A stretch of DNA of 64,000 bases from NCBI GenBank assembly GCA_020847545.1, contig JADLBV010000091.1:1-64000 (forward strand). The letters run 5' to 3'. The stretch is from Phycisphaerales bacterium. GTDB taxonomy: Bacteria; Planctomycetota; Phycisphaerae; Tepidisphaerales; Tepidisphaeraceae. The position numbers and the translations under genes were made by a program. Shown piece by piece: positions 1 to 64,000 of this stretch (positions are counted from its first letter, which is position 1; each line of letters opens with the position of its first letter). The notes beneath the pieces are model-generated. The model was not told where the DNA came from. It ran no database searches and saw only the letters and a program-made list of their open reading frames with translations.

Positions 1-425
1 CGCGAGGCGATGGTTTGCAATTCTTCACGCGGTATTCGTCCTTCGATCAGATACGCCCGGCCGGTGCGAATCTGCCTGGCCTCCACCCCCATGTCCGCCA
101 AGGCCAGTTCGGTCGATGCCGCAACCGGGTCCATCACCCCTGGCTTCAGATGCACCTCGATGCGGGAATGCCCTTCATCTGACGGCGGTGATTCGATCCA
201 GTCGGCCTGTTCCACCACGGGGTCGGCCAATAATTCGCGAGCGGCCTTGCGCACCTGCTGATGCGGCGCCTCGCTGTCGATCAAAAAAATCCTGCTGGTG
301 CGGATCGGCCCGATTTGAGAGCCGAATTCCTCGATCTGGTGCCGAATGGCCTCTCCCAGCGAATCGACCACCGCTCCAGCGTCAGAGGTCGATCCGGCGG
401 CGCGTACATCAATGCGATAAATCAT
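1..425 (-). CDS. purL: Phosphoribosylformylglycinamidine synthase PurL, N-terminal part (runs off left edge)
   Basis: Reading leftward from the ATG at 425-423 there is an open frame to the window edge, about 141 residues. The second half (HSRIEVHLKPGVMDP, then ALADMGVEARQIRTGRAYLIEG in outline) matches the PurS fold. The first half looks like a diverged copy, so the protein starts with a PurS-dimer-like module. In long PurL enzymes such a module precedes the ATP-dependent FGAR amidotransferase domains of purine synthesis. The catalytic domains lie outside the window, so the identification rests on this module alone; a free PurS-like protein is the alternative. It is divergent from lptD. No Shine-Dalgarno sequence is visible before the ATG. 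Confidence 0.68.
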   Translation of the reverse strand, partial: MIYRIDVRAAGSTSDAGAVVDSLGEAIRHQIEEFGSQIGPIRTSRIFLIDSEAPHQQVRKAARELLADPVVEQADWIESPPSDEGHSRIEVHLKPGVMDPVAASTELALADMGVEARQIRTGRAYLIEGRIPREELQTIAS

Positions 426-435
426 AAGACCCGCG

Positions 436-441
436 ATTGTA
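436..441 (-). promoter_or_regulatory. -10-like box of purL, close to the start codon
   Basis: TACAAT on the minus strand lies 10 bases upstream of the purL ATG. Transcription would start only about 5 bases before the ATG, which fits the lack of a ribosome binding site and suggests a leaderless mRNA. No good -35 hexamer was found at 16-18 bases. Confidence 0.35.
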
Positions 442-490
442 TCCGATTCACGTGCGATGACACACACCGCGCAATCTCCGCAAAGTTGGT

Positions 491-518
491 TTGACGCTGA
501 CATTGACCCTTTTATAAT
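491..518 (+). promoter_or_regulatory. Sigma-70-type promoter of lptD
   Basis: TTGACG (491-496) and a perfect TATAAT (513-518) are separated by 16 bases. Transcription would start near 525, leaving a leader of about 43 bases that carries the purine-rich ribosome binding site at 551-560. Confidence 0.7.
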
Positions 519-567
519 GCCCCCGCTCGGTTGATTCGGATCAATACCCCAAGGAAGGAGTCCGTTG

Positions 568-3477
568 GTGCAGCGCATCGCGATTGCAGTGATTTTGCTC
601 GCTTTCGCGTGCTGGCCGGCGCGGATTTGGGGACAGTACCAGCCTCCCAGCGAATCCCTGACATTGCATGGCCAGACCGCCTACACCTGGATGGACGGTC
701 AGACCAACATCGTCGAGCTGGATGGCCCGGTGACGATTGAGTTGGATCGTGCCAAAATGACCAGCGGCCGCGCGGTGGTCTGGCTATCGCCGATTCAGGG
801 GGTGGCACAGGATCAACAGAACGTGCAGGTCGTCCTGCTGGATGATGCGGTGTTGGAGCAATCATCAATCCGTCGAACCGGGCCGATGCTGTTCGTGACC
901 GCAACGGTTCGCGGCTCGATCCGAATTGTCGCCGATCAAAGATTGGCGAAAGAACGGGAACAATCGCCGACGTTTGTACGGGCGCTGGAGATTCGCCAGT
1001 CGGTCCTCAGCGGCAATCCGCTTCCCACCACCACACCGACGACCACACCCACTGCCACTGCCGCATCCCAACCGGCCGAGCAGACTACTCCCAAACGAAG
1101 GCGTTCGGGGGCTGGTGAGCCGGTCACGTTTGAAATGCCCGGGCGCTTCCAGATCACCCGCACGGAAGAAGGGCATGTCGCGGTGATCGTGCCGGATGGC
1201 ATCACCCTTTATCAGCGCGGCAGGGAGGGGGATTTACTCGAATTACAGTCCAAACGGGCGGTGTTGTTTACCTCCCTGGACCGTCCCAGCGACGCCATTC
1301 AGCCGGGTAAAAAGACCGAATTGCGCGATGTCATTACGGCCGTCTATCTGGAAGGGGATGTGCGGATCATCTACACCCCCGCCAACGCCGCCATGGGCGA
1401 AGCAAAGCTGGAGGCCGAGCGGGCGTATTATGATCTGGCCACCGACCGCGCCATTTTGACCGATGCGGTGTTGCACACGATTGATCCCAAACAGCAGATG
1501 CCGATTATCGTCCGCGCCCGCACAATTCGACAATTGGCGCTCGATGACCAGCTCCGCGAATACCGCGCGCAGGATGTCCAACTGACAACCAGTTCGTTCG
1601 CCACTCCCTCTTATTCCATCGAAGCCGACCGGGCCTATGTTCGTCAGGACAACACCGCCCCCGATGGCGGCCCGCGTTCCACCTTCAGGACCGAAAACAC
1701 CACCTTCGATGTCTTTGGCGTCCCGATTTTCTATCTGCCGGTGGTGGGCGGGTCGATCACCGATCAGGGGACGCCGCTTCGGCAGATTCAATTGGAAAAT
1801 TCCAACCGGTTTGGATTTGGCGCCCGCACCCAATGGGGGCTGTTTGAAACCCTCGGCCGGCCCCACCCACCCGACCTGGATGTGGCCTATCGGCTCGATT
1901 ATCTGGGCGACCGTGGCCCGGCCACCGGCATCGACGCCCGTTATGGGGGCGGTTTCATCACCCGCACCACGCGCGACCCGTGGAATTTCAACGGCAACAT
2001 GACTGGCTATGTGGTTTACGACCACGGGATCGACGATCTGGGGGCTGATCGGCTCGATGTGGACCCCAAACGCGAAATCCGCGGGCGGTTTTTGTGGATG
2101 CACCAGCACTTTTTCCCCGATGACTGGCAGGTGCAGTTGCGCACGGGGATGGCATCGGACCCGACGTTTCTGGAGGAATGGTTCGAGCGTGATTTTTATT
2201 CCAATCAGCCGCACGACCTGAGCCTCTATGTCAAACGTCAGCGCGGCACCGAGGCCCTGACGCTGGCGATTCAGGCACAACCCAACGATTTTGTCACCAA
2301 CGCCGATTACCTGCAGGAACAGTTTGAACTCGAAAAACTTCCGGAGATCGGCTATCACCGCATCGGCGACAGCTTCGCCAACGACAACCTGACCTTCTAC
2401 AGCGACAACACGGTGGCCGGCCTGCGCATGCGCGACAGTGAGGCGTCGCTGCTTCAGCAGGGGTTCGCGCCCGGCCAATCGCCCGGAATGCCTGCCGTCG
2501 GGACCACCGGCCACACGGACAAATACGTCGGCCGGGGCGATTTCCGCCAGCAGGTCTCTTTCCCCTTCAGCGCCGGCGAATTCAAGCTCGCCCCATATGT
2601 TCTGGGCCGATACATCACCTACAGCGACAGCCCCGGCGGAAAGGTTGAAAACCGCGTGCTGGGGGGCGCCGGCGTGCGGATGACGACCGCATTCTGGGCG
2701 GTTGATGACAGCGCCCAGTCCGATCTGCTGGACATCCACCGCATTCGTCATGTGGTGGAGCCGGAACTGCATCTGTTCACCTCCGCACAGACCACCGACC
2801 GCAACAAAGTCTTCATCTACGATGAGGATGTGGACAAGGTCGTGGATGTGTCGGCCATTCAACTGGCATTGCACCAGCGCTGGCAGACCAAACGGGGTGG
2901 ACCGGGAAAATGGCGCAGCGTCGATTTCCTGACACTGAACATCGAGGCCAATTATTTCGCCAACCAGCCCCCCGACCGCGAATTGGCGCCGACAGCGTTC
3001 CGTGGGCTGTTCTTCCCAACATTGCCCGAAGCATCCATCCCCCGCCAGAGCATCAACGCCGACATGACCTGGCGAATCAGCGACACCACGGCGCTGTTGT
3101 CGGATGTCCAATACAACTGGGAAAAGGGTGAACTGGCCACCGCCTCGGTGGGGCTGGCGGTGTCGCGCGATCCGCGGCTTTCCTATTATCTGGGCAACCG
3201 CTACATCGAGGAACTGCATTCCAACATCATCACGGCCGCGATTTATTATGAATTGAGCACCAAATACGCCCTGGCCCTCAGCCAGAGTTTTGACTTTGGA
3301 GACAGCTCCAACGTCTCCAGCAGCGCCACCCTGATCCGCCGCTTCGACCGCTTCTACACCGCCCTGCGGTTCTCATACGACGCCACCAACGACGAAAGCA
3401 GCATCACCTTGAATATCCTCCCCGATGGCGTCGCCTATGGACTAACCACCGACGCCATGCGTCCCAGTGACAGGTAA
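568..3477 (+). CDS. lptD: LptD/OstA-like LPS-assembly outer membrane protein
   Basis: A protein of about 969 residues with a signal peptide (hydrophobic core AIAVILLAFACW, probable cleavage near IWGQ). It has an N-terminal OstA/LptA-like beta-jellyroll (SLTLHGQTAYTWMDG, repeated VxLxGxVxI strands) and a second OstA-like stretch around residues 190-360. A long C-terminal part is rich in aromatic beta-strands, as expected for the LptD barrel that inserts lipopolysaccharide into the outer membrane. A low-complexity Thr/Pro linker (TTTPTTTPTATAAS) lies near residues 155-165. The start is chosen as GTG 568, seven bases after AAGGAAGGAG; TTG 565 is in frame but too close. Sequence divergence from proteobacterial LptD is large, so the family call comes from architecture. 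Confidence 0.72.
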   Translation: MQRIAIAVILLAFACWPARIWGQYQPPSESLTLHGQTAYTWMDGQTNIVELDGPVTIELDRAKMTSGRAVVWLSPIQGVAQDQQNVQVVLLDDAVLEQSSIRRTGPMLFVTATVRGSIRIVADQRLAKEREQSPTFVRALEIRQSVLSGNPLPTTTPTTTPTATAASQPAEQTTPKRRRSGAGEPVTFEMPGRFQITRTEEGHVAVIVPDGITLYQRGREGDLLELQSKRAVLFTSLDRPSDAIQPGKKTELRDVITAVYLEGDVRIIYTPANAAMGEAKLEAERAYYDLATDRAILTDAVLHTIDPKQQMPIIVRARTIRQLALDDQLREYRAQDVQLTTSSFATPSYSIEADRAYVRQDNTAPDGGPRSTFRTENTTFDVFGVPIFYLPVVGGSITDQGTPLRQIQLENSNRFGFGARTQWGLFETLGRPHPPDLDVAYRLDYLGDRGPATGIDARYGGGFITRTTRDPWNFNGNMTGYVVYDHGIDDLGADRLDVDPKREIRGRFLWMHQHFFPDDWQVQLRTGMASDPTFLEEWFERDFYSNQPHDLSLYVKRQRGTEALTLAIQAQPNDFVTNADYLQEQFELEKLPEIGYHRIGDSFANDNLTFYSDNTVAGLRMRDSEASLLQQGFAPGQSPGMPAVGTTGHTDKYVGRGDFRQQVSFPFSAGEFKLAPYVLGRYITYSDSPGGKVENRVLGGAGVRMTTAFWAVDDSAQSDLLDIHRIRHVVEPELHLFTSAQTTDRNKVFIYDEDVDKVVDVSAIQLALHQRWQTKRGGPGKWRSVDFLTLNIEANYFANQPPDRELAPTAFRGLFFPTLPEASIPRQSINADMTWRISDTTALLSDVQYNWEKGELATASVGLAVSRDPRLSYYLGNRYIEELHSNIITAAIYYELSTKYALALSQSFDFGDSSNVSSSATLIRRFDRFYTALRFSYDATNDESSITLNILPDGVAYGLTTDAMRPSDR

Positions 3478-3511
3478 AATCAATCTACTATTTAATGGGT
3501 TTCAATCTGCG

Positions 3512-3539
3512 AAAAAGGCCCACCCCAACGTAGGGTGGG
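3512..3539 (-). terminator. Intrinsic terminator of dxs
   Basis: A perfect 7-bp stem (CCCACCC 3519-3525 / GGGTGGG 3533-3539, 7-base loop) is followed on the minus strand by GCCTTTTTC. It lies between the convergent ends of lptD and dxs. The plus-strand side has only a broken T tract, so termination of lptD here would be weaker. Confidence 0.65.
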
Positions 3540-3560
3540 GTTCCTCCCCACCATTCTTTC

Positions 3561-5519
3561 TTAAACCAACTGCGTCTCCCCCACCTCCGCACACGACTTC
3601 GCATCCCGAACCGCATCCTTAACACTTCGCACAATCCCCGCCGCATCAAGCCCCACCTCGGCCAATTGTTCCTTGCGGTTGGCATGGGCGATCAATCGAT
3701 CAGGATGTCCCAATCGGGTCAGATGTCGCGTCGGAAGCTGATGAGCAACGGCATATTCCAAAACCGCGCTGCCAAACCCGTTTTGCAACGAATGATCTTC
3801 AATCGTCAAAACCGCATGACCCGGCCGCAGGGCGGCTTTAATCATCTCCCCATCAATCGGCTTGCAGAATCGGGCGTCGATGACGGTTGCGGAAATCCCC
3901 TCATCCGCCAGCGATTGGGCGGCAGTCATGGCGTTTTCAACCAGTGATCCGTAGACAATCAGCGTGACATCTTCACCTTGTCGCAGGGTTCGGCTTCGTC
4001 CCACAGCCCACGGCTGGCGGGCGGCGGGCCGAAGCGATGAATCGATCACCTCTTCAAAATTCTGTGCCGGAACCGTGTCGCGCGGATAACGCACCGCGCT
4101 CAATGTCTCCAGCGACAATCCCAGTTTCAGGGCGCGGTTCAGTTCCGCCTCGTCGCTGGGTGCCATCAGCACAATTTCGGGCAGCGGCCGCAAAAACGCC
4201 TGATCCAGAAACCCATGATGCACCGCCCCATCGTCACCGACATACCCCGCGCGGTCCATGCAGATGACCACCGGCAGATGTTGCAACGCCACTTCCTGCC
4301 AGATCTGGTCAAAGGCGCGCTGGGTGAAGGTCGAATAGATCGCCGCGAATGGCCGCAACCCCGCCTTGCACATCCCCGCCGCCATGCCGGTCAAGTGGCT
4401 TTCGCAGATGCCGGTGTCAAAATAGCGGTTGGGGAATTCCTTTTCGTATTTGCTCAATCCCGTGCCATCGGGCATGGCCGCAGTCAATGCCACAACGCGG
4501 TTGTCTTCGCGGGCCAGTTGGATCATGGCGTCCGCGTAGGCGTTGGTCCAACTCTTGCCAGTCCCCTTCTTGATCTCCACCCGGCAACCATTGACCTCAA
4601 ACGCGGCCGGGCTGTGAAACTTGGTCGGCTCGGTGCAGGCAACCTCACAACCCTGCCCTTTGACCGTCTTCACATGCAGCAAAATCGGCTGTTGAACGTG
4701 TTTGATCTCCCCAAGCATGTTGATCATGCTCGGCAGGTCGTGGCCATCAATCGGGCCAAGGTACATCAACCCCAATGTTTCAAAAATCTGGCCCGGCCAG
4801 ATGGCGCTCTTAAACCCTTCGGCAATGTGTCGCCAGACATCCTGTACCGTCTGGCCAACGCTGCTGGGCAACCGCCCCATCACTTTTTCTGCCAGCTTTT
4901 TGGCCTCGGCGAATGTGGTGCTGACGCGCACACGCTCCAGATATTGGCTGAACGCACCCTGCGGCGAACTGATGCTCATGCCGTTGTCGTTGAGGATGAT
5001 CAGCAACTGGCGTTTGAGCGTGCCGGCGCCGTTGAGTCCTTCAAAGGACATCCCGTTGACGATCGAGGCGTCTCCCACCAGCGCGACAACATGATTGTTG
5101 CGTTTCATCAACCCATCGCCCCGCGCCATGCCGACGGCGGTGCTGATGGCGGTCCCGGCGTGGCCGACCGCGAACAGGTCATATGGGGATTCATCGGGCG
5201 AGGGAAACCCGCCGACGTGCCCTTTTTTGCGAAGTTTTTCAAAATCCCCCGCCCGGCCGGTCAGCATCTTGTGCGGATAACACTGGTGGCCGACATCAAA
5301 CAACAATCGATCCGGGCCGGCCGGATAAGGGCCAAAATCATAAACGTAGTGCAGCGCGAGGGTTAGCTCGACAACACCCAGGTTGGAGGCCAGGTGCCCG
5401 CCGTTCTTGCTGACGCCGGAGAAAATGCGCTCGCGCATCTCGCCGGCAAGAACCGTCAATTGATCCATCGACAAGGCGCGTAAATCACTCGGACGTTTAA
5501 TCTGGTCCAGCAAAGTCAT
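3561..5519 (-). CDS. dxs: 1-deoxy-D-xylulose-5-phosphate synthase
   Basis: A thiamine-diphosphate transketolase-family enzyme of about 652 residues that condenses pyruvate and glyceraldehyde 3-phosphate, the first step of the MEP isoprenoid pathway. Visible signatures are FDVGHQCYPHKMLTGR in the N-terminal domain, the TPP segment GDASIVNGMSFEGLN, and MDRAGYVGDDGAVHHG in the pyrimidine-binding domain, followed by the C-terminal transketolase domain. The TPP segment reads GDA where most DXS proteins have GDG. The start ATG 5519 follows GGAGGT at 8 bases; the open frame continues upstream but without DXS homology. It lies 143 bases downstream of fliK, in the same direction, and ends in a clear terminator. 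Confidence 0.9.
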   Translation of the reverse strand: MTLLDQIKRPSDLRALSMDQLTVLAGEMRERIFSGVSKNGGHLASNLGVVELTLALHYVYDFGPYPAGPDRLLFDVGHQCYPHKMLTGRAGDFEKLRKKGHVGGFPSPDESPYDLFAVGHAGTAISTAVGMARGDGLMKRNNHVVALVGDASIVNGMSFEGLNGAGTLKRQLLIILNDNGMSISSPQGAFSQYLERVRVSTTFAEAKKLAEKVMGRLPSSVGQTVQDVWRHIAEGFKSAIWPGQIFETLGLMYLGPIDGHDLPSMINMLGEIKHVQQPILLHVKTVKGQGCEVACTEPTKFHSPAAFEVNGCRVEIKKGTGKSWTNAYADAMIQLAREDNRVVALTAAMPDGTGLSKYEKEFPNRYFDTGICESHLTGMAAGMCKAGLRPFAAIYSTFTQRAFDQIWQEVALQHLPVVICMDRAGYVGDDGAVHHGFLDQAFLRPLPEIVLMAPSDEAELNRALKLGLSLETLSAVRYPRDTVPAQNFEEVIDSSLRPAARQPWAVGRSRTLRQGEDVTLIVYGSLVENAMTAAQSLADEGISATVIDARFCKPIDGEMIKAALRPGHAVLTIEDHSLQNGFGSAVLEYAVAHQLPTRHLTRLGHPDRLIAHANRKEQLAEVGLDAAGIVRSVKDAVRDAKSCAEVGETQLV

Positions 5520-5662
5520 CGAAAATGACCTCCAAAGTCCCTTTATTTCAAAATACCTACGATAGCTTAATTGTAAGCAACTCCAATTGCCAGAACAACT
5601 TGGCAAACAATCGCAAGATTTTGATGTGAAACGCCTGTCCGCAATGATTGAATGCCCGAATA

Positions 5663-6991
5663 TCAGGCAACCAAATCCAGCGGGTCGTTCCCAACACCCA
5701 GCCTTCGCCACATTCGGCGGATCATTTCCTTGCGTTGTTGCTCCTGTTGGGAGGAATGGCCCTGCTGGTGGTTTTGTTGATTCTGATGCTCGTCGCCAGT
5801 GGCATTTTTATCAGAACGGGCGCTTTGCTGGACGTGCAGCTTGTCGATGCTGACACCCTGCGATTCGAGAACCTGCTTGAGCTGGGTCAGGCTGTGGCTG
5901 AGCAGCTTGGTGGCCTCATCGTTGGAGGTTTCAAATGAGGCGCTCATGATCCCATCGCGCATGCGCACCGTGACCTGTAGCGCTCCCAATTCGGGCGGGT
6001 CGAGGCGGATGTGCATGGTTCCGTTGGAGCCGGCGATTTCGCTGCGCAGGGCGGTGATGATTTTTGGGTGGTTGTCCTGTGCGAACTGAGCTTCGGGAGC
6101 CACCGGAGGGGGCGCAGCCGGTGTATTGGTGACGGCCTGTGCGTGTTTTGGAGTGGCCGAATCACCCAAAGGTGCGATCACCATGTCGATTTTGGCATTC
6201 AGATCCGTTTTAGACGTGGCGGGATGATCGGCCTCAGCCGCGGCCGGGGTGGTTTGTGCAACGGCCATTTCTGCATTTAGCGCATTGGCATCCTGGCCGG
6301 CTTTGGGATTGGTCTGTTGCGCCTTTTGATGCTCGCCGGAAGAAGATTTTGAATCATCGGAAGATTCCGCGACAGGTTCGCCCAACGTAAGTGCCGGTTG
6401 ATTCTTGGCTTGCGCGATTGGTGAAGAAACGGGTTGTGGAGGAGCCTCTTTGGGAGCCAATTTGTTGTCAGGCACTTGCGGCAATTGTTTATCGAGTGCG
6501 GCTACGGTCGTAGGATCGGATTGAGCTGCGGCAGAAACCGTGGCTTGTGGTTTTTGTTCGGGTTTGGCCGGTTCGTTTTGTTTAAGGACAACCGGCTGTG
6601 GAACAACAGCCTGGGCGGCCACGGCATAATCCTGGGCCGAGGGTTCGTGTTGATCGTCAGTTTGATCGGATGGGGTGTCGGTTTGGGCTTCGGTGTTGTC
6701 CTTGGTCTGGCTGACAGTCTCTTCGTGTGACTCGGCCGGTTTTTCGGTAGGCTTTTCGACCGACCCTTTGGACGGCTTTTCAGTCGATTCCGTTTTTGCA
6801 GGTTCCTGCTCTTTATTCCGCTGTACAGGACGGGATTCTGATTCGGTGGAAGTTTTGGCCCGTGGTTTGTTCGCCTGTTTCAGAATTTTGCCAAAATCCT
6901 CACTCGCGCCATTGGCGGCGGATTTTTTGGATCGAGCTTCGGCCGATCGGGCGGTTTTGACCAGTTGTTGTACTTCGGCGGGCCTGTTTAT
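5663..6991 (-). CDS. fliK: Flagellar hook-length control protein FliK
   Basis: The C-terminal region has the Flg_hook pattern (MHIRLDPPELGALQVTVRM, then LTQLKQVLESQGV), which sets hook length and switches export specificity. The rest is a Pro/Gln/Ala/Lys-rich low-complexity region typical of FliK, and the last 60 residues are Gln/His/Asn-rich. The first usual start codon in frame is GTG 6622, which would give 319 residues. The frame is open for 123 more codons with FliK-like composition (DFGKILKQ near the start). It reaches ATA 6991-6989, which overlaps the TAA of the preceding gene as ATAA, exactly where an ATGA junction would be. I annotate from ATA; the true start is uncertain. Confidence 0.78.
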   Translation of the reverse strand: MNRPAEVQQLVKTARSAEARSKKSAANGASEDFGKILKQANKPRAKTSTESESRPVQRNKEQEPAKTESTEKPSKGSVEKPTEKPAESHEETVSQTKDNTEAQTDTPSDQTDDQHEPSAQDYAVAAQAVVPQPVVLKQNEPAKPEQKPQATVSAAAQSDPTTVAALDKQLPQVPDNKLAPKEAPPQPVSSPIAQAKNQPALTLGEPVAESSDDSKSSSGEHQKAQQTNPKAGQDANALNAEMAVAQTTPAAAEADHPATSKTDLNAKIDMVIAPLGDSATPKHAQAVTNTPAAPPPVAPEAQFAQDNHPKIITALRSEIAGSNGTMHIRLDPPELGALQVTVRMRDGIMSASFETSNDEATKLLSHSLTQLKQVLESQGVSIDKLHVQQSARSDKNATGDEHQNQQNHQQGHSSQQEQQRKEMIRRMWRRLGVGNDPLDLVA

Positions 6992-7698
6992 GGTTCCTTG
7001 CTCGATGCTTGTTGTGCTTCAAGTTGCTGGGCCTGCCCTGAGTCAGGTCCAAGGGCCTGGCGCATCTTCTCCAACACTGATTGAATTCGGCCGATTTCCT
7101 CCGGACTCTTAAATTCTTTGCAAATACGAGACGCCAACCGGGGTGGCATCGCCTGCAGATAGGCGATCACCACATCATCAGGGAGGGTCATGAAGATGGT
7201 TTTCACCTGTTTGGCGGGCATCGATTGATACAAAAGCAGGCTGTCCTGAAAGCCCTGATCGGTTTGCAGGCGAACAGCTTCCTGTTCGCGGTTTTGGAGT
7301 TTCTGGCGTTCCTGCTCCAACTGGGAGCGGTCGCGAGCCATTTGCTCGCGGGCGAGGTCCACTTGCTGTTGCAGGTCGTCCAATTCGCGTTGTCGGCGGT
7401 CGAGTTGGACCATCTGCGAATCGAAGGCATGGCGGATGAATTCGATCTGTTCGGATGCGGTCCGGCCGGTGTGACGGGCGAGAAGTTCTTCCAGACGGGC
7501 GCTCGGCTGTGTGGCCGGTTGAGTGGTGGTTTCCAGCTTCACATCGCTGGGGGGAGGGGGCGGAAAGAGCAGTTCCTTGATGGCGTGGATTTTGTCGCGG
7601 TCCAGCTTGCCGGTGCGATATAGCCACCCCGCCCCACCCGCCAAGGCGAGGAAGTTGATCGCGAGGGTCAAAATCAGGACGTTAAAGAGTTTTTTCAT
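6988..7698 (-). CDS. MotE-like flagellar protein (membrane anchor, coiled coil, MgtE-N-like domain)
   Basis: A protein of 236 residues. One N-terminal membrane helix (about residues 5-27, VLILTLAINFLALAGGAGW) is followed by a Pro-rich linker and a long coiled coil (about 95-150, QLDRRQRELDDLQQQVDL). A C-terminal domain has the MgtE intracellular N-domain pattern (MPAKQVKTIFMTLPDD, MPPRLASRIC), which is structurally related to FliG. This layout matches MotE, a chaperone of stator protein MotB in other phyla, and similar proteins encoded next to fliJ. It overlaps fliJ by 4 bases (ATGA) and fliK by 4 bases (ATAA), so translation is probably coupled. The stator function is inferred, not shown. 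Confidence 0.65.
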   Translation of the reverse strand: MKKLFNVLILTLAINFLALAGGAGWLYRTGKLDRDKIHAIKELLFPPPPPSDVKLETTTQPATQPSARLEELLARHTGRTASEQIEFIRHAFDSQMVQLDRRQRELDDLQQQVDLAREQMARDRSQLEQERQKLQNREQEAVRLQTDQGFQDSLLLYQSMPAKQVKTIFMTLPDDVVIAYLQAMPPRLASRICKEFKSPEEIGRIQSVLEKMRQALGPDSGQAQQLEAQQASSKEP

Positions 7699-8171
7699 CC
7701 CACCGGCTCCGCTTCTTCAAGTTCGATGCCGTGCCAATAGCTGAGCTGCATGGCGATTTCATCCTGCTCAGTGAGTTCGCGCCGACCCAGCGCGGTGGAC
7801 CAGCGTTCGTGATGGCGTTCACGAAGTTTCTCGATCACTTTTCGCTGCTTGGCGGCATGGGCCAGGGCCGATTGGGCCTCCAGCACCTGCCGTTGCACCA
7901 GTGCCATTTTCTGGGCCAATGCCAGGGCTTGACGCTGGGAGGCAAGGGTGAATCGGCGGTGGGCCGCCAGATAATCCAGATCAAGACGGCCGGTCAGATG
8001 ATTTTGACGCAGATCAGAGCCGGCCCGCCGCACCGATTCATCCAGTTGACGTAATTGGGCTTGCAATTGCGTCATCGCCGATTGCGCCTCGGCCAATGTT
8101 CGCTGGCGCAGTTGTTCAATGTGCTTGCGGTGTTTGAGTACGCCTTCGAGTTGGAAGTTGAATTTGGGCAT
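7695..8171 (-). CDS. fliJ: Flagellar export protein FliJ
   Basis: A protein of 158 residues, almost wholly helical coiled coil. It opens with the FliJ signature (FNFQLEGVLKHRKHIEQ), close to the usual 145-150 residues. FliJ is the central stalk of the flagellar export ATPase and an escort for export chaperones. It sits directly after fliI, 30 bases away, and overlaps the MotE-like gene by 4 bases. The call combines sequence pattern and position. Confidence 0.85.
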   Translation of the reverse strand: MPKFNFQLEGVLKHRKHIEQLRQRTLAEAQSAMTQLQAQLRQLDESVRRAGSDLRQNHLTGRLDLDYLAAHRRFTLASQRQALALAQKMALVQRQVLEAQSALAHAAKQRKVIEKLRERHHERWSTALGRRELTEQDEIAMQLSYWHGIELEEAEPVG

Positions 8172-8201
8172 CGAATGCTCTTCTCCACTCTACGGTTGCG
8201 T

Positions 8202-9578
8202 TCAGACCCGCGCCGGTTGACGGGCACCAGCCTTGGCCGACTGCGCCTTGAGGGCCTTGTCCATCTGTTCGATCCAGGCCGTCAGTTCGGCCAGTTGTTT
8301 GCGGGATTGTTCCAGTGTGCTGGGGGCGGTCGGCTCCTGTTGTAAAAACTGCACGATTTTTGGCCGGGATAGCACCGCCAGATCAAATTCGGCGTTGGTT
8401 CCCGCAACGTAGGCGCCGATGTTCACCATATCCTCGATCTCGTGATAAACGGCCGTCAGCGACAAAATTCGACGGGCCATGCGCACATGGTCCGGGTCGG
8501 TCACATCGCCACGCACTCGGCTGATGCTTTGAAGGACATCGATGGCGGGGAAATGTCCTCGATTGGCCAGAGATCGGCTGAGCCACAGGTGGCCATCGGT
8601 GATCCCTTTGACGGCATCGGGGATCGGCTCGTTAAAGTCATCCCCCTCAACCAACACGGTGTAAAAGCCGGTGATCGAACCGGTGGCGGTGGTGCCGGCC
8701 CGTTCGAGCAATTCGGGGATCAGGGCGAAGACACTGGGCGGGAAACCCTTGGTGGCGGGCGGTTCGCGTGCCGCCAGCCCGATCTGACGTTGAGCCTGGC
8801 ACAAACGGGTCAGTGAATCCATCAGAAGCAGGACATTCAACCCCTGATCGCGGAAATATTCGGCGATGGTCGTGGCAACCTTGGCGGCGCGGACGCGAAG
8901 CAGCGCTGGATCGTCGCTGGTGGAGACGATCACGACACAGCGCGCCATGCCGTCGGGACCGAGGCTGTTGTGGAGAAATTCCTGTACTTCGCGGCCGCGT
9001 TCACCGATCAGGGCGATAATCGAAACATCGGCGCTGGTGTGCTTGGCGATGGAGGACATCAGGGTGCTTTTGCCGACACCCGGGCCGGAGAAGATGCCCA
9101 TGCGCTGGCCAAGGCCGCAGGTGTGCAGGGCGTCGATGGATCGCACGCTGGTCCCGATGGGTTTGCGGATGTTGACCCGATCCAGAGGAGTGACACCCCG
9201 GCCATCAATACGGCGGGATTCGCTCAGCAATAGCGGCCCCTGATTGTCAATCGGCTCGCCAAAACCATTGAGAACCCGCCCAAGAAGCTGATGGGAACAC
9301 CAGATTCGAGGCGCGGCTTCGACATTTTCCACACGGTCGCCACGGGCGACGCCAACCGGCGCGGTGAGGGGCATCAGGAGGGTTTTGTCACCCTGAAATC
9401 CGATCACCTCGGCCACACTGGATCGGCCGCCAAGGCTGTGAATTCGACAACGCGAACCCAACGGCAAAGGGAGGGCAATGGCCTCGATGGTCAGGCCGCT
9501 GATGGAGTCCACCTGACCGGCCACGCCGAATGGCATGGCGCCATGAACCGCTTCGAGTTGTGCGGAAAGATAACTCAT
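8202..9578 (-). CDS. fliI: Flagellum-specific ATP synthase FliI
   Basis: A protein of 458 residues, the normal length for this F1-beta-like hexameric ATPase that energises type III export. The Walker A GPGVGKST lies at residues 165-172; the catalytic region IALIGERGREVQEF and Walker B VLLLMDSLTRL follow. The FliI/YscN family signature PPATKGFPPSVF is also present. Four bases separate its ATG from the fliH stop. Confidence 0.95.
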   Translation of the reverse strand: MSYLSAQLEAVHGAMPFGVAGQVDSISGLTIEAIALPLPLGSRCRIHSLGGRSSVAEVIGFQGDKTLLMPLTAPVGVARGDRVENVEAAPRIWCSHQLLGRVLNGFGEPIDNQGPLLLSESRRIDGRGVTPLDRVNIRKPIGTSVRSIDALHTCGLGQRMGIFSGPGVGKSTLMSSIAKHTSADVSIIALIGERGREVQEFLHNSLGPDGMARCVVIVSTSDDPALLRVRAAKVATTIAEYFRDQGLNVLLLMDSLTRLCQAQRQIGLAAREPPATKGFPPSVFALIPELLERAGTTATGSITGFYTVLVEGDDFNEPIPDAVKGITDGHLWLSRSLANRGHFPAIDVLQSISRVRGDVTDPDHVRMARRILSLTAVYHEIEDMVNIGAYVAGTNAEFDLAVLSRPKIVQFLQQEPTAPSTLEQSRKQLAELTAWIEQMDKALKAQSAKAGARQPARV

Positions 9579-9582
9579 GGGT

Positions 9583-10284
9583 TCAGATGGATGATTGTTC
9601 CTGTGGCAGCAAATCGGCCACGATCCGGTCCAATTGGGCGTTTAAGTCGGCGTCCACAGAGCCATGCGCGGTAAAAATCCGGCATCCACCGGGGGCCAAT
9701 TCAGGGTCTTCGACCACCTCGACGTGGCGCGATTGGGACCATTGCAGTTGCAGCCGGGGCAGGGCATCGGCGAGGGTTGATTTTTGGGTGGGGTGGATGG
9801 CAATGCGGACATCAGCCGCGTGAACGACCAGTTTCATCGCATCGCATAAATTTTGTTCCAGAACCTGTGGGTCCAGCTCACCCTGTCGGCGGGTGATTCG
9901 CCGGGCGATGCTGATTGCCAGCTCAACCACTTCAGTCAGTGCCTGGGCTTCGAGCCCCTGGCGGGATTGATCGATCTGTGCGGTTGCCCCGGTGATGGCG
10001 GCGATGGCGTTGGTCAAGGCGGTACGGTGTTCATTCAGGGCCTGTTCGTGACCTGCCTGTTTGCCCTGACGAAGCCCGGAGGCGAACCCTTCCTGCCGGC
10101 CGGTTTCAGCGCCATCGATGGCGGCCTGCTGTTTGAGCAGTTCGGCTTCCCGCTGCGCTTCGGCAAGGATGGATTCGGCCTGTTGTGTGGCCCGCCGCAG
10201 GATGGCGCGGGCCTGATCCTCGATGCTTTTCATCGAGAAGGCGGCCAGCGCGACAGGCGCCTGGTTGGCTTTGATGAGGGGCAT
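9583..10284 (-). CDS. fliH: Flagellar assembly protein FliH
   Basis: A protein of 233 residues with a long N-terminal helical region rich in Ala, Gln and Glu (RATQQAESILAEAQREAELL). A C-terminal domain follows with the V-ATPase subunit E/FliH pattern (EVVELAISIARRITRRQGEL, then VRIAIHPTQ). FliH forms the peripheral stalk and negative regulator of FliI. Its ATG directly abuts the fliG stop codon with no gap, which suggests translational coupling. Confidence 0.85.
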   Translation of the reverse strand: MPLIKANQAPVALAAFSMKSIEDQARAILRRATQQAESILAEAQREAELLKQQAAIDGAETGRQEGFASGLRQGKQAGHEQALNEHRTALTNAIAAITGATAQIDQSRQGLEAQALTEVVELAISIARRITRRQGELDPQVLEQNLCDAMKLVVHAADVRIAIHPTQKSTLADALPRLQLQWSQSRHVEVVEDPELAPGGCRIFTAHGSVDADLNAQLDRIVADLLPQEQSSI

Positions 10285-11292
10285 TTAGACCACCATCTCC
10301 TTCTCGCCACCGCGGCCGGCGATGATGATTTCGCCGGCATCCTCGAGCCGACGCACAATGTCCACGATCTTCTGTTGTGCGGCCTCCACGTCGCTGACGC
10401 GAACCGGCCCCATGTATTGCATGTCCTCCTGTATAAGCTGGGCGGCTCGTTCGGACATATTCTTGAAAATTTTCTGTTTCAATTCCTCGCTGGCGGTCTT
10501 GAGGGCCAGCGACAGTTCCTCGTTGTCCACTTCCTTGAGGACCGACTGAATCCCCTTGTCGTTGACCAGCAGAATATCCTCGAAGACGAACATGAGCCGG
10601 CGAATCTGCTCGACCAGATCGGGGTCCTCGGCTTCGAGGCCTTCCATGATCCCCTTCTCGGTGGAGCGGTCGGCGAGGTTGAGGATTTCGGCGACTGTAT
10701 CGACGCCGCCGGCTTTCTCGAAGGTCTGGCTGACGATGTCGCTGAGGCGATGTTCCAGGCCGCGTTCAACCTCCTTGATGACCTCGGGGTTGGTCTGCTC
10801 CATATTGGCGACGCGCTTGACGACCTCGATTTGTTTCTGGCTGGGCAGGCCGACAAGAATTTCAGAGGCTTTCTGGGCCGGCAGATGGGCCAGAATCAGC
10901 GCGATCGTCTGCGGGTGTTCATCCTGAATGAACGTCAGCAGGTTTTCGCTTTCGGCCTTTTGTAAAAAAGAAAAGGGGGTCGTCTGAACCTGCTGGGTGA
11001 CCTGTTTGATGACACGGTCGGCGTCATTTTCGCTCAGTGATTTTTTCAACAGCGACTTGGCGTATTCCAAACCCCCTTCGCTCAGATACGAATTGGCCAG
11101 CGCCAGGTTGTAAAATTCGCCGAAGACATCCTTTCGCGAACCCAGCGAGATTTCGCCAAGCGATGCGATTTCGCGGCTGACTTCCTCGACCGCCTCGGCT
11201 GAGAGGCGCTTGAGAATCTCGGCCGCCTGGTCCTGTTCAAGGGACAACAGCAGCACCGCCGCCTTTCGCACACCACTGAGATCACCGGCCAT
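10285..11292 (-). CDS. fliG: Flagellar motor switch protein FliG
   Basis: A protein of 335 residues, the typical length. FliG_N (GVRKAAVLLLSLEQDQAAEIL), the middle domain with the conserved EHPQTIALILAHL, and the C-terminal torque domain (RRLMFVFEDILLVNDKGIQ, LALKTASEELKQKIF) are in order. It links the FliF ring to the C ring and contacts the stator. Charged residues of the torque helix appear conserved by eye. Confidence 0.96.
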   Translation of the reverse strand: MAGDLSGVRKAAVLLLSLEQDQAAEILKRLSAEAVEEVSREIASLGEISLGSRKDVFGEFYNLALANSYLSEGGLEYAKSLLKKSLSENDADRVIKQVTQQVQTTPFSFLQKAESENLLTFIQDEHPQTIALILAHLPAQKASEILVGLPSQKQIEVVKRVANMEQTNPEVIKEVERGLEHRLSDIVSQTFEKAGGVDTVAEILNLADRSTEKGIMEGLEAEDPDLVEQIRRLMFVFEDILLVNDKGIQSVLKEVDNEELSLALKTASEELKQKIFKNMSERAAQLIQEDMQYMGPVRVSDVEAAQQKIVDIVRRLEDAGEIIIAGRGGEKEMVV

Positions 11293-11319
11293 GTTCGCCT
11301 TCCAATCCGCAATCCATTA

Positions 11320-12975
11320 TCAGGTGCGATTCAACCAACGTTTGACCAGATTCGCCGCCGCTTCCGGGTTTTCCTTGACCAGCGTGGAGACTTGTCCGAG
11401 CATCTGCTGGGTCCGAACGGCATCCTCATCCAGTTCCATCCCATCCAGCGCCGGGTCGCCTTCGCCGGCCTCGCCGACCAGATGTTCACCAGCGGTCAAC
11501 GCCTGTGGCACTTCCGGCTCGAGGGCCGCCGCCGCAATCGCCGGCACGGGAGCGCCCTTTCGCACCATCATCATCACCATGAAAAGACTGATGACCGCCA
11601 GCACGCCGACGCCGATCTCCTTGATGTGGCCACCCAGCATGAGGGTGACCGGCGAGGAGACCGCCGCAGTTTGCTCAGCCGCCAATGCCAGGTCGGCCGT
11701 GACATCGGCATAGGTGGCCACGGAGACATCCGTATCCTCCTTCAGGCCGGTGCATTTTTTGATCCCATCCCGGATGCTCGCCAGTTCACCCTCCATCAGG
11801 TCCTTCAACTGGGCATCGGATGGATCGCCCGTGGAGGCCGTGTGCAGGGTCTTGTACATCCGCACGAAATAACTCCGCGGCACGCGCACCGAAGCGCCCA
11901 CCACGGTTGGCTTGCCCGCGGGGGTGCGGCTGGAGACCGTCCTTTGGCTGGGGATCAGCGTGAATTGCGTTTTGTCTTCTGAAGATGTGCTGGTGGTGTT
12001 GTCGCCGCCACCGCCGCCATCGATGCTGATTTGGGTATTGGCCGAAGCGCCGACATCCGCAATCCCCTTGCTGGCGGAAGACCCTTCCTCGGTGCGGTTG
12101 CTGATGGTCGTTTCCTTGTATAGGAAATTGTTTTTATCGACGATGACTTCCTGCGCCTGTTCGGAACGGATGTTCACATCCACCGTGACCGAGGCGATCA
12201 ACCCCTGGATATAGGAAAACTGCTCGCGAATCTTGTCCTCCATCAGGTGTTCGCTCTGGTATTTCCATTCCAGTTGATCGCCGGCCAACACCGAATCATC
12301 CTCGCGATCCTGAACCGGATAGGACCGGCCATCGACGATCACGGTGATGTTTTTGCGTTGCAGGCCGGCCTGCGCCCCCACCACCGCATCGGCCGATGCG
12401 ACCACGAGTCGTTTGACATCAAACCGTTCACCGCTGCGGGTCTGGATGGTGACCATCGCGGTGGGTGAGATCGAATTTTTGCCCAGCCGCACCTCATCCT
12501 TGGGATCAATCAAAACCGTGGCGCTGCTGACGCCGGGATAATTGCCGATGACCTTCGCCAGCGTGATCTGCTTGGCCTGGATGTACATCGCCTGCACCTG
12601 GCTGTTGGGCATGAAGGCGTTGATCTGCTTGGCGATGATGTCAAAGCCGGTTTCGGTGTTGCGCGGCAGGAGCTGTTCGTAGCTGAGATCCGCCAGGGCC
12701 TCATATTTGCGGTCCGTGGGGACCATCACCCGGTCGCCGTTGACCTGATAGCGGATGCCGCGGGAGGCCAGCTTGGTGGTGACGCGGGAAATTTCATCCG
12801 CCGTGAACGGCTGGTCGAGCAGCGCTTCCATCTCGGCCGTGCCGGCGTAACGCGCCCAATAGAGCATCGTCATCACCATGATGGTGACCAGCGCCGCCAC
12901 CAGCATCTTCTGGCTGGCGCTCAGGCCCGACAACTGTTGCTGGATACGCAGCAACTGCGATTTGATCACGTCCAT
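11320..12975 (-). CDS. fliF: Flagellar MS-ring protein FliF
   Basis: A protein of 551 residues. A first membrane helix lies near residues 23-45 (MLVAALVTIMVMTMLYW), followed by the YscJ/FliF ring-building motifs (LSYEQLLP, YPGVSSATVLIDP). A second membrane helix is near 455-475 (VLAVISLFMVMMMV), and the C-terminal tail that binds FliG (LVKENPEAAANLVKRWL) follows. A Gly/Ser/Asp-rich insert (SIDGGGGGDNTTSTSSEDK) sits in the periplasmic part. The ribosome binding site GGGAGG precedes the ATG. FliF is the first-assembled inner-membrane ring of the basal body. Confidence 0.95.
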   Translation of the reverse strand: MDVIKSQLLRIQQQLSGLSASQKMLVAALVTIMVMTMLYWARYAGTAEMEALLDQPFTADEISRVTTKLASRGIRYQVNGDRVMVPTDRKYEALADLSYEQLLPRNTETGFDIIAKQINAFMPNSQVQAMYIQAKQITLAKVIGNYPGVSSATVLIDPKDEVRLGKNSISPTAMVTIQTRSGERFDVKRLVVASADAVVGAQAGLQRKNITVIVDGRSYPVQDREDDSVLAGDQLEWKYQSEHLMEDKIREQFSYIQGLIASVTVDVNIRSEQAQEVIVDKNNFLYKETTISNRTEEGSSASKGIADVGASANTQISIDGGGGGDNTTSTSSEDKTQFTLIPSQRTVSSRTPAGKPTVVGASVRVPRSYFVRMYKTLHTASTGDPSDAQLKDLMEGELASIRDGIKKCTGLKEDTDVSVATYADVTADLALAAEQTAAVSSPVTLMLGGHIKEIGVGVLAVISLFMVMMMVRKGAPVPAIAAAALEPEVPQALTAGEHLVGEAGEGDPALDGMELDEDAVRTQQMLGQVSTLVKENPEAAANLVKRWLNRT

Positions 12976-13060
12976 CTTTCGGCCCTCCCTGGCCTAAAAG
13001 ATTTCACAAACACACCTTGTTCAACTTGTCCACGCGGCTCCGCCGCGCGACAACCAACCG

Positions 13061-13369
13061 CTACATTGCGATATTCTTGATCTCCTCATAGGCGTCCATG
13101 AGTTTGGACCGAATCGCCAACAGCGTCTTGAACGCCAGGTCGGATTTTTCCATCGCCGTCATGACGCCGGTGACATCCTCTGACTTGCCGGTGGCAAGGT
13201 CCTCAACCGCCTTGCTGGCATCCATCTGAAGCCGCGACACCTCGTCGATACTGTTTTTGAGCATCTCCGAAAAGCTCGATCCGTTGGTCCCGCCCGCCGC
13301 GGAGGCTTTGGCGCCGCCGGCGGCTGTTTTCGCGGCCGAGTTTATCGCACTGTTCAATCCATCGATCAT
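13061..13369 (-). CDS. fliE: Flagellar hook-basal body complex protein FliE
   Basis: A protein of 102 residues, the normal FliE size. The C-terminal family pattern is seen (SSFSEMLKNSIDEVSRLQ, VMTAMEKSDLAFKTLLAIRSKLMDAYEEI). FliE joins the MS ring to the rod and is exported by the flagellar type III system. It lies between flgC and fliF, as in many flgBC-fliE-fliFG operons. Confidence 0.93.
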   Translation of the reverse strand: MIDGLNSAINSAAKTAAGGAKASAAGGTNGSSFSEMLKNSIDEVSRLQMDASKAVEDLATGKSEDVTGVMTAMEKSDLAFKTLLAIRSKLMDAYEEIKNIAM

Positions 13370-13393
13370 GTGGAGTCTCTTAACAAATCATCA

Positions 13394-13795
13394 TCAGGCA
13401 ATCAACCGCAGCGTCGAATTCAACATCGCCTTGGTCACTTCCATCATCGTGACATTGGCCTCATAGGCCCGCGACGCCTCCATGGCGTTGACCTGTTCGA
13501 TGGCCAGATCGATGTTGGGATATTTGACATAACCATTGGCATCCGCATCCGGGTGTCCCGGTTCATATTGCGTGCGGAAGGGGGTTTTATCGATCTCGAT
13601 CTGCGCGTGAACGCCCGGTTTGTTGCGATTTCCCGCCATTCCGGCCGCCATTGAGACAAACCGCCGACGGAAGGGAATTTTTTCCCCCTTCTCGTTGCGG
13701 GTGGTGTTGATGTTCAAAATGTTCGCGGCGATGGTGTCCATCCGCACGCGCTGGGCCTGTAATCCACTGGCCCCAACGTCCAGAATATCAAACAT
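13394..13795 (-). CDS. flgC: Flagellar basal-body rod protein FlgC
   Basis: A protein of 133 residues. It has the N-terminal rod motif (GLQAQRVRMDTIAANILNIN) and the C-terminal FlgC/FlgG helix (NVTMMEVTKAMLNSTLRLIA), with NGYVKYPNIDLAIEQVNAMEAS-type residues in between. It forms part of the proximal rod. It is 29 bases after flgB. Confidence 0.95.
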   Translation of the reverse strand: MFDILDVGASGLQAQRVRMDTIAANILNINTTRNEKGEKIPFRRRFVSMAAGMAGNRNKPGVHAQIEIDKTPFRTQYEPGHPDADANGYVKYPNIDLAIEQVNAMEASRAYEANVTMMEVTKAMLNSTLRLIA

Positions 13796-13824
13796 GAATC
13801 ACCATCCTTTCAACGGCATCGTTT

Positions 13825-14226
13825 TTACGCGATGCGCTCCTTGAGCGCCATTTCCATTGCCGCGTACTGCTTGCGGAGCAGTTCCACGACAAAGTTGTGC
13901 ATCATGGCGTTCTTGGCCTGATCGGTCATCAACTGCTCCATGGAACGGTTGTTGCCATCGTGAAACAGCACATTGCGCCGGGGGTGTTCGATCTCGGCGT
14001 CGATGTCGGCAAATCCAATCGCACCCGGGCCGGCCGCATCCCGCAGCGCAACCCGATTGCGGAGCATTTCCTGAAACTTTTCCACCGACAGATCCTTCTG
14101 GCGGTAGTTGGGCGTGTCGATGTTGACGACATTCTCCGCGATCAGGCGGTGACGCGCGGCCGTGAACTTGAGCACCCGCTCCAGCAGCGGCGCGTTTCCC
14201 TGATTCAAAAGCCGTTCAACAAACAT
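13825..14226 (-). CDS. flgB: Flagellar basal-body rod protein FlgB
   Basis: A protein of 133 residues with the FlgB pattern: RHRLIAENVVNIDTPNYRQKD at the N-terminus and a C-terminal helix (MTDQAKNAMMHNFVVELL). A proximal rod component and first gene of the basal-body operon. The ATG at 14226 has no good ribosome binding site. It lies only about 4 bases from the start predicted for the sigma-54-like promoter upstream. Confidence 0.94.
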   Translation of the reverse strand: MFVERLLNQGNAPLLERVLKFTAARHRLIAENVVNIDTPNYRQKDLSVEKFQEMLRNRVALRDAAGPGAIGFADIDAEIEHPRRNVLFHDGNNRSMEQLMTDQAKNAMMHNFVVELLRKQYAAMEMALKERIA

Positions 14227-14240
14227 AGCCCGTACTCACT

Positions 14241-14256
14241 TATCAAAACCCGTGCC
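14241..14256 (-). promoter_or_regulatory. Sigma-54 (RpoN)-type promoter of the flgB operon
   Basis: Minus-strand TGGCACGGGTTTTGAT fits the -24/-12 consensus TGGCACG-N4-TTGCW except for A in place of C in the -12 element. The predicted start is near 14230. The next gene upstream encodes a sigma-54 activator, which supports the call; the -12 mismatch and the very short leader weaken it. Confidence 0.55.
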
Positions 14257-14301
14257 ACCGACAAGCGGGAGAAAATTCCCTAAAAACCCGCCGGTCTTTC
14301 A

Positions 14302-14357
14302 TGCAATCCCGCGCAATCCCTGCGCACCATGTGCAATTCACGCGCAATTCATGCGCG
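14302..14357 (-). promoter_or_regulatory. Candidate enhancer: three phased TGC/GCA palindromes upstream of flgB
   Basis: CGCGCA-N5-TGCGCG (14341-14357) is a perfect 6-bp inverted repeat. TGCGCA-N3-TGTGCA (14321-14335) matches at five of six arm positions, and TGC-N8-GCA lies at 14302-14315. Their centres (14349, 14328, about 14308.5) are 20-21 bp apart, two turns of the helix. They lie about 78-119 bp before the predicted start, where NtrC-type activators bind. Binding by the adjacent regulator is inferred. Confidence 0.45.
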
Positions 14358-14362
14358 ATGAT

Positions 14363-15730
14363 TCACACGCTGATCTCGACCATCTCGACCCCTTCTTCAC
14401 GCCATTTTTTCAATTTCATGCCCAAGGTCCGCACGCCGATGCCCAACGCTCCGGCCGTCTTGATGCGGTGCCCTTTGAACCGTTCCAGCGTGCTGAGGAT
14501 GACCTGTTTCTCGACATCCGCCAGCGGCTTGCCGGCCAGGTCGCCCACTTGTTCGGCCGAGCGGGTTTTGAGCCAGGGTTCGATCGTGGAGGCCCGCACA
14601 ACCCCTTCCTGTCGTTCCAATACGCTGGCGCGTTCGATGATGTTCTGCAATTCACGCACGTTTCCCGGCCAGGGATATTTTTCCAGCAGCCGCATCGCTT
14701 CCGATTCGATATGCCGAAAGGCCGAGTTTTCGCGGCGGGCGATCTGATGCAGAAAATGGCGGGCCAGTTCCGGCACATCCTCCGAACGGCTTCGCAATGG
14801 CGGCAGATCCATCGGCACGACATTCAACCGGTAATACAAATCCTGCCGAAACCGGCCGGATTGCACTTCTTCTTCCAGATCGCGGTTGCTGGTCGCCACC
14901 ACGCGCACATCCACCTGCTGCGTGAGGCTGCTGCCTACCCGTTCAAACTGGTTTTCCTGCAACACCCGCAGCAGCTTGGCCTGCAAGGCCGGCGCGATCT
15001 CGCTGATCTCATCCAGCAGCAACGTCCCCCCATCCGCCAGTTCAAATCGCCCGCGACGAAGCCGGTCGGCACCCGTGAAAGACCCCTTTTCATGGCCGAA
15101 CAATTCACTTTCCAGCAGATTTTCGCTTAACGCGGCACAATTGACCGCCAGCATCGGCCGGTCGCGCCGTTCCGATGCCTGATGAATCGCCCGCGCCACC
15201 AGTTCCTTGCCCGTGCCCGATTCGCCGCGGATCAAAACGGTTGCGCTGCTCCGGCCGATCTGTTCGATGGTCTGACGAATCCCCTTCATCGACTCGCTGG
15301 AGCCAATCAGCGGCCGCTGGGCCGACAATTCGGTCATGCTCCGCAAGGCGGCGTTTTCCTTGATCAGCCGATTGTGTTCCAACGTCCGCTCCACCAGCAG
15401 CTTGATCTCCTCCCCATCAAACGGCTTTTGGATGTAGTCATACGCCCCCAGTTTCATCGCCTCGACCGCCGTCTGCACGGTGGCGAAGGCTGTCATCAGC
15501 ACTACGGGCATTTCCGGCCGCAATTTCCGTGCTTCGGCCAACAATTCGATGCCGGTCAGTTTGGGCATCTTCAGGTCGGTGATCAGCAGATCAAACCGCC
15601 CCTCGGCCAGTTTTGACGCCGCCATCGCACCATCCGCGCACGCCACCGGCTCGTGACCCTGACGTGCCAGCGTCGCCGCCAACGAATCCCGCATCATTTC
15701 CTGATCGTCCGCAATTAAAATTCGTGCCAT
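14363..15730 (-). CDS. Sigma-54-dependent response regulator (NtrC/FlrC type), flagellar
   Basis: A protein of about 455 residues. The receiver domain has acidic D8/D9, phosphoacceptor D52 (LLITDLKMP) and K102-type TAFATVQTA/YIQKPF motifs. The AAA+ domain has Walker A GESGTGKE, the sigma-54 contact loop as GSFTGA rather than GAFTGA, and the GGTLLLDEI Walker B. A short C-terminal Fis-like helix-turn-helix (RIKTAGALGIGVRTLGMKLKK) follows. ATG 15730 is chosen because it starts MARILIADD and follows GGAG; an upstream TTG at 15751 overlaps the kinase gene. It is encoded with its kinase and directly before the sigma-54-like flgB promoter, so a FlrC/FleR-like role is likely. Confidence 0.88.
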   Translation of the reverse strand: MARILIADDQEMMRDSLAATLARQGHEPVACADGAMAASKLAEGRFDLLITDLKMPKLTGIELLAEARKLRPEMPVVLMTAFATVQTAVEAMKLGAYDYIQKPFDGEEIKLLVERTLEHNRLIKENAALRSMTELSAQRPLIGSSESMKGIRQTIEQIGRSSATVLIRGESGTGKELVARAIHQASERRDRPMLAVNCAALSENLLESELFGHEKGSFTGADRLRRGRFELADGGTLLLDEISEIAPALQAKLLRVLQENQFERVGSSLTQQVDVRVVATSNRDLEEEVQSGRFRQDLYYRLNVVPMDLPPLRSRSEDVPELARHFLHQIARRENSAFRHIESEAMRLLEKYPWPGNVRELQNIIERASVLERQEGVVRASTIEPWLKTRSAEQVGDLAGKPLADVEKQVILSTLERFKGHRIKTAGALGIGVRTLGMKLKKWREEGVEMVEISV

Positions 15731-15747
15731 TGTGCCCGCTCCACTGT

Positions 15748-16584
15748 TCAAATTTTGATTTCGAACCTCGCTCCGCCTTGCTCCTGGTTTCGCACCGTGA
15801 TCGTCCCTTCGTGCGCTTCAACGATCCGATGCACAATCGCCAATCCCAACCCCGTGCCGGTATCACGGGTGGTGAAAAATGGATTGAAAATCCGATCCAT
15901 CACGGCCGGATCAACCCCCGTGCCATTGTCGCTGACCACCAACCGAAACTGTCCCTCCCGCTCCGTTGGACCACCATCAAACTCCACCCGCACACACCCC
16001 TCTTTTTCACACGCCTGAATCGCGTTTTGCACCAGATTCATCACTGCCTGGCCGATCAGCAGCTCATCTGTTCGCACCATCAGTTGCGCCGGCCCGCTGA
16101 TCTCACAATGGACATCGCGGCCTCTGGCCACATCCTGCGTCAGTTCCATCACCTGCGTCACCAATTCACCCAGATTCACGGTCGTATAATTCGGCCGAAT
16201 CTCCCTCGAAAATTGCAACACCTGACCAACCAGCCCCTCCAATCGTTTGACACCTGCCGAAATTTTCCTCACCAGTTGCAACGGCTCTTCCCGGTCGGCC
16301 AGATCACCCGCCAGCATGGACGCATACAACTGAATTCCCCCCAGCGGGTTGCGAATTTCATGCGCCATCCCCGCCGCCATTTCACCCAATGCCGCAAGGC
16401 GGTTGCGCCGTTCCAACTGACGGTTTTTATCCCCCAATTCCTCACGCAACGCGGCCACCGTCTTTTCCAGCCGTTCGTGCGATTCCTGCAGCCGTTCGGT
16501 CACCTCCGAATAGGCCATGATGATCCGACCCAGCTCCTCGATTCGCTGGCCCGCATCCGAAATTGGCTTGACCGTTGCGTTCAT
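15748..16584 (-). CDS. Soluble sensor histidine kinase (FlrB/FleS-like)
   Basis: A protein of 278 residues without membrane segments. An N-terminal coiled coil (about 25-65) is followed by an H box at H75 (AAGMAHEIRNPLGG). The HATPase domain has N box LVQNAIQACEKEG, G1 DNGTGV and G2 GTGLGLAIVHRI. It is a cytoplasmic kinase expected to phosphorylate the next-encoded regulator. The kinase stop lies 18 bases before the regulator ATG. A cytosolic kinase within a flagellar locus suggests sensing of basal-body assembly state, as for FlrB/FlgS, which is inferred. Confidence 0.85.
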   Translation of the reverse strand: MNATVKPISDAGQRIEELGRIIMAYSEVTERLQESHERLEKTVAALREELGDKNRQLERRNRLAALGEMAAGMAHEIRNPLGGIQLYASMLAGDLADREEPLQLVRKISAGVKRLEGLVGQVLQFSREIRPNYTTVNLGELVTQVMELTQDVARGRDVHCEISGPAQLMVRTDELLIGQAVMNLVQNAIQACEKEGCVRVEFDGGPTEREGQFRLVVSDNGTGVDPAVMDRIFNPFFTTRDTGTGLGLAIVHRIVEAHEGTITVRNQEQGGARFEIKI

Positions 16585-16611
16585 CGCCTACCAATCCTCA
16601 ACCGCAAAACC

Positions 16612-17052
16612 TCATCCGCCGATGTCCACCCGCGAAGACCGCGCTCCATACGCGGCGGTGGCGTAATTTCGGTTCACCTGGCCGGCCGTCCGTGCGGCGC
16701 TGATCTGCCGGCCCAGATTGAGCTTGCGCTGCTGCAACATCAGCGCATCATCCCGATCCGCCGCCGTGATCCGCTCCAGCAACCGCCGGGTCTCCCCCAG
16801 CAACACCTCGGCCCGCTGTCGCACCGAAACAGCCAAACCGGCCGCATATTCGCTCCAGTTTCGCCTGGCCGGCGCGATTGTCCGTTCCAGCCGGGCCACA
16901 TCGTCCAACACTTCCTGCCGACGATTCAAAACCTCCAGCAGTTGCTCCGTCTGCGCGTGTTGCACATGCTCGTGCTGCTGCTCGGCCAGCTTTGCCAGCC
17001 GCCGATAGCAGGCCACCTGCTCCTCCAGAGCTTGAATCAACACATCGCTCAT
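16612..17052 (-). CDS. flgN: FlgN-like flagellar export chaperone
   Basis: A protein of about 146 residues, all-helical (VLIQALEEQVACYRRLAKLA, LLEVLNRRQEVLDDVARLE). The pattern and length are those of FlgN, the chaperone that holds hook-filament junction proteins FlgK and FlgL before export. ATG 17052 shares its A with the stop of the TPR gene (TGATG); GTG/ATG starts further upstream lie inside that gene. FlgN proteins are poorly conserved, so the call leans on size, fold and location. Confidence 0.6.
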   Translation of the reverse strand: MSDVLIQALEEQVACYRRLAKLAEQQHEHVQHAQTEQLLEVLNRRQEVLDDVARLERTIAPARRNWSEYAAGLAVSVRQRAEVLLGETRRLLERITAADRDDALMLQQRKLNLGRQISAARTAGQVNRNYATAAYGARSSRVDIGG

Positions 17053-19394
17053 CACCACATCCCCGACTGGCTGGTCCACGCCAGCCATTGTTCCCAATAC
17101 GCCTTGGGCATCACAAACGAACCATCCTCAAACGCGCTGGCCGGCATCCGCCGCAACAGCCATTTGGCCCGCTCATTGGCGGTCCTGGCCTCGGCGATTT
17201 TCCCAAGCGCACAATATGAATTGACGATTTGCACATACGCCGCCAGCGCCGAGGGGTCTTCCTGATACCGAAACGCCGCCGCGTCATACAGCCGGATCGC
17301 CTCCTCATAATTCCCCAGGTCATAGGTGCAATCCGCGCGATAAAAAAAACTGAGTTTCAAATAAAGCCGATCCTCATCCGTGGCCGTTCCGCCGACGCGA
17401 TAGGTCTCGATCACGCGGTCATACAGCTTGCGGGCCTTGTCCAGCCGATCCCGACGGGCCGCCAACGCCTCGCCCTTGTCGGCCGGCATGGTGGCCGGCG
17501 GCTCCTTGTCGGACGCCACCCGGCTCTCCAGCAATCCCGCGCTTTTGCGATAACTGTCGGCCATCAAAAAGAGCAACTGGCCGACCTTTTCCTCCTTGGG
17601 ATACCTCTGAATCCACTCCTCCAGCCGCGACACCGCCTCCTCATATCGACCCGTGCGGTAATACAACCGCCCCAGTTCAAACAACGCCCGCCGAAATTCC
17701 GTCGCATCGGGCGTCAAGAGCGGATTGTTCTCCAAAACACTCAGGAGAACGCTCTCCGCCTTGGAATACTGTTCCGGCCCCTTGGCCAGATACGCCTGCG
17801 CCAACGGAACCGCCGACTTGCTCGCGGCCAGACTGTTGGGATACCGAAACGCGATTCGCACAAACGCGGCAATAGCCTTGTCAACCTGCCCCCCAGCCTG
17901 CAATGCCCTCCCCAGCCGCAACAACGCCTCAGGTGTCAACGGATCCTCCGGCCGCTCGGCGACAAATACCTCCAACGCGCTGATCGCCCGCTGCAAGTCT
18001 GATGCCCTGTCATACAGGTCAATCCCCTTCCACATCGCCTCCCCATACCCCTTGTCATCCGTCAGCGTCAGCGCCCGCGAATAGGCGATATAGGCATCCC
18101 CCGCCCGCGATCGCATGTCCCGCACCTGCTGGCCGCGTCGGGCCATGTCGGCCGGCTTGGCATCCGCAAGACTCGCCTCCAGTTGATCCGCCCGTCTCTC
18201 ATACACTCGTCCCAGCCGTGCAAAAAACGACGCCGGCGGGTCCGGCTGCAACTCCTGCTCATACGCCAGCACTTCCAGCGCGCCCGAAAAATTCCCCTTG
18301 TCGGTCAACATCGCGCCCGCCTGCCGCAACGACTCCAACGCTTCGGGTTTATATTTGGCGCGCGAACTTTTTCGCCCCACCTCCCCCACCAGATCATGCA
18401 GATCCGTCAACCCCGCATCATCCTCGTTGAGCATGATCCGGCAGACCCCCCGCCCCAGCCGCGCCAACGGCGCCACCTTGGCATCCGGATGATTCACCAG
18501 CACAACCTGATAAAACGAATTGGCCTGTTCCGGCAGTTTGCGATCCTGATAAATTTTCCCCAGCAGATAACAGGCATCCGCATCCACCGGATGCTGCACC
18601 CGAAGCTGATCCCGCGCCACCCGCAGATACCGCTCCGCCTCGGATGCATCACCCAGCTTCAATGCGCAATACCCCAGCCGATAATTCAGCTCCCCCTGCG
18701 CCACCGGATCGAGTTGCAGCTTCAACGCCTCCATCAGCAGCGTCCGCGCATCGGAGACCGAACCCCGGTCGATCAGCAACTGCGCCCGCTGACCCAGCGC
18801 CCAGGCGCGCTCGGCGTTGGTCAAATCCTTGCTCTTGAGATAATTGTCCAGCAGCGCCTCGGCCGCCGCCGGTTCCCCCTGATCCACCTGCAACTCAATC
18901 ACCCGCTTTTGCAGCCGCAGTGACTGGTTCGGATCCAGCGCCATCGCCTGACGATAATTCGCCAGCGCCTCGGCCGTCCGGCCCAACGCCTCAAACGCCT
19001 CTCCAAGCCGCAGATACATCGCCGCATCCGGCTTGGCGCCCAGCGCCAACGCCAGACGAACCTGCTCGATGATCCGCTCATGATTGGCGGGGATGTCGAT
19101 TTTCTTCTGCTTCTGTCCCTGATCCAGCGCCTGCGCCAGCATCAGATGAATGCGGGCCTCATGCTCGCGATCCAGCTTTTCGGTTTGTAGCAGTTGATTG
19201 AGATATTCGATCGCCGCTTCAGGCCGATCCTGTTTCAGATAGGCCTGCGCCCATTCGATCTTCTGATCAATTGTCGGGCCTGATTTGGGATCAATGAAAA
19301 GATACGCGGCATAGCCGAACAATCCCACCGACACCAGCAGCAATGGCATCTGCCAGAGTTGAGAAAGCCGCCCTTTTGTGTATCCCAAGGCCAT
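17052..19394 (-). CDS. Membrane-anchored tetratricopeptide-repeat protein
   Basis: About 780 residues from ATG 19394. One N-terminal membrane helix (about residues 14-35, QMPLLLVSVGLFGYAAYLF) is followed by more than ten TPR/Sel1-like helical pairs (AIEYLNQLLQTEKLDREHEA, LGRTAEALANYRQAMALDP, YYRTGRYEEAVSRLEEWIQR). TPR arrays are protein-binding scaffolds. It is translationally coupled to flgN, so a role in flagellar assembly or as a periplasmic scaffold is possible, but nothing in the sequence proves it. The start was chosen for the purine-rich stretch GGGGGAGAGG upstream; ATG-like codons upstream give no extra homology. Confidence 0.75.
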   Translation of the reverse strand: MALGYTKGRLSQLWQMPLLLVSVGLFGYAAYLFIDPKSGPTIDQKIEWAQAYLKQDRPEAAIEYLNQLLQTEKLDREHEARIHLMLAQALDQGQKQKKIDIPANHERIIEQVRLALALGAKPDAAMYLRLGEAFEALGRTAEALANYRQAMALDPNQSLRLQKRVIELQVDQGEPAAAEALLDNYLKSKDLTNAERAWALGQRAQLLIDRGSVSDARTLLMEALKLQLDPVAQGELNYRLGYCALKLGDASEAERYLRVARDQLRVQHPVDADACYLLGKIYQDRKLPEQANSFYQVVLVNHPDAKVAPLARLGRGVCRIMLNEDDAGLTDLHDLVGEVGRKSSRAKYKPEALESLRQAGAMLTDKGNFSGALEVLAYEQELQPDPPASFFARLGRVYERRADQLEASLADAKPADMARRGQQVRDMRSRAGDAYIAYSRALTLTDDKGYGEAMWKGIDLYDRASDLQRAISALEVFVAERPEDPLTPEALLRLGRALQAGGQVDKAIAAFVRIAFRYPNSLAASKSAVPLAQAYLAKGPEQYSKAESVLLSVLENNPLLTPDATEFRRALFELGRLYYRTGRYEEAVSRLEEWIQRYPKEEKVGQLLFLMADSYRKSAGLLESRVASDKEPPATMPADKGEALAARRDRLDKARKLYDRVIETYRVGGTATDEDRLYLKLSFFYRADCTYDLGNYEEAIRLYDAAAFRYQEDPSALAAYVQIVNSYCALGKIAEARTANERAKWLLRRMPASAFEDGSFVMPKAYWEQWLAWTSQSGMW

Positions 19395-19569
19395 GGCATC
19401 CGTGCCTCTCCCCCCGAATTGAAACCGCCCGGCCATCCTGGCCGACACGCCCGCTCTGATGCCATCCATGGCTCAAAGACAGGAACAAACCCGCTCACAT
19501 CCGCGCGCCGGCATCTGTGCCCGCATCGCAAACTGAACGTCCGATAAGCATCCTACATCGGCCAAAGAC

Positions 19570-19593
19570 AAACGCAAGTGTTTTCCTGCGTTT
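19570..19593 (-). terminator. Weak terminator-like hairpin after coaC
   Basis: A perfect 7-bp stem (AAACGCA 19570-19576 / TGCGTTT 19587-19593) just beyond the coaC stop is followed on the minus strand by GTCTTTGG. The T content is low, so termination is uncertain. The 200-base gap to the TPR gene also holds a possible minus-strand promoter TTGCGT-N16-TAGGAT. Confidence 0.35.
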
Positions 19594-19596
19594 CAA

Positions 19597-20241
19597 TTAT
19601 GGAATTTTTGCGGAAGGATTTGCGGATGGGTTTTGTGTTGTCGCCGGCCCCCGCTCGGCCAACATTCCGGCGACCGCTTCCAGTATCGTCCCCGGTTCGC
19701 TCATCCGTCCCGGACCGACGTTTCGACAGGCCAGCCACCCATCTTCCGGGCCGATGAAAAAATGCCCCGCATCCCGCAATTTTTTTACATTCTGGCGGGT
19801 AATCGGGTTTTCCCACATGCGGTTGTTCATCGCCGGGGCAAACAGCACCGGACAGGCCGATGCGCAGATCAGCAGGCTGATCAGGTCATCGCACATTCCA
19901 TGGGCCGCCTTGGCCAGATTGTGTGCCGTCGCGGGAGCCACCAGCAGCAAATCCGCCCGTTCGGTCAATCCGATGTGCTGCGGGTCGGATGAATCCATCA
20001 GATCAAACATCTGCGTCCGCACCGCCCGGCCCGACAACGCCTCCAGCGTCAACGGCGTGATGAACCGCTGCGCCTCGGCCGTCATGCAAACCGTCACCCC
20101 CGCCCCGCTTTGCACCAGCTTGGAGACAACATCCGCCACCTTGTACGCCGCGATCCCCCCGCACACCCCGACAACGATCTCGCGGCCTTGAAATATGCCT
20201 TGGCGATCCGGAATGTTTTCGATGGTGGACATAATGACCAT
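19597..20241 (-). CDS. coaC: Phosphopantothenoylcysteine decarboxylase (stand-alone CoaC flavoprotein)
   Basis: A protein of 214 residues with the HFCD flavoprotein fold: VVGVCGGIAAYKVADVVSKL at the start, the catalytic-type His in DPQHIGLTERADLLLVAP, and PAMNNRMWENP near residue 145, equivalent to the PxMNxxMW loop. It makes 4-phosphopantetheine in coenzyme A synthesis. The CoaB synthetase half, normally fused in bacteria, is absent after about residue 195. ATG 20241 and ATG 20232 are both possible starts; neither has a strong ribosome binding site. It follows rpoZ. Confidence 0.85.
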   Translation of the reverse strand: MVIMSTIENIPDRQGIFQGREIVVGVCGGIAAYKVADVVSKLVQSGAGVTVCMTAEAQRFITPLTLEALSGRAVRTQMFDLMDSSDPQHIGLTERADLLLVAPATAHNLAKAAHGMCDDLISLLICASACPVLFAPAMNNRMWENPITRQNVKKLRDAGHFFIGPEDGWLACRNVGPGRMSEPGTILEAVAGMLAERGPATTQNPSANPSAKIP

Positions 20242-20274
20242 CTTTTCCGCATCAGATGCGGATTTTGCGCGTTC

Positions 20275-20499
20275 TTACTTTTGCCCGGGCGTATTCAACC
20301 CACTGGCTTCATAGTCGATGGCGATCTTGTCCTGCAGGATTTCCTGCACGACGATCTCCAGGTCCGTCAAATTGTCATGTTCAACCAGCGGACGGGCGCC
20401 ATTCATCAGTTCCAGGGCGCGTTTCTGGATCAGCGCCGTCAGTTTGAACCGGCCGCCGACTTTGTTCACGATCTCGTCGCTCTTCAATGCTTCAATCAT
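20275..20499 (-). CDS. rpoZ: DNA-directed RNA polymerase omega subunit
   Basis: A protein of 74 residues with the RpoZ pattern: VNKVGGRFKLTALIQKRALEL, then NLTDLEIVVQEILQDKIAI. The omega subunit latches beta-prime during RNA polymerase assembly. The gmk-rpoZ-coaC order is the common bacterial arrangement, which supports the small gene. Confidence 0.9.
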   Translation of the reverse strand: MIEALKSDEIVNKVGGRFKLTALIQKRALELMNGARPLVEHDNLTDLEIVVQEILQDKIAIDYEASGLNTPGQK

Positions 20500-20520
20500 A
20501 GTTCAGTCCTTTTCCTGTGG

Positions 20521-21111
20521 TTAGAGTCCGCCCGATCGGCGGTGTTTGACGATCTTGATAATTTCATCCACCGCCGCTTCCAGGCGGTCGTTGATGACCA
20601 TGTAATCAAATGCCCGGCTACCCTTGGCCATCTGAATTTCGCGCTTGGCCGCCCGAAACCGCTTGTTGATGTCCTCGGCCGAATCCCGGCCACGGTCGTT
20701 GAGCCGCTTCAATAGTGTAGGCTCATCCGGCGGTAAAATGAACACCAGAACCGCCCGCGGATAGGCAAACCGCACCTGCAACGCCCCCTGAACGTCGATC
20801 TCCAGCAGCACATCCCGCCCGGCCGACAGATGATCCAGCGCCGGATGCTTGGGCGTGCCGTAATAATCACCATACACCTGCGCGTATTCCAGAAATTGAT
20901 CCGCATCCAACCTGCGGAAAAACTCCTCCCGCGAAATATGGTCGTAAATTTTGCCGTTGTCATCCCCCGGGCGTTTGGCGCGGGTGGTGGCGCTGACGGT
21001 GTACCAGACATGCATCGACTCGGCCAATTGGCGCGAAATCGTACTCTTGCCGACCCCCGATGGGCCGCACAACACAATCAACAAGCCGGGATGGTTGGGT
21101 TCCTGTGACAT
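20521..21111 (-). CDS. gmk: Guanylate kinase
   Basis: A protein of 196 residues. P-loop GPSGVGKST, GMP-binding SATTRAKRPGDDNGKIYDHI, and the conserved EYAQVYGDYYGTP and DVLLEIDVQGALQVR segments are all present. It phosphorylates GMP to GDP. It lies 21 bases upstream of rpoZ in the same direction. Confidence 0.95.
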   Translation of the reverse strand: MSQEPNHPGLLIVLCGPSGVGKSTISRQLAESMHVWYTVSATTRAKRPGDDNGKIYDHISREEFFRRLDADQFLEYAQVYGDYYGTPKHPALDHLSAGRDVLLEIDVQGALQVRFAYPRAVLVFILPPDEPTLLKRLNDRGRDSAEDINKRFRAAKREIQMAKGSRAFDYMVINDRLEAAVDEIIKIVKHRRSGGL

Positions 21112-21155
21112 GACTACAATGATGTGTGCAAATCTCGAACATATGTACTAATACT

Positions 21156-21181
21156 CCCTCCCCCGGTACTCCGGGGGAGGG
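21156..21181. repeat. REP-like palindrome, copy 1 (TACT loop)
   Basis: Perfect 11-bp arms CCCTCCCCCGG / CCGGGGGAGGG surround a TACT loop. A G-rich tail (TTGGGGTGGGGG) follows on the right. It forms an inverted pair with the copy at 21228-21253. Short reading frames seen across it (PPPVLRGRVGVGA type) are products of the repeat and not genes. Confidence 0.75.
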
Positions 21182-21227
21182 TTGGGGTGGGGGCTTCTTC
21201 ACGACGAGATATAAAACCCCCTCCCTG

Positions 21228-21253
21228 CCCTCCCCCGGAGTACCGGGGGAGGG
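21228..21253. repeat. REP-like palindrome, copy 2, opposite orientation (AGTA loop)
   Basis: The same 11-bp arms surround AGTA, the complement of TACT, so this copy is inverted relative to 21156-21181. The related tail (CCCCCTCCCTG) lies on the left. The doublet between gmk and yicC is arranged like a REPIN. Confidence 0.75.
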
Positions 21254-21313
21254 AAATAAAGCTCAACCCAAAAATTCGATGTTCGAAAATCATGATCTTC
21301 AAAATAGACAACA

Positions 21314-22195
21314 TCACTCGACGTTCTGAACCTGTTCCTTGAGCCGGTCAATCGAACCTTTGATCTCAACGATATGCCGGGCGATCTGGGCATCGTTGGC
21401 CTTGCTGGCGAGGGTGTTCGCCTCGCGCAACATTTCCTGCGTGATGAAATCCAGCTTTCGGCCGGCGTGTTCGCCCGTTCGACAGGCGTTCTCAAACGCA
21501 TCCAGATGGCTGTTGAGCCGCTGAATCTCCTCGCTGATGTCAGCGCGTTCGGCGAATACGGCCACTTCCTTCAGCAAATCCGCCTGATTGACCTGCAATT
21601 CCGCCTTGCTCAACAACTGGTTGACCCGCTGCGAGAGCTTGCGGTGATAATCGTCGATCACAAAAGGCGCCCGCTGCTCAATTTGCGCCAGATGCGTGCG
21701 GATGACATCCGCGTGTTTCATCAGGTCGCTGAAGAGCGCCTGACCTTCGCGGTCGCGCATGGCCTGCAATTTGATGATCGCCTTTTCGGTGATCTGTCGG
21801 ATGGTTGGCCCATGCCGGTCGATCTCATCGCTCTCATCGCGCGGCTCCTGACAGACGCCCGGCATCGCCAACAGGCCGGCCAGATCGATGTGAACCAGCC
21901 GATCCAACCCCTTCACCTCCTGCAACTGCGTCAAATACGCCTTGAGCGCCGGCGTATTGATGTGATACGCCGCCTCGGCGCTGTCCATCCGCATTTTCAG
22001 TATGTAGGTGATCGACCCCCGCCCCAGCCGTTCGCGCAACACACTTTCCAGTTCGGGTTCCAACCCGCTGACATTTTCAGGCAATTTGATGACCGGCTTG
22101 AAAAAGCGGTTGTTGAGCGAACGGATTTCGACCGCGTAATGCGTCCCCTCGCATTCGGCGGTGGCGTCTCCAAAACCAGTCATGCTGACGATCAT
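21314..22195 (-). CDS. yicC: YicC/YloC-family endoribonuclease
   Basis: A protein of 293 residues with the family start MTGFG (here MIVSMTGFGDA), SLNNRFFKPVIKLPENV, and the C-terminal DUF1732 region ending in EIKGSIDRLKEQVQNVE, which carries conserved QEM(L)REANTLASKAND. YicC proteins are endoribonucleases linked to small-RNA turnover and stationary-phase survival in E. coli. yicC next to gmk is conserved; the REP doublet separates them here. Confidence 0.92.
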   Translation of the reverse strand: MIVSMTGFGDATAECEGTHYAVEIRSLNNRFFKPVIKLPENVSGLEPELESVLRERLGRGSITYILKMRMDSAEAAYHINTPALKAYLTQLQEVKGLDRLVHIDLAGLLAMPGVCQEPRDESDEIDRHGPTIRQITEKAIIKLQAMRDREGQALFSDLMKHADVIRTHLAQIEQRAPFVIDDYHRKLSQRVNQLLSKAELQVNQADLLKEVAVFAERADISEEIQRLNSHLDAFENACRTGEHAGRKLDFITQEMLREANTLASKANDAQIARHIVEIKGSIDRLKEQVQNVE

Positions 22196-22219
22196 CGGGT
22201 GTGGCCTTTGGGAGGGTGG

Positions 22220-22534
22220 TTACTGGGGTGTGGCCGGGGTGTTCGGAACCGGCTGTTGGACTGGCGTCGGAGCCGAATTGGCCGGGATGTTTCGAGTGTT
22301 GCTGGTCATCAGGTTCAGCACCATCGCCAGCAACAGGAAGATGCCGAAAATGATGCTGGTGGCCCACGTCAGCACGTCGCCGGTTTTGGAACCGAAGGCC
22401 GTATTGCCTCCCGATCCGCCAAAGGCGCTGGAGAGCCCGCCGCCGCGCCCTTTCTGGATCAGCACGATGAGTACCATCAGCACCGACACCAGAATGAACA
22501 ACACAAAGAAAAACCAAAGAAAAAAAGTCGACAT
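22220..22534 (-). CDS. secG: Preprotein translocase subunit SecG
   Basis: A protein of 104 residues with a first membrane helix (FFLWFFFVLFILVSVLMVLIV), the SecG motif QKGRGGGLSSAFGGSG, a second helix (SIIFGIFLLLAMVLNLM) and a Pro/Thr/Gln-rich tail. It is a membrane subunit of SecYEG. It lies directly after tpiA, as in many bacteria. Confidence 0.92.
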   Translation of the reverse strand: MSTFFLWFFFVLFILVSVLMVLIVLIQKGRGGGLSSAFGGSGGNTAFGSKTGDVLTWATSIIFGIFLLLAMVLNLMTSNTRNIPANSAPTPVQQPVPNTPATPQ

Positions 22535-22550
22535 AATCGCTCCGTCACCC

Positions 22551-23297
22551 TTATTTCGCCGCGTTTACAATCGCCAAAAAGGAATCGGGCTTCAACGAAG
22601 CACCGCCGATCAACCCGCCGTCCACATCCCGTTGCGCCATCAGGCCGGCTGCGTTGTCCGGCTTCATGCTGCCCCCATATTGAATGCGTACGCGGTTGGC
22701 AAAGTCCGGGTTCCACATTCTTCCCATCGCCTCGCGGATGTAGGCATGGACTTCCTGCGCCTGCTGGTCGGTGGCGTTGCGGCCGGTGCCAATCGCCCAG
22801 ACCGGCTCATAGGCGATCACGAGGCTGTTCGGATCTTCAACAGAGCCGCGCAATTCCTCAAGCTGGCTCTGCACCACATTCAATGTATGCCCGGCATCCC
22901 GTTGTTCCAGCTTTTCCCCCACGCAATGAATCAATGTCAATCCGCCGGCCACAATCGCACGGGCCTTTTGGCCAACCAGTTCGGACGATTCACCCAGCAC
23001 ATGCCGGCGCTCACTGTGGCCGGCCAGGCAAAATGCCACCCCCAGGTCCTTGAGCATCTCGACTGAAATTTCGCCGGTGAAGGCGCCGCTTTTTTCAAAA
23101 TAAACATCCTGCGCCCCCAGTTGCACCTTTGATCCGGCCAGCGCCTGCCCCACCGCATCCAGATAGACAAATGGCGTCGCAACGCCCACCTGCACACCGG
23201 CCGGCGCGCCTTTGGCGACGCCCTTGGCCAGTTCAATGGCCGAGGCCTTGTTGGTGTTCATCTTCCAGTTGCCGGCGACAAAGGGTGTTCGTGCCAT
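22551..23297 (-). CDS. tpiA: Triosephosphate isomerase
   Basis: A protein of 248 residues, normal length. NWKMN at the start supplies the active-site Lys, GHSERR carries the catalytic His, AYEPVWAIGTG the catalytic Glu and YGGSMKPDN the phosphate loop. It interconverts dihydroxyacetone phosphate and glyceraldehyde 3-phosphate. It lies 12 bases downstream of aroF. Confidence 0.97.
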   Translation of the reverse strand: MARTPFVAGNWKMNTNKASAIELAKGVAKGAPAGVQVGVATPFVYLDAVGQALAGSKVQLGAQDVYFEKSGAFTGEISVEMLKDLGVAFCLAGHSERRHVLGESSELVGQKARAIVAGGLTLIHCVGEKLEQRDAGHTLNVVQSQLEELRGSVEDPNSLVIAYEPVWAIGTGRNATDQQAQEVHAYIREAMGRMWNPDFANRVRIQYGGSMKPDNAAGLMAQRDVDGGLIGGASLKPDSFLAIVNAAK

Positions 23298-23309
23298 GAA
23301 TAAAGTCCT

Positions 23310-24365
23310 TTAAGCCCCAACCGGCGCGGCCGATTTGGTAAAATGTTTGTTGAAAATGGTCGCGATCTGCCTTAATTGTCCCATCAGTTCCGTAAAGACT
23401 TCCGGCAGCAGGGCTTGCGGCCCATCGCACTGCGCTTCGCTGGGGCAGTAATGCACTTCGATGATGGCACCATGCGCCCCTGCCGCCATCCCCGCCGCCG
23501 CGATCGCCGGCACAAAATCGCGCTTGCCGGCCGCGTGCGAAGGATCAATGATGATCGGCAGGTGCGACAATTGCCGCGCCACCGGAATGCTGGTCACATC
23601 CAGCGAATAGCGGATGCTGTCTTCAAATGTCTTAATTCCCCGCTCGCACAAAATGACGCCCCGGTTCCCCTGGCTGAGGACATACTCGGCCGACAAAAGC
23701 CAATCTTTGACCGTCGCCGCGAGACCGCGTTTTAACACGACCGGTTTGCGGGTTTTGCCCACCTCGCGCAACAGGTCAAAATTCTGCATGTTGCGGGCGC
23801 CGATCTGGAATGAATCGGTATACCGCTCGATCAATTCCACCTGCCGGGTGTCCATGACTTCGGTGCAGATGGGCATCCCCAATTCATCGCCGCACGCTCG
23901 CATCCATTTGAGTGCCTGTTCGCCGTGGCCTTGGAAAGAATATGGACTGGTGCGCGGCTTGAATGCCCCGCCACGAAGGATCGTCGCCCCACCGGCACGC
24001 ACCAGCCGGGCAATTTTGTTCAGCATCTCTTCATTTTCGACCGCGCACGGCCCGGCGATGCAGGTGGCAAATTCGCCGCCGATCTTGACCTTGGGGACGC
24101 TGCCGCCGCCGACTTCGATGACGCTGTCTTCCTCATGAAAATCGCGGCTGGCCAGCTTGTAGGGCTTCATGATCGGCACGACTTTTTCAACGCCGTCCAA
24201 TGAAGCCAGATGGTTCTGATCCAGCGAGCCTTCCTCCCCCACCGCCCCGATCACGGTACGAAACTGCCCGCGTGACAGATGGGCCTTAAACCCCATGCGC
24301 TCGATCGTCTCCACCACACGATCAATCGACTCCTGGGAAACCTCGGGGTTCATTACAATAATCAA
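23310..24365 (-). CDS. aroF: 3-deoxy-7-phosphoheptulonate synthase (DAHP synthase, type I-beta)
   Basis: A protein of 351 residues. The N-terminal ferredoxin-like regulatory domain (about 1-70, MIIVMNPEVSQESIDRVVET) is followed by the barrel with AGPCAVEN, GAFKPRTSPYSFQG, RGLAATVKDWL and DPSHAAGKR. It condenses PEP with erythrose 4-phosphate, the first step of aromatic amino acid synthesis. The start is TTG 24365, supported by AGGAG at 7 bases and by the family start MIIVM; ATG 24353 is too far from the ribosome binding site. Confidence 0.94.
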   Translation of the reverse strand: MIIVMNPEVSQESIDRVVETIERMGFKAHLSRGQFRTVIGAVGEEGSLDQNHLASLDGVEKVVPIMKPYKLASRDFHEEDSVIEVGGGSVPKVKIGGEFATCIAGPCAVENEEMLNKIARLVRAGGATILRGGAFKPRTSPYSFQGHGEQALKWMRACGDELGMPICTEVMDTRQVELIERYTDSFQIGARNMQNFDLLREVGKTRKPVVLKRGLAATVKDWLLSAEYVLSQGNRGVILCERGIKTFEDSIRYSLDVTSIPVARQLSHLPIIIDPSHAAGKRDFVPAIAAAGMAAGAHGAIIEVHYCPSEAQCDGPQALLPEVFTELMGQLRQIATIFNKHFTKSAAPVGA

Positions 24366-24399
24366 GGGAAACTCCTGCTACGGCCGGTAAAGTCCCGTA

Positions 24400-24427
24400 G
24401 TTTAACCCAACCATATCATCAATACAA
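24400..24427 (-). promoter_or_regulatory. Possible promoter of aroF
   Basis: On the minus strand TTGTAT (24427-24422) and TTAAAC (24405-24400) are 16 bases apart, about 35 bases before the TTG start. A 6-bp inverted repeat CTACGG/CCGTAG (24378-24400) abuts the ribosome binding site and could shape the leader. Confidence 0.35.
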
Positions 24428-24470
24428 GTTTACATAACTCGTTTTAATGCAATGGGTTACAAGCGATTGA

Positions 24471-25679
24471 TTATACCCTGATTCGATACTCGAAGGCGTC
24501 GCCGAACCATTGGTTGGGGAAAAACCGGCTCATGTGCAGGATGATTTCGCCGGTTTGGCGATCCTCATGGGCCATGAAATTGGAGAGGGTCAACGATGGG
24601 TCTTCATCCGATGTGCGATCATCGACCACCCAAATGGTTTCTTTTTTCAACTGGAGCGAATCGGGATCCACTTCGGCAATGATGAAGGGGTATCGTGGTG
24701 AATTGTTCTGGCAGTTATTCGGGCTGATGTTGCCCAGCCAATAGAATTTCCCATTGGAATGGTTCAATAGCTGCGAACAACTGCTGGGGGAGAAAAACGC
24801 ATTGCCATCCGTATCGGTCCACGGCTTGGGAATTCCCCAGGTTCGGCCGCCATCCTCACTGACACACACCCATCGATAGCTGGGAATCTGATGGTTTGGA
24901 TCCTTGCTGCCGCCATTGCTGCCGCGAATGACCATCAAAATACGGCCATCCGGCAATTGGGCGATGGTGGGTTCGACCGCACCGCGGGTTGATCGGCCAG
25001 GGTCGATTGAGATGCGATCGGACAAACTCCAGTCGATGTGTTGATTGTCCTTCCATCTGCCGATGAGTACCGCCGATTCATGGAACGATAATCCGCCGCC
25101 GGGGTTGTAATACTCCCCATCGGGACCGATGGGGCTGGTTTGCACCGGCACAAGAATCTCTCCCTGTCGAGTGCGGATCGGACGGCTCCCCATGTCGCCG
25201 ATCATGATCGAATTTTTGCCCACCCAGATGCATTCAAAGGGGTGATCGGGGGTGTAACCCGGTTGCACGATCATCTGATCGGTCACACTTGTCCGGCCGC
25301 CATCTTCGGAGATGCGATAGCGAAGAAAATAGTTCTTCATCCCATCATCCGGATTGTCGTTGGGCAACAATCCTTCCAGCACGATGCTGAGTAGCCGATC
25401 GCGCTCGGGATCGACAAATCCCGGCGTCGTCCAGAGCCGGCGCATGCCCTGGGGTTCCTTGAAGTTGCAGGGGATATCCTTCCAGTCCGTCCAGTATTTC
25501 TATTTCCCATTGTCGGACGACCAGGCCACCTCATTGTTGTCAAAGAGGTCGCTGCGGGTTTCGAGCATCCGCGTGCGCATTTTTTCATGCCCGGCCGCCC
25601 GGACATAAAATGAATTGCCGTAAACCAACGTGCCAATTCCGGGGGATTTCAGATAAACCTGTTTGCTGGTGAGCTTCAT
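24471..25679 (-). pseudogene. BNR/sialidase-like protein interrupted by an in-frame TAG
   Basis: Translation from ATG 25679, which overlaps the stop of the preceding gene as ATGA, gives MKLTSKQVYLKSPGIGT and continues in one frame to 24471 (402 codons). A TAG at 25502-25500 breaks it inside an Asp-box-like segment (SSDNGK, stop, KYW). Downstream the frame keeps sialidase-fold features (SEDGGRTWGIP, QLPDGRILMVIRGSNGG, HESAVLIGRW), so loss is recent or the codon is read through. ATG 25445 after the stop could restart a truncated product of 324 residues. Similar to the BNR protein two genes upstream. Confidence 0.75.
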
Positions 25680-26995
25680 TTCGGTTCGGCCTCTTCCCAG
25701 AGTTGTTCGATGGTGCGGGTGATGGACTGTTCAACATCCTTTGTGAAGGGGGATGGGAAGCCGCATTCCAACATGCCGCGGGTTCCTTCATATCCACCTT
25801 CTTCCAATACACGCAACGACGGGATGTAGGCGATGTGTTCGTTGGCGTATGCCAGCACCCATGTGGAATCGACGCCATACTTTTGCTTGAATTTGATCTG
25901 GTAATCGATCACCACCTCGCTGGACATGATGACGAAGGTTTGGCCGCTGCCGAACCGCCAGACCTGCATGGAGTAAGGGTATTCCTTAATCTGAGGTTTG
26001 CCGGCTTTAAGCAGGTCGATCTGATGTTGCACCTCACGCAGATATTGCTCCGAACGTCCAGGGAGCATCGCCTCATATTCGGCCAGTGTCGGCGGTTTTT
26101 CAAACCGCAATGTGGCTGATCCGGCCGCCGCGTTCAGCGGCCCGTTCACCGGCGTTGATGGAAGACACATCCGTTGTTTGATCTGATCATCCACTGCGGT
26201 TGCCAGAATGTGCCCATAAGTCCGGCCCAATTCGGTCTTGAACCTCGGATGCGGCCCCTGATCTCCGCCGCAACCGTTAATGAAAAGCGCCACCGCGCCG
26301 GGATACAGCTTCTCCAATTCCTCCTGGGCAAAACCGGCATAGTCGCCGTTGATGGTGTCATCGTTCACCGTGGTCGTGTGGCAGGCATAACCAAAAGCGA
26401 TCCCGCGCACCTTTCCCTCCAGGTCGCGCACGCACAACACCGGCACATCCTGATCAACCACATTGGCCCACGCCCGACCATCCGGGCGCGAACGCCGACG
26501 GTTGATGGCGAATCCCGCCATGTTGTTGCCGAATTCCAGTGTCGCGGGGGCCAACTCCTCAATCGCCCGTCCTATGGCATCAACAAACTTGTCGTGCAGG
26601 CTGTCGCTGTAACGCTTGATGACTTCCATCTGCTGCGGATTAAAATCGTAATACAACGGCAACACGTTGGTCGTGACCGGCGCGCTGTGATTGTGTGATG
26701 CGCACAGGATGAGCCGGGCGCGATCGATGCCGAACCGTTTTTTGGCGGTTGCGACCACCTCATCGACAAATTCCACGCTGTAGGCCATCAGGTCGCTGCT
26801 GAGCAGAATCGACACCGGGTCATTTTGATATTTGAGCGCCAGAGCCTTGGCAAAAAGGCGCGTCGTCACACCGATGGATGGCTGGGTGCGATTGCCCCAA
26901 CCCGCCTGCCAGATTGGTTCCGCGGGCGTGATGTCCACGGAAGAAAGCCCCGCTTGCCAGTCGGATTGAGCCTTGGGTTTTGATGTTGTACTCAT
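25676..26995 (-). CDS. Neutral/alkaline ceramidase-like protein
   Basis: A protein of 439 residues resembling the N-terminal domain of neutral/alkaline non-lysosomal ceramidases: AGLSSVDITP at the start, metal-ligand-like His in ILCASHNHSAP and GYACHTTTV, and NGDYAGFAQEELEKLYPGAVALFINGCGGDQGP. True ceramidases carry a nucleophilic Ser in a GDVSPN-type motif; here the place reads GGDQGPHP without Ser. The fold and Zn site are probably kept but the reaction may differ. No signal peptide is seen. It lies in a cluster with BNR proteins, an oxidoreductase and an aminotransferase. Confidence 0.7.
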   Translation of the reverse strand: MSTTSKPKAQSDWQAGLSSVDITPAEPIWQAGWGNRTQPSIGVTTRLFAKALALKYQNDPVSILLSSDLMAYSVEFVDEVVATAKKRFGIDRARLILCASHNHSAPVTTNVLPLYYDFNPQQMEVIKRYSDSLHDKFVDAIGRAIEELAPATLEFGNNMAGFAINRRRSRPDGRAWANVVDQDVPVLCVRDLEGKVRGIAFGYACHTTTVNDDTINGDYAGFAQEELEKLYPGAVALFINGCGGDQGPHPRFKTELGRTYGHILATAVDDQIKQRMCLPSTPVNGPLNAAAGSATLRFEKPPTLAEYEAMLPGRSEQYLREVQHQIDLLKAGKPQIKEYPYSMQVWRFGSGQTFVIMSSEVVIDYQIKFKQKYGVDSTWVLAYANEHIAYIPSLRVLEEGGYEGTRGMLECGFPSPFTKDVEQSITRTIEQLWEEAEPK

Positions 26996-27065
26996 GGTTT
27001 AGATGGTTCCCTTAAACACTCGATTTGTAAAGCCCCCCCACACTGATGATAACCCAGCGGCCGCG

Positions 27066-28142
27066 CTATTGCTCCAGCCAGGATCGGTCAAAAATCGCGC
27101 CCCGCAGATCGATATGCCCGGACATGCACCAATTCTGGTTATATCCCATCTCAAACCACACCAGTACACATTTTCCCGAACGGGTGAAATAAATCACCGG
27201 GTTGGAATAGCAGCGATTGGGATCGGCCACGATGTTTTTCGGCATGGACCAGGTTTTGCCATCATCCCTGGAAATCGCGGCCGACAACGGGCTGCGTTTG
27301 CCATAATGGCTGCCGAACTTCATGTCATATTCGCTGTTGTTCCAGACGATCAGCAAATCATCGGAACCGGGAAGATTGGCCAGTTCCGGACACGATTCAG
27401 GCGCTTTCAACCCCGTGGTCTGCCCCTTGCTCCAAGTGATGCCGCCATCGGATGAAATTGATTGAAACACCGCTCCCAATTGCGTCCGCACCACCATCAT
27501 CACCCGGCCGTCACGCAATTCGGCGACGTGTGGTTCCATCACCCCGCGCATCGGCAAATCGACCCAGCTATCGCTGATTGTCCACGTTCGACCATCATCA
27601 TCGCTGTAGACAGACCCGGAAACTTCATGATCGGTTGGCGACCAGACAAGGCCTGTCTGTCGACAAATCGGCAACAAGATTCGACCGCTTTTGAGTCGTT
27701 TGATCACTCCACTGGCATATGCCAACGGTTTGCGTGACCAGAGTGTCGATTCTTCCGCAAACGTCTTTCCATCATCGCGCGACCGCCACAAATACGCGGT
27801 GGTCATGGGTGGTTTTCCGGCCGTCAGTTCGTTGTAACGGAAAAAGAGCATCAGAATGTCCCCCTCGCGCGAACGAATCAGGTTCGGACTGAAGACATTC
27901 GCATCTCCGGGAAGATTCTCCACCAACACCCGCCGGCCACCCCAGCTTATCCCTCCATCACAGGAAACCATGGCCGAAAGATGCCCCGGGGCGTTGTCTT
28001 CCGCCTCCAGTTCGCTGCTCTCAAATTCCTGCCAGACGATCATCAATGAGCCATCATTCAGCTCGATCATCGCCGGCTCGGAGTTGCGGGGGTTTTGAGG
28101 CGAGGATTGGGCGATGGTGACGATCTGAGGTGGTGTGGACAT
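27066..28142 (-). CDS. BNR-repeat (sialidase-fold) glycosidase-like protein
   Basis: About 358 residues. At least five Asp boxes are visible (SCDGGISW, SRDDGKTF, SDDDGRTW, SSDGGITW, SRDDGKTW), with NSEPAMIELNDGSLMIVW at the start, as in six-bladed sialidase/BNR proteins. Such proteins cleave sialic acids or other sugars, but many planctomycete members have unknown substrates. No signal peptide is present. ATG 28142 is chosen; an upstream ATG at 28178 adds a basic stretch (VVIKRKTSS) without homology. Confidence 0.7.
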   Translation of the reverse strand: MSTPPQIVTIAQSSPQNPRNSEPAMIELNDGSLMIVWQEFESSELEAEDNAPGHLSAMVSCDGGISWGGRRVLVENLPGDANVFSPNLIRSREGDILMLFFRYNELTAGKPPMTTAYLWRSRDDGKTFAEESTLWSRKPLAYASGVIKRLKSGRILLPICRQTGLVWSPTDHEVSGSVYSDDDGRTWTISDSWVDLPMRGVMEPHVAELRDGRVMMVVRTQLGAVFQSISSDGGITWSKGQTTGLKAPESCPELANLPGSDDLLIVWNNSEYDMKFGSHYGKRSPLSAAISRDDGKTWSMPKNIVADPNRCYSNPVIYFTRSGKCVLVWFEMGYNQNWCMSGHIDLRGAIFDRSWLEQ

Positions 28143-28196
28143 GGCGCTGCTGGTCTTTCTTTTGATGACGACCATCAACCGATGAAGTCGGCAGGA

Positions 28197-29111
28197 TTAC
28201 AGCACCACCGGCTTCCCGGACGACTTGCTTTCATTGGCCGCCTCCAGGAAACGGACGACCTGCAATGTCTCCTCGGCCGGAACTTCGCTTTTGCCCTTGG
28301 GCAATGTCCCCATGATCGCCTTGAGCATGTTGTAATAATACGACCGCTTGTTGTTGCTCATGTTCACATATTGAGCACCTTTTTCGCGTTGCAACGTGAC
28401 GCCGTAACTGTAATTTTCGTTGCGGTTGCCACGCACGCTGGCCATTCTGCCATCGTTCCAGACGCCGGTGATCAGGTCGAATTTTTCGCTGGTCGCCACA
28501 CGCACTTCCCGGCAACCCAGACCCATGACATAACTCATGATCTCAACGCTGTGGATGCCATACCAAAACAACCCCGGCAACGGCGGCTGAATGTCCATCG
28601 GGCCATACACATCGCATCCGACAACTTTGCCCAATTCCTGCGCCTTGGGATCATTGAGCGCATCGGTCAGGCTGTCGGCGTAACGCAGCGATGAGCAGCT
28701 CATCACCGTCACGCCATTGGCCTGTGCCAGCTTGAAAATCGCCTTGGCATCCTCGCTGGTGGTGGCAAACGGCTTGTCGATGAAAGTCGGGCGTTTGTAT
28801 TTGACGATCCGCTCAAACAACGCCCGATGCGCCCGCCCATCGACCGCGGTCATCAGAACCAGATCCGATGCCTCGGCCACCGCCTCCGGGCTGTCCACCA
28901 TCGTCACGCCAAATTTCTCGCGGATTTCATCCGTGAACTTGCCAACCCGTGACCAGCTCAGTTCAAAATCCTTTGATCCGCCCGGATAGGCCGTCACCAC
29001 TTTGCCGCCCGGCAGATGCTCCGGATCTGTCTCCACGTTAAATAGCCGTGCAAACGCCGGCGCGTGCGAAGTATCCAGCCCGATCAAACCAATGCGCAGT
29101 GATTCCGCCAT
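28197..29111 (-). CDS. Gfo/Idh/MocA-family oxidoreductase
   Basis: A protein of 304 residues. It has an N-terminal Rossmann start (LRIGLIGLDTSHAPAF, a DTSH variant) and the lysine motif FIDKPFAT in place of the classic EKP. The C-terminal domain has GIHSVEIMSYVMGLGCREV. These NAD(P)-dependent enzymes oxidise or reduce sugars and cyclitols. It follows the aminotransferase by 37 bases, so both probably act on one sugar-derived substrate, unknown here. Confidence 0.85.
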   Translation of the reverse strand: MAESLRIGLIGLDTSHAPAFARLFNVETDPEHLPGGKVVTAYPGGSKDFELSWSRVGKFTDEIREKFGVTMVDSPEAVAEASDLVLMTAVDGRAHRALFERIVKYKRPTFIDKPFATTSEDAKAIFKLAQANGVTVMSCSSLRYADSLTDALNDPKAQELGKVVGCDVYGPMDIQPPLPGLFWYGIHSVEIMSYVMGLGCREVRVATSEKFDLITGVWNDGRMASVRGNRNENYSYGVTLQREKGAQYVNMSNNKRSYYYNMLKAIMGTLPKGKSEVPAEETLQVVRFLEAANESKSSGKPVVL

Positions 29112-29148
29112 CGTAAATATCCTCGTTTTTTAAGCTAAGTTGCTTGTT

Positions 29149-30453
29149 TTACAGCAATTCTTCGGCCCGCAACGCCACTTTTTTGTACGCCTCGGCATAA
29201 CGGGTGATGATTTCCGGTTGGTCGTGCTTGAAATAGGGCACGCCGACGCAGCGCTCGCCCGCCGCCTCGCTGTGGGGCAACGAGCCGGCCTGCTGGCGAA
29301 CATCCCGATCCGTAAAGGCATTTCGCGTCGGCTTCCCATCGCGATAAATATCCGCCTGCAAAAACACCGGGCTTAAGTGCAACGGGAAATTGATATTCCG
29401 TCCCACCCGGCCACCTTCGGCATTAACCGCCTCGACAAATTTGTCCACCGACAGTCCGCCCAGCTCCTCGGGCAGATAATGCCCCAGCGGGTTGTACCAC
29501 CCACCCATGGTCGAGCCGCTCCCCTTGGCCGGCCGATGCGGCCGCAGGCCCGGGACGCCTTCGAGCAAATCCCAGAAGCGGTTGATCGCATCCTGAATCT
29601 CCTTGATCCGCTTCTCGTAATGTTTCAACTGCACCCGCCCCATGGCCGATGCGGTCTGGTTCATCCGCCCCTTCACCCCGCCCAGCGGCAACGCGCCGAT
29701 GCGGCCCTGGCCAATGCACTGGTTTCGCAATTTCGGATCGGTCACATCGCTGCCGATGCGCTCATAATGTGCAAAAGCAACAGCCCGCTGATAAATCATC
29801 TCGTCATTGGTGCAGAACATCCCGCCTTCGCCGGTCGGGAAGCTCTTACCGGCCATCATCGAGATGCCGGCCGCATCGCCAAACGCCCCCACGCGCTTGC
29901 CCTTATAAAGCGTCCCCTGCGCATGCGAAACATCCTCGATCACCTTCAGCTTGTGCTTGCGGGCGATGGGCATGATCGCATCCATGTCGCATGGGTGGCC
30001 GCAATAGTGTACCACACAGATCGCCTTGGTCTTGGGCGTGATGCGGTGTTCGATGTCCTTGGGGTCAATCGTCAGTGTTACCGGATCGATATCAGCAAAG
30101 ACCGGCGTGGCCCCCAGCGAATAAGTCTGCAATCCGCTGGCCCAATAAGTGATCGAAGGCAGGATCATCTCATCGCCCCGTCCCAGCCCCACGGCGAACA
30201 TCGCCGCCAAGAGGGCCATCGTCCCGTTGCAATGACCCAGGTTGTATTTCGTCCCCAGATACTGGCCCCATTCGGCCTCAAATTTCTGGGTGATGTCGAT
30301 GCCGGACATGTTGCCGGCACGCAGCACATCCAGCACCGCCTGCTCATCCTCGGCCGTCACGATCGGCCAGCGGAACAGTTGATCATCCTGCCCCGCGACG
30401 GCCTTGGAGCCACCATTGATCGCCAACGAACTTGAACTGACAGATGTAGCCAT
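29149..30453 (-). CDS. DegT/DnrJ/EryC1/StrS-family PLP-dependent aminotransferase
   Basis: About 434 residues from ATG 30453. Fold-type I signatures: GNMSGIDITQKFEAEW near the start, HCNGTMALLAAMFAVGLGRGDEMILPSITY-type residues, EDVSHAQGTLYKGKRVG, and the PLP lysine in MMAGKSFPTGEGGM. Family members transaminate keto-sugars or make amino-cyclitols; this one has the 3-amino-5-hydroxybenzoate synthase-like layout. First gene of the five-gene minus-strand cluster. An upstream start at 30492 is possible but lacks a ribosome binding site. Confidence 0.85.
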   Translation of the reverse strand: MATSVSSSSLAINGGSKAVAGQDDQLFRWPIVTAEDEQAVLDVLRAGNMSGIDITQKFEAEWGQYLGTKYNLGHCNGTMALLAAMFAVGLGRGDEMILPSITYWASGLQTYSLGATPVFADIDPVTLTIDPKDIEHRITPKTKAICVVHYCGHPCDMDAIMPIARKHKLKVIEDVSHAQGTLYKGKRVGAFGDAAGISMMAGKSFPTGEGGMFCTNDEMIYQRAVAFAHYERIGSDVTDPKLRNQCIGQGRIGALPLGGVKGRMNQTASAMGRVQLKHYEKRIKEIQDAINRFWDLLEGVPGLRPHRPAKGSGSTMGGWYNPLGHYLPEELGGLSVDKFVEAVNAEGGRVGRNINFPLHLSPVFLQADIYRDGKPTRNAFTDRDVRQQAGSLPHSEAAGERCVGVPYFKHDQPEIITRYAEAYKKVALRAEELL

Positions 30454-30585
30454 GATTCGAATTCCTGAAAATCCGACCGTTTGCCAAGACAATGAAAACA
30501 GCCCGATTTTCCATAAAAATTAGTGTATCTTTGTCTTTTACGCCTGTCTTGGCGGTTGTCAGCATACAACTTTGGCGAATCGAGT

Positions 30586-33500
30586 TCAATGCTCATTGTG
30601 AGCCGACGCCGGTACATTATCATCCATACGATGCCAGATGCGATACAGCGCCGGTAACACCACCAACGTCAAAAAGGTTGATGAAACAATCCCGCCGATC
30701 ACCACGGTTGCCAGCGGTTTTTGCACCTCCGCGCCCGTTCCGTTGGCCAGTGCCATCGGCACAAATCCCAATGACGCCACCAGCGCCGTCATCAACACCG
30801 GCCGAAGCCGCGTCAACGATCCGGCCACGATCGAATCCTCCAGCGATCGCCCCTCCTGTCTCAATTGGTTGATAAAGGTGATCATCACCAGACCATTCAA
30901 CACCGCCACGCCGCTGAGGGCGATGAACCCAACCGCCGCCGAGATGCTGAAGGGCATCCCGCGCAGCCAGAGCGCCACCACTCCACCCCCCAGCGCCAAT
31001 GGCACGCAGGTAAAGACCATCACGGCATATTTGGCGCTGTTGAAGGTGCTGAACAACAAAACGAATATCAGGAAGAAGCATGCGGGAACCACCACCGCCA
31101 ACCTTTGCCGCGCCTCCAGCAGATGCTCAAATTGCCCACCCCAATCCAGCCATGTTCCCGGCGCCGGCAGCGCTTGGGCCGCGATGGCCGACTGCGCCTC
31201 ATTCACAAATGATGCGATGTCACGCCCGCGCACGTTCGCCTGCACCACCACCCGCCGTTTGCCGTTTTCCCGGCTGACCTGGTTCGGCCCCTCCACCATC
31301 CGAATCTTCGCCACCGCATCCAGCGGCACAAATCCCATCCGTTCCGCATCCCGCCATGCTGCGTCGGCGGAGGAGGCGATTTGAGCCACCCCACGCAAAT
31401 CGCCCGTCGGCAACGGGATCGGCAGATTCGCCAATTCCGAAACATCTCCTCTCAACCCCTCCGGAAGTCGCACCACAACGTCAAAACGCCGGTCTCCCTC
31501 AAACACCTGCCCCGCCTCCTGGCCACCCACCGCCGCCGCGATCACCTCCTGCACATCCGCCACGTTCAGACCATGTCGGGAGATCGCCTCGCGGTCGATC
31601 TCCACCTGTAACATCGGCAACCCCTCGGTCTGTTCCACCTTCACATCCGCGGCCCCCTGCACACCCTCCAGCACCTTGGCGATACGCACGGCCGACTGCT
31701 GCATCCGTTCAAAATCATCCCCATACACCTTGACCGCCACATCCGACCGCACGCCGGAAATCAGTTCGTTAAACCGCATCTGGATCGGCTGGGTGAACTC
31801 ATAATTGTTCCCCGCCAGTCGGCCAACCGTCAGTTCGATCAGACGAATGAGCTTCCCCTTGTGTCCTTCCGGCAAGGGGGCATGTTCATGTTCGTCTTCA
31901 TGTTCACCGGATTGATGATCCTCGTGCGCCGGTTCACTTTCATCTTCAAGTTGTTCGATCAATTCCTGCATTTGCGATTCAGCTCGCCACTGGTCTTTTG
32001 GCTTGAGAATGACAAACGCATCGGAGACGTTGGCCGGCATCGGGTCGGCCGCCATTTCGGCGGTTCCGGTCTTGGAAAAGACAAATTCCACCTCCGGAAT
32101 GGCGCTGATCGCCTTTTCCACCTCCATTTGCATTTTGGTCGATTGCGTGATGCCGGTGGATGGGATGCGGATCGCGTGCATTGCGATGTCCTGCTCATCG
32201 AGCGTCGGCACAAATTCCTGTCCCAGCCGCGCGAACAACGCCATCGACAGCACAAACGCGCTCGCCGCCACCCCAACCACGCCCCACCGCCACCGCACCG
32301 CCAGCCGCACGGTCGGTTCGTAGGCCCATTTGGCCAGTCGGATCAGAAAATTTTCCTTCTCCTTGATTTTGCCGCGCATCACCAGGGCGAGCATCGCGGG
32401 GACAAACGTCAACGACAACACAAACGCCGCCGTTAGCGCGAAGATCACCGTGATCGCCATCGGGCGAAACATCTTCCCCTCGATCCCCGTCAACGCCAGG
32501 ATCGGAAGATAAACCGTGATGATGATCGCCTCGCCGAACGCCGTCGCCGAACGCACCTGTTTGCTGGCGACGAAAACCGTGTCCAGTCGTTCGCGCAGCG
32601 TCAGTTTTCGGCCCAGTTCGTGCTGACGTTCGGCCAGTCGGCGCAGGCAGTTCTCAACCAGGATGACCGAACCATCCACGATCAGGCCAAAATCGATCGC
32701 GCCCAAACTCAACAGGTTGCCGCTGATGCCGCTTTGGACCATGCCGGTGGCCGTCAAAAGCATCGAAATCGGGATCGCCAATGAGGTCAGCAGCGCCGCC
32801 CGGAAATTCCCAAGCAGCACGAACAGCACGACGATCACCAGGATCGCCCCTTCCACCAGATTTTTGCGAACCGTGCCGATGGTCGCATCCACCAGTTTCA
32901 TGCGGTTGAGCATCGGCTTGGCGACCACATCGGGTGGCAATGATCCATTGACCTGCGCCAGTTTCTGATCCACCGCGGCCGCCACGGTGCGGCTGTTGCC
33001 GCCGATCCGCATCATCGCGGTGCCGACCACCACCTCGCGCCCGTTTTCGGTCGCCGAACCCGTGCGCAACTCCCGCCCGATCCCCACCTGCGCCACCTGT
33101 GCGATGGTGATCGGCGTCCCCTGTCGAACCGCCACCACGATCTGGCCGATCTGTCCGACCGATTCGATCCGGCCATCCACCTTGACGTTCAGCGCCTCGC
33201 CGCCGCGTTCGATGTATCCCGCGCCGATGCTGACGTTGTTCCGCTCCAGCGCATCGATCACCTGCGCGAAGCTCAGTCCATAACTGACCAGTTTCATCGG
33301 ATCGGGGGTGACGTGGTATTGCTTGACATATCCGCCGATCGCGTCGATGTCCGCCACATCCTTGAGGCCCTTCAATTGCGGGCGGATGATCCAGTCCTGC
33401 ACCGTCCGCAGATAGCTCGCCCGCTCCACATCGCTTTTGAGCCGCTCCCCTTCCACCGTCAGGTAGCTTCCATCCGACTGCCACCCCGGCTGGCCATCCT

Positions 33501-33969
33501 GCTTGGCCGCACCGACGCCATCGGGATGCTCAAATTGCACCGCCCACATGTACACTTCGCCCAAACCGGTGGTGATCGGACCCATTTGCGGCTGCGCGCC
33601 GGCCGGCAATTGCTCGCGCGCCGATGCCAGACGTTCCGACACCTGCTGGCGGGCGAAATACAAATCCACCCCATCATCAAAAACGGCCGTCACCTGCGAA
33701 AACCCGTTTCGACTGATCGAGCGCGTCTGTTTCAACCCCGATATCCCCGCCAATGCGGTCTCCACCGGATACGTCACGCGCGTCTCGATCTCCGTGGGCG
33801 ACAGCGCGGGGTATTCAGTGTTGATCTGCACCTGATTGCTGGTGATGTCCGGCACGGCGTCAATCGCCACCTGCCGCACCGACCAGACCCCCACCCCCGC
33901 CGCCAGCACCGTGAGCATCACGACCAGAAACCGATGCTCCACCGAAAATTTCAACAACCGCTCAAGCAT
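30586..33969 (-). CDS. czcA: Heavy-metal efflux RND transporter, CzcA/CusA type
   Basis: A protein of 1127 residues, longer than the usual 1030-1070. The first membrane helix is near residues 12-30 and the first periplasmic loop has ARQQVSERLASAREQLP and AIGGYVKQYHV. The fourth helix carries the proton-relay-type SLGAIDFGLIVDGSVILVEN motif of metal RND pumps. The C-terminal helices (ILLFSTFNSAKYAVMVF, LGGGVVALWL) follow. An His/Glu/Asp-rich insert (HEDHQSGEHEDEHEHAPLPEGH) lies near residues 680-702 of the periplasmic domain and explains part of the extra length; it probably binds metal. Encoded with its adaptor and TolC protein. The exact metal cannot be read from sequence. Confidence 0.92.
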   Translation of the reverse strand: MLERLLKFSVEHRFLVVMLTVLAAGVGVWSVRQVAIDAVPDITSNQVQINTEYPALSPTEIETRVTYPVETALAGISGLKQTRSISRNGFSQVTAVFDDGVDLYFARQQVSERLASAREQLPAGAQPQMGPITTGLGEVYMWAVQFEHPDGVGAAKQDGQPGWQSDGSYLTVEGERLKSDVERASYLRTVQDWIIRPQLKGLKDVADIDAIGGYVKQYHVTPDPMKLVSYGLSFAQVIDALERNNVSIGAGYIERGGEALNVKVDGRIESVGQIGQIVVAVRQGTPITIAQVAQVGIGRELRTGSATENGREVVVGTAMMRIGGNSRTVAAAVDQKLAQVNGSLPPDVVAKPMLNRMKLVDATIGTVRKNLVEGAILVIVVLFVLLGNFRAALLTSLAIPISMLLTATGMVQSGISGNLLSLGAIDFGLIVDGSVILVENCLRRLAERQHELGRKLTLRERLDTVFVASKQVRSATAFGEAIIITVYLPILALTGIEGKMFRPMAITVIFALTAAFVLSLTFVPAMLALVMRGKIKEKENFLIRLAKWAYEPTVRLAVRWRWGVVGVAASAFVLSMALFARLGQEFVPTLDEQDIAMHAIRIPSTGITQSTKMQMEVEKAISAIPEVEFVFSKTGTAEMAADPMPANVSDAFVILKPKDQWRAESQMQELIEQLEDESEPAHEDHQSGEHEDEHEHAPLPEGHKGKLIRLIELTVGRLAGNNYEFTQPIQMRFNELISGVRSDVAVKVYGDDFERMQQSAVRIAKVLEGVQGAADVKVEQTEGLPMLQVEIDREAISRHGLNVADVQEVIAAAVGGQEAGQVFEGDRRFDVVVRLPEGLRGDVSELANLPIPLPTGDLRGVAQIASSADAAWRDAERMGFVPLDAVAKIRMVEGPNQVSRENGKRRVVVQANVRGRDIASFVNEAQSAIAAQALPAPGTWLDWGGQFEHLLEARQRLAVVVPACFFLIFVLLFSTFNSAKYAVMVFTCVPLALGGGVVALWLRGMPFSISAAVGFIALSGVAVLNGLVMITFINQLRQEGRSLEDSIVAGSLTRLRPVLMTALVASLGFVPMALANGTGAEVQKPLATVVIGGIVSSTFLTLVVLPALYRIWHRMDDNVPASAHNEH

Positions 33970-34016
33970 GTTTGTGTCCTTTTACCGCGTTCCGGATGGC
34001 GTCTTGTCAATCACAA

Positions 34017-35243
34017 TCAGTGTTCGTGACCCACACCCTCTTTGCCCATCTCCGCCTTCAAAATAAACGCCCCTTCCACCACCACCTGTTCACCCTCTTT
34101 CAACCCCTCCACAATCTCCACCTGGTTACCCAACTGTTTGCCCACCTTCACCCCGCGCCGCGCGAAGGTGTTTTCCTCACCTTCCACCGCGACGAAGACC
34201 GCCGGTCCACCTTCGACCACCTGCACCGCCCCCGTGGGGACCGCCAGCACTGACTTGGCCGCGCCATCGCCGATCCGCGCCCGCACGAACATTCCCGCGC
34301 GCAAACCGTCACTGTGGTCCAGTTCGATCCGCACCGCCGCCGTCCGCAATTCCGCGTTCAATACCTCCGCGATGTGGCCGATCTTTCCCTCGATCTCCTT
34401 TTTCCCCGCAACCTCAACCCAAGCCGCAGATCCTTCCTTCACCTCTGCCAGTCTGCTTTCGGGAACCTCCGCGATCACCCACAACCTTGACACATCCGCC
34501 ACCACCATCAACGCATCGCGGTCCGCGCCGATCCATTCGCCGAGCGTCGTTTCACGCTCGATCACCTTCCCATCGATTGGAGCGCGAACCTCAAACCGCC
34601 ACTGGATCGCCTGATCCTTCTTCAGTCGATCCATCGCCGCCTGATCCATCCCCAGCAGCCGAAGCCGATTTTCAGCGGCCGCCAGCGCGGCCTGCGCGCC
34701 GGCCAATTTCCCCTCCGCCAATTCCCACTCCGTCTGCCGGCGATACATCTCCGCCTCGGCGATCCCTTCATGGTCCTCAAACAATTTCTTCGCCCGCTCA
34801 AACGCCCGCTTGGCCGGCGCAACCGCCAATTCAGCCACCTTCACCTCGGCATGCCTGACCAGCATTTCACCCTGTGCCTCGGCCAGTTCCGCGCTCTCAA
34901 TCACCAGCACCACATCCCCTTTTTTCACCTCATCACCAAGCCTGGCCTTCAATTCCACCACCCGCCCGCTCAATGGCGATCCCACATGCGCCAACGCATC
35001 GGCATTCAATGCCACCCGCGCCGGCGCGATGAAGGATGAACCATTGGATTGATGCTTCACCGGCTGGGTTTTAACCCCGTGGCGGGCGATCTCATCGGTG
35101 CTCAGCCGAACCTCGTCCACATGTTCCTTCTCCTCATTCCCATGATCGTGGTCATGGTCGTGACCCTCACCTCCGATGGCCCACGACCCGCACATCAAAA
35201 ATGCCGATACAACGCTAATTCCGAATATTCGTCTGATTTTCAT
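34017..35243 (-). CDS. czcB: Efflux RND periplasmic adaptor (CzcB type)
   Basis: About 408 residues. The signal peptide MKIRRIFGISVVSAFLM is followed by a His/Asp stretch (EGHDHDHDHGNEEKEH) that probably binds metal. Next come the CzcB-type lipoyl/hairpin region (GSPLSGRVVELKARLGDEVKKGD) and beta-barrel part (VRAPIDGKVIERETTLGEW). The protein bridges CzcA and the outer-membrane channel. ATG 35243 is chosen, six bases after AGGAA; upstream starts run into the TolC gene. The final residues (GKEGVGHEH) again include His. Confidence 0.88.
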   Translation of the reverse strand: MKIRRIFGISVVSAFLMCGSWAIGGEGHDHDHDHGNEEKEHVDEVRLSTDEIARHGVKTQPVKHQSNGSSFIAPARVALNADALAHVGSPLSGRVVELKARLGDEVKKGDVVLVIESAELAEAQGEMLVRHAEVKVAELAVAPAKRAFERAKKLFEDHEGIAEAEMYRRQTEWELAEGKLAGAQAALAAAENRLRLLGMDQAAMDRLKKDQAIQWRFEVRAPIDGKVIERETTLGEWIGADRDALMVVADVSRLWVIAEVPESRLAEVKEGSAAWVEVAGKKEIEGKIGHIAEVLNAELRTAAVRIELDHSDGLRAGMFVRARIGDGAAKSVLAVPTGAVQVVEGGPAVFVAVEGEENTFARRGVKVGKQLGNQVEIVEGLKEGEQVVVEGAFILKAEMGKEGVGHEH

Positions 35244-35254
35244 GTCCATTTCCT

Positions 35255-36616
35255 TTATTTCACCGGCCGAGTTGTCCCTTTGACCTGCTTCGCCGCCTGT
35301 ACTCCACCCGCCGCCCATACCAATTGCGCGCCGGCGGTGGCCAATCGACGCTCCTGTTCAATTTTGCGTATCCGCGCCTCCTGCAATTGCTGTTGCGCCA
35401 ACAACACCCTCGTTTGATCCACCTCACCTGCCATAAACATCGCCTGAACACGGCTCTGCTGCTGTTCCAACAAAGGAATCAATTCATCCTGCAACAAGGC
35501 AATCGTCCGCTGACCATCCCGAACCGCGCCCCACGCCCGCCGAACCTCCTCGATCACCTGCCGGCGAATCTGCGTCAGCTTGTGACGGGCTTCCACCAGC
35601 CGGGCCTCGGCTCCCATTTGCCTGGCCTGCCCCCAATCCAGAAATGGAATCGGCACCGACACCGACGGCCCCACCGACCATTTGCCTCCATCTCGCTCGG
35701 CCGCCACGCCCGCTTCCGTTCCTTCCCGCCAAGGGGATGATGCCAGATCAGCCTCCTCCCCCAATGCGGCCAACTCCCACCGCAACGCCTGTATTTCCGG
35801 CCGATGTTCCAGCGCCGATTCCACCCACGCCGATTCATCCCCCCCATCAATCTCCTCCGCCCGCCACGGCACAACCCGCCACTGCAAATGCCCCGACGGC
35901 ATCCCGATCAGCCTCGTCAATCCCAATTGCGCCTCACGCAGCGACGACCGACGATCCATCAGATCCGCATCCACCTTGGCGCGTTCCAACTTGAACCCCA
36001 GCACATCCAACCCGGATGATTCGCCGGCCGACTTGCGCGACTTTTCCCGCTCCAACACCCCGTCCAGTTCCTTTCGCCGTTGTTCCAACAACGACAGTTC
36101 CGCCTCCAACCCCTGCACCGCGACAAACTGCTCCTGAACGCTCAACACCACGTTCAACGCCTCGACCAGCGACTCAGCGCCGGCCGAACGCAGCTTCAAA
36201 TCTGCCGCCCGCATCTCGCCCGGCCTTCGCAACAGCGAAAAAACCTCCGCCGCTAATCCCGCCTCAATCGTCGGATTCCCCCCACCTTCGGGAAATCTGA
36301 AAACAACGCTGAGAATCGGATTGGGCAACAATCGAACCTGCTCGGCCTCCGACATCGCCACTCGTGTGCGCGCCAATGCCTGTTGAACCTTCGACGACCG
36401 CTCCAACCCCCACCGCACCGCCTGCTCCATCGTCAGCGTATCGCCCGAAACCTCCCCTACATCATCCGGTCCGCCGGACGTGCGATATTCGATGGCTTGA
36501 CCCAAACCGGCCGCCTGTGCGATCCGATTTTCTGAATCCACCCGCGGCGGACTGGCACAACCAGATCCCGCCACAAATCCACCTAAAACCAGCAGAAATA
36601 TAATCTTACGATTCAA
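35255..36616 (-). CDS. czcC: TolC-family outer membrane efflux protein (CzcC type)
   Basis: A protein of 453 residues. The exported N-terminus has a Cys after the hydrophobic stretch (FLLVLGGFVAGSGCAS), possibly a lipoprotein although the lipobox is weak. Two OEP repeats of long helices follow (VRWGLERSSKVQQALARTRV; GPSVSVPIPFLDWGQARQM, RQVIEEVRRAWGAV). It forms the outer-membrane and periplasmic channel of the tripartite pump. First gene of the czcC-czcB-czcA set; 11 bases separate it from czcB. Confidence 0.85.
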   Translation of the reverse strand: MNRKIIFLLVLGGFVAGSGCASPPRVDSENRIAQAAGLGQAIEYRTSGGPDDVGEVSGDTLTMEQAVRWGLERSSKVQQALARTRVAMSEAEQVRLLPNPILSVVFRFPEGGGNPTIEAGLAAEVFSLLRRPGEMRAADLKLRSAGAESLVEALNVVLSVQEQFVAVQGLEAELSLLEQRRKELDGVLEREKSRKSAGESSGLDVLGFKLERAKVDADLMDRRSSLREAQLGLTRLIGMPSGHLQWRVVPWRAEEIDGGDESAWVESALEHRPEIQALRWELAALGEEADLASSPWREGTEAGVAAERDGGKWSVGPSVSVPIPFLDWGQARQMGAEARLVEARHKLTQIRRQVIEEVRRAWGAVRDGQRTIALLQDELIPLLEQQQSRVQAMFMAGEVDQTRVLLAQQQLQEARIRKIEQERRLATAGAQLVWAAGGVQAAKQVKGTTRPVK

Positions 36617-36705
36617 GACCGATCCTCATTTCCACCCCCAAGCGCAGCGCAACCCTCACCAAAACCCAATGAAGGGTCTGGTTTCCGTTGGAATGGAAAT
36701 AAAAA

Positions 36706-37131
36706 TCAATTCAGCAAAGGAAGGTTTCGCGCCGGCGGAGTTGGCTCAATGAGCGTCCGCGCCGCAAAATTCAGGCAAAACGAGACTGGCTCGATCACCA
36801 TAACCGGGGCGTGATACGCCGCCGGCAGCATGTCCACCCCCATGTGAACCACCCCGGACCGGTCGGCCGACGCCTTTGGACGCTCGCACACACAATGATG
36901 GCTCTGGTCGGCAGGATGCGAAACGCACCCATCCACCGCCGCCCGCTCCACATCCGATTTTTCAGCATCTGATGTGCGGTCGTGACAACTGCTCCCCAGC
37001 GCCATCTCCTCCCATGCGCAAGCCCGCAACGGCGTCGATTGCAACACCAGACAGGCCAAACATAGGAAAATCACTGATTTCACAGTGCCACAACCATAGG
37101 AAATGACTTGAATTTCGTCAAATCCAACCAT
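36706..37131 (-). CDS. Small exported Cys/His-rich protein upstream of the metal efflux operon
   Basis: Up to 141 residues; the real start may be GTG 37083, giving a signal peptide VKSVIFLCLACLVLQS. The remaining sequence has six Cys and several His (GSSCHDR, DGCVSHPADQSHHCVCER, SFCLNF). I do not recognise a family. Same strand and 89 bases upstream of czcC, so a periplasmic metal-binding or metal-sensing accessory is a reasonable guess only. Confidence 0.5.
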   Translation of the reverse strand: MVGFDEIQVISYGCGTVKSVIFLCLACLVLQSTPLRACAWEEMALGSSCHDRTSDAEKSDVERAAVDGCVSHPADQSHHCVCERPKASADRSGVVHMGVDMLPAAYHAPVMVIEPVSFCLNFAARTLIEPTPPARNLPLLN

Positions 37132-37171
37132 CTGTATCGATCAGATGAACCAAAGAAATGTGAAAATTTAC

Positions 37172-37200
37172 TTGACAATACCGGTTGTCAGGATAAAAAT
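37172..37200 (+). promoter_or_regulatory. Promoter with overlapping palindromic operator before the GntR-LacI regulator
   Basis: A perfect TTGACA (37172-37177) is followed after 16 bases by TAAAAA as a weak -10. TGACAA (37173-37178) and TTGTCA (37185-37190) form an inverted repeat around TACCGG that covers the -35 box, as expected for an autoregulatory operator. The regulator ATG is at 37230. Confidence 0.5.
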
Positions 37201-37229
37201 TAAATTGCATCGTCAAACTGATCGGATCA

Positions 37230-38495
37230 ATGAGCGATACAGCAATTGGAACCCGAAGCAGGAATTTGGCGCGTTGGATCTCCCAATCCATCGAGCGCGG
37301 CGACATCGCCATCGGATCGTATCTCCCTTCCACCCGCACACTTGCCAGCCAACATGGCGTCAGCTTGGGAACCGTTCAGGTGGCTTTGCGAGAATTGGAA
37401 ACCCAAAACATTGTCGAATGCCTTCCCCGCCGCGGCGCGAAGGTGCGCAGAGTTCCATCCGGCACGCCGGCCGTGCCTGCGGATGCTTCCACCGTCTCTC
37501 GATCCAAGGCCCATCTGATCGGCATCGCCGGAATGCGGATTGACAGTTACTTGCCGACTAGCTGGGGCCACCACATTGTCCGGGCCTTTGAAAAACATTT
37601 GTTCGACGCCCATTTCACGATGGCGCAGCTCCCCTGGTATGAGAGCGATGGGGATTTGAACCGCATCATGTGCGGGCATCTCGATCGGCTGGGAGACAGT
37701 CTCGCGGGCGTCCTGACCTGGAACTCGCCCGAATTGGACGAGGTGACGGCCGAACTGGATCGGCGCGGCATTCCCTGGTTGACCATCAGCCGGCCGCACA
37801 AAAATCGCCCGTTGAATTTCGTCGAGGCCGACAACCTCGGCTCCATGCGACTTGTGGGCAAATGCTGTGCCCAGAGCGGGGCGCATCGTGTGGTCTATCT
37901 GACGACCGCGCTCAATGAAGCCATCACGGCCATGGACAAGGCCACCGGTTTTTATCAGGGGTTTCTCGACGCGGGCGTTTCCACCCGCGACATCGAAGTC
38001 CTGAGCGTCAATGGCGTCATGGAATCCGATGGATATCAGGCCATTCGGGAATATCTGGCCCGTGTCGATCAACCGCCGCAGGCGGTGGTCGCGTTCGGCG
38101 ATTTGCTGGCGGTCGGCGCCGAGCGCGCGTTGCATCAGGCCGGCCTTCGCGTGCCTGAACAGGTTGCGGTGATCGGCGGAACGGGTTCGATCATCAACGA
38201 ACAGGCCCACAAGACCATCGGCGTTGTCGCACAGCCGATGGACCAGATGGGCCACACCGCCGCCGACATGATGCTGGAGATGATCCGCACCAACCAGCGT
38301 CGAATCCTGGGCCGCACCATTCATTGCCAGCTTGATCTGCGTCATTCGCTGTCGGTGTCGGCTGAGTTGGCGGATGAAATTTCCCAATACAACGCCGCCG
38401 GCGAGGCGATATCGGAATCATCGCCGGATGTTCGATCAAACCCTTCAGATACGGAGGAGTGGACATGTCCGCTCGAAACCTGTCAGCCTGCTTAA
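37230..38495 (+). CDS. GntR-type DNA-binding / LacI-type sensor transcription regulator
   Basis: A protein of 421 residues. The N-terminal winged helix (ARWISQSIERGDIAIGSYLP, then LASQHGVSLGTVQVALRELE and QNIVECLPRRGAKVR) is of the GntR class. From about residue 95 there is a LacI/periplasmic-binding-like effector domain (LIGIAGMRIDSYLPTSWGHH, AVVAFGDLLAVGAERAL, RVPEQVAVIGGTG). This AraR-like hybrid usually senses a sugar. It leads an operon of secreted carbohydrate-type proteins, overlapping the next gene by 31 bases. The C-terminal 40 residues are an unconserved polar tail. Confidence 0.85.
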   Translation: MSDTAIGTRSRNLARWISQSIERGDIAIGSYLPSTRTLASQHGVSLGTVQVALRELETQNIVECLPRRGAKVRRVPSGTPAVPADASTVSRSKAHLIGIAGMRIDSYLPTSWGHHIVRAFEKHLFDAHFTMAQLPWYESDGDLNRIMCGHLDRLGDSLAGVLTWNSPELDEVTAELDRRGIPWLTISRPHKNRPLNFVEADNLGSMRLVGKCCAQSGAHRVVYLTTALNEAITAMDKATGFYQGFLDAGVSTRDIEVLSVNGVMESDGYQAIREYLARVDQPPQAVVAFGDLLAVGAERALHQAGLRVPEQVAVIGGTGSIINEQAHKTIGVVAQPMDQMGHTAADMMLEMIRTNQRRILGRTIHCQLDLRHSLSVSAELADEISQYNAAGEAISESSPDVRSNPSDTEEWTCPLETCQPA

Positions 38496-39163
38496 TCGCG
38501 GCGATGTTGTCGCTGGGCGCATACTCGGTCCACACCAGCGGATTGTCATTGGATTTTGAAAATGACGATCCGGGCAGCCCCCCCACCGGCACCATTGCCA
38601 CCTCCGGCCGGGTTGAGGTCGTCGATTCCCCCGATGATCCGGATGACCCATTCGCCACAGCGGACAACAAGAGCCTGATGCTCGAAGACAGCGTCATGGA
38701 AACCTCCGCCAACGCCGCCTTCGCACTCAATGCCGACGGTCTGGAATCCGGCACGTTGACCCTGGATTTGTATCTGACCAAGGACAAAACCTGGAACGTG
38801 CCTTACCTGGATGTGCGCCTCGGCACCGGACGGATTACCTCCGGGTCGGATATCGCCGTCTGGATCGGATTTTATCCCAATGGCTCGATCAAGGATGAAG
38901 CCGGCGGCACATTGGACAACACCGCCACATTCAACAAACCCCACAAGTTGGAAGTCCAATTCAACGCCAAAACCGGAAAATGGACCGGAAAGCTCGACGG
39001 CAAGGAACTGACCGCCAAAGGGGGAACCGTCAAGGAATTTGGCTTCAAGAACGCCGTCCCTTCCATCCAATCGGTTGGCTTTGGCTCAGGATACAGCACC
39101 AATGAAACCTCGCGGGTTTTTGTGGATAACGTCGTTATCCAGCCTGCGGAGGCTGCTCAATGA
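38465..39163 (+). CDS. Secreted beta-sandwich (LamG-like) protein, paralog of the next gene
   Basis: About 232 residues from ATG 38465, 6 bases after GGAGGA. A signal peptide (LSACLIAAMLSLGAYSV) precedes a LamG/concanavalin-like fold: LDFENDDPGSPPTGT, GRVEVVDSPDDPDDPF, TGKWTGKLDGKELT, VFVDNVVIQP. It aligns along its full length with the following PEP-CTERM protein (shared FENDxPGxxPxGT, GYSTNxTxRxFVDN) but ends exactly where that protein's sorting tail begins. It is probably free in the periplasm or secreted. Function unknown. Confidence 0.72.
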   Translation: MSARNLSACLIAAMLSLGAYSVHTSGLSLDFENDDPGSPPTGTIATSGRVEVVDSPDDPDDPFATADNKSLMLEDSVMETSANAAFALNADGLESGTLTLDLYLTKDKTWNVPYLDVRLGTGRITSGSDIAVWIGFYPNGSIKDEAGGTLDNTATFNKPHKLEVQFNAKTGKWTGKLDGKELTAKGGTVKEFGFKNAVPSIQSVGFGSGYSTNETSRVFVDNVVIQPAEAAQ

Positions 39164-39207
39164 TCGTGTACGTGAAATGCAACATTTCACTTTTTTGGAG
39201 GAGCATC

Positions 39208-39966
39208 ATGTCCACTCGAATCATGTCCGCCGCACTCGTTACGGCCGCGTTGGCTGTGGGTGCATCGTCGGCTTCGGCCGCCATTTTGTCCCAGAATTTT
39301 GAAGGTGACACCCCTGGCGGTGCGCCATCAGGAACCTTATACACTTCCGGCCATATTGAAGTTGTGGATTCATCCACCAACCCGGTCGATCCATTCGCCG
39401 CATCCGGCAACCATAGTCTTTTGGTAGAGGACAACTCAGACCCAAACTCCGCCAACGCAGTTTTCTCAGCATCGGGAGCTTCCACCACCGGAACTTTTTC
39501 CTTTGATTTCTGGAGCACCAAGGACGGCACATGGACCACCCCATACTTTGAAGTCCGAATCGGAAATAGCACCGTCCAAAACGGATCAGATTTGGGCGTC
39601 TGGTTTGCATTCAACAATAGTGGCAATATCGTGAATTATGGCGGTCAGGGAACTCTGGACCAAACACTCACTCATAATGCCTCTCATACGATTGTGATCA
39701 ATTACGACACCTCAACCGACAAATGGTCAGGCACACTGGATAACGTGCCCTTAACCGCCGGAAGCGGCAGTATCACACAGTTTGATTTCTATACAGCGCT
39801 GGCCTCCGTTCAATCATTCGGATTTTCGGCTGGGTATAGCACAACCACTACTGTCCGAGGTTTCGTTGACAACCTGCTGGTTGTCGTCCCCGAACCGACG
39901 ACGTTGAGTCTGCTCGCGGTCAGTGCCGGTCTGGGATTGCTGCGGCCTCGCCGACGCCGAATTTGA
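39208..39966 (+). CDS. PEP-CTERM-anchored beta-sandwich protein
   Basis: About 252 residues from ATG 39208 after GGAGGAG. The signal peptide ([19 protein letters not shown]) is followed by a LamG-like domain paralogous to the previous gene. It ends in a canonical PEP-CTERM tail: [15 protein letters not shown], a hydrophobic helix, then RPRRRR. PEP-CTERM tails are processed by exosortases for export to the cell surface or extracellular matrix; no exosortase gene is in this window. A ligand (polysaccharide binding) is suggested only by the fold and neighbours. Confidence 0.85.
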
Positions 39967-40019
39967 GGCTAAACAGGAGACCATGGTTCTTGAGCATCAA
40001 TGTTTGGTACCAAGCCTTG

Positions 40020-40051
40020 ACTCCCTCTCCCTGTACTCAGGGAGAGGGAGT
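40020..40051. repeat. REP-like palindrome, copy 3 (TACT loop)
   Basis: Perfect 14-bp arms (ACTCCCTCTCCCTG / CAGGGAGAGGGAGT) surround TACT. The arms and identical loop place it in the same family as the pair near 21.2 kb. It lies in the 148-base gap before the pseudopilin gene and could act as a terminator-like or mRNA-stabilising hairpin. Confidence 0.7.
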
Positions 40052-40114
40052 GAACGCAGATCTGTCCGTGGCCGAACCACTTGGACGGACGGAATAAATT
40101 CAAAGGAGTGCGTC

Positions 40115-40843
40115 ATGCTGAATCATATCAAAAAGGCGTTCACTCTCGTGGAATTGCTGGTCGTCATCGGCATTATAGCGCTTTTGATCTCGATTCTGAT
40201 GCCGGCGCTCACCAAGGCGCGTTCCGCGGCCGTCAGTGTCTCCTGCATGAGCAACCTTCGACAGATCAATCTGGCATTTGTGCAGTACGCCATGGATTAC
40301 AAAAACTACATCTGCCCTGGTTATGCCCCGGGAAATGATCCGGTCACCGGCGCGTTCGGCGGTGATCGCCCCTGGCACGAACGGCTGGCCAAAGTCGGCC
40401 CCAACAGCCCAAAAAATTATCTCCCATGGGCGAACGATTTCTGGGATCGTGGCGTCTGGCTCTGCCCGGCGGAGACCCGGCAATTCGTTTACCATGACTA
40501 CTGCGTCAATCTCTGGATCTGCGGCATGGGGCCATATCCTCAAATCTACAATTACAATTTCCACCGCTACAACGAACTCACCGCGCCGCGAGATCGCGTC
40601 ATCATTGTCAGCGAAGCCAATTCGACACAGGTTGGCTCCAGCGGCTATGGCCTGCCATTGCAGGACCCACCCATGGACGCATTCCGTCACGATGGAATGA
40701 AATGGATTAACTTCCTTTATGCCGATGGATCGGTTCGCCCCATGTCTTGGGATGAGGCGTACAACCATGATGTCTACGGCCCGGGATACAACACCAGCGA
40801 CCTGACCAGCCGATTTTATGTCGGCGTGTGGTTTCCGCGATAA
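40115..40843 (+). CDS. Type II secretion/type IV pilin-like protein (prepilin N-terminal methylation domain)
   Basis: About 242 residues from ATG 40115 after AAAGGAG. The prepilin signature [23 protein letters not shown] begins just after the start, followed by the common [11 protein letters not shown] and a [17 protein letters not shown] segment. It ends with a C-terminal H-x-DG-type motif ([17 protein letters not shown]; spacing 11 rather than the usual 9). Such minor pseudopilins are abundant in planctomycetes and Verrucomicrobia. No other secretion gene is nearby, so it must work with machinery encoded elsewhere or has another role. Confidence 0.87.
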
Positions 40844-40860
40844 CCTTATTGGAGCAATTG

Positions 40861-43482
40861 ATGCGACTTCTTCTTGCATTGGCGCTTTGCGCCATGGCTC
40901 TGGGTTCAACCTCAACCATCCAAGCGGCACAACAGGATGTGAAACTCACCGTCGAGACGCACCGCAAGACCTACTATCGCGGCGAGGAGGTCAAACTGAC
41001 GATCCTATGCCAGAACAATGGATCACAGGCGATACAGGGAGCGACGCTGCGGGTTGAGAAGGAGAGTCTGATCTCCGTCAGCCAAAACATCGACAATCTG
41101 GACGCCGGCCAGTCCAAATCGGTCACGTTGGACCTCCCCACCATTAAATTACGCGCCGGCCCGGATTACATGCTGACCATCACGTTGATGAAACAGGATC
41201 AGATTTTGGCAACCGCCAAATTTGTGATCTCGCTGATCCCACGCCCCAATCCCGAACGGCTGGACATCTGGCTCTGGATGAACGGCGGGCCGGTTCAGAA
41301 TTTTTATGACAAGCATGGATTCACCAGCGCCGGCGGACCAATGTTCCCCACCTCCAAGTCCAAGCCGGAGGAAACATTGGAGCAGATCATGGGCCCCCTG
41401 ACCTGGCCGAGCATGGATGAAACGATGCGCCGCGGCATCGACACCACTTTTTGCCCCCACAACGGCCTGTGGGTGCGTGATTTTACGCTCGATCCGCCAC
41501 CGGCCGGCGATGACATCCAATACAAGGGAGCCGGCCGCAATCCCGAACAGTATTACAACCCCTTCAACCCGGTCGTCGCGGAACTTCAAAACAAAGCCAA
41601 CGAGTTGATGATGCGGTCGATCGGGGATTACCCGAATCTGAAGTTCGCCTTTGTCGGCATGGAATGGGTCGATGACCTGTGGGAGGCCAACACCAACATC
41701 GGCGGCCTGGAACTGATGAAAAAGGAGCTGGGTTTCACGCCGGATGAGATCGGGGATGTCAATTACATCGCCCCCGGCGTCATCCCCGACGACGACCGCG
41801 CGTACAACTACAAGAAATATGTCTACACCAAGGGGAACGGCACGGCGCTGGTCTGCCAGCGCGCCGCCGAGGTGGTTCATCGGTTCCGTCCCGATGTGAA
41901 GGTGTTGGCCGACCCCTATCGCACGGCCGCCATTTACGACATCTATCCCGGCCTGGACCTGATCGAGACCTGGACCTACACCAACCCCGATCCCAAGCTG
42001 ATGATCTACATCGACACGCTGATCGCGGCGTGCAAGCCGGCCAACCAGACGCCGCTGCAGGTCATCACCATGCTCAATTATCCCGGCTCCATCGCGCCGG
42101 AGGAAAAATGGTGGACCATGATGGGGCCGGACCGCATCCGCGAAACAAGCTGGATCGTCATGTCCCGCGTCGTCCCGATCGTCGGTTATTTTTACGGCAG
42201 CGAAATCGACCCGGTGAAATACGCCAAGGACACCTGGCGCGTACCGCCCGAATCTTCCGATGCGATCAAACAGATGTCGGAAAAATTATATCTTCCCTAC
42301 GGGCCGATGATCCGCCAATTGAAGCGTTCGCCGCGCAGGATCGCGCTGCTCAATTCATACTCCTCCCGCGTCCATTCGCGTTCGCCGGGGTTGCTGGGGT
42401 ATCCCAATGAACAGATTCTTCATTTCCAATCCGTCATGGAGATGGCGCATCTCAACACCGACATCGTCTTTGACCAGACCATCGAGCAGAACGGCCTCGA
42501 TGGATACGATGTGTTGGTGATGCCCAAATGCGACACGCTGACCTCCACGGTCTATCGCAAGATTCAGGAATTCCAAAAACGGGGCGGCATTTTGATCGCC
42601 GACCAGTATCTTGGGCCGAAATTTTCCAACGTCATCCGCTTTGATTTTGATTTCACTTATCGAAACAAGGTGAACGCCAACGCGATTTTGAAAAACCAGA
42701 TGCACGTCGGCACCGGCAGTGACGATCACATCAAACCCGGAACCACCGCCATGGAACAGGTCGCGGGCGTGACGGCCGAGGATGACCGGCTCATCATGCT
42801 CTCCTATGCCGAGCAATTGCGCAAAACGCTCGGCGGCAAGGTCGATCCTTCGGTCTGGAGCGACCGGATGGATGTGCTGTTCAATCAGACCGAAAGCAAT
42901 GGCGTCAAATATCTGTTCGTCATCAACGACCGCCGTGAATATGGGCCGAGGATGGGGCAATACAAGGCCATTCTGGAAAAACTCATCCCGCAGACGGTCA
43001 ACGTCCGCATGAAAACATCACAGGCCGGATTGGTCGCCTATGACCTGATCGGACGAAAAAAAATCGACTTGACGACCCAGACCGCATCGGATGGCAAAAC
43101 CCCGGCTGAGGTCTCCTTCCCGGTCGATCTAAGCGATCTGGGCGGCACCATCATCGCCTTCTATCCCCATCCGTTGCAGAAGGTGGAACTGACCGCGACC
43201 GATGGCGTTCTGGGTGGCGAGCCGATTGCGTTGAAGATCAAAGTGCTGGACAACGATGGAAAGACACAACCGGGGTTGTTCCCGTTGAAACTGACCGTCA
43301 CCGATCCCAAGGGATACGAATCGGATGTCAGCGAATATTATTGTGCCACGGATGGATCGATTGAAGTACCATTCCATCCGGCCATCAACGACCGGCCGGG
43401 GCAATGGAAGGTGCAAGCCGAGGATTTGATCTCCGGCCTGTCGGCACAGACAACCTTTAATTTACAGGATTCCAAGAAATAA
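40861..43482 (+). CDS. Large secreted glycosidase-like multidomain protein
   Basis: About 873 residues from ATG 40861, 6 bases after GGAG. Signal peptide (LLLALALCAMALGS). An N-terminal beta-sandwich (about 25-125, VETHRKTYYRGEEVKLTILC) is followed by a barrel-like region (IWLWMNGGPVQNFYDKHGF; VLADPYRTAAIYDI; DLIETWTYTNPDPK). A GATase-like segment follows (RIALLNSYSS; YDVLVMPKCDTLTSTVYRKI; KRGGILIADQYLGP), as in the trimerisation domain of GH42-like galactosidases, with a C-terminal beta-sandwich at the end. Catalytic acids cannot be assigned by eye. It starts 17 bases after the pseudopilin and is likely the degradative enzyme of this operon. Confidence 0.55.
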   Translation: MRLLLALALCAMALGSTSTIQAAQQDVKLTVETHRKTYYRGEEVKLTILCQNNGSQAIQGATLRVEKESLISVSQNIDNLDAGQSKSVTLDLPTIKLRAGPDYMLTITLMKQDQILATAKFVISLIPRPNPERLDIWLWMNGGPVQNFYDKHGFTSAGGPMFPTSKSKPEETLEQIMGPLTWPSMDETMRRGIDTTFCPHNGLWVRDFTLDPPPAGDDIQYKGAGRNPEQYYNPFNPVVAELQNKANELMMRSIGDYPNLKFAFVGMEWVDDLWEANTNIGGLELMKKELGFTPDEIGDVNYIAPGVIPDDDRAYNYKKYVYTKGNGTALVCQRAAEVVHRFRPDVKVLADPYRTAAIYDIYPGLDLIETWTYTNPDPKLMIYIDTLIAACKPANQTPLQVITMLNYPGSIAPEEKWWTMMGPDRIRETSWIVMSRVVPIVGYFYGSEIDPVKYAKDTWRVPPESSDAIKQMSEKLYLPYGPMIRQLKRSPRRIALLNSYSSRVHSRSPGLLGYPNEQILHFQSVMEMAHLNTDIVFDQTIEQNGLDGYDVLVMPKCDTLTSTVYRKIQEFQKRGGILIADQYLGPKFSNVIRFDFDFTYRNKVNANAILKNQMHVGTGSDDHIKPGTTAMEQVAGVTAEDDRLIMLSYAEQLRKTLGGKVDPSVWSDRMDVLFNQTESNGVKYLFVINDRREYGPRMGQYKAILEKLIPQTVNVRMKTSQAGLVAYDLIGRKKIDLTTQTASDGKTPAEVSFPVDLSDLGGTIIAFYPHPLQKVELTATDGVLGGEPIALKIKVLDNDGKTQPGLFPLKLTVTDPKGYESDVSEYYCATDGSIEVPFHPAINDRPGQWKVQAEDLISGLSAQTTFNLQDSKK

Positions 43483-43484
43483 AA

Positions 43485-45119
43485 ATGAGTTCATCAAAAT
43501 CAACCGACCTGATCGCCCATTGGCCGTTGCAGGGTCATTCCAAGAACGCTGTCTCGGATGCGCTGCATGGAACTCCCAAGGGAAATCTGACCTACGATTC
43601 CCATGGCGCGGTATTCAATGGCCGCGATGCCAGGCTGGTCATCCAGGATTCCGAGTCGCGTTTTGGACGTGACAATTTCACGCTGTCGGCGCGCATCTGG
43701 ATCGACGCGGGCGAGGCCGAGAGCATCGGCGACATCGCGAGCAAATTTGACCCCATCACGCGATCCGGATTCAACTGGTCGGTCGTCGATCATGGCGGCG
43801 TCACCAGCGCCTCATCAAACTATCGCAATCTGAATTTTTCGTTTGACGCCGGCACCACGCCCAAATGGACCGATTGCGGCCGGCCGGGCAATGCTCGGCT
43901 GATTAGCGCGCTGACCGCCCATCGTGGCGAACTTTTCGCCGCCACATCTGAATTTGGAGATACCGAAATCGGGCGGGTTTTCCGATACGCCGGCAACCAA
44001 CAGTGGGAAGACACCCAACTTCCCTGCAAAGCCAACACGGCCTTCGGGCTGGCGTCGATTGATGGTGTGCTTTATGCCGCAACCGGACGATATGACCCGC
44101 GCAACTCCTCATTGCCGCTGGTCGGCAATCTGAATCTCGAAACCCGCGTCTGGCGGCTGGATGAAAATGGCAAATGGCACGATTGCGGCAACCCCAATCC
44201 GGAATCGGAGGATTTATACAATCTTGCCATTTATCGCGGCCGACTCTACGGCGCTCCCAGCTACTCCAGGGGCCTGCATAGACTGGAGGCTGATGGGAAA
44301 TGGACACGATGCGCTGATGGGTATCCCCGTTTTCTGAGCCTGTGCCAATGGCGCGGCCATTTATACGGCGCCAGCAATCGCGGACTTCGCCATCAAGGCC
44401 CCCCGCCCGAACGCAAAATCACCTTCACATCATTGCCCGACTCCGATGGGGTCTACCGCTTTGATGACCATACCAATGAATGGACCGCCTGCGGAAAAAT
44501 CCCCAACGAGGACCAGATGTATTCCTTCGTGGTCCATCGTGGCGAGTTGTTTACCGGCACCTGGCCCAACTGCAAGGTATTCAAATCCGCCACCGGCATC
44601 GGCTGGGAGGATTACGGCCAGTTCCATCCCGATGAAAAAGAGGTCATGGGCATGTGCATCTACAACGGCATGATGTATGCCGGCACACTGCCCGCGGCCG
44701 ATGTGTATCGATTTGACGGCCCCCACCGATGGACCAACGTCGGCAATGTTGACAACACCCAGGGCGTCAAATATCGCCGGGCATGGAGCATGGCGGTGCA
44801 TGATGGGAGGCTCTTTGTGGGTTCGCTCCCCGCCGGCAATGTTTATGCCATGAATGTCGGGGCCGTCGCCAGCGACAGCCACCAACTGACCACCGGCTGG
44901 CACAAAGTCGCCGCCGTGCGTGATGTCAACACCGCCCGACTATATATAAATGGTCAACTCAAAGGCCAATCCACGGCCGACGTCGCTCAAATGGACCTGA
45001 CCAATTACCTTCCGCTGGCCATCGGCTATGGCGCGCATGATTTTTTCAAAGGTAAAATGGCGGATCTTCGGCTCTTCGGGCACGCGATTCAGAAGCACGA
45101 AATTGAGAGCCTGACGTAA
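43485..45119 (+). CDS. LamG domain split by an inserted beta-propeller (Kelch-like)
   Basis: A protein of 544 residues. Residues 1-125 give the front of a LamG/concanavalin fold (LIAHWPLQGHSKNAVSDALH, FNGRDARLVI, FTLSARIWID). The last 80 residues give its back (GWHKVAAVRDVNTARLYING, LAIGYGAHDFFKGKMADLRL). Between them are six or more repeated blades of the type W.DCG..........LTAHRGELFAAT / YNLAIYRGRLYGAPSY / YSFVVHRGELFTG, a propeller. No signal peptide is seen. It follows the glycosidase-like gene by 2 bases. Carbohydrate binding is inferred from the folds. Confidence 0.68.
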   Translation: MSSSKSTDLIAHWPLQGHSKNAVSDALHGTPKGNLTYDSHGAVFNGRDARLVIQDSESRFGRDNFTLSARIWIDAGEAESIGDIASKFDPITRSGFNWSVVDHGGVTSASSNYRNLNFSFDAGTTPKWTDCGRPGNARLISALTAHRGELFAATSEFGDTEIGRVFRYAGNQQWEDTQLPCKANTAFGLASIDGVLYAATGRYDPRNSSLPLVGNLNLETRVWRLDENGKWHDCGNPNPESEDLYNLAIYRGRLYGAPSYSRGLHRLEADGKWTRCADGYPRFLSLCQWRGHLYGASNRGLRHQGPPPERKITFTSLPDSDGVYRFDDHTNEWTACGKIPNEDQMYSFVVHRGELFTGTWPNCKVFKSATGIGWEDYGQFHPDEKEVMGMCIYNGMMYAGTLPAADVYRFDGPHRWTNVGNVDNTQGVKYRRAWSMAVHDGRLFVGSLPAGNVYAMNVGAVASDSHQLTTGWHKVAAVRDVNTARLYINGQLKGQSTADVAQMDLTNYLPLAIGYGAHDFFKGKMADLRLFGHAIQKHEIESLT

Positions 45120-45148
45120 TTTCACAATTTTGGGACGCTCTCGAAAAC

Positions 45149-45177
45149 TTGACAGAACCACCCTCAGGGCCTAACGT
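45149..45177 (+). promoter_or_regulatory. Probable promoter of the rpmF-plsX-fab operon
   Basis: A perfect TTGACA (45149-45154), a 17-base spacer, then TAACGT (45172-45177), a weak -10. It lies 120 bases before rpmF in the only gap between the carbohydrate operon and the fatty-acid operon. Confidence 0.45.
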
Positions 45178-45233
45178 ACCGCTCTTTCCGCTGGTCGCGG
45201 GTCGAGGTATCCGCCGGCCTTGGTTGTTCTAAT

Positions 45234-45249
45234 CGCTTATCATTAAGCG
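45234..45249 (+). promoter_or_regulatory. Palindrome CGCTTA-TCAT-TAAGCG in the fab operon leader
   Basis: A perfect 6-bp inverted repeat 48 bases before the rpmF start. It could be an operator of a lipid-synthesis regulator or an RNA hairpin. It does not match the known FapR or FabT site consensus. Confidence 0.35.
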
Positions 45250-45296
45250 GTTTACGGCGCGTGCGTTTGGCCGCGTTGGTTGCAGGAGTTGGATTC

Positions 45297-45482
45297 ATGG
45301 TTCCGGTACAGAAACACAGCAAGTCGCGTAAGCGTAAACGCCGTTCGCATCAGGCTTTAAAGCCGATTCATTATGTTCGTTGTCCGCAATGTGGCAACGC
45401 CAAACTGCCGCACTGCGCGTGCGACAATTGCGGGTTTGTCAATCCAAAATTGGCACTGCAGATGGATCAGGCCGGCGCCTGA
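45297..45482 (+). CDS. rpmF: 50S ribosomal protein L32
   Basis: A protein of 61 residues with the L32 start MVPVQKHSKSRKRKRRSHQ and a zinc-ribbon of the Cys type (CPQCGN...HCACDNCG). The start ATG 45297 follows AGGAG at 8 bases. The rpmF-plsX-fab order is conserved widely and links ribosome and membrane synthesis. Confidence 0.95.
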   Translation: MVPVQKHSKSRKRKRRSHQALKPIHYVRCPQCGNAKLPHCACDNCGFVNPKLALQMDQAGA

Positions 45483-45512
45483 TCTTTGGGTTAAAAGCCA
45501 GAGGAGACAACG

Positions 45513-46532
45513 GTGCGAGCTGCGGTCGATGTGATGGGTGGCGATCATGCGCCGGATGCGATCCTCAAGGGTTGCTGGGAGGCGGCCGCCCTTCTGGACG
45601 AACAGGATGTCGTCCATTTGGTTGGGGATGAGGGAATCATCAAGCAGGGGCTGGAACAATGCGGGCTGCCCCCCGCGATCCGATCCATTTTCAAAATAGT
45701 CGCGACAACGCAGGTCATCGAGATGGATGATCCGCCGGTGGAAGCCATTCGCGGCAAGCCGGACAGTTCAATCTCCGTCATGTGCAAAATGGTCGCCAAA
45801 GGCGAGGCGGATGTGGTGATTTCCGCAGGCAATACCGGGGCGTGCGTGGCGGCGGCACAATTGCGGATGAGGACGCTCCCTGGGGTCAGCCGGCCTGGCA
45901 TCGCGGTGATTTTGCCAACGTTTCACGGCCCGATCGTCATCTGCGATGTGGGGGCCAATATATCCCCCAAACCAAAGCACTTACAGCAATATGCCCTGAT
46001 GGCCGGCGCATACGCCCATGCCGTCTGCGGGGTTGAAACCCCGCGTGTGGGGCTGCTCTCCATCGGCGAAGAAGACGCCAAAGGGACCACCACCGTCAAG
46101 GAAGCGCGCAAATTGATGCGGGATGAGCCGCAGATCAATTTTGTGGGGAATGTTGAAGGTCGCGACCTGTTCAAAGGGGTGGTGGATGTGGTGGTTTGCG
46201 ACGGGTTTGTCGGTAACATTGTGCTGAAATTCACCGAAGGAATGGCCGAAGGGCTGTTTCAGACGATTCTGGCCGAGTTGCAGGAATTTGCCCCCGAATT
46301 GTTGGAGCAATTCAAGCCGGTGATGAAAAAAATCTATAAGAAGCATGACTGGCAGGAATATGGCGGCGCGCCGCTGTTGGGTGTGGGTGGATATTGCCTG
46401 ATCTGTCACGGCAAATCGGACAGCCGGGCGATCAAGAATGCCATTCGGGTGGGCAAACAACTGGTCAACAGCGGCGTCAACCAGAAAATCGTCCAGCGGA
46501 TTGAAAGCAGCATTCCGGTGGGGGAAGAATAA
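45513..46532 (+). CDS. plsX: Phosphate acyltransferase PlsX
   Basis: A protein of 339 residues from GTG 45513, 5 bases after GAGGAGA. AVDVMGGDHAPDAILKG at the start, DVVISAGNTGACVAAA, DVGANISPKPKHLQQYA and VVCDGFVGNIVLKFTEG are PlsX signatures. It makes acyl-phosphate from acyl-ACP for phosphatidic acid synthesis. Confidence 0.96.
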   Translation: MRAAVDVMGGDHAPDAILKGCWEAAALLDEQDVVHLVGDEGIIKQGLEQCGLPPAIRSIFKIVATTQVIEMDDPPVEAIRGKPDSSISVMCKMVAKGEADVVISAGNTGACVAAAQLRMRTLPGVSRPGIAVILPTFHGPIVICDVGANISPKPKHLQQYALMAGAYAHAVCGVETPRVGLLSIGEEDAKGTTTVKEARKLMRDEPQINFVGNVEGRDLFKGVVDVVVCDGFVGNIVLKFTEGMAEGLFQTILAELQEFAPELLEQFKPVMKKIYKKHDWQEYGGAPLLGVGGYCLICHGKSDSRAIKNAIRVGKQLVNSGVNQKIVQRIESSIPVGEE

Positions 46533-46573
46533 CGGTTGACGTTTGAATACGGATGCCAGATCAGGGAAAGATC

Positions 46574-47560
<987 letters not shown>

Positions 47561-47593
47561 GCCGACAAATAAAGGGAATTTAGACGCTACAGT

Positions 47594-48544
47594 ATGGGCA
47601 ATCAGTCATACATTTTGTGTCCCGGACAGGGAGCGCAGACCGTCGGGATGGGGAAGGATTTCGACGCCTCCATCGAGGTGGCCAAAGAGACCTTCGCGCG
47701 GGCCAATTCGATTTTGGGTTTTGACCTGTCGTCGATCTGTTTTAATGGCCCGGAGGAACGGCTCAATCAGACCGATATCAGCCAGCCGGCAATTTATGTC
47801 ACGAGCATCGCGGCCTATCGCGCGGCACAGCGGGCGGGATTGATCGATCCGGCGTCGGTGTCGGCCTATGCGGGTTTAAGTTTGGGGGAATACACGGCAT
47901 TGCATCTGGCCGGCGTCTTTTCATTTGAAGAAGGCTTAAAACTGGTCGCGGCGCGCGGGCGTTACATGCAGCAGGCGGCGGTGGCATCCCCCAGCGGCAT
48001 GGTGGCGATCATGGGGGCCGACCATGCGGCCGTGGAACAATTGTGTCAGGATGAGGCCAAAGGGCAGGTGCTGGTCACCGCCAATTTTAACGCACCAGGG
48101 CAGGTTGTGGTCAGCGGGGCCATTGAAGCGTGCGAACGGGCGTTAAAGGGGGCCGAGGCCAAAGGATTCAAGGCGGTGGCGTTGAAGGTGGCTGGCGCGT
48201 TTCACAGCCCGCTGATGCAAAGCGCCGCCGATTTAATGTCGGCCGAGCTGGCGAAGGTCGATTTCCGGCAACCAAAGACAATGGTTTATTCCAACGTGAC
48301 GGCCGAGCCTCACGGTGATGTGGATTCGATCCGCAAATTACTGGTTGACCAGATTGTCAAACCGGTGCGGTGGGAACAGATCATGGTGAAGCTGGTGGCT
48401 CAGGATGGGGCGCGGTTTGTGGAATTGGCCCCCGGCAGGACACTGGCGGGACTGGCCAAACGGATCAACCGCCGGCTGCCCATTGAGAGTCTGGCAACGG
48501 TCGAATCGCTGGCCCCCACTGCCGGAGCGCATGGGACCAGGTAA
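47594..48544 (+). CDS. fabD: Malonyl-CoA:ACP transacylase FabD
   Basis: A protein of 316 residues. CPGQGAQTVGMGKDF, active-site Ser96 in GLSLGEYTALHLAG and His in VAGAFHSPLMQSA are the FabD signatures. It loads malonate on acyl carrier protein. The ATG has no clear ribosome binding site, so it may rely on coupling within the operon. Confidence 0.95.
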   Translation: MGNQSYILCPGQGAQTVGMGKDFDASIEVAKETFARANSILGFDLSSICFNGPEERLNQTDISQPAIYVTSIAAYRAAQRAGLIDPASVSAYAGLSLGEYTALHLAGVFSFEEGLKLVAARGRYMQQAAVASPSGMVAIMGADHAAVEQLCQDEAKGQVLVTANFNAPGQVVVSGAIEACERALKGAEAKGFKAVALKVAGAFHSPLMQSAADLMSAELAKVDFRQPKTMVYSNVTAEPHGDVDSIRKLLVDQIVKPVRWEQIMVKLVAQDGARFVELAPGRTLAGLAKRINRRLPIESLATVESLAPTAGAHGTR

Positions 48545-48585
48545 ATCACCTTCTCCCGGAGGGAGAGGGAGTTAGCGAGAGGATC

Positions 48586-49323
48586 ATGGATCAGAAGAAA
48601 GTGGCATTTGTGACCGGCGGATCACGCGGGATCGGGGCGGCGATTGTGCGTCGGCTGGCGAAAGATGGTTTTCATGTGGTGGCGGTGGCGCGCAGCGCCG
48701 ACAAGCTTTCGGAGGTGTGCGCCCAGGTCAAGGACGCGGGCGGATCGGCTGAGGCGTTGGCTTGTGATATCGCTGATTCGCAGGCATTGGCCGGTGCGAT
48801 TGAAAAAATCGCCGAAGCGCACGGCCGGCTGGATGTGCTGGTCAACAACGCCGGCATCACGCGGGATGGACTGATCCTGCGGATGGAGGATGAGGATTTT
48901 GACCAGGTGATCAACACCAACCTCAAAAGCGCCTTCGTGGCGATCCGGACGGCCGCCCGGCCGATGATGCGAACCAAAGGAGGCCGGATCATCAACATCA
49001 GCAGCGTGGCGGGTGTGGCCGGCAACGCCGGGCAGGCCAACTATGCCGCCAGCAAGGCGGGATTGATCGGCCTGTCCAAGAGCGTGGCCAAGGAACTGGC
49101 CGGGAAGAACATCACCTGCAACTGCGTGGCGCCCGGTTTCATCACAACGGACATGACGGATGTGCTCAATGACCAGATCAAGGATACGGTCAAGGGGCAT
49201 ATCCCGATGAAGCGGTTCGGCGTGCCCGACGAGATCGCGGCGGCGGTGTCATTCCTGGCCGGCGCTGATTCGAGTTATGTGACGGGTCAGGTAATTTGTG
49301 TTGATGGTGGAATGGTCATGTAA
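48586..49323 (+). CDS. fabG: 3-oxoacyl-ACP reductase FabG
   Basis: A protein of 245 residues of the short-chain dehydrogenase family. Cofactor loop TGGSRGIGAAIV, NNAGITRDG, catalytic Ser in NISSVAG and YxxxK in NYAASKAGL are present, and the C-terminus has VTGQVICVDGGMVM. It performs the NADPH-dependent first reduction of elongation. A short inverted repeat (TCTCCC/GGGAGA, about 48551-48565) lies before it. Confidence 0.95.
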   Translation: MDQKKVAFVTGGSRGIGAAIVRRLAKDGFHVVAVARSADKLSEVCAQVKDAGGSAEALACDIADSQALAGAIEKIAEAHGRLDVLVNNAGITRDGLILRMEDEDFDQVINTNLKSAFVAIRTAARPMMRTKGGRIINISSVAGVAGNAGQANYAASKAGLIGLSKSVAKELAGKNITCNCVAPGFITTDMTDVLNDQIKDTVKGHIPMKRFGVPDEIAAAVSFLAGADSSYVTGQVICVDGGMVM

Positions 49324-49386
49324 AGCGGGCAGGGTTCATCCCCGCCATCGGCATGATAAGAGTGTAATTCAAGGTGTGACAGGCTG

Positions 49387-49414
49387 TTGCAAATGGGTAT
49401 GTGACGGCTATAGT
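49387..49414 (+). promoter_or_regulatory. Internal promoter of acpP
   Basis: TTGCAA (49387-49392), a 16-base spacer and TATAGT (49409-49414). The 146-base gap between fabG and acpP, long for this operon, suggests separate strong expression of the carrier protein. Confidence 0.45.
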
Positions 49415-49469
49415 TTGCGAACGTTCCGGCGTGTGGCCGGGGCATAACTTTGCATCACAGGTGGAGCCT

Positions 49470-49709
49470 ATGGAAGAGATCGAAACGAAGGTCATCGAGA
49501 TTGTCAGTGAGCAGATGGGCGTTGATAAAAGCGAGATCACTCGCGAGACGCATTTTATCAACGATCTCAACGCCGACTCGCTGGACACGGTCGAACTGGT
49601 GATGGAATTTGAGGATGAGTTCGAGCTGTCCATCCCCGACGAAGAAGCGGAGAAGATCCAGACCGTCGGGCAGGCGATCGACTACATCAAGGAACATTCC
49701 AGCAAATAA
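49470..49709 (+). CDS. acpP: Acyl carrier protein
   Basis: A protein of 79 residues from ATG 49470 after GGTGGAG. The phosphopantetheine Ser37 is in [15 protein letters not shown], and [20 protein letters not shown] is typical of acpP. It carries growing acyl chains. An in-frame upstream GTG/ATG start is unlikely, since acpP homology begins at MEEIETKV. Confidence 0.95.
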
Positions 49710-49803
49710 TCACCGCTGGACCGGTCGGGATCGGTAATGAGTCTCGCCACCCGTCTGCGCGGCGGGTGGCCGATGCCCCAGCGTCCGCGGGTCGGAACAG
49801 GAT

Positions 49804-51045
49804 ATGAGCAAACGCCGTGTCGTCATAACGGGTCTTGGGATCGTCTCATCGCTGGGCGAATTGGCCGACCAGGTGTGGGAGGCGGTTTGTGCCGGCAAAA
49901 GCGGCATTGTCACCATCCGCCGCTGGGACACCGGCAAATACCCCGTCAAGATCGGCGGCGAATGCCTTGATTTTGACGTGACGAAATACGGCGTCGATGG
50001 CCGCGAGGCCAAGCGGATGGACCGGTTCGGCCAGTTTGGCCTGGCGGCGTCCGTCAGCGCGGTCAAGGACTCGGGGTTGAATTTTGAATCGGAAGACCGG
50101 CTGCGCTGCGGCGTGATGATCGGCAGCGGCATCGGGGGGATCGAGACGCTGGAAGAACAGAACAAAATTCTGATCGAACGCGGGCCGGGCCGGGTCAGTC
50201 CGTTCACGGTCCCACGGCTGATGGTCAACGCGGCCAGCGGCAATGTCTCGATCATGTTCGGGATTCAAGGCCCCAACAGCGCGGTGGCGACCGCCTGTGC
50301 CACGGGATCCAACGCCATCGGCGACGCCGGCCGATACATCCAATATGACATGGCGGATGTGATGATCGCCGGCGGATCGGAAGCGGCGTTGTGCGAATTG
50401 GGCATGGCCAGTTTTTGCGCCGCCCGCGCCTTGTCGACCAGCAATGAACATCCGCAAAAAGCCAGCCGCCCGTTTGACAAGGGGCGCGATGGTTTTGTCA
50501 TGAGCGAAGGGGCGGGCGTGGTGGTGCTGGAGGAATACGAACACGCCAAAAGACGCGGTGCGCGGATATACGCCGAGTTGCTGGGGTACGGCATGAGCGG
50601 CGACGCTTCGCACATTACCGCCCCCGAACCCGAAGGGCGCGGGGCGACCCTGGCAATGCGGCGGGCACTGGCTGATGCGGGGGTCAATCCGGAGGTTGTC
50701 GATTACATCAACGCCCACGGAACCAGCACGCCGCTGGGTGACATCGCCGAGACCAAGGCGATGAAAGCCTGTTTTGGGGCACACGCGCATAAGCTGGCCG
50801 TCAGCTCAACCAAGAGTCAGATGGGCCATTCGCTGGGCGCCAGCGGCGGCATGGAGGCGTTGATCACCGCGATGGCGGTCTGGCGCAACCTGGCCCCCCC
50901 CACCATCAATCTGGACGATCCGGACCCCGAATGCGACCTGGATTATGTGCCCCACAAGGCGCGCGACCGCAAAATCAACTATGCCATGAGCAACAGTTTT
51001 GGTTTTGGGGGGCACAACGCGAGCCTGCTGTTTAAGAAGATTTAA
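49804..51045 (+). CDS. fabF: 3-oxoacyl-ACP synthase II (FabF)
   Basis: A protein of 413 residues. Catalytic C165 in ATACATGSNAIGDA, His in NAHGTSTPLGD and His in KSQMGHSLGASGG form the Cys-His-His set. RRVVITGLGIVSSLG is the usual start. It carries out elongation condensation. Last gene of the fatty-acid operon before the cimA promoter. Confidence 0.96.
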   Translation: MSKRRVVITGLGIVSSLGELADQVWEAVCAGKSGIVTIRRWDTGKYPVKIGGECLDFDVTKYGVDGREAKRMDRFGQFGLAASVSAVKDSGLNFESEDRLRCGVMIGSGIGGIETLEEQNKILIERGPGRVSPFTVPRLMVNAASGNVSIMFGIQGPNSAVATACATGSNAIGDAGRYIQYDMADVMIAGGSEAALCELGMASFCAARALSTSNEHPQKASRPFDKGRDGFVMSEGAGVVVLEEYEHAKRRGARIYAELLGYGMSGDASHITAPEPEGRGATLAMRRALADAGVNPEVVDYINAHGTSTPLGDIAETKAMKACFGAHAHKLAVSSTKSQMGHSLGASGGMEALITAMAVWRNLAPPTINLDDPDPECDLDYVPHKARDRKINYAMSNSFGFGGHNASLLFKKI

Positions 51046-51080
51046 CAGACCTCGCGACCCCCCCCGCCGGACCAGCGGAT

Positions 51081-51109
51081 TTGACCTATGGCAACATACG
51101 GGATATCAT
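51081..51109 (+). promoter_or_regulatory. Promoter of cimA
   Basis: TTGACC (51081-51086) and TATCAT (51104-51109) each match consensus at five of six positions and are 17 bases apart. Transcription would start near 51116, producing a leader of about 125 bases. Confidence 0.65.
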
Positions 51110-51115
51110 GCTCTT

Positions 51116-51217
51116 AATGTTCTTTTTTCGCACACAGATCGGCCCGATACAAATTACCCCTCGGCAACGCGGGTAGGGCTTTTGTGTGCATCTGTTGCGA
51201 CTGATCAGGCCCTGCCC
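51116..51217 (+). ncRNA. Structured cimA leader: candidate riboswitch or attenuator, unknown class
   Basis: A 9-pair stem (51130-51138 with 51181-51189; one G-U) closes a region that holds a hairpin 51156-51174. That hairpin has ACCC/GGGT arms and a GCAA tetraloop on a CG/CG stem. A possible small stem ATCG/CGAT lies at 51138-51148. Segment 51171-51181 can instead pair over 11 consecutive positions (two U-G) with 51207-51217, which includes the left arm of the terminator hairpin downstream. The two folds exclude each other, the hallmark of ligand- or translation-controlled attenuation. No known riboswitch class was recognised. Confidence 0.6.
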
Positions 51218-51240
51218 ATGATGGCGGGGCATTTTTGTTT
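51209..51240 (+). terminator. Intrinsic terminator (attenuator) directly before cimA start
   Basis: GCCCTGCC (51209-51216) and GGCGGGGC (51223-51230) pair fully, with one T-G, around a 6-base loop. ATTTTTGTTT follows, and the first ATG of cimA is at 51241. The hairpin covers any possible ribosome binding site. Confidence 0.75.
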
Positions 51241-52896
51241 ATGGACTGGATGGCAACCATGGCAACGACACGCCGAATCGAAATCTACGACACCACCCTC
51301 CGCGACGGCACGCAGGGGGAGGGGTTTAATCTGTCTTTGCAGGACAAGCTGCTGATCGCCCAAAAACTCGATGAACTGGGCGTTGATTATGTCGAGGGAG
51401 GGTTCCCCCTCTCCAATCCCAAGGATGCGGCCTTCTTTCGCGAAATTCGCACCGTCCGCCTTAAACACGCCAAGGTTTCGGCCTTCGGCATGACCCGCCG
51501 TCGCGGCATGAAAGCCGAGGATGATCCGGGTATGAAATCGCTTTTGGATGCTCAAACACCCGTGGTGACGATCGTCGGCAAGACCAGTGATTTTCATGTC
51601 AAAAAGGTGCTCAATGTCTCCCTGGAAGAAAACCTGGAGATGATCAAGGATACGGTTCGGTTGATGACCTCGGCCGGCCGAAAGGTTGTTTATGATGCCG
51701 AACTGTTTTTCGATACCTATCGCGACAACCCGCAATACGCCCTGCGGACGCTGCACGCGGCGCTGGAGGCGGGGGCAACGGTGCTGTGTCTGTGCGACAC
51801 ATTGGGTGGCAGTATGCCTGAATTTGTGGAATCCACCGTCGCGGCCGTACTCAAAGAGACCGGCGCGATGATCGGCGTGCATACCCACAATGATAGCGAC
51901 GTGGCCACCGCCAATGCCCTGGCGGGTGTGCGTGGCGGGGCCAAGCACGTTCAGGGGACCATCAACGGCGTCGGCGAGCGATGCGGCAACATGGACCTGA
52001 TCCCGCTGATCGCCAACCTGAAAGTCAAATATGGTTATGACTGCCTGCGGGAGGATTCGCTGCGCAAATTGACCGAGGTGAGCCGGTACGTCTACGAAAC
52101 CGCCAATATCAACCTCGTTCCCAGCCGCCCATATGTTGGCTCCAGCGCCTTTGCCCACAAGGGCGGGATGCACGTTCACGCGGTGCAGAAGGATGCCAGC
52201 ACCTACGAACACATCAACCCCGAAGCCGTGGGCAATACGCGAAAAATCCTGATCAGCGAAATGTCGGGGGCCAGCAACATCACGGCCAAACTCGGCAACA
52301 AATTCGACATCGCTACGGACAAGGCCGCGTTGCGCAAGGTGTTGGAAACGGTGCAGGACCTTGAGAACGCCGGTTATCAGTTTGAGGCGGCCGAGGGGAG
52401 CTTTGAGCTGCTGCTGCGAAAACAGATCGGCCGACACAGGCCGTTTTTCAAGCTGGACCATTACCGTGTGATTATCCAGCGGTTGCACAACGCCGAGCCG
52501 GTGGCCGAGGCGACGTTGAAACTGCGGATCGGCGATCAGGTGGAACATCGCGTGGCCGAGGGGGATGGCCCGGTCAATTCGCTGGATGGCGCGATCCGCA
52601 AGGCGTTGATGAAACACTACCCGCAGATTGAGCAGGTGCGGCTGACCGATTACAAAGTGCGGGTGATCAACAGCCGCGAGGAGACCGCGGCGGCCGTGCG
52701 GGTGATCATCGAATGCCGGCGCGAACGCGCGGATGGTTCAAAGGAGAATTTTGGAACCATCGGCGTCAGCGCCAACATCATCGACGCCAGTTGGCAGGCG
52801 TTGCTCGATGCGTATGAGTATCATCTGATTCATTGCGAGGAAGAACGCCATCCGGAGTCGGCCGTGCGGGCCGAGGGTGTGGCCGCCGGCGCCTGA
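51241..52896 (+). CDS. cimA: Citramalate synthase (LeuA/CimA family)
   Basis: About 551 residues. The HMGL-like barrel has IEIYDTTLRDGTQGEG, GGFPLSNPKD, metal-site GVHTHNDSDVATANAL and NGVGERCGNMDL. The C-terminal LeuA-dimer regulatory domain starts after about residue 400. The long KVKYGYDCL and SNPKD features place it with (R)-citramalate synthase, which makes citramalate from pyruvate and acetyl-CoA for isoleucine synthesis, rather than 2-isopropylmalate synthase. Three in-frame ATGs (51241, 51250, 51259) are possible starts; none has a ribosome binding site. It is transcribed with uppS. Confidence 0.9.
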   Translation: MDWMATMATTRRIEIYDTTLRDGTQGEGFNLSLQDKLLIAQKLDELGVDYVEGGFPLSNPKDAAFFREIRTVRLKHAKVSAFGMTRRRGMKAEDDPGMKSLLDAQTPVVTIVGKTSDFHVKKVLNVSLEENLEMIKDTVRLMTSAGRKVVYDAELFFDTYRDNPQYALRTLHAALEAGATVLCLCDTLGGSMPEFVESTVAAVLKETGAMIGVHTHNDSDVATANALAGVRGGAKHVQGTINGVGERCGNMDLIPLIANLKVKYGYDCLREDSLRKLTEVSRYVYETANINLVPSRPYVGSSAFAHKGGMHVHAVQKDASTYEHINPEAVGNTRKILISEMSGASNITAKLGNKFDIATDKAALRKVLETVQDLENAGYQFEAAEGSFELLLRKQIGRHRPFFKLDHYRVIIQRLHNAEPVAEATLKLRIGDQVEHRVAEGDGPVNSLDGAIRKALMKHYPQIEQVRLTDYKVRVINSREETAAAVRVIIECRRERADGSKENFGTIGVSANIIDASWQALLDAYEYHLIHCEEERHPESAVRAEGVAAGA

Positions 52897-52923
52897 TGAA
52901 TCAGAGACATCAAGACGAACATC

Positions 52924-53703
52924 ATGCAAACCGAACCGCCGAACCAGTTACTAAATAAGATCGCCCCGGAGCGGTTTCCGCGCCATATTGCCATCATTAT
53001 GGACGGCAACGGCCGATGGGCGGTTCGACAAGGCAAGCCGCGAATACAGGGGCATCAGGCCGGCGCCGACACGGTTCGGCGGATCGTGACCGAGGCGGCC
53101 CGTCTGCGTAAAGAATGCGGCGGTCCGGATTTTCTGACGCTCTATTCATTCAGCATTGAAAACTGGAAACGTCCGGCCCAAGAAGTCGAGTTTCTGATGC
53201 GGATGTACATTGATTATCTGCAACAGGAACGCCCGACGATGATGAAAAACAACATCCGATTCCATCAGATCGGGCGGCTTGATCATCTTCCCGAGCCGGT
53301 GCTGGAAGAGATGCGCATCACGCTGGAACAGACCCGCAACAATGATGGCCTAAACCTTGTATTGGCAATCAATTATGGCAGCCGGGCCGAGATCACCGAT
53401 GCCGTGCGTGCTATTGTTCGTGAAGTGGAGCAAGGCCGATTGAAGCCGGACAATATTGATGAGCAGACCATCAGCGCGCATTTGTACACCGCAGGGATGC
53501 CAGACCCGGATTTGCTGATTCGGACCGCTGGCGAGATGCGGATTAGCAATTATTTGCTATGGCAGATCAGCTACGCCGAGTTGTTCATCAGCCCGGTCTT
53601 GTGGCCCGATTTTGCGGAAAAAGACCTGCACGAAGCGATTGTGGCTTTTTCAATGCGGCATAGGCGATTTGGGGCGTTGGATCAGACCAATACGCTGAAA
53701 TAG
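52924..53703 (+). CDS. uppS: Isoprenyl (undecaprenyl) diphosphate synthase UppS
   Basis: A protein of 259 residues. Catalytic D27 in HIAIIMDGNGRWA, TLYSFSIENWKRP, NYGSRAEITDA and the C-terminal DLLIRTAGEMRISNYLLWQ are present. It makes the C55 lipid carrier of cell-wall and LPS synthesis. The usual cdsA-dxr neighbours are absent; it follows cimA by 27 bases. Confidence 0.95.
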   Translation: MQTEPPNQLLNKIAPERFPRHIAIIMDGNGRWAVRQGKPRIQGHQAGADTVRRIVTEAARLRKECGGPDFLTLYSFSIENWKRPAQEVEFLMRMYIDYLQQERPTMMKNNIRFHQIGRLDHLPEPVLEEMRITLEQTRNNDGLNLVLAINYGSRAEITDAVRAIVREVEQGRLKPDNIDEQTISAHLYTAGMPDPDLLIRTAGEMRISNYLLWQISYAELFISPVLWPDFAEKDLHEAIVAFSMRHRRFGALDQTNTLK

Positions 53704-53820
53704 CTGATCGATTCGCCGGGTGACACCCCCACCAACATCCGTTGACATCAGACCATCCTCCCGATTACTGTCCATTGCACGGGAACAATCGTTAATCCTT
53801 GTCACGGGTGAATTTGCAGC

Positions 53821-54951
53821 ATGAAGACCGTTGTATCACGAGCCAAGGCGTATCTTAAAGTCCGTCATAAAAGCGTTCGTGATGCGATGAAGCACCTGGA
53901 CATTGACGGCCTGTTGCTGACCCATCCGCCGGACCTGGCCTATTTGACGAATTTTACGGGTGATGATTCCATCGGACTGATCACGGAGAAGGGGTTTTTC
54001 CTGATCACCGACTTTCGATACCAGGAACAGGCCGAGATTGAGGCGGGATGGCTGAAGACGACCATTCGCGATGGGAAGATGGCCGACAGCGTGGCGGCGG
54101 TGGTTGCGGATGCGAATCTGAAAAAGATCGGTTTTGAGGCCAATTTCACCACGGTCGGACAAATTGACGCACTTTTGACCGCGTTCAAGCAACAAAAAGA
54201 CAAAAAGGCCCCGGAACTGGTTCCGCTGGAAAACGTCCTGACCAACATCCGTAAGGTGAAGGATGACACGGAAATCAACCTGATTCGCAAGTCGGTCAAT
54301 ATCGCCGAGGAGGCGTTTGAGGCGATTCGCGGTGCGATTGAGGTGGGTCAGAGCGAAAATTATCTCGCGGGATTGCTGGTTTTTGAGCTTCGTTCGCGGG
54401 GCGCATCCAGCAGCAGCTTTCCGGTGATTATCGCATCCGGGGCCAATAGTTCGCTGCCCCATTACCTGCCCGGCGAGACCCTCGTCCAGAAGGATCAGCC
54501 CCTTTTGATTGACTGGGGGGCGTTGTACAAAGGATACTGTTCGGACCTGACCCGGACGCTGATCATCGGGCGGGCGAATCCGAAGATGAAGGAAATTTAC
54601 AATCTGGCGTACGAGGCACAGAAGGCGGCCATTAAATTCCTGCGTCCCGGCGTCACCACATTGCAGGCGGATGCCGTTGCCCGCGACATCATCACCGCCG
54701 GCGGATATGGCGAGCAGTTTGGACATGGGCTGGGTCATGGCATTGGCCGGGAAATTCACGAGTTGCCCACGTTGCGCAGGACCGGCGGCGAGGAGGAGCT
54801 TCGCCCGGGCATGATCGTTACCGTTGAGCCGGGAATTTATCTCCCCGGCATTGGCGGGGTTCGCATTGAGGATGATGTCCTCATTACGCACTCCGGTTGC
54901 GAGGTGCTGTCCAGCCTCGATCGTAATTTTGAAGCCAACCATTTGGGATAG
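53821..54951 (+). CDS. pepP: M24-family Xaa-Pro aminopeptidase
   Basis: A protein of 376 residues. The N-terminal creatinase-like domain (DGLLLTHPPDLAYLTNFTG) is followed by the pita-bread domain with metal ligands in DWGALYKGYCSDLTRT (two Asp), GHGLGHGIGREIHE (His), TVEPGIYLPG and GGVRIEDDVLI (Glu). It removes N-terminal residues before proline. The gap before it holds TTGACA at 53742-53747 but a poor -10. The efp gene often found next to it is missing. Confidence 0.9.
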   Translation: MKTVVSRAKAYLKVRHKSVRDAMKHLDIDGLLLTHPPDLAYLTNFTGDDSIGLITEKGFFLITDFRYQEQAEIEAGWLKTTIRDGKMADSVAAVVADANLKKIGFEANFTTVGQIDALLTAFKQQKDKKAPELVPLENVLTNIRKVKDDTEINLIRKSVNIAEEAFEAIRGAIEVGQSENYLAGLLVFELRSRGASSSSFPVIIASGANSSLPHYLPGETLVQKDQPLLIDWGALYKGYCSDLTRTLIIGRANPKMKEIYNLAYEAQKAAIKFLRPGVTTLQADAVARDIITAGGYGEQFGHGLGHGIGREIHELPTLRRTGGEEELRPGMIVTVEPGIYLPGIGGVRIEDDVLITHSGCEVLSSLDRNFEANHLG

Positions 54952-54990
54952 ACCCAAACGGGTGGCCAACCTTGAACAAGGACATGGACC

Positions 54991-55500
54991 TTGAGCGAGA
55001 AAAAAACAAAGAAATCGTCTGAGCCACTAACCAATTCCCCGATGGATGTACGGCTGTTGCAGGAAATTGTCCGGCTCATGGCCGCCAATGACCTGTCCAC
55101 CGTCGATGTCCGCGAAGGCAAGCAGCGGATCATCCTGAAGCGCGGCCCGCAGGGAGCGATCATGGGAGCGCCCATGTATGCCGCACCCCCCGCCGTCGTC
55201 GCCCCATCCGCCCCACCGGCCGCCTCGGCTGCCCCGGCGGCACCGGCCGACGCGGATGCGGGATTGACTCCCATCAAATCACCCATGGTCGGCACGTTTT
55301 ACGCCGCTTCTTCGCCGGATGCCAAACCAATGGTTTCGGTTGGTACGCGGGTGGATGAGGAGACGGATGTGTGCGTCATCGAGGCGATGAAGGTGTTTAA
55401 CAACATCAAGGCCGAAATTCGCGGCACCATCGCCAAAGTGCTGATCAACAATGGCCAGAGTGTCGAGTTCGGCCAAACCCTCTTTCTGGTCAAGCCATGA
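54991..55500 (+). CDS. accB: Biotin carboxyl carrier protein AccB
   Basis: A protein of 169 residues from TTG 54991, 8 bases after AAGGA. It has an N-terminal helix ([19 protein letters not shown]), an Ala/Pro linker ([17 protein letters not shown]) and a biotinyl domain with K134 in [10 protein letters not shown], a change from the usual EAMKMMN. It is a subunit of acetyl-CoA carboxylase. It overlaps the next gene by 4 bases (ATGA). Confidence 0.93.
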
Positions 55501-55952
55501 GCCGACGACAAACACTCAAATTCAATACCGAAGATGATGTCATCGCGGATGTCCAAAAGCTGCGAAAGGGCTATCAACAGGCCGGGGCGTGGAATTTGCC
55601 ACAAGTTTGCTGGCATCTGAACGTCAGTGTGCAAACCCGCATGAAACCCGGGCCATTTCCACCCAACACCCCCGAACAGGATGCCCGCAAGGCGCAAATT
55701 CAGCAGATTCTGGCGGCCGGGCGACTTCCCGATGGTATTCCCGCGCCGGAGGCGTCGGTTCCTCCGCCCGATGCGGGTGATGCGGCGATTGAGACATTGC
55801 TGGCCAGCCTGCAAACGTTCAAAACATTTACCGGCCGGATTCCGCCGCACAGGATTTTCGGCAATCTCAATGACGCCGATGCCCGAAAATTAAACTTGAT
55901 TCATTGCGCGCACCATTTGTCGTATCTGTCACCGGTATCCGCGGGGAGCTGA
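55497..55952 (+). CDS. DUF1569 (DinB-like) protein inserted between accB and accC
   Basis: A protein of 151 residues with the DUF1569 pattern: [34 protein letters not shown] and the C-terminal [15 protein letters not shown]. The His residues (WH.L and HCAHHL) could bind a metal as in the DinB superfamily. The function of the family is unknown. The 4-base overlap with accB and 10-base gap to accC show it belongs to the same operon, which is an unusual place. Confidence 0.75.
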
Positions 55953-55962
55953 ATTTCAACCC

Positions 55963-57309
55963 ATGTTTTCCAAGATTCTCATTGCCAACCGTGGAGAGAT
56001 CGCCCTTCGCATCATTCGCGCCTGCCGCGAGATGGGGGTGCAGACGGCCGTCGTCTATTCGACCGCCGACAAGGATGCGGCCTATTTGAAGCTTGCCGAC
56101 CAGGCCATCTGTATCGGTGATGCCCCACCGGCCGAGTCGTATCTGAACATTCCGCACATCATCTCGGCGGCCGAGATCGCCGATGTGCAGGCGATTCATC
56201 CGGGATATGGTTTTCTGGCTGAAAATGACCAATTTGCGGAAATCTGCCGGAGCTGCAAAATCGAATTCATCGGCCCGCCGGTCAGCGCCATGGCCGCCGT
56301 GGGGGATAAGGTAGCGTGCAAGAAGCTGGCGAAAAAAGCCAAGGTTCCCACGGTCCCCGGCTCGGATGGAGCCATTGAGGATGAGAAGACCGCGTTGAAA
56401 CTGGCGGCCGAGATCGGCTATCCGGTCATCATCAAGGCCGCGGCCGGCGGGGGCGGACGCGGGATGCGCGTGGCACACAACGATGTGTCGCTGCGTGCGG
56501 GTCTGAAACAGGCTCAGGCGGAGGCCGAGAACGCCTTTAAGGATTCAACTGTTTATATTGAAAAATATGTGGAATACGGCCGGCACGTTGAGGTGCAGAT
56601 ATTGGCCGACAACCACGGCAACGCGGTGCATCTGTGGGAGCGAGACTGCTCCATGCAGCGCCGACACCAGAAACTGGTGGAGGAATCCCCCAGTCCGGTC
56701 CTGAAGCAGGATGTGCGTGAAAAGCTCTGCGAATCGGCAGTCCGCCTGGTGAAGGCGGCCGGCTATACCAACGCCGGTACGGTGGAATTTCTGGTCGATA
56801 AGAAACAGAATTTCTACATTCTCGAAGTCAATGCCCGCATTCAAGTCGAGCATCCGGTGACCGAACAGGTCACGGGGATCGATCTGATCAAGCAGCAGAT
56901 TCGCATCGCCGCCGGCGAACCGCTGCCATTCAAGCAAAAGGACATTCCGCAAAATGGCTGTGCCATCGAATGCCGGATCAACGCCGAAGACCCAGCTCGC
57001 AATTTCGCCCCATCGCCCGGGTTGATCGAGGAATTTCGCGCTCCGGGCGGCCCGGGCGTTCGGCTGGATTCACACGCCTATGCGGGTTATCGCATTCCGC
57101 CCAATTATGATTCGATGATCGGCAAGCTAATCGTCCACCGCCCCACCCGCGCCCTGGCGATCGCGGCCATGCGGAGGGCGCTGAGCGAGTTTCACATCGC
57201 GCCGGTGAAGACCACCATCCCGCTGCACTTACAGATCATGGACAATCAGTTTTTCCAATCCGGGGATGTGGACACCGGATTTGTGGAGCGCGCCCTGCTG
57301 GGCAAGTAA
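55963..57309 (+). CDS. accC: Biotin carboxylase AccC
   Basis: A protein of 448 residues. [33 protein letters not shown], the glycine loop [47 protein letters not shown] and INAEDP are standard. It carboxylates biotin on AccB with ATP. Coupled with accB and the DUF1569 gene. Confidence 0.97.
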
Positions 57310-57339
57310 CCGCCCGCTCATTCAACCGCGGCGATTCTT

Positions 57340-57666
57340 TTAATAAATCGGCAATTCGGCCTGCACCAAGGTCTGCTTTCCATCGCGCGGCATCAGCCGG
57401 GTGGGATAAACCCTCACCGCAAACCCCTTGGAACCGGATAGAAGTCCATCTTCCAACCCAAAGCACCATTGATGCACCGGACAGACCGCGCAGCCGTTTT
57501 CTACATGGCCGCCCGCAAGGCTCCCGCCCGCGTGCGGGCAGGTGTTGTCCATCACATGAACCTTGCCCTCGCTTAAAAACACGGCCAGTTGGAATCCGCC
57601 AATCTCGACGTACGTTCCCTCCCCTTCGGTCAATTCACCCAGTTCGCACAGGCTAGTCCAGGACAT
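57340..57666 (-). CDS. Rieske [2Fe-2S] ferredoxin (NirD-like)
   Basis: A protein of 108 residues. Cluster ligands C43-H45 (TCPHAGGSL) and C62-H65 (CPVHQWCF) are both complete. The sequence resembles stand-alone NirD/BphA3-type Rieske proteins that feed electrons to oxygenases or nitrite reductase. No such partner lies nearby. Convergent with accC; 6 bases after the lipoprotein gene. Confidence 0.9.
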   Translation of the reverse strand: MSWTSLCELGELTEGEGTYVEIGGFQLAVFLSEGKVHVMDNTCPHAGGSLAGGHVENGCAVCPVHQWCFGLEDGLLSGSKGFAVRVYPTRLMPRDGKQTLVQAELPIY

Positions 57667-57672
57667 ATCCGT

Positions 57673-58323
57673 TCATTCTCCCGCTGAATCACCGGCCGGT
57701 TGTGCCAATCGCATCTGATTTTGCCACCGTTCGATGGTCGCCTGTGACATCCCCGACACCGCCTGCGACATCAGTTCCATACATTGTGCCACCACCAATT
57801 GATGGATCGCGCCGCGCGTCGTATCCAGTTCACCGATTTTTCCCTTGAGCTGGTTCAACACCTCGGCGAGTTGGGGTTGATCGGCAAAACCATCTGCCAT
57901 GATCCGTTCCAGCGAGCCGGAGGCGCTGCGCAGGGCGGTATTGATCGTCGGCCCGGCAGCCTGTTCCTCATCCGCATTTCGCAGCTTGTTCCGCGACGAC
58001 TCGATGACTTGGATGTGCTGATTCAAACCCCCATCCATCCCCGGCCCGGCCAGCAACGGGAGCAATTGCGTCAATTCCGTCAGGGATTGCTCAACCAGCA
58101 TCTGATGACCCTGGTCTGATCTGCCGGCCAGTTGGTCGGCCGTATCGGCAAAAGCCGCCGCCTGTTGATGTAACTGTTGAATCTTCTGTTCCAGTTCCAA
58201 ACGGGATGTAACAACCTGCGGTTGTGCCGCCGGCTGAGTGGCGGGTGGGCCTTTTTTCGCACACCCCGCCAATAACGCCGATCCCACCGCCAACACACCC
58301 AACTTCCATCGCATCCGCTTCAT
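57673..58323 (-). CDS. Predicted lipoprotein of unknown function
   Basis: A protein of 216 residues. Signal peptide with lipobox LLAGC (Cys near residue 21), a Pro/Ala/Gln linker, then mostly amphipathic helices (LELEQKIQQLHQQAAAFADT, QPQLAEVLNQLKGKIGEL). No family recognised. It lies 21 bases from the neighbouring Gfo/Idh stop in the same direction. Confidence 0.7.
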   Translation of the reverse strand: MKRMRWKLGVLAVGSALLAGCAKKGPPATQPAAQPQVVTSRLELEQKIQQLHQQAAAFADTADQLAGRSDQGHQMLVEQSLTELTQLLPLLAGPGMDGGLNQHIQVIESSRNKLRNADEEQAAGPTINTALRSASGSLERIMADGFADQPQLAEVLNQLKGKIGELDTTRGAIHQLVVAQCMELMSQAVSGMSQATIERWQNQMRLAQPAGDSAGE

Positions 58324-58344
58324 GCCATCTCCGAAAGATCCAAA

Positions 58345-59535
58345 TTACTTGATTTCGCTCAGTTTTACAGCACTTCGTTGGCGGGCGCTGATGACGGCCG
58401 CCTCCATCACGCGCTGGGTCTGATAGGCATCCTCAAAATCAACCAGAGGAACCAGCGGCCTGCGGCCACCCAGTGCATTGATCATATCGGCCGTCTGGTT
58501 GATAAAGGTATGCTCATAACCGAGACCATGTCCATCGGGCCACCATGCCGACACATATGGATGATTTGGCCCATTGGTCACCAGAATCCGCTGCCACCCC
58601 TGCACCTTGCGCGGCAGCGTGGCATCGTAATACATCAACTCGTTCATCGACTCGAAGTTGAAATAGATCGATCCCTTGTCTCCGTTGATCTCAATCCCGT
58701 TCTTGTTCTGATTGCCGGTGGCCATGCGGGTAGCTTCAAAGGTCGCCACCGCGCCCTGCTTGAATTTCGCCAAAAAGAGCGTGGCATCGTCGATTGTGAC
58801 TTTTCCCTTGCCCTGGGCGGATGATTTGGCCCCGCCGGCGATCCCTCCTTTGGCCCCCTGCGACGGGATGGATCGCTCCTTGATGAATGTCTCCTGAATC
58901 GCTCCGGTCACCTCGGTGATCTCATCGGCCGTGATGAACCGTGCCATGTCGATGATGTGCGCCCCCAAGTCCCCATGAGCACCCGAACCGGCCGCCTGTT
59001 TGTCAAAACGCCACAGGAGGGGGACATCCGGCTTTGCCCATTCCTGCAAATAAAATGCACGAACGTGATAAATCCGACCCAGCCGACCCTCGCGGGCCAG
59101 TTGATACGCCAGCGCCACCGCGGGTGTGCGGCGATAGTTGTACCAGACGAAGGTCTGTTGTTTGCGGTGCTTTTTGGCCGCATCACGCATCTGGCGGGCC
59201 TCGGCAAGGGTGCCGGCCAGCGGTTTTTCACAGGCGACATGCTTGCCGGCCTCCAGCGCGGCGATCGACATCTCGCAATGCAGATGATTGGGCGTGCCGA
59301 CATCCACCAGGTCCACCTGCGGATCGGTGACGGCCTTTTGCCAGTCGGTTTGCGCGTGTTGCCAACCCCACCGGCGGGCAAACGCCTCCAGTTCGGCGCG
59401 ATTTCGTCCCGAGATGCAATACATCTGAGGCTCAGCCGGCAGATCAAAAAATTTGGCCACTTTCAGATAGGCGTTGCTGTGCGTCCGCCCCATGAATTTC
59501 TGTCCGATCAGACAAACATTCACCGACTTTGACAT
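58345..59535 (-). CDS. Gfo/Idh/MocA-family oxidoreductase
   Basis: A protein of 396 residues. The Rossmann start VNVCLIGQKFMGRTHSNAY, VDVGTPNHLHCEMSIAALEAG-type residues, the catalytic lysine motif CEKPLAGTL, and a C-terminal substrate domain (GAHGDLGAHIIDMARFI) are present. A Gly/Ser/Lys-rich insert (GAKGGIAGGAKSSAQGKGK) lies near residue 240, probably a surface loop. Expected to use NAD(P) on a sugar or inositol derivative. Divergent from the ferredoxin gene. Confidence 0.88.
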   Translation of the reverse strand: MSKSVNVCLIGQKFMGRTHSNAYLKVAKFFDLPAEPQMYCISGRNRAELEAFARRWGWQHAQTDWQKAVTDPQVDLVDVGTPNHLHCEMSIAALEAGKHVACEKPLAGTLAEARQMRDAAKKHRKQQTFVWYNYRRTPAVALAYQLAREGRLGRIYHVRAFYLQEWAKPDVPLLWRFDKQAAGSGAHGDLGAHIIDMARFITADEITEVTGAIQETFIKERSIPSQGAKGGIAGGAKSSAQGKGKVTIDDATLFLAKFKQGAVATFEATRMATGNQNKNGIEINGDKGSIYFNFESMNELMYYDATLPRKVQGWQRILVTNGPNHPYVSAWWPDGHGLGYEHTFINQTADMINALGGRRPLVPLVDFEDAYQTQRVMEAAVISARQRSAVKLSEIK

Positions 59536-59606
59536 GAATCGCTCCCTTTCTTTAACCCTTGGTCTTCATGTAATTTACCGAAACTATGATGCAAGACAAA
59601 GGGGGG

Positions 59607-59612
59607 TATAAT
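59607..59612 (+). promoter_or_regulatory. -10 box of the ferredoxin gene, close to the ATG
   Basis: A perfect TATAAT ends 8 bases before the ATG at 59621, so transcription would begin at or next to the start codon. No -35 box is clear. GGGGGG (59601-59606) is too far away to be a normal ribosome binding site. Confidence 0.45.
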
Positions 59613-59620
59613 TCAATGAC

Positions 59621-60004
59621 ATGGCAAACCCCGAACGACTTCCTCCACCCGTGATGGCCGCCAAATTCGGCGTCGGCAAACTGACCCGACACCTGTTCCT
59701 GTGCATCGGCCCCAATTGCATCGAGTCCGAACAGGGACAGCAGGCGTGGGATTATCTCAAAAAACGGCTGAAACAACTGAATCTTGCCGGCAGCGACGGC
59801 CCCTGTTATCGCACCAAATGCGACTGCCTCCGCATCTGCATCGACGGGCCGATCTGCGTGGTCTACCCTGAAGGGACCTGGTACAAGCAGGCCAACCCGG
59901 AAAATCTCGAACGTATCATTCAGCAACATCTGATCGGCGGCAAGGTGGTTGAGGAACTGTGCTTTGCGCGCAACCCGCTGGCTCCCGATTCATCCGATCG
60001 GTAA
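59621..60004 (+). CDS. (2Fe-2S) ferredoxin, thioredoxin-like fold
   Basis: A protein of 127 residues. LTRHLFLCIGPNC (C28, C33) and GPCYRTKCDCLRICIDGP (C62, C67, C69, C73) match the thioredoxin-like [2Fe-2S] ferredoxins related to NuoE, where the ligands are C-x(n)-C and C-x3-C. C79 and C114 are extra. It carries electrons in the cytosol; its partner is unknown. It precedes the hydrolase gene by 12 bases. Confidence 0.82.
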   Translation: MANPERLPPPVMAAKFGVGKLTRHLFLCIGPNCIESEQGQQAWDYLKKRLKQLNLAGSDGPCYRTKCDCLRICIDGPICVVYPEGTWYKQANPENLERIIQQHLIGGKVVEELCFARNPLAPDSSDR

Positions 60005-60016
60005 GCTTTTCCAACC

Positions 60017-61075
60017 ATGACAACCACAGAGAGTGAAAAGTATTCGGTTCTCCCCTCGATGCACCGTCGCTTTGGACGGGTCAAACGATCCATGGGATTC
60101 AATGCCACCACACCCGCCCAATGGCGGCGATGGCGTAAAACGCTGCGCGCCAAGCTCATGGAACTGACCGGTTATGACACGATGGTGAAATGTCCTCTGC
60201 GTCCAAAAATCACGGAGGAGATCGACTGTGGCGACTACCGCCGCCAGCGCGTCGAGATTCAGACCGAGCCGGGCATCATCATGCCGGTGTATGTACTGAT
60301 CCCCAAATTCGCCCGTGGACGCACGTCCGCGGTGATCAATCCGCACGGCCACGGCGGCGGCGGAAAAGTCGCCGTGGCGGGCGTCCGCGACAATCCGCTC
60401 GTGGCGGAATCCATCGAAGGTCACAATTACGATTATGGTGTGCAATTCGCCAGGGCCGGGTTGATCAGCTTCTGTCCGGATGCGCGCGGATTTGGCGAAC
60501 GACAGGAAAAACCCGCCCGCGGCAACGTGCTTACCGCCTCCTGCACATGGATCAACAACATGGCCCAGCCGCTGGGCCAGACCGTCACCGGCATGTGGGT
60601 GTGGGATTTGCATCGGCTGATCGATTACATCCAAACCCGCAAGGATTGCGATGGTGACCGGATCGGATGCGCCGGCTTGTCGGGCGGCGGATTGCAGACA
60701 CTCTGGACGACCGCGCTGGATGACCGCATCCGCGCGGCCGTCGTCAGCGGCTATTTTTACGGTTATCAGCAGTCACTTCTGGAGAAGAATACAAATTGCT
60801 CGTGCAACTATGTCCCGCATCTGTATGAGACCATCGACATGGGTGATCTGGCCGCGTTGATCGCGCCCCGGCCATTGATGATCGAAACTGGGACACAGGA
60901 TACGCTCAATGGCGCGGATGGGGTGAACAACGTCCTGCCGCAGGTTCGCATCGCCGCCAAGGCGTATCGGCTCCTTGACGCTGGAAAAAACCTCCGGCAC
61001 GATGTCTTTGAAGGCGAACACCGATGGCATGGAACCGTGTCGGTCCCCTGGCTCACCAAATTGCTGACTTCATGA
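60017..61075 (+). CDS. Alpha/beta hydrolase (acetyl-xylan-esterase/dienelactone-hydrolase-like)
   Basis: A protein of 352 residues without a signal peptide. Oxyanion region NPHGHGGGGK, nucleophile S222 in CAGLSGGGLQT, an acid candidate in IETGTQDTLNG and a His candidate in FEGEHRWHG are visible. An N-terminal helical part (ATTPAQWRRWRKTLRAKL) precedes the fold, as in AXE1-like esterases and the Abhydrolase_7 family of planctomycetes. The substrate is probably an acylated sugar, which is inferred. Its stop overlaps the next ATG (ATGA). Confidence 0.78.
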   Translation: MTTTESEKYSVLPSMHRRFGRVKRSMGFNATTPAQWRRWRKTLRAKLMELTGYDTMVKCPLRPKITEEIDCGDYRRQRVEIQTEPGIIMPVYVLIPKFARGRTSAVINPHGHGGGGKVAVAGVRDNPLVAESIEGHNYDYGVQFARAGLISFCPDARGFGERQEKPARGNVLTASCTWINNMAQPLGQTVTGMWVWDLHRLIDYIQTRKDCDGDRIGCAGLSGGGLQTLWTTALDDRIRAAVVSGYFYGYQQSLLEKNTNCSCNYVPHLYETIDMGDLAALIAPRPLMIETGTQDTLNGADGVNNVLPQVRIAAKAYRLLDAGKNLRHDVFEGEHRWHGTVSVPWLTKLLTS

Positions 61076-63807
61076 ATACAGCATCACAGACCCGTCAATG
61101 GACGACCAGCGGTTTTGAGGCTTTTCGACGCGGCACGTTCGGCAATGGAGGACAGAACCTGTATGTCTCCCGCGCCGGCGTGCTTCAGCGCATCCATCAA
61201 TATGATCTGAACGCCGATGGGTATGTCGAGCTGCTCTTCTGCAACAGTCAGAACCACTGGGAAACTCCGCCATCCTATCTTTATCGCTGGAACGACAATC
61301 AATTTGGGCGTGTATCGATCCCTACACACGGGGCCAGTTGCGCCGATCTGGCCGACCTGAATCAGGATGGCCGGCCGGACCTGTTCATCGGCCGCTGGTA
61401 TGATGGGATCACCCAGGATCTCAACGCACTGGCTTTTTTCGCGGGGGAGCATGGTTTTGGCGAACAGGCGATGCAATACCTTCCCGCCCCGTTGGCTATT
61501 TCGACGGCCATTGGCGATTTCAACGGGGATGGCAAGGCGGATGTGGCGATTCAGTGCCGCGATGTGTTGCGAATTTTTTATCAGCACGATCTTGGTCTTG
61601 AGCGATCTCGATTCACAGATTTGCCGATCAAAGCCGATCGATTGGCCTCGTTTGATCTGGATGGGGATGGTTTTGCCGACTTGGTCGTCCGTGACCGCGA
61701 TGGAACCACCCGCATCTTATGGGGCGGCGGTGATGGCATTTGCATCGATCGATCAACTCCATTGCCCATTGCCGGCGATAAGTCAGCCGACGCCAATTCC
61801 AATCCATCCAAATCCGCCGTTGCGGCCAGCATGACGGAATGGGCCGAAGACGCCCATCCACTGACCAAGGTCATTGTTGTCAAAGGTGTGCCGCACATCT
61901 TTGTCGCACTGTTGGATGCGGCCTATTTGGTTCCGATCCTGCCGGGCCGAATAATCGGTCAACCCGTGCGGCTGGATTGCAGGAATGCCTTTTCCATCGC
62001 CGCCGCCGATCTGGATGGGGATGGGCATCTTGATCTGGTGCTGGCTTGCCGTGATTCCACTGACGAGATGGAATGCTCGTGGATTTTCTGGGGCAGCAAC
62101 AATGGATTCGCCAGCCAGCGCACCCCATTGCTGTCCACACGGGCATCCGATGTCGTCATCGGCGATTTTGACGGCGATGGCCGACCGGAAATCGCTCTCT
62201 GTCAGGCATTTACCGACGAATATTTCACCACCGCCGCGTTGATTTACAAGCTGGAGGGACGAACTCCCAACCTCTGGCAACAAGTTGAAGCCCACGACGC
62301 CCAGCAAGGGTTTTGTTATCGTCGGCCCGGCGCAAAACAGGATGAACTGCTGCTGATCAATCGACAGGGACGCAACAAACAGGGCAACATCCCCGCCACC
62401 GCGTTTCTGGGTGGTCCGGATGGATATGATGTGGATCGTCGCATCGACCTGCCCGGTTGGGGCGCCACGGTCGCGGTCTGCGCCGATCTCAATGACGACG
62501 GCATGGTCGATGTCGCCTTCGCCAACACCGCCGAAAATTCCGTCGACCGCGATCCCGGCTCCTATATTTACCTGCAAACCCCAACGGGTTTTGACGATCA
62601 TCCCTCGCAAATCCTTGCCACCACCCGCGCCCACGGCATCGCCTGCGCCGACATCGACCGCGATGGATACCTCGAACTGATCTTCGCGGGGTTTCAGAAC
62701 AACGAATTGACCATCTTCCGTCAGGGGCCGGATGGTTTTGACACCGACAATCCCCAGCGCATCAAGCTCGAACTCGACGGTAAAACTTATACCGAAGTGC
62801 GGTTTCTCTACATGGCCGACCTGAATCACGATGGGTGGCTGGATCTGATTCTTCCCCTGATCGCCGACGATCACAGCCTGATCCTCTGGGGTGGGCCGAA
62901 CGGTTTTGACATCAAGCGATCACAAAAGATCGCCGTCCGACACGCATGCAGCATTCGCGCGGCCGACCTCGATGGGGATGGATATCTCGATCTGGTGATG
63001 GGTGGACATATGGCATCGAACACCGGGCCGCACGATTCGTTTGCCTACATTTTCTGGAATGGCCCCGATGGTCTGCGTGAAGATCGTTGCACCCTTCTGC
63101 CGGCCGAGGCGATCAATTCCATGTCCATCGCCGATTTCAACAACGATGGCCACCTCGATCTGTTCGTCGGCAGTTATGGTGATGGCCGTCATCGGCGTGA
63201 CATCGACTCGTATCTTTACCTGAACGCCGGCGGGCGCGGGTTCAGTTCGGATCGATTCATCCGACTGTTCAACAACTCCGCCTCCGGCGATTTCGCGGCC
63301 GATCTCAATGGGGATGGATGGATCGACCTGGTTGTCGCCAACCACAAACATTACGGCGACCACGTCGGCTGGTCGCGCATCTGGTGGAATTCACCCGATG
63401 GATTTGATGAGCGCCGAGTCACCCTGCTCCCCACCGCCGGCCCTCACGGCATGGTCACCCCCGGACCGGGGAACATCATGGACCGCTCTCCACACGAATA
63501 CTACATCTCCGAACCGCACGAACTGGATCGCTCGGCCGTTCTGCGAAAGATCGAATGGGCAGCCAAACTTCCCCCCGCAACCAGTGTCAGCGCCCAACTG
63601 CGCACCGCCGATTCACCCGAATTGCTCGACAAGTCCACCTGGATCGGCCCAACCGGCCCCGATACTTACTTCAACGAACCGGGAAACATCCCCAGCTCCT
63701 TCAAGCCGTCAAAATTCGTGCAATATCGCCTGAGACTCTCATCCCCCAACAGCGCCGCCACCCCACGGGTCACAAGCGTCACCCTCGCCTATGATGTTCG
63801 GCCTTAA
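61072..63807 (+). CDS. FG-GAP/VCBS-repeat beta-propeller protein
   Basis: About 911 residues from ATG 61072, which overlaps the hydrolase stop. At least twelve calcium-binding FG-GAP motifs of the form DxNxDGxxDL are present (DLNADGYVEL, DLNQDGRPDL, DFNGDGKADV, DLDGDGFADL, DFDGDGRPEI, DLNDDGMVDV, DLNHDGWLDL, DFNNDGHLDL). They would make one or two integrin-like propellers. The last 120 residues form a separate beta-rich domain. No signal peptide is seen, unusual for this normally extracellular repeat. Longer starts upstream (61024) would lie inside the hydrolase gene. Confidence 0.82.
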   Translation: MNTASQTRQWTTSGFEAFRRGTFGNGGQNLYVSRAGVLQRIHQYDLNADGYVELLFCNSQNHWETPPSYLYRWNDNQFGRVSIPTHGASCADLADLNQDGRPDLFIGRWYDGITQDLNALAFFAGEHGFGEQAMQYLPAPLAISTAIGDFNGDGKADVAIQCRDVLRIFYQHDLGLERSRFTDLPIKADRLASFDLDGDGFADLVVRDRDGTTRILWGGGDGICIDRSTPLPIAGDKSADANSNPSKSAVAASMTEWAEDAHPLTKVIVVKGVPHIFVALLDAAYLVPILPGRIIGQPVRLDCRNAFSIAAADLDGDGHLDLVLACRDSTDEMECSWIFWGSNNGFASQRTPLLSTRASDVVIGDFDGDGRPEIALCQAFTDEYFTTAALIYKLEGRTPNLWQQVEAHDAQQGFCYRRPGAKQDELLLINRQGRNKQGNIPATAFLGGPDGYDVDRRIDLPGWGATVAVCADLNDDGMVDVAFANTAENSVDRDPGSYIYLQTPTGFDDHPSQILATTRAHGIACADIDRDGYLELIFAGFQNNELTIFRQGPDGFDTDNPQRIKLELDGKTYTEVRFLYMADLNHDGWLDLILPLIADDHSLILWGGPNGFDIKRSQKIAVRHACSIRAADLDGDGYLDLVMGGHMASNTGPHDSFAYIFWNGPDGLREDRCTLLPAEAINSMSIADFNNDGHLDLFVGSYGDGRHRRDIDSYLYLNAGGRGFSSDRFIRLFNNSASGDFAADLNGDGWIDLVVANHKHYGDHVGWSRIWWNSPDGFDERRVTLLPTAGPHGMVTPGPGNIMDRSPHEYYISEPHELDRSAVLRKIEWAAKLPPATSVSAQLRTADSPELLDKSTWIGPTGPDTYFNEPGNIPSSFKPSKFVQYRLRLSSPNSAATPRVTSVTLAYDVRP

Positions 63808-64000
63808 TTTTGATTTTGAGTGGTCGGCTGCGTGCTTGCGGCACGCACATTTTCGGCGATTCGTTCCAGCATGGGCCTGAATTTCTGGTCCACCAGCAGG
63901 TCGGCCGCCTGATACAGGTAATATGCCTCGGTGGGACTGATGTTGAAATAAGTCTGAATGTTGTTCAGGCTCTCCCCAAAGCCATGAAACGGCAGTTTGC
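63804..64000 (-). CDS. Unidentified protein, C-terminal part (runs off right edge)
   Basis: Reading leftward from the window edge, 65 codons end in TAA at 63806-63804. The translation includes LPFHGFGESLNNIQTYFNIS and AYYLYQAADLLVDQKFRPML, then a Thr/Gln/Asn-rich tail. No family recognised. Its last bases overlap the stop of the convergent FG-GAP gene. Evidence is an uninterrupted frame with coding-like composition only. Confidence 0.5.
   Translation of the reverse strand, partial: KLPFHGFGESLNNIQTYFNISPTEAYYLYQAADLLVDQKFRPMLERIAENVRAASTQPTTQNQN

Follow-up and report, generated by a model that had tools for sequence, protein, structure and literature searches.

A likely isoleucine-codon leader peptide and transcription attenuator upstream of citramalate synthase in planctomycetes

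Described attenuators of branched-chain amino acid genes

The ilvGMEDA, ilvBN, and leu operons of Escherichia coli, which serve branched-chain amino acids, are controlled by ribosome-mediated attenuators. They share with the locus examined here a leader peptide rich in codons for the end product, mutually exclusive pairings, and an intrinsic terminator upstream of the gene for the first enzyme. We studied positions 51081 to 51240 of a 64,000-nucleotide stretch of planctomycete DNA (the window) and, from comparison with related genomes, consider this region very likely to be a ribosome-mediated transcription attenuator of cimA that responds to charged tRNA-Ile. Unlike its E. coli counterparts, the planctomycete leader would control cimA, and hence the citramalate route to isoleucine; the antiterminator strand includes the stop codon of the leader, the transcript appears nearly leaderless, and the phylum is Planctomycetota.

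Three other described cases come close. In Corynebacterium, a structured leader first taken as an RNA motif (ilvB-II) proved to be an upstream open reading frame (ORF) rich in branched-chain amino acids and acting by attenuation (PMC10272879); the likeness lies in an apparent RNA motif that is an attenuating ORF, whereas the phylum, the gene (ilvB), and the sequence differ. The trpL/rnTrpL attenuator of Sinorhizobium meliloti involves a small leaderless mRNA that starts at the leader AUG and whose translation was shown by ribosome profiling (PMC10117765); it concerns tryptophan and trpE, and the corresponding start of the cimA leader is deduced here from promoter spacing. A comparative study of Actinobacteria predicted candidate leader peptides upstream of ilvB, leuS, trp, and other genes, together with terminators and antiterminators (PMC1262725); it concerns another phylum and describes a pseudoknot LEU element for leuA, and the part consulted does not name cimA. 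Our literature search found no report of leader peptides before cimA or of leader-peptide attenuators in planctomycetes, and as far as that literature shows, the cimA attenuator is an undescribed instance of a known mechanism. It points to how a large planctomycete group probably controls isoleucine synthesis through citramalate, and it carries a warning: a co-varying, terminator-linked leader may mimic a new riboswitch when the actual sensor is an ORF of 19 codons.

Architecture of the cimA leader

The elements of the locus are as follows.

51081..51109, + strand: promoter, -35 TTGACC, 17-base spacer, -10 TATCAT (10/12 consensus match; promoter position also seen in relatives)
51117..51176, + strand: predicted leader-peptide ORF, ATG to TAG, encoding MFFFRTQIGPIQITPRQRG (frame and position the same in relatives)
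51138..51155, + strand: putative control region carrying three Ile codons, ATC (51138-51140), ATA (51147-51149), and ATT (51153-51155)
51130..51145, + strand: segment 1, 5' arm of the protector hairpin, made up of the closing-stem strand GCACACAGA and GGCCC (own versus swapped pairing, 0/5000)
51171..51189, + strand: segment 2, antiterminator strand GGGTAGGGCTT including the stop TAG at 51174-51176, followed by the 3' arm of the closing stem at 51181-51189
51207..51217, + strand: segment 3, AGGCCCTGCCC, with alternative partners 51171-51181 (antiterminator) or segment 4 (terminator)
51209..51240, + strand: predicted intrinsic terminator GCCCTGCC-catgat-GGCGGGGC (hairpin 51209-51230), then ATTTTTGTTT
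51259..52896, + strand: cimA, gene for citramalate synthase (TIGR00977), its start most likely at ATG 51259 (judged from relative L003)

The promoter and the closing stem (51130-51138/51181-51189) had been picked out in an earlier note on this DNA, and both are present as described there. What that note overlooked is a complete ORF beginning seven bases after the -10 box: ATG TTC TTT TTT CGC ACA CAG ATC GGC CCG ATA CAA ATT ACC CCT CGG CAA CGC GGG TAG (51117-51176). It would encode a peptide of 19 residues, and its stop codon falls within the antiterminator strand GGGTAGGGC. Three of the 19 codons specify isoleucine, all separate; the nearest relative has two, and other genera have longer runs, a point that weighs against the attenuator reading. 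One of the three is ATA, which makes up 2.9% of Ile codons nearby. A single-ORF test of Ile content gave weak evidence in the case of the window leader (P about 0.02 with the longest form), and we therefore relied on frame-anchored and promoter-anchored tests that are blind to isoleucine.

The downstream product matches TIGR00977 with 653.9 bits against a cut-off of 450, which confirms the gene as cimA, in keeping with the proposed attenuator of citramalate synthase. The terminator had been described as flush against the cimA ATG. The terminator itself stands, but the abutting ATG at 51241 is not a likely start, because the nearest relative (L003) has ATG GAC TGA in its place, with an in-frame stop; ATG 51259 is favored. 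Around cimA, the interval 46553-57309 holds genes that we named from their translations: the fatty acid genes fabH, fabD, fabG, acpP, and fabF upstream, accB and accC downstream, and also uppS and a peptidase.

Leader ORFs before cimA in related genomes

A DNA search with the leader matched the same genus and, outside it, a few short stretches upstream of cimA; these led to the ORF. Predicted leader ORFs with in-frame start and stop, Ile codons, and a terminator were found upstream of cimA in 36 genomes, which represent five families belonging to one class (probably Phycisphaerae), and the 36 leaders were curated by hand. At this place the relatives carry MKTFTATAGIIITPGQLG, MLSVAYVARPIITPRHLG, MKTATTIARRIIIPRKYG, MSHSSIIAEIIMIPSHGR, MNIQNIIISIIINIGGD, and others; among the 21 family members searched, a recognizable leader was absent in L017, L021, and L153.

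The frame-anchored test used the antiterminator TAG followed by CCCTGC as its sole anchor and covered 29 leaders from families f1, f12, f15, and f18. In the frame of the TAG, 119 of 377 codons (31.6%) specified isoleucine and no stop occurred, compared with 8 and 1 Ile codons (2.1% and 0.3%) and 10 and 6 stops in the other two frames. Isoleucine makes up 6.7% in the genes beside the window leader, against which the anchored leaders are enriched in codons for the end product; the window leader itself has only its 3/19. When ORFs were instead picked solely by their distance to a promoter matching at least 9/12 positions, the cimA leader peptides were recovered in 17 of 21 family genomes, with 23.3% Ile, 4.0% Leu, and 1.7% Val. 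As to codon choice, ATT accounts for 78 of the 119 Ile codons in the anchored leaders, and the neighboring window genes favor ATC (134/207).

A promoter matching at least 8/12 positions and ending 6 to 10 bases before the leader ATG was present for 30 of 36 leaders, versus 20 of 720 offset positions (2.8%), and a Shine-Dalgarno core of at least 4 was absent in 31 of 36. Because the promoter spacing is conserved and the Shine-Dalgarno core is mostly absent, transcription probably starts 0 to 4 bases before the ATG, at about 51116 in the window, and the transcript would be nearly leaderless.

Proposed mechanism

We infer the transcription start, the stalling, the termination, and the response to isoleucine. 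Translation of the leader peptide very probably reports the isoleucine supply and decides whether transcription continues. RNA polymerase would start at about 51116, and a ribosome would initiate nearly at the 5' end and translate the leader peptide. With charged tRNA-Ile scarce, the ribosome would stall at the Ile codons and cover segment 1, leaving GGGTAGGGCTT free to pair with AGGCCCTGCCC; the terminator would then be blocked and cimA transcribed. With isoleucine plentiful, the ribosome would reach the UAG inside GGGTAGGGC and cover that strand, allowing the terminator GCCCTGCC/GGCGGGGC to form. In the absence of translation, the closing stem would hide segment 2 and transcription would end as well.

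Chance and covariation of the pairings

The window leader folds better than 200 of 200 shuffles (z, -2.66). The antiterminator pairing between 51171-51181 and 51207-51217, proposed earlier as an 11-position helix, does pair at all 11 positions (2 of them G-U), and 0/5000 dinucleotide shuffles reached 11/11 with the terminator arm. The 9-pair helix of the closing stem alone is not unusual in the window leader (123/400 shuffles), and the shuffle control was significant for it in just 13 of 36 leaders; such a helix is common in shuffles, and its support comes from conservation.

Pairing partners were swapped among relatives, a procedure in which relatedness remains in the swaps. The antiterminator gave -18.2 kcal/mol with its own partner and -15.4 kcal/mol with swapped ones, and the closing stem gave -17.4 and -14.3 kcal/mol; in both cases 0/5000 swaps were as good. 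When swaps were confined to the window's family, the closing stem again gave 0/5000 and the antiterminator 210/5000, the latter because it hardly varies there. The antiterminator pair at stop-3 is G-C in 17 leaders and C-G in 8, an exchange on both sides, and in family f8 the letters of the antiterminator strand are exchanged (CCCC with CGGGG). An antiterminator and a terminator that exclude each other and are kept by compensation, as seen here, are what is expected of a ribosome-mediated attenuator. The two exclusive folds of the earlier note are thus borne out, both pairings co-varying across relatives; the covariation check that it had suggested was passed by both structures, though in the role of leader-peptide attenuator elements.

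Effect of ribosome position on folding

We folded each leader at equilibrium, from its transcribed 5' part up to the loop of the terminator, with a ribosome mask of 31 bases, an assumed footprint size. When the ribosome was placed so that the best Ile codon occupied the A site, the antiterminator had a mean probability of 0.93; when it was placed at the stop, the mean was 0.01. For the window leader it was 0.08 in the free RNA, 1.00 with a stalled ribosome, and 0.00 at the stop, so that the protector hairpin dominates there; it co-varies, but it does not dominate in most relatives, which favor the antiterminator at equilibrium (mean of 0.72 in the free RNA over the 36 leaders). All three states were clean in just 9 of 36. 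Because the free RNA mostly favors the antiterminator, the closing stem acts only weakly as a protector except in some leaders, and in this model the robust switch is the ribosome at the stop codon covering the antiterminator strand.

Regions before leuA, ilvB, and ilvC

In the same genome as the window (L233, G000), leuA is preceded by the leader MRADRLRVAPLTLALGGLLLLRARS, whose TAG is part of GATCGTAGGG, the pairing partner of CCCTGCGATT in a terminator. Leu-rich leader ORFs precede leuA elsewhere in the family (L245-L266), and many of them end within or next to sequence that complements the terminator arm. Before ilvB, short ORFs that end in TVVVR or PVVVR occur in many family members (L234, L235, L236, L268, L273, L274, L282). 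These leuA and ilvB ORFs were ranked by their Leu or Val content, which makes the listing no test of enrichment; chosen by promoter only, leuA leaders had 30.4% Leu and ilvB leaders 29.3% Val, with only three leaders each. Since ilvB was not found in the window's own genome, relatives alone show the Val leader; an obvious intrinsic terminator was absent from the ilvB leaders examined, and ilvC of the same genomes had no such leader. Within one family, the leader before cimA appears to be an Ile leader, that before leuA a Leu leader, and that before ilvB a Val leader, which would separate the three branched-chain signals by gene.

Alternative explanations

The earlier note read the leader as a candidate new riboswitch, in which a metabolite such as isoleucine, a 2-oxo acid, or a cofactor would act through the same terminator and antiterminator. 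The stable fold of the leader and the covariation of both the closing stem and the antiterminator fit such a reading, which we nevertheless regard as extremely unlikely. Conservation follows the codons of one Ile-enriched frame and the two pairings and does not extend to an unpaired core; what is conserved amounts to a short, Ile-codon-rich ORF ending inside the antiterminator. The hairpin described as GNRA-capped does have a GNRA-like loop, but this is not conserved in relatives, and neither a conserved ligand-binding core nor a known class emerged. The suggested Rfam search of the window leader matched no family, yielding only terminator-like chance matches at gathering and permissive thresholds, and nothing was found in relatives with a different leader. 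The same architecture also recurs with Leu codons before leuA, and Val codons precede ilvB, which an aptamer would not need. The riboswitch reading is unsupported because the ORF at 51117-51176 had been missed, and the cimA leader is very probably a classical attenuator of known mechanism rather than a new riboswitch.

The peptide itself might instead act, a nascent chain arresting in response to a metabolite or to isoleucine rather than through slow decoding of Ile codons. A tail of the form ITPRQRG/IIPRxxG recurs in part of the family, and other parts of the class repeatedly show a second leader type, which has a VRAGI tail; yet the tail varies freely between families whereas the Ile runs persist, and RNA pairing explains part of the tail, so that we hold this to be very unlikely. 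There is a small chance that the conserved C-terminal tails of both types (IIxPRxxG and VRAGI...) arrest in the exit tunnel, with the peptide sensing isoleucine or a pathway metabolite in addition to the Ile codons.

Further leader types

Besides the attenuator described above, a second type of cimA leader occurs in other families of the class, in the cimA upstream regions L172, L175, L176, L181, L184, L199, and others. Its peptide reads MRT...VRAGII, with Ile/Val runs and ...CVP*. The stop TAG is part of GCCTTAGGGC, the pairing partner of GCCCTGAGGC in the terminator, a further stem joins the MRT codons (GTGCGGAC) with the VRAG codons (GTCCGCGC), and a Shine-Dalgarno-like GAGG often stands upstream. 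Ile-rich short ORFs with a terminator, for example MIRNIVSIIRPIIIIIIQDTSG, also precede cimA in L071, L083, L113, L133, and L138, whose source records are titled Pirellulaceae, Gemmata, Desulfobacteraceae, and Deltaproteobacteria.
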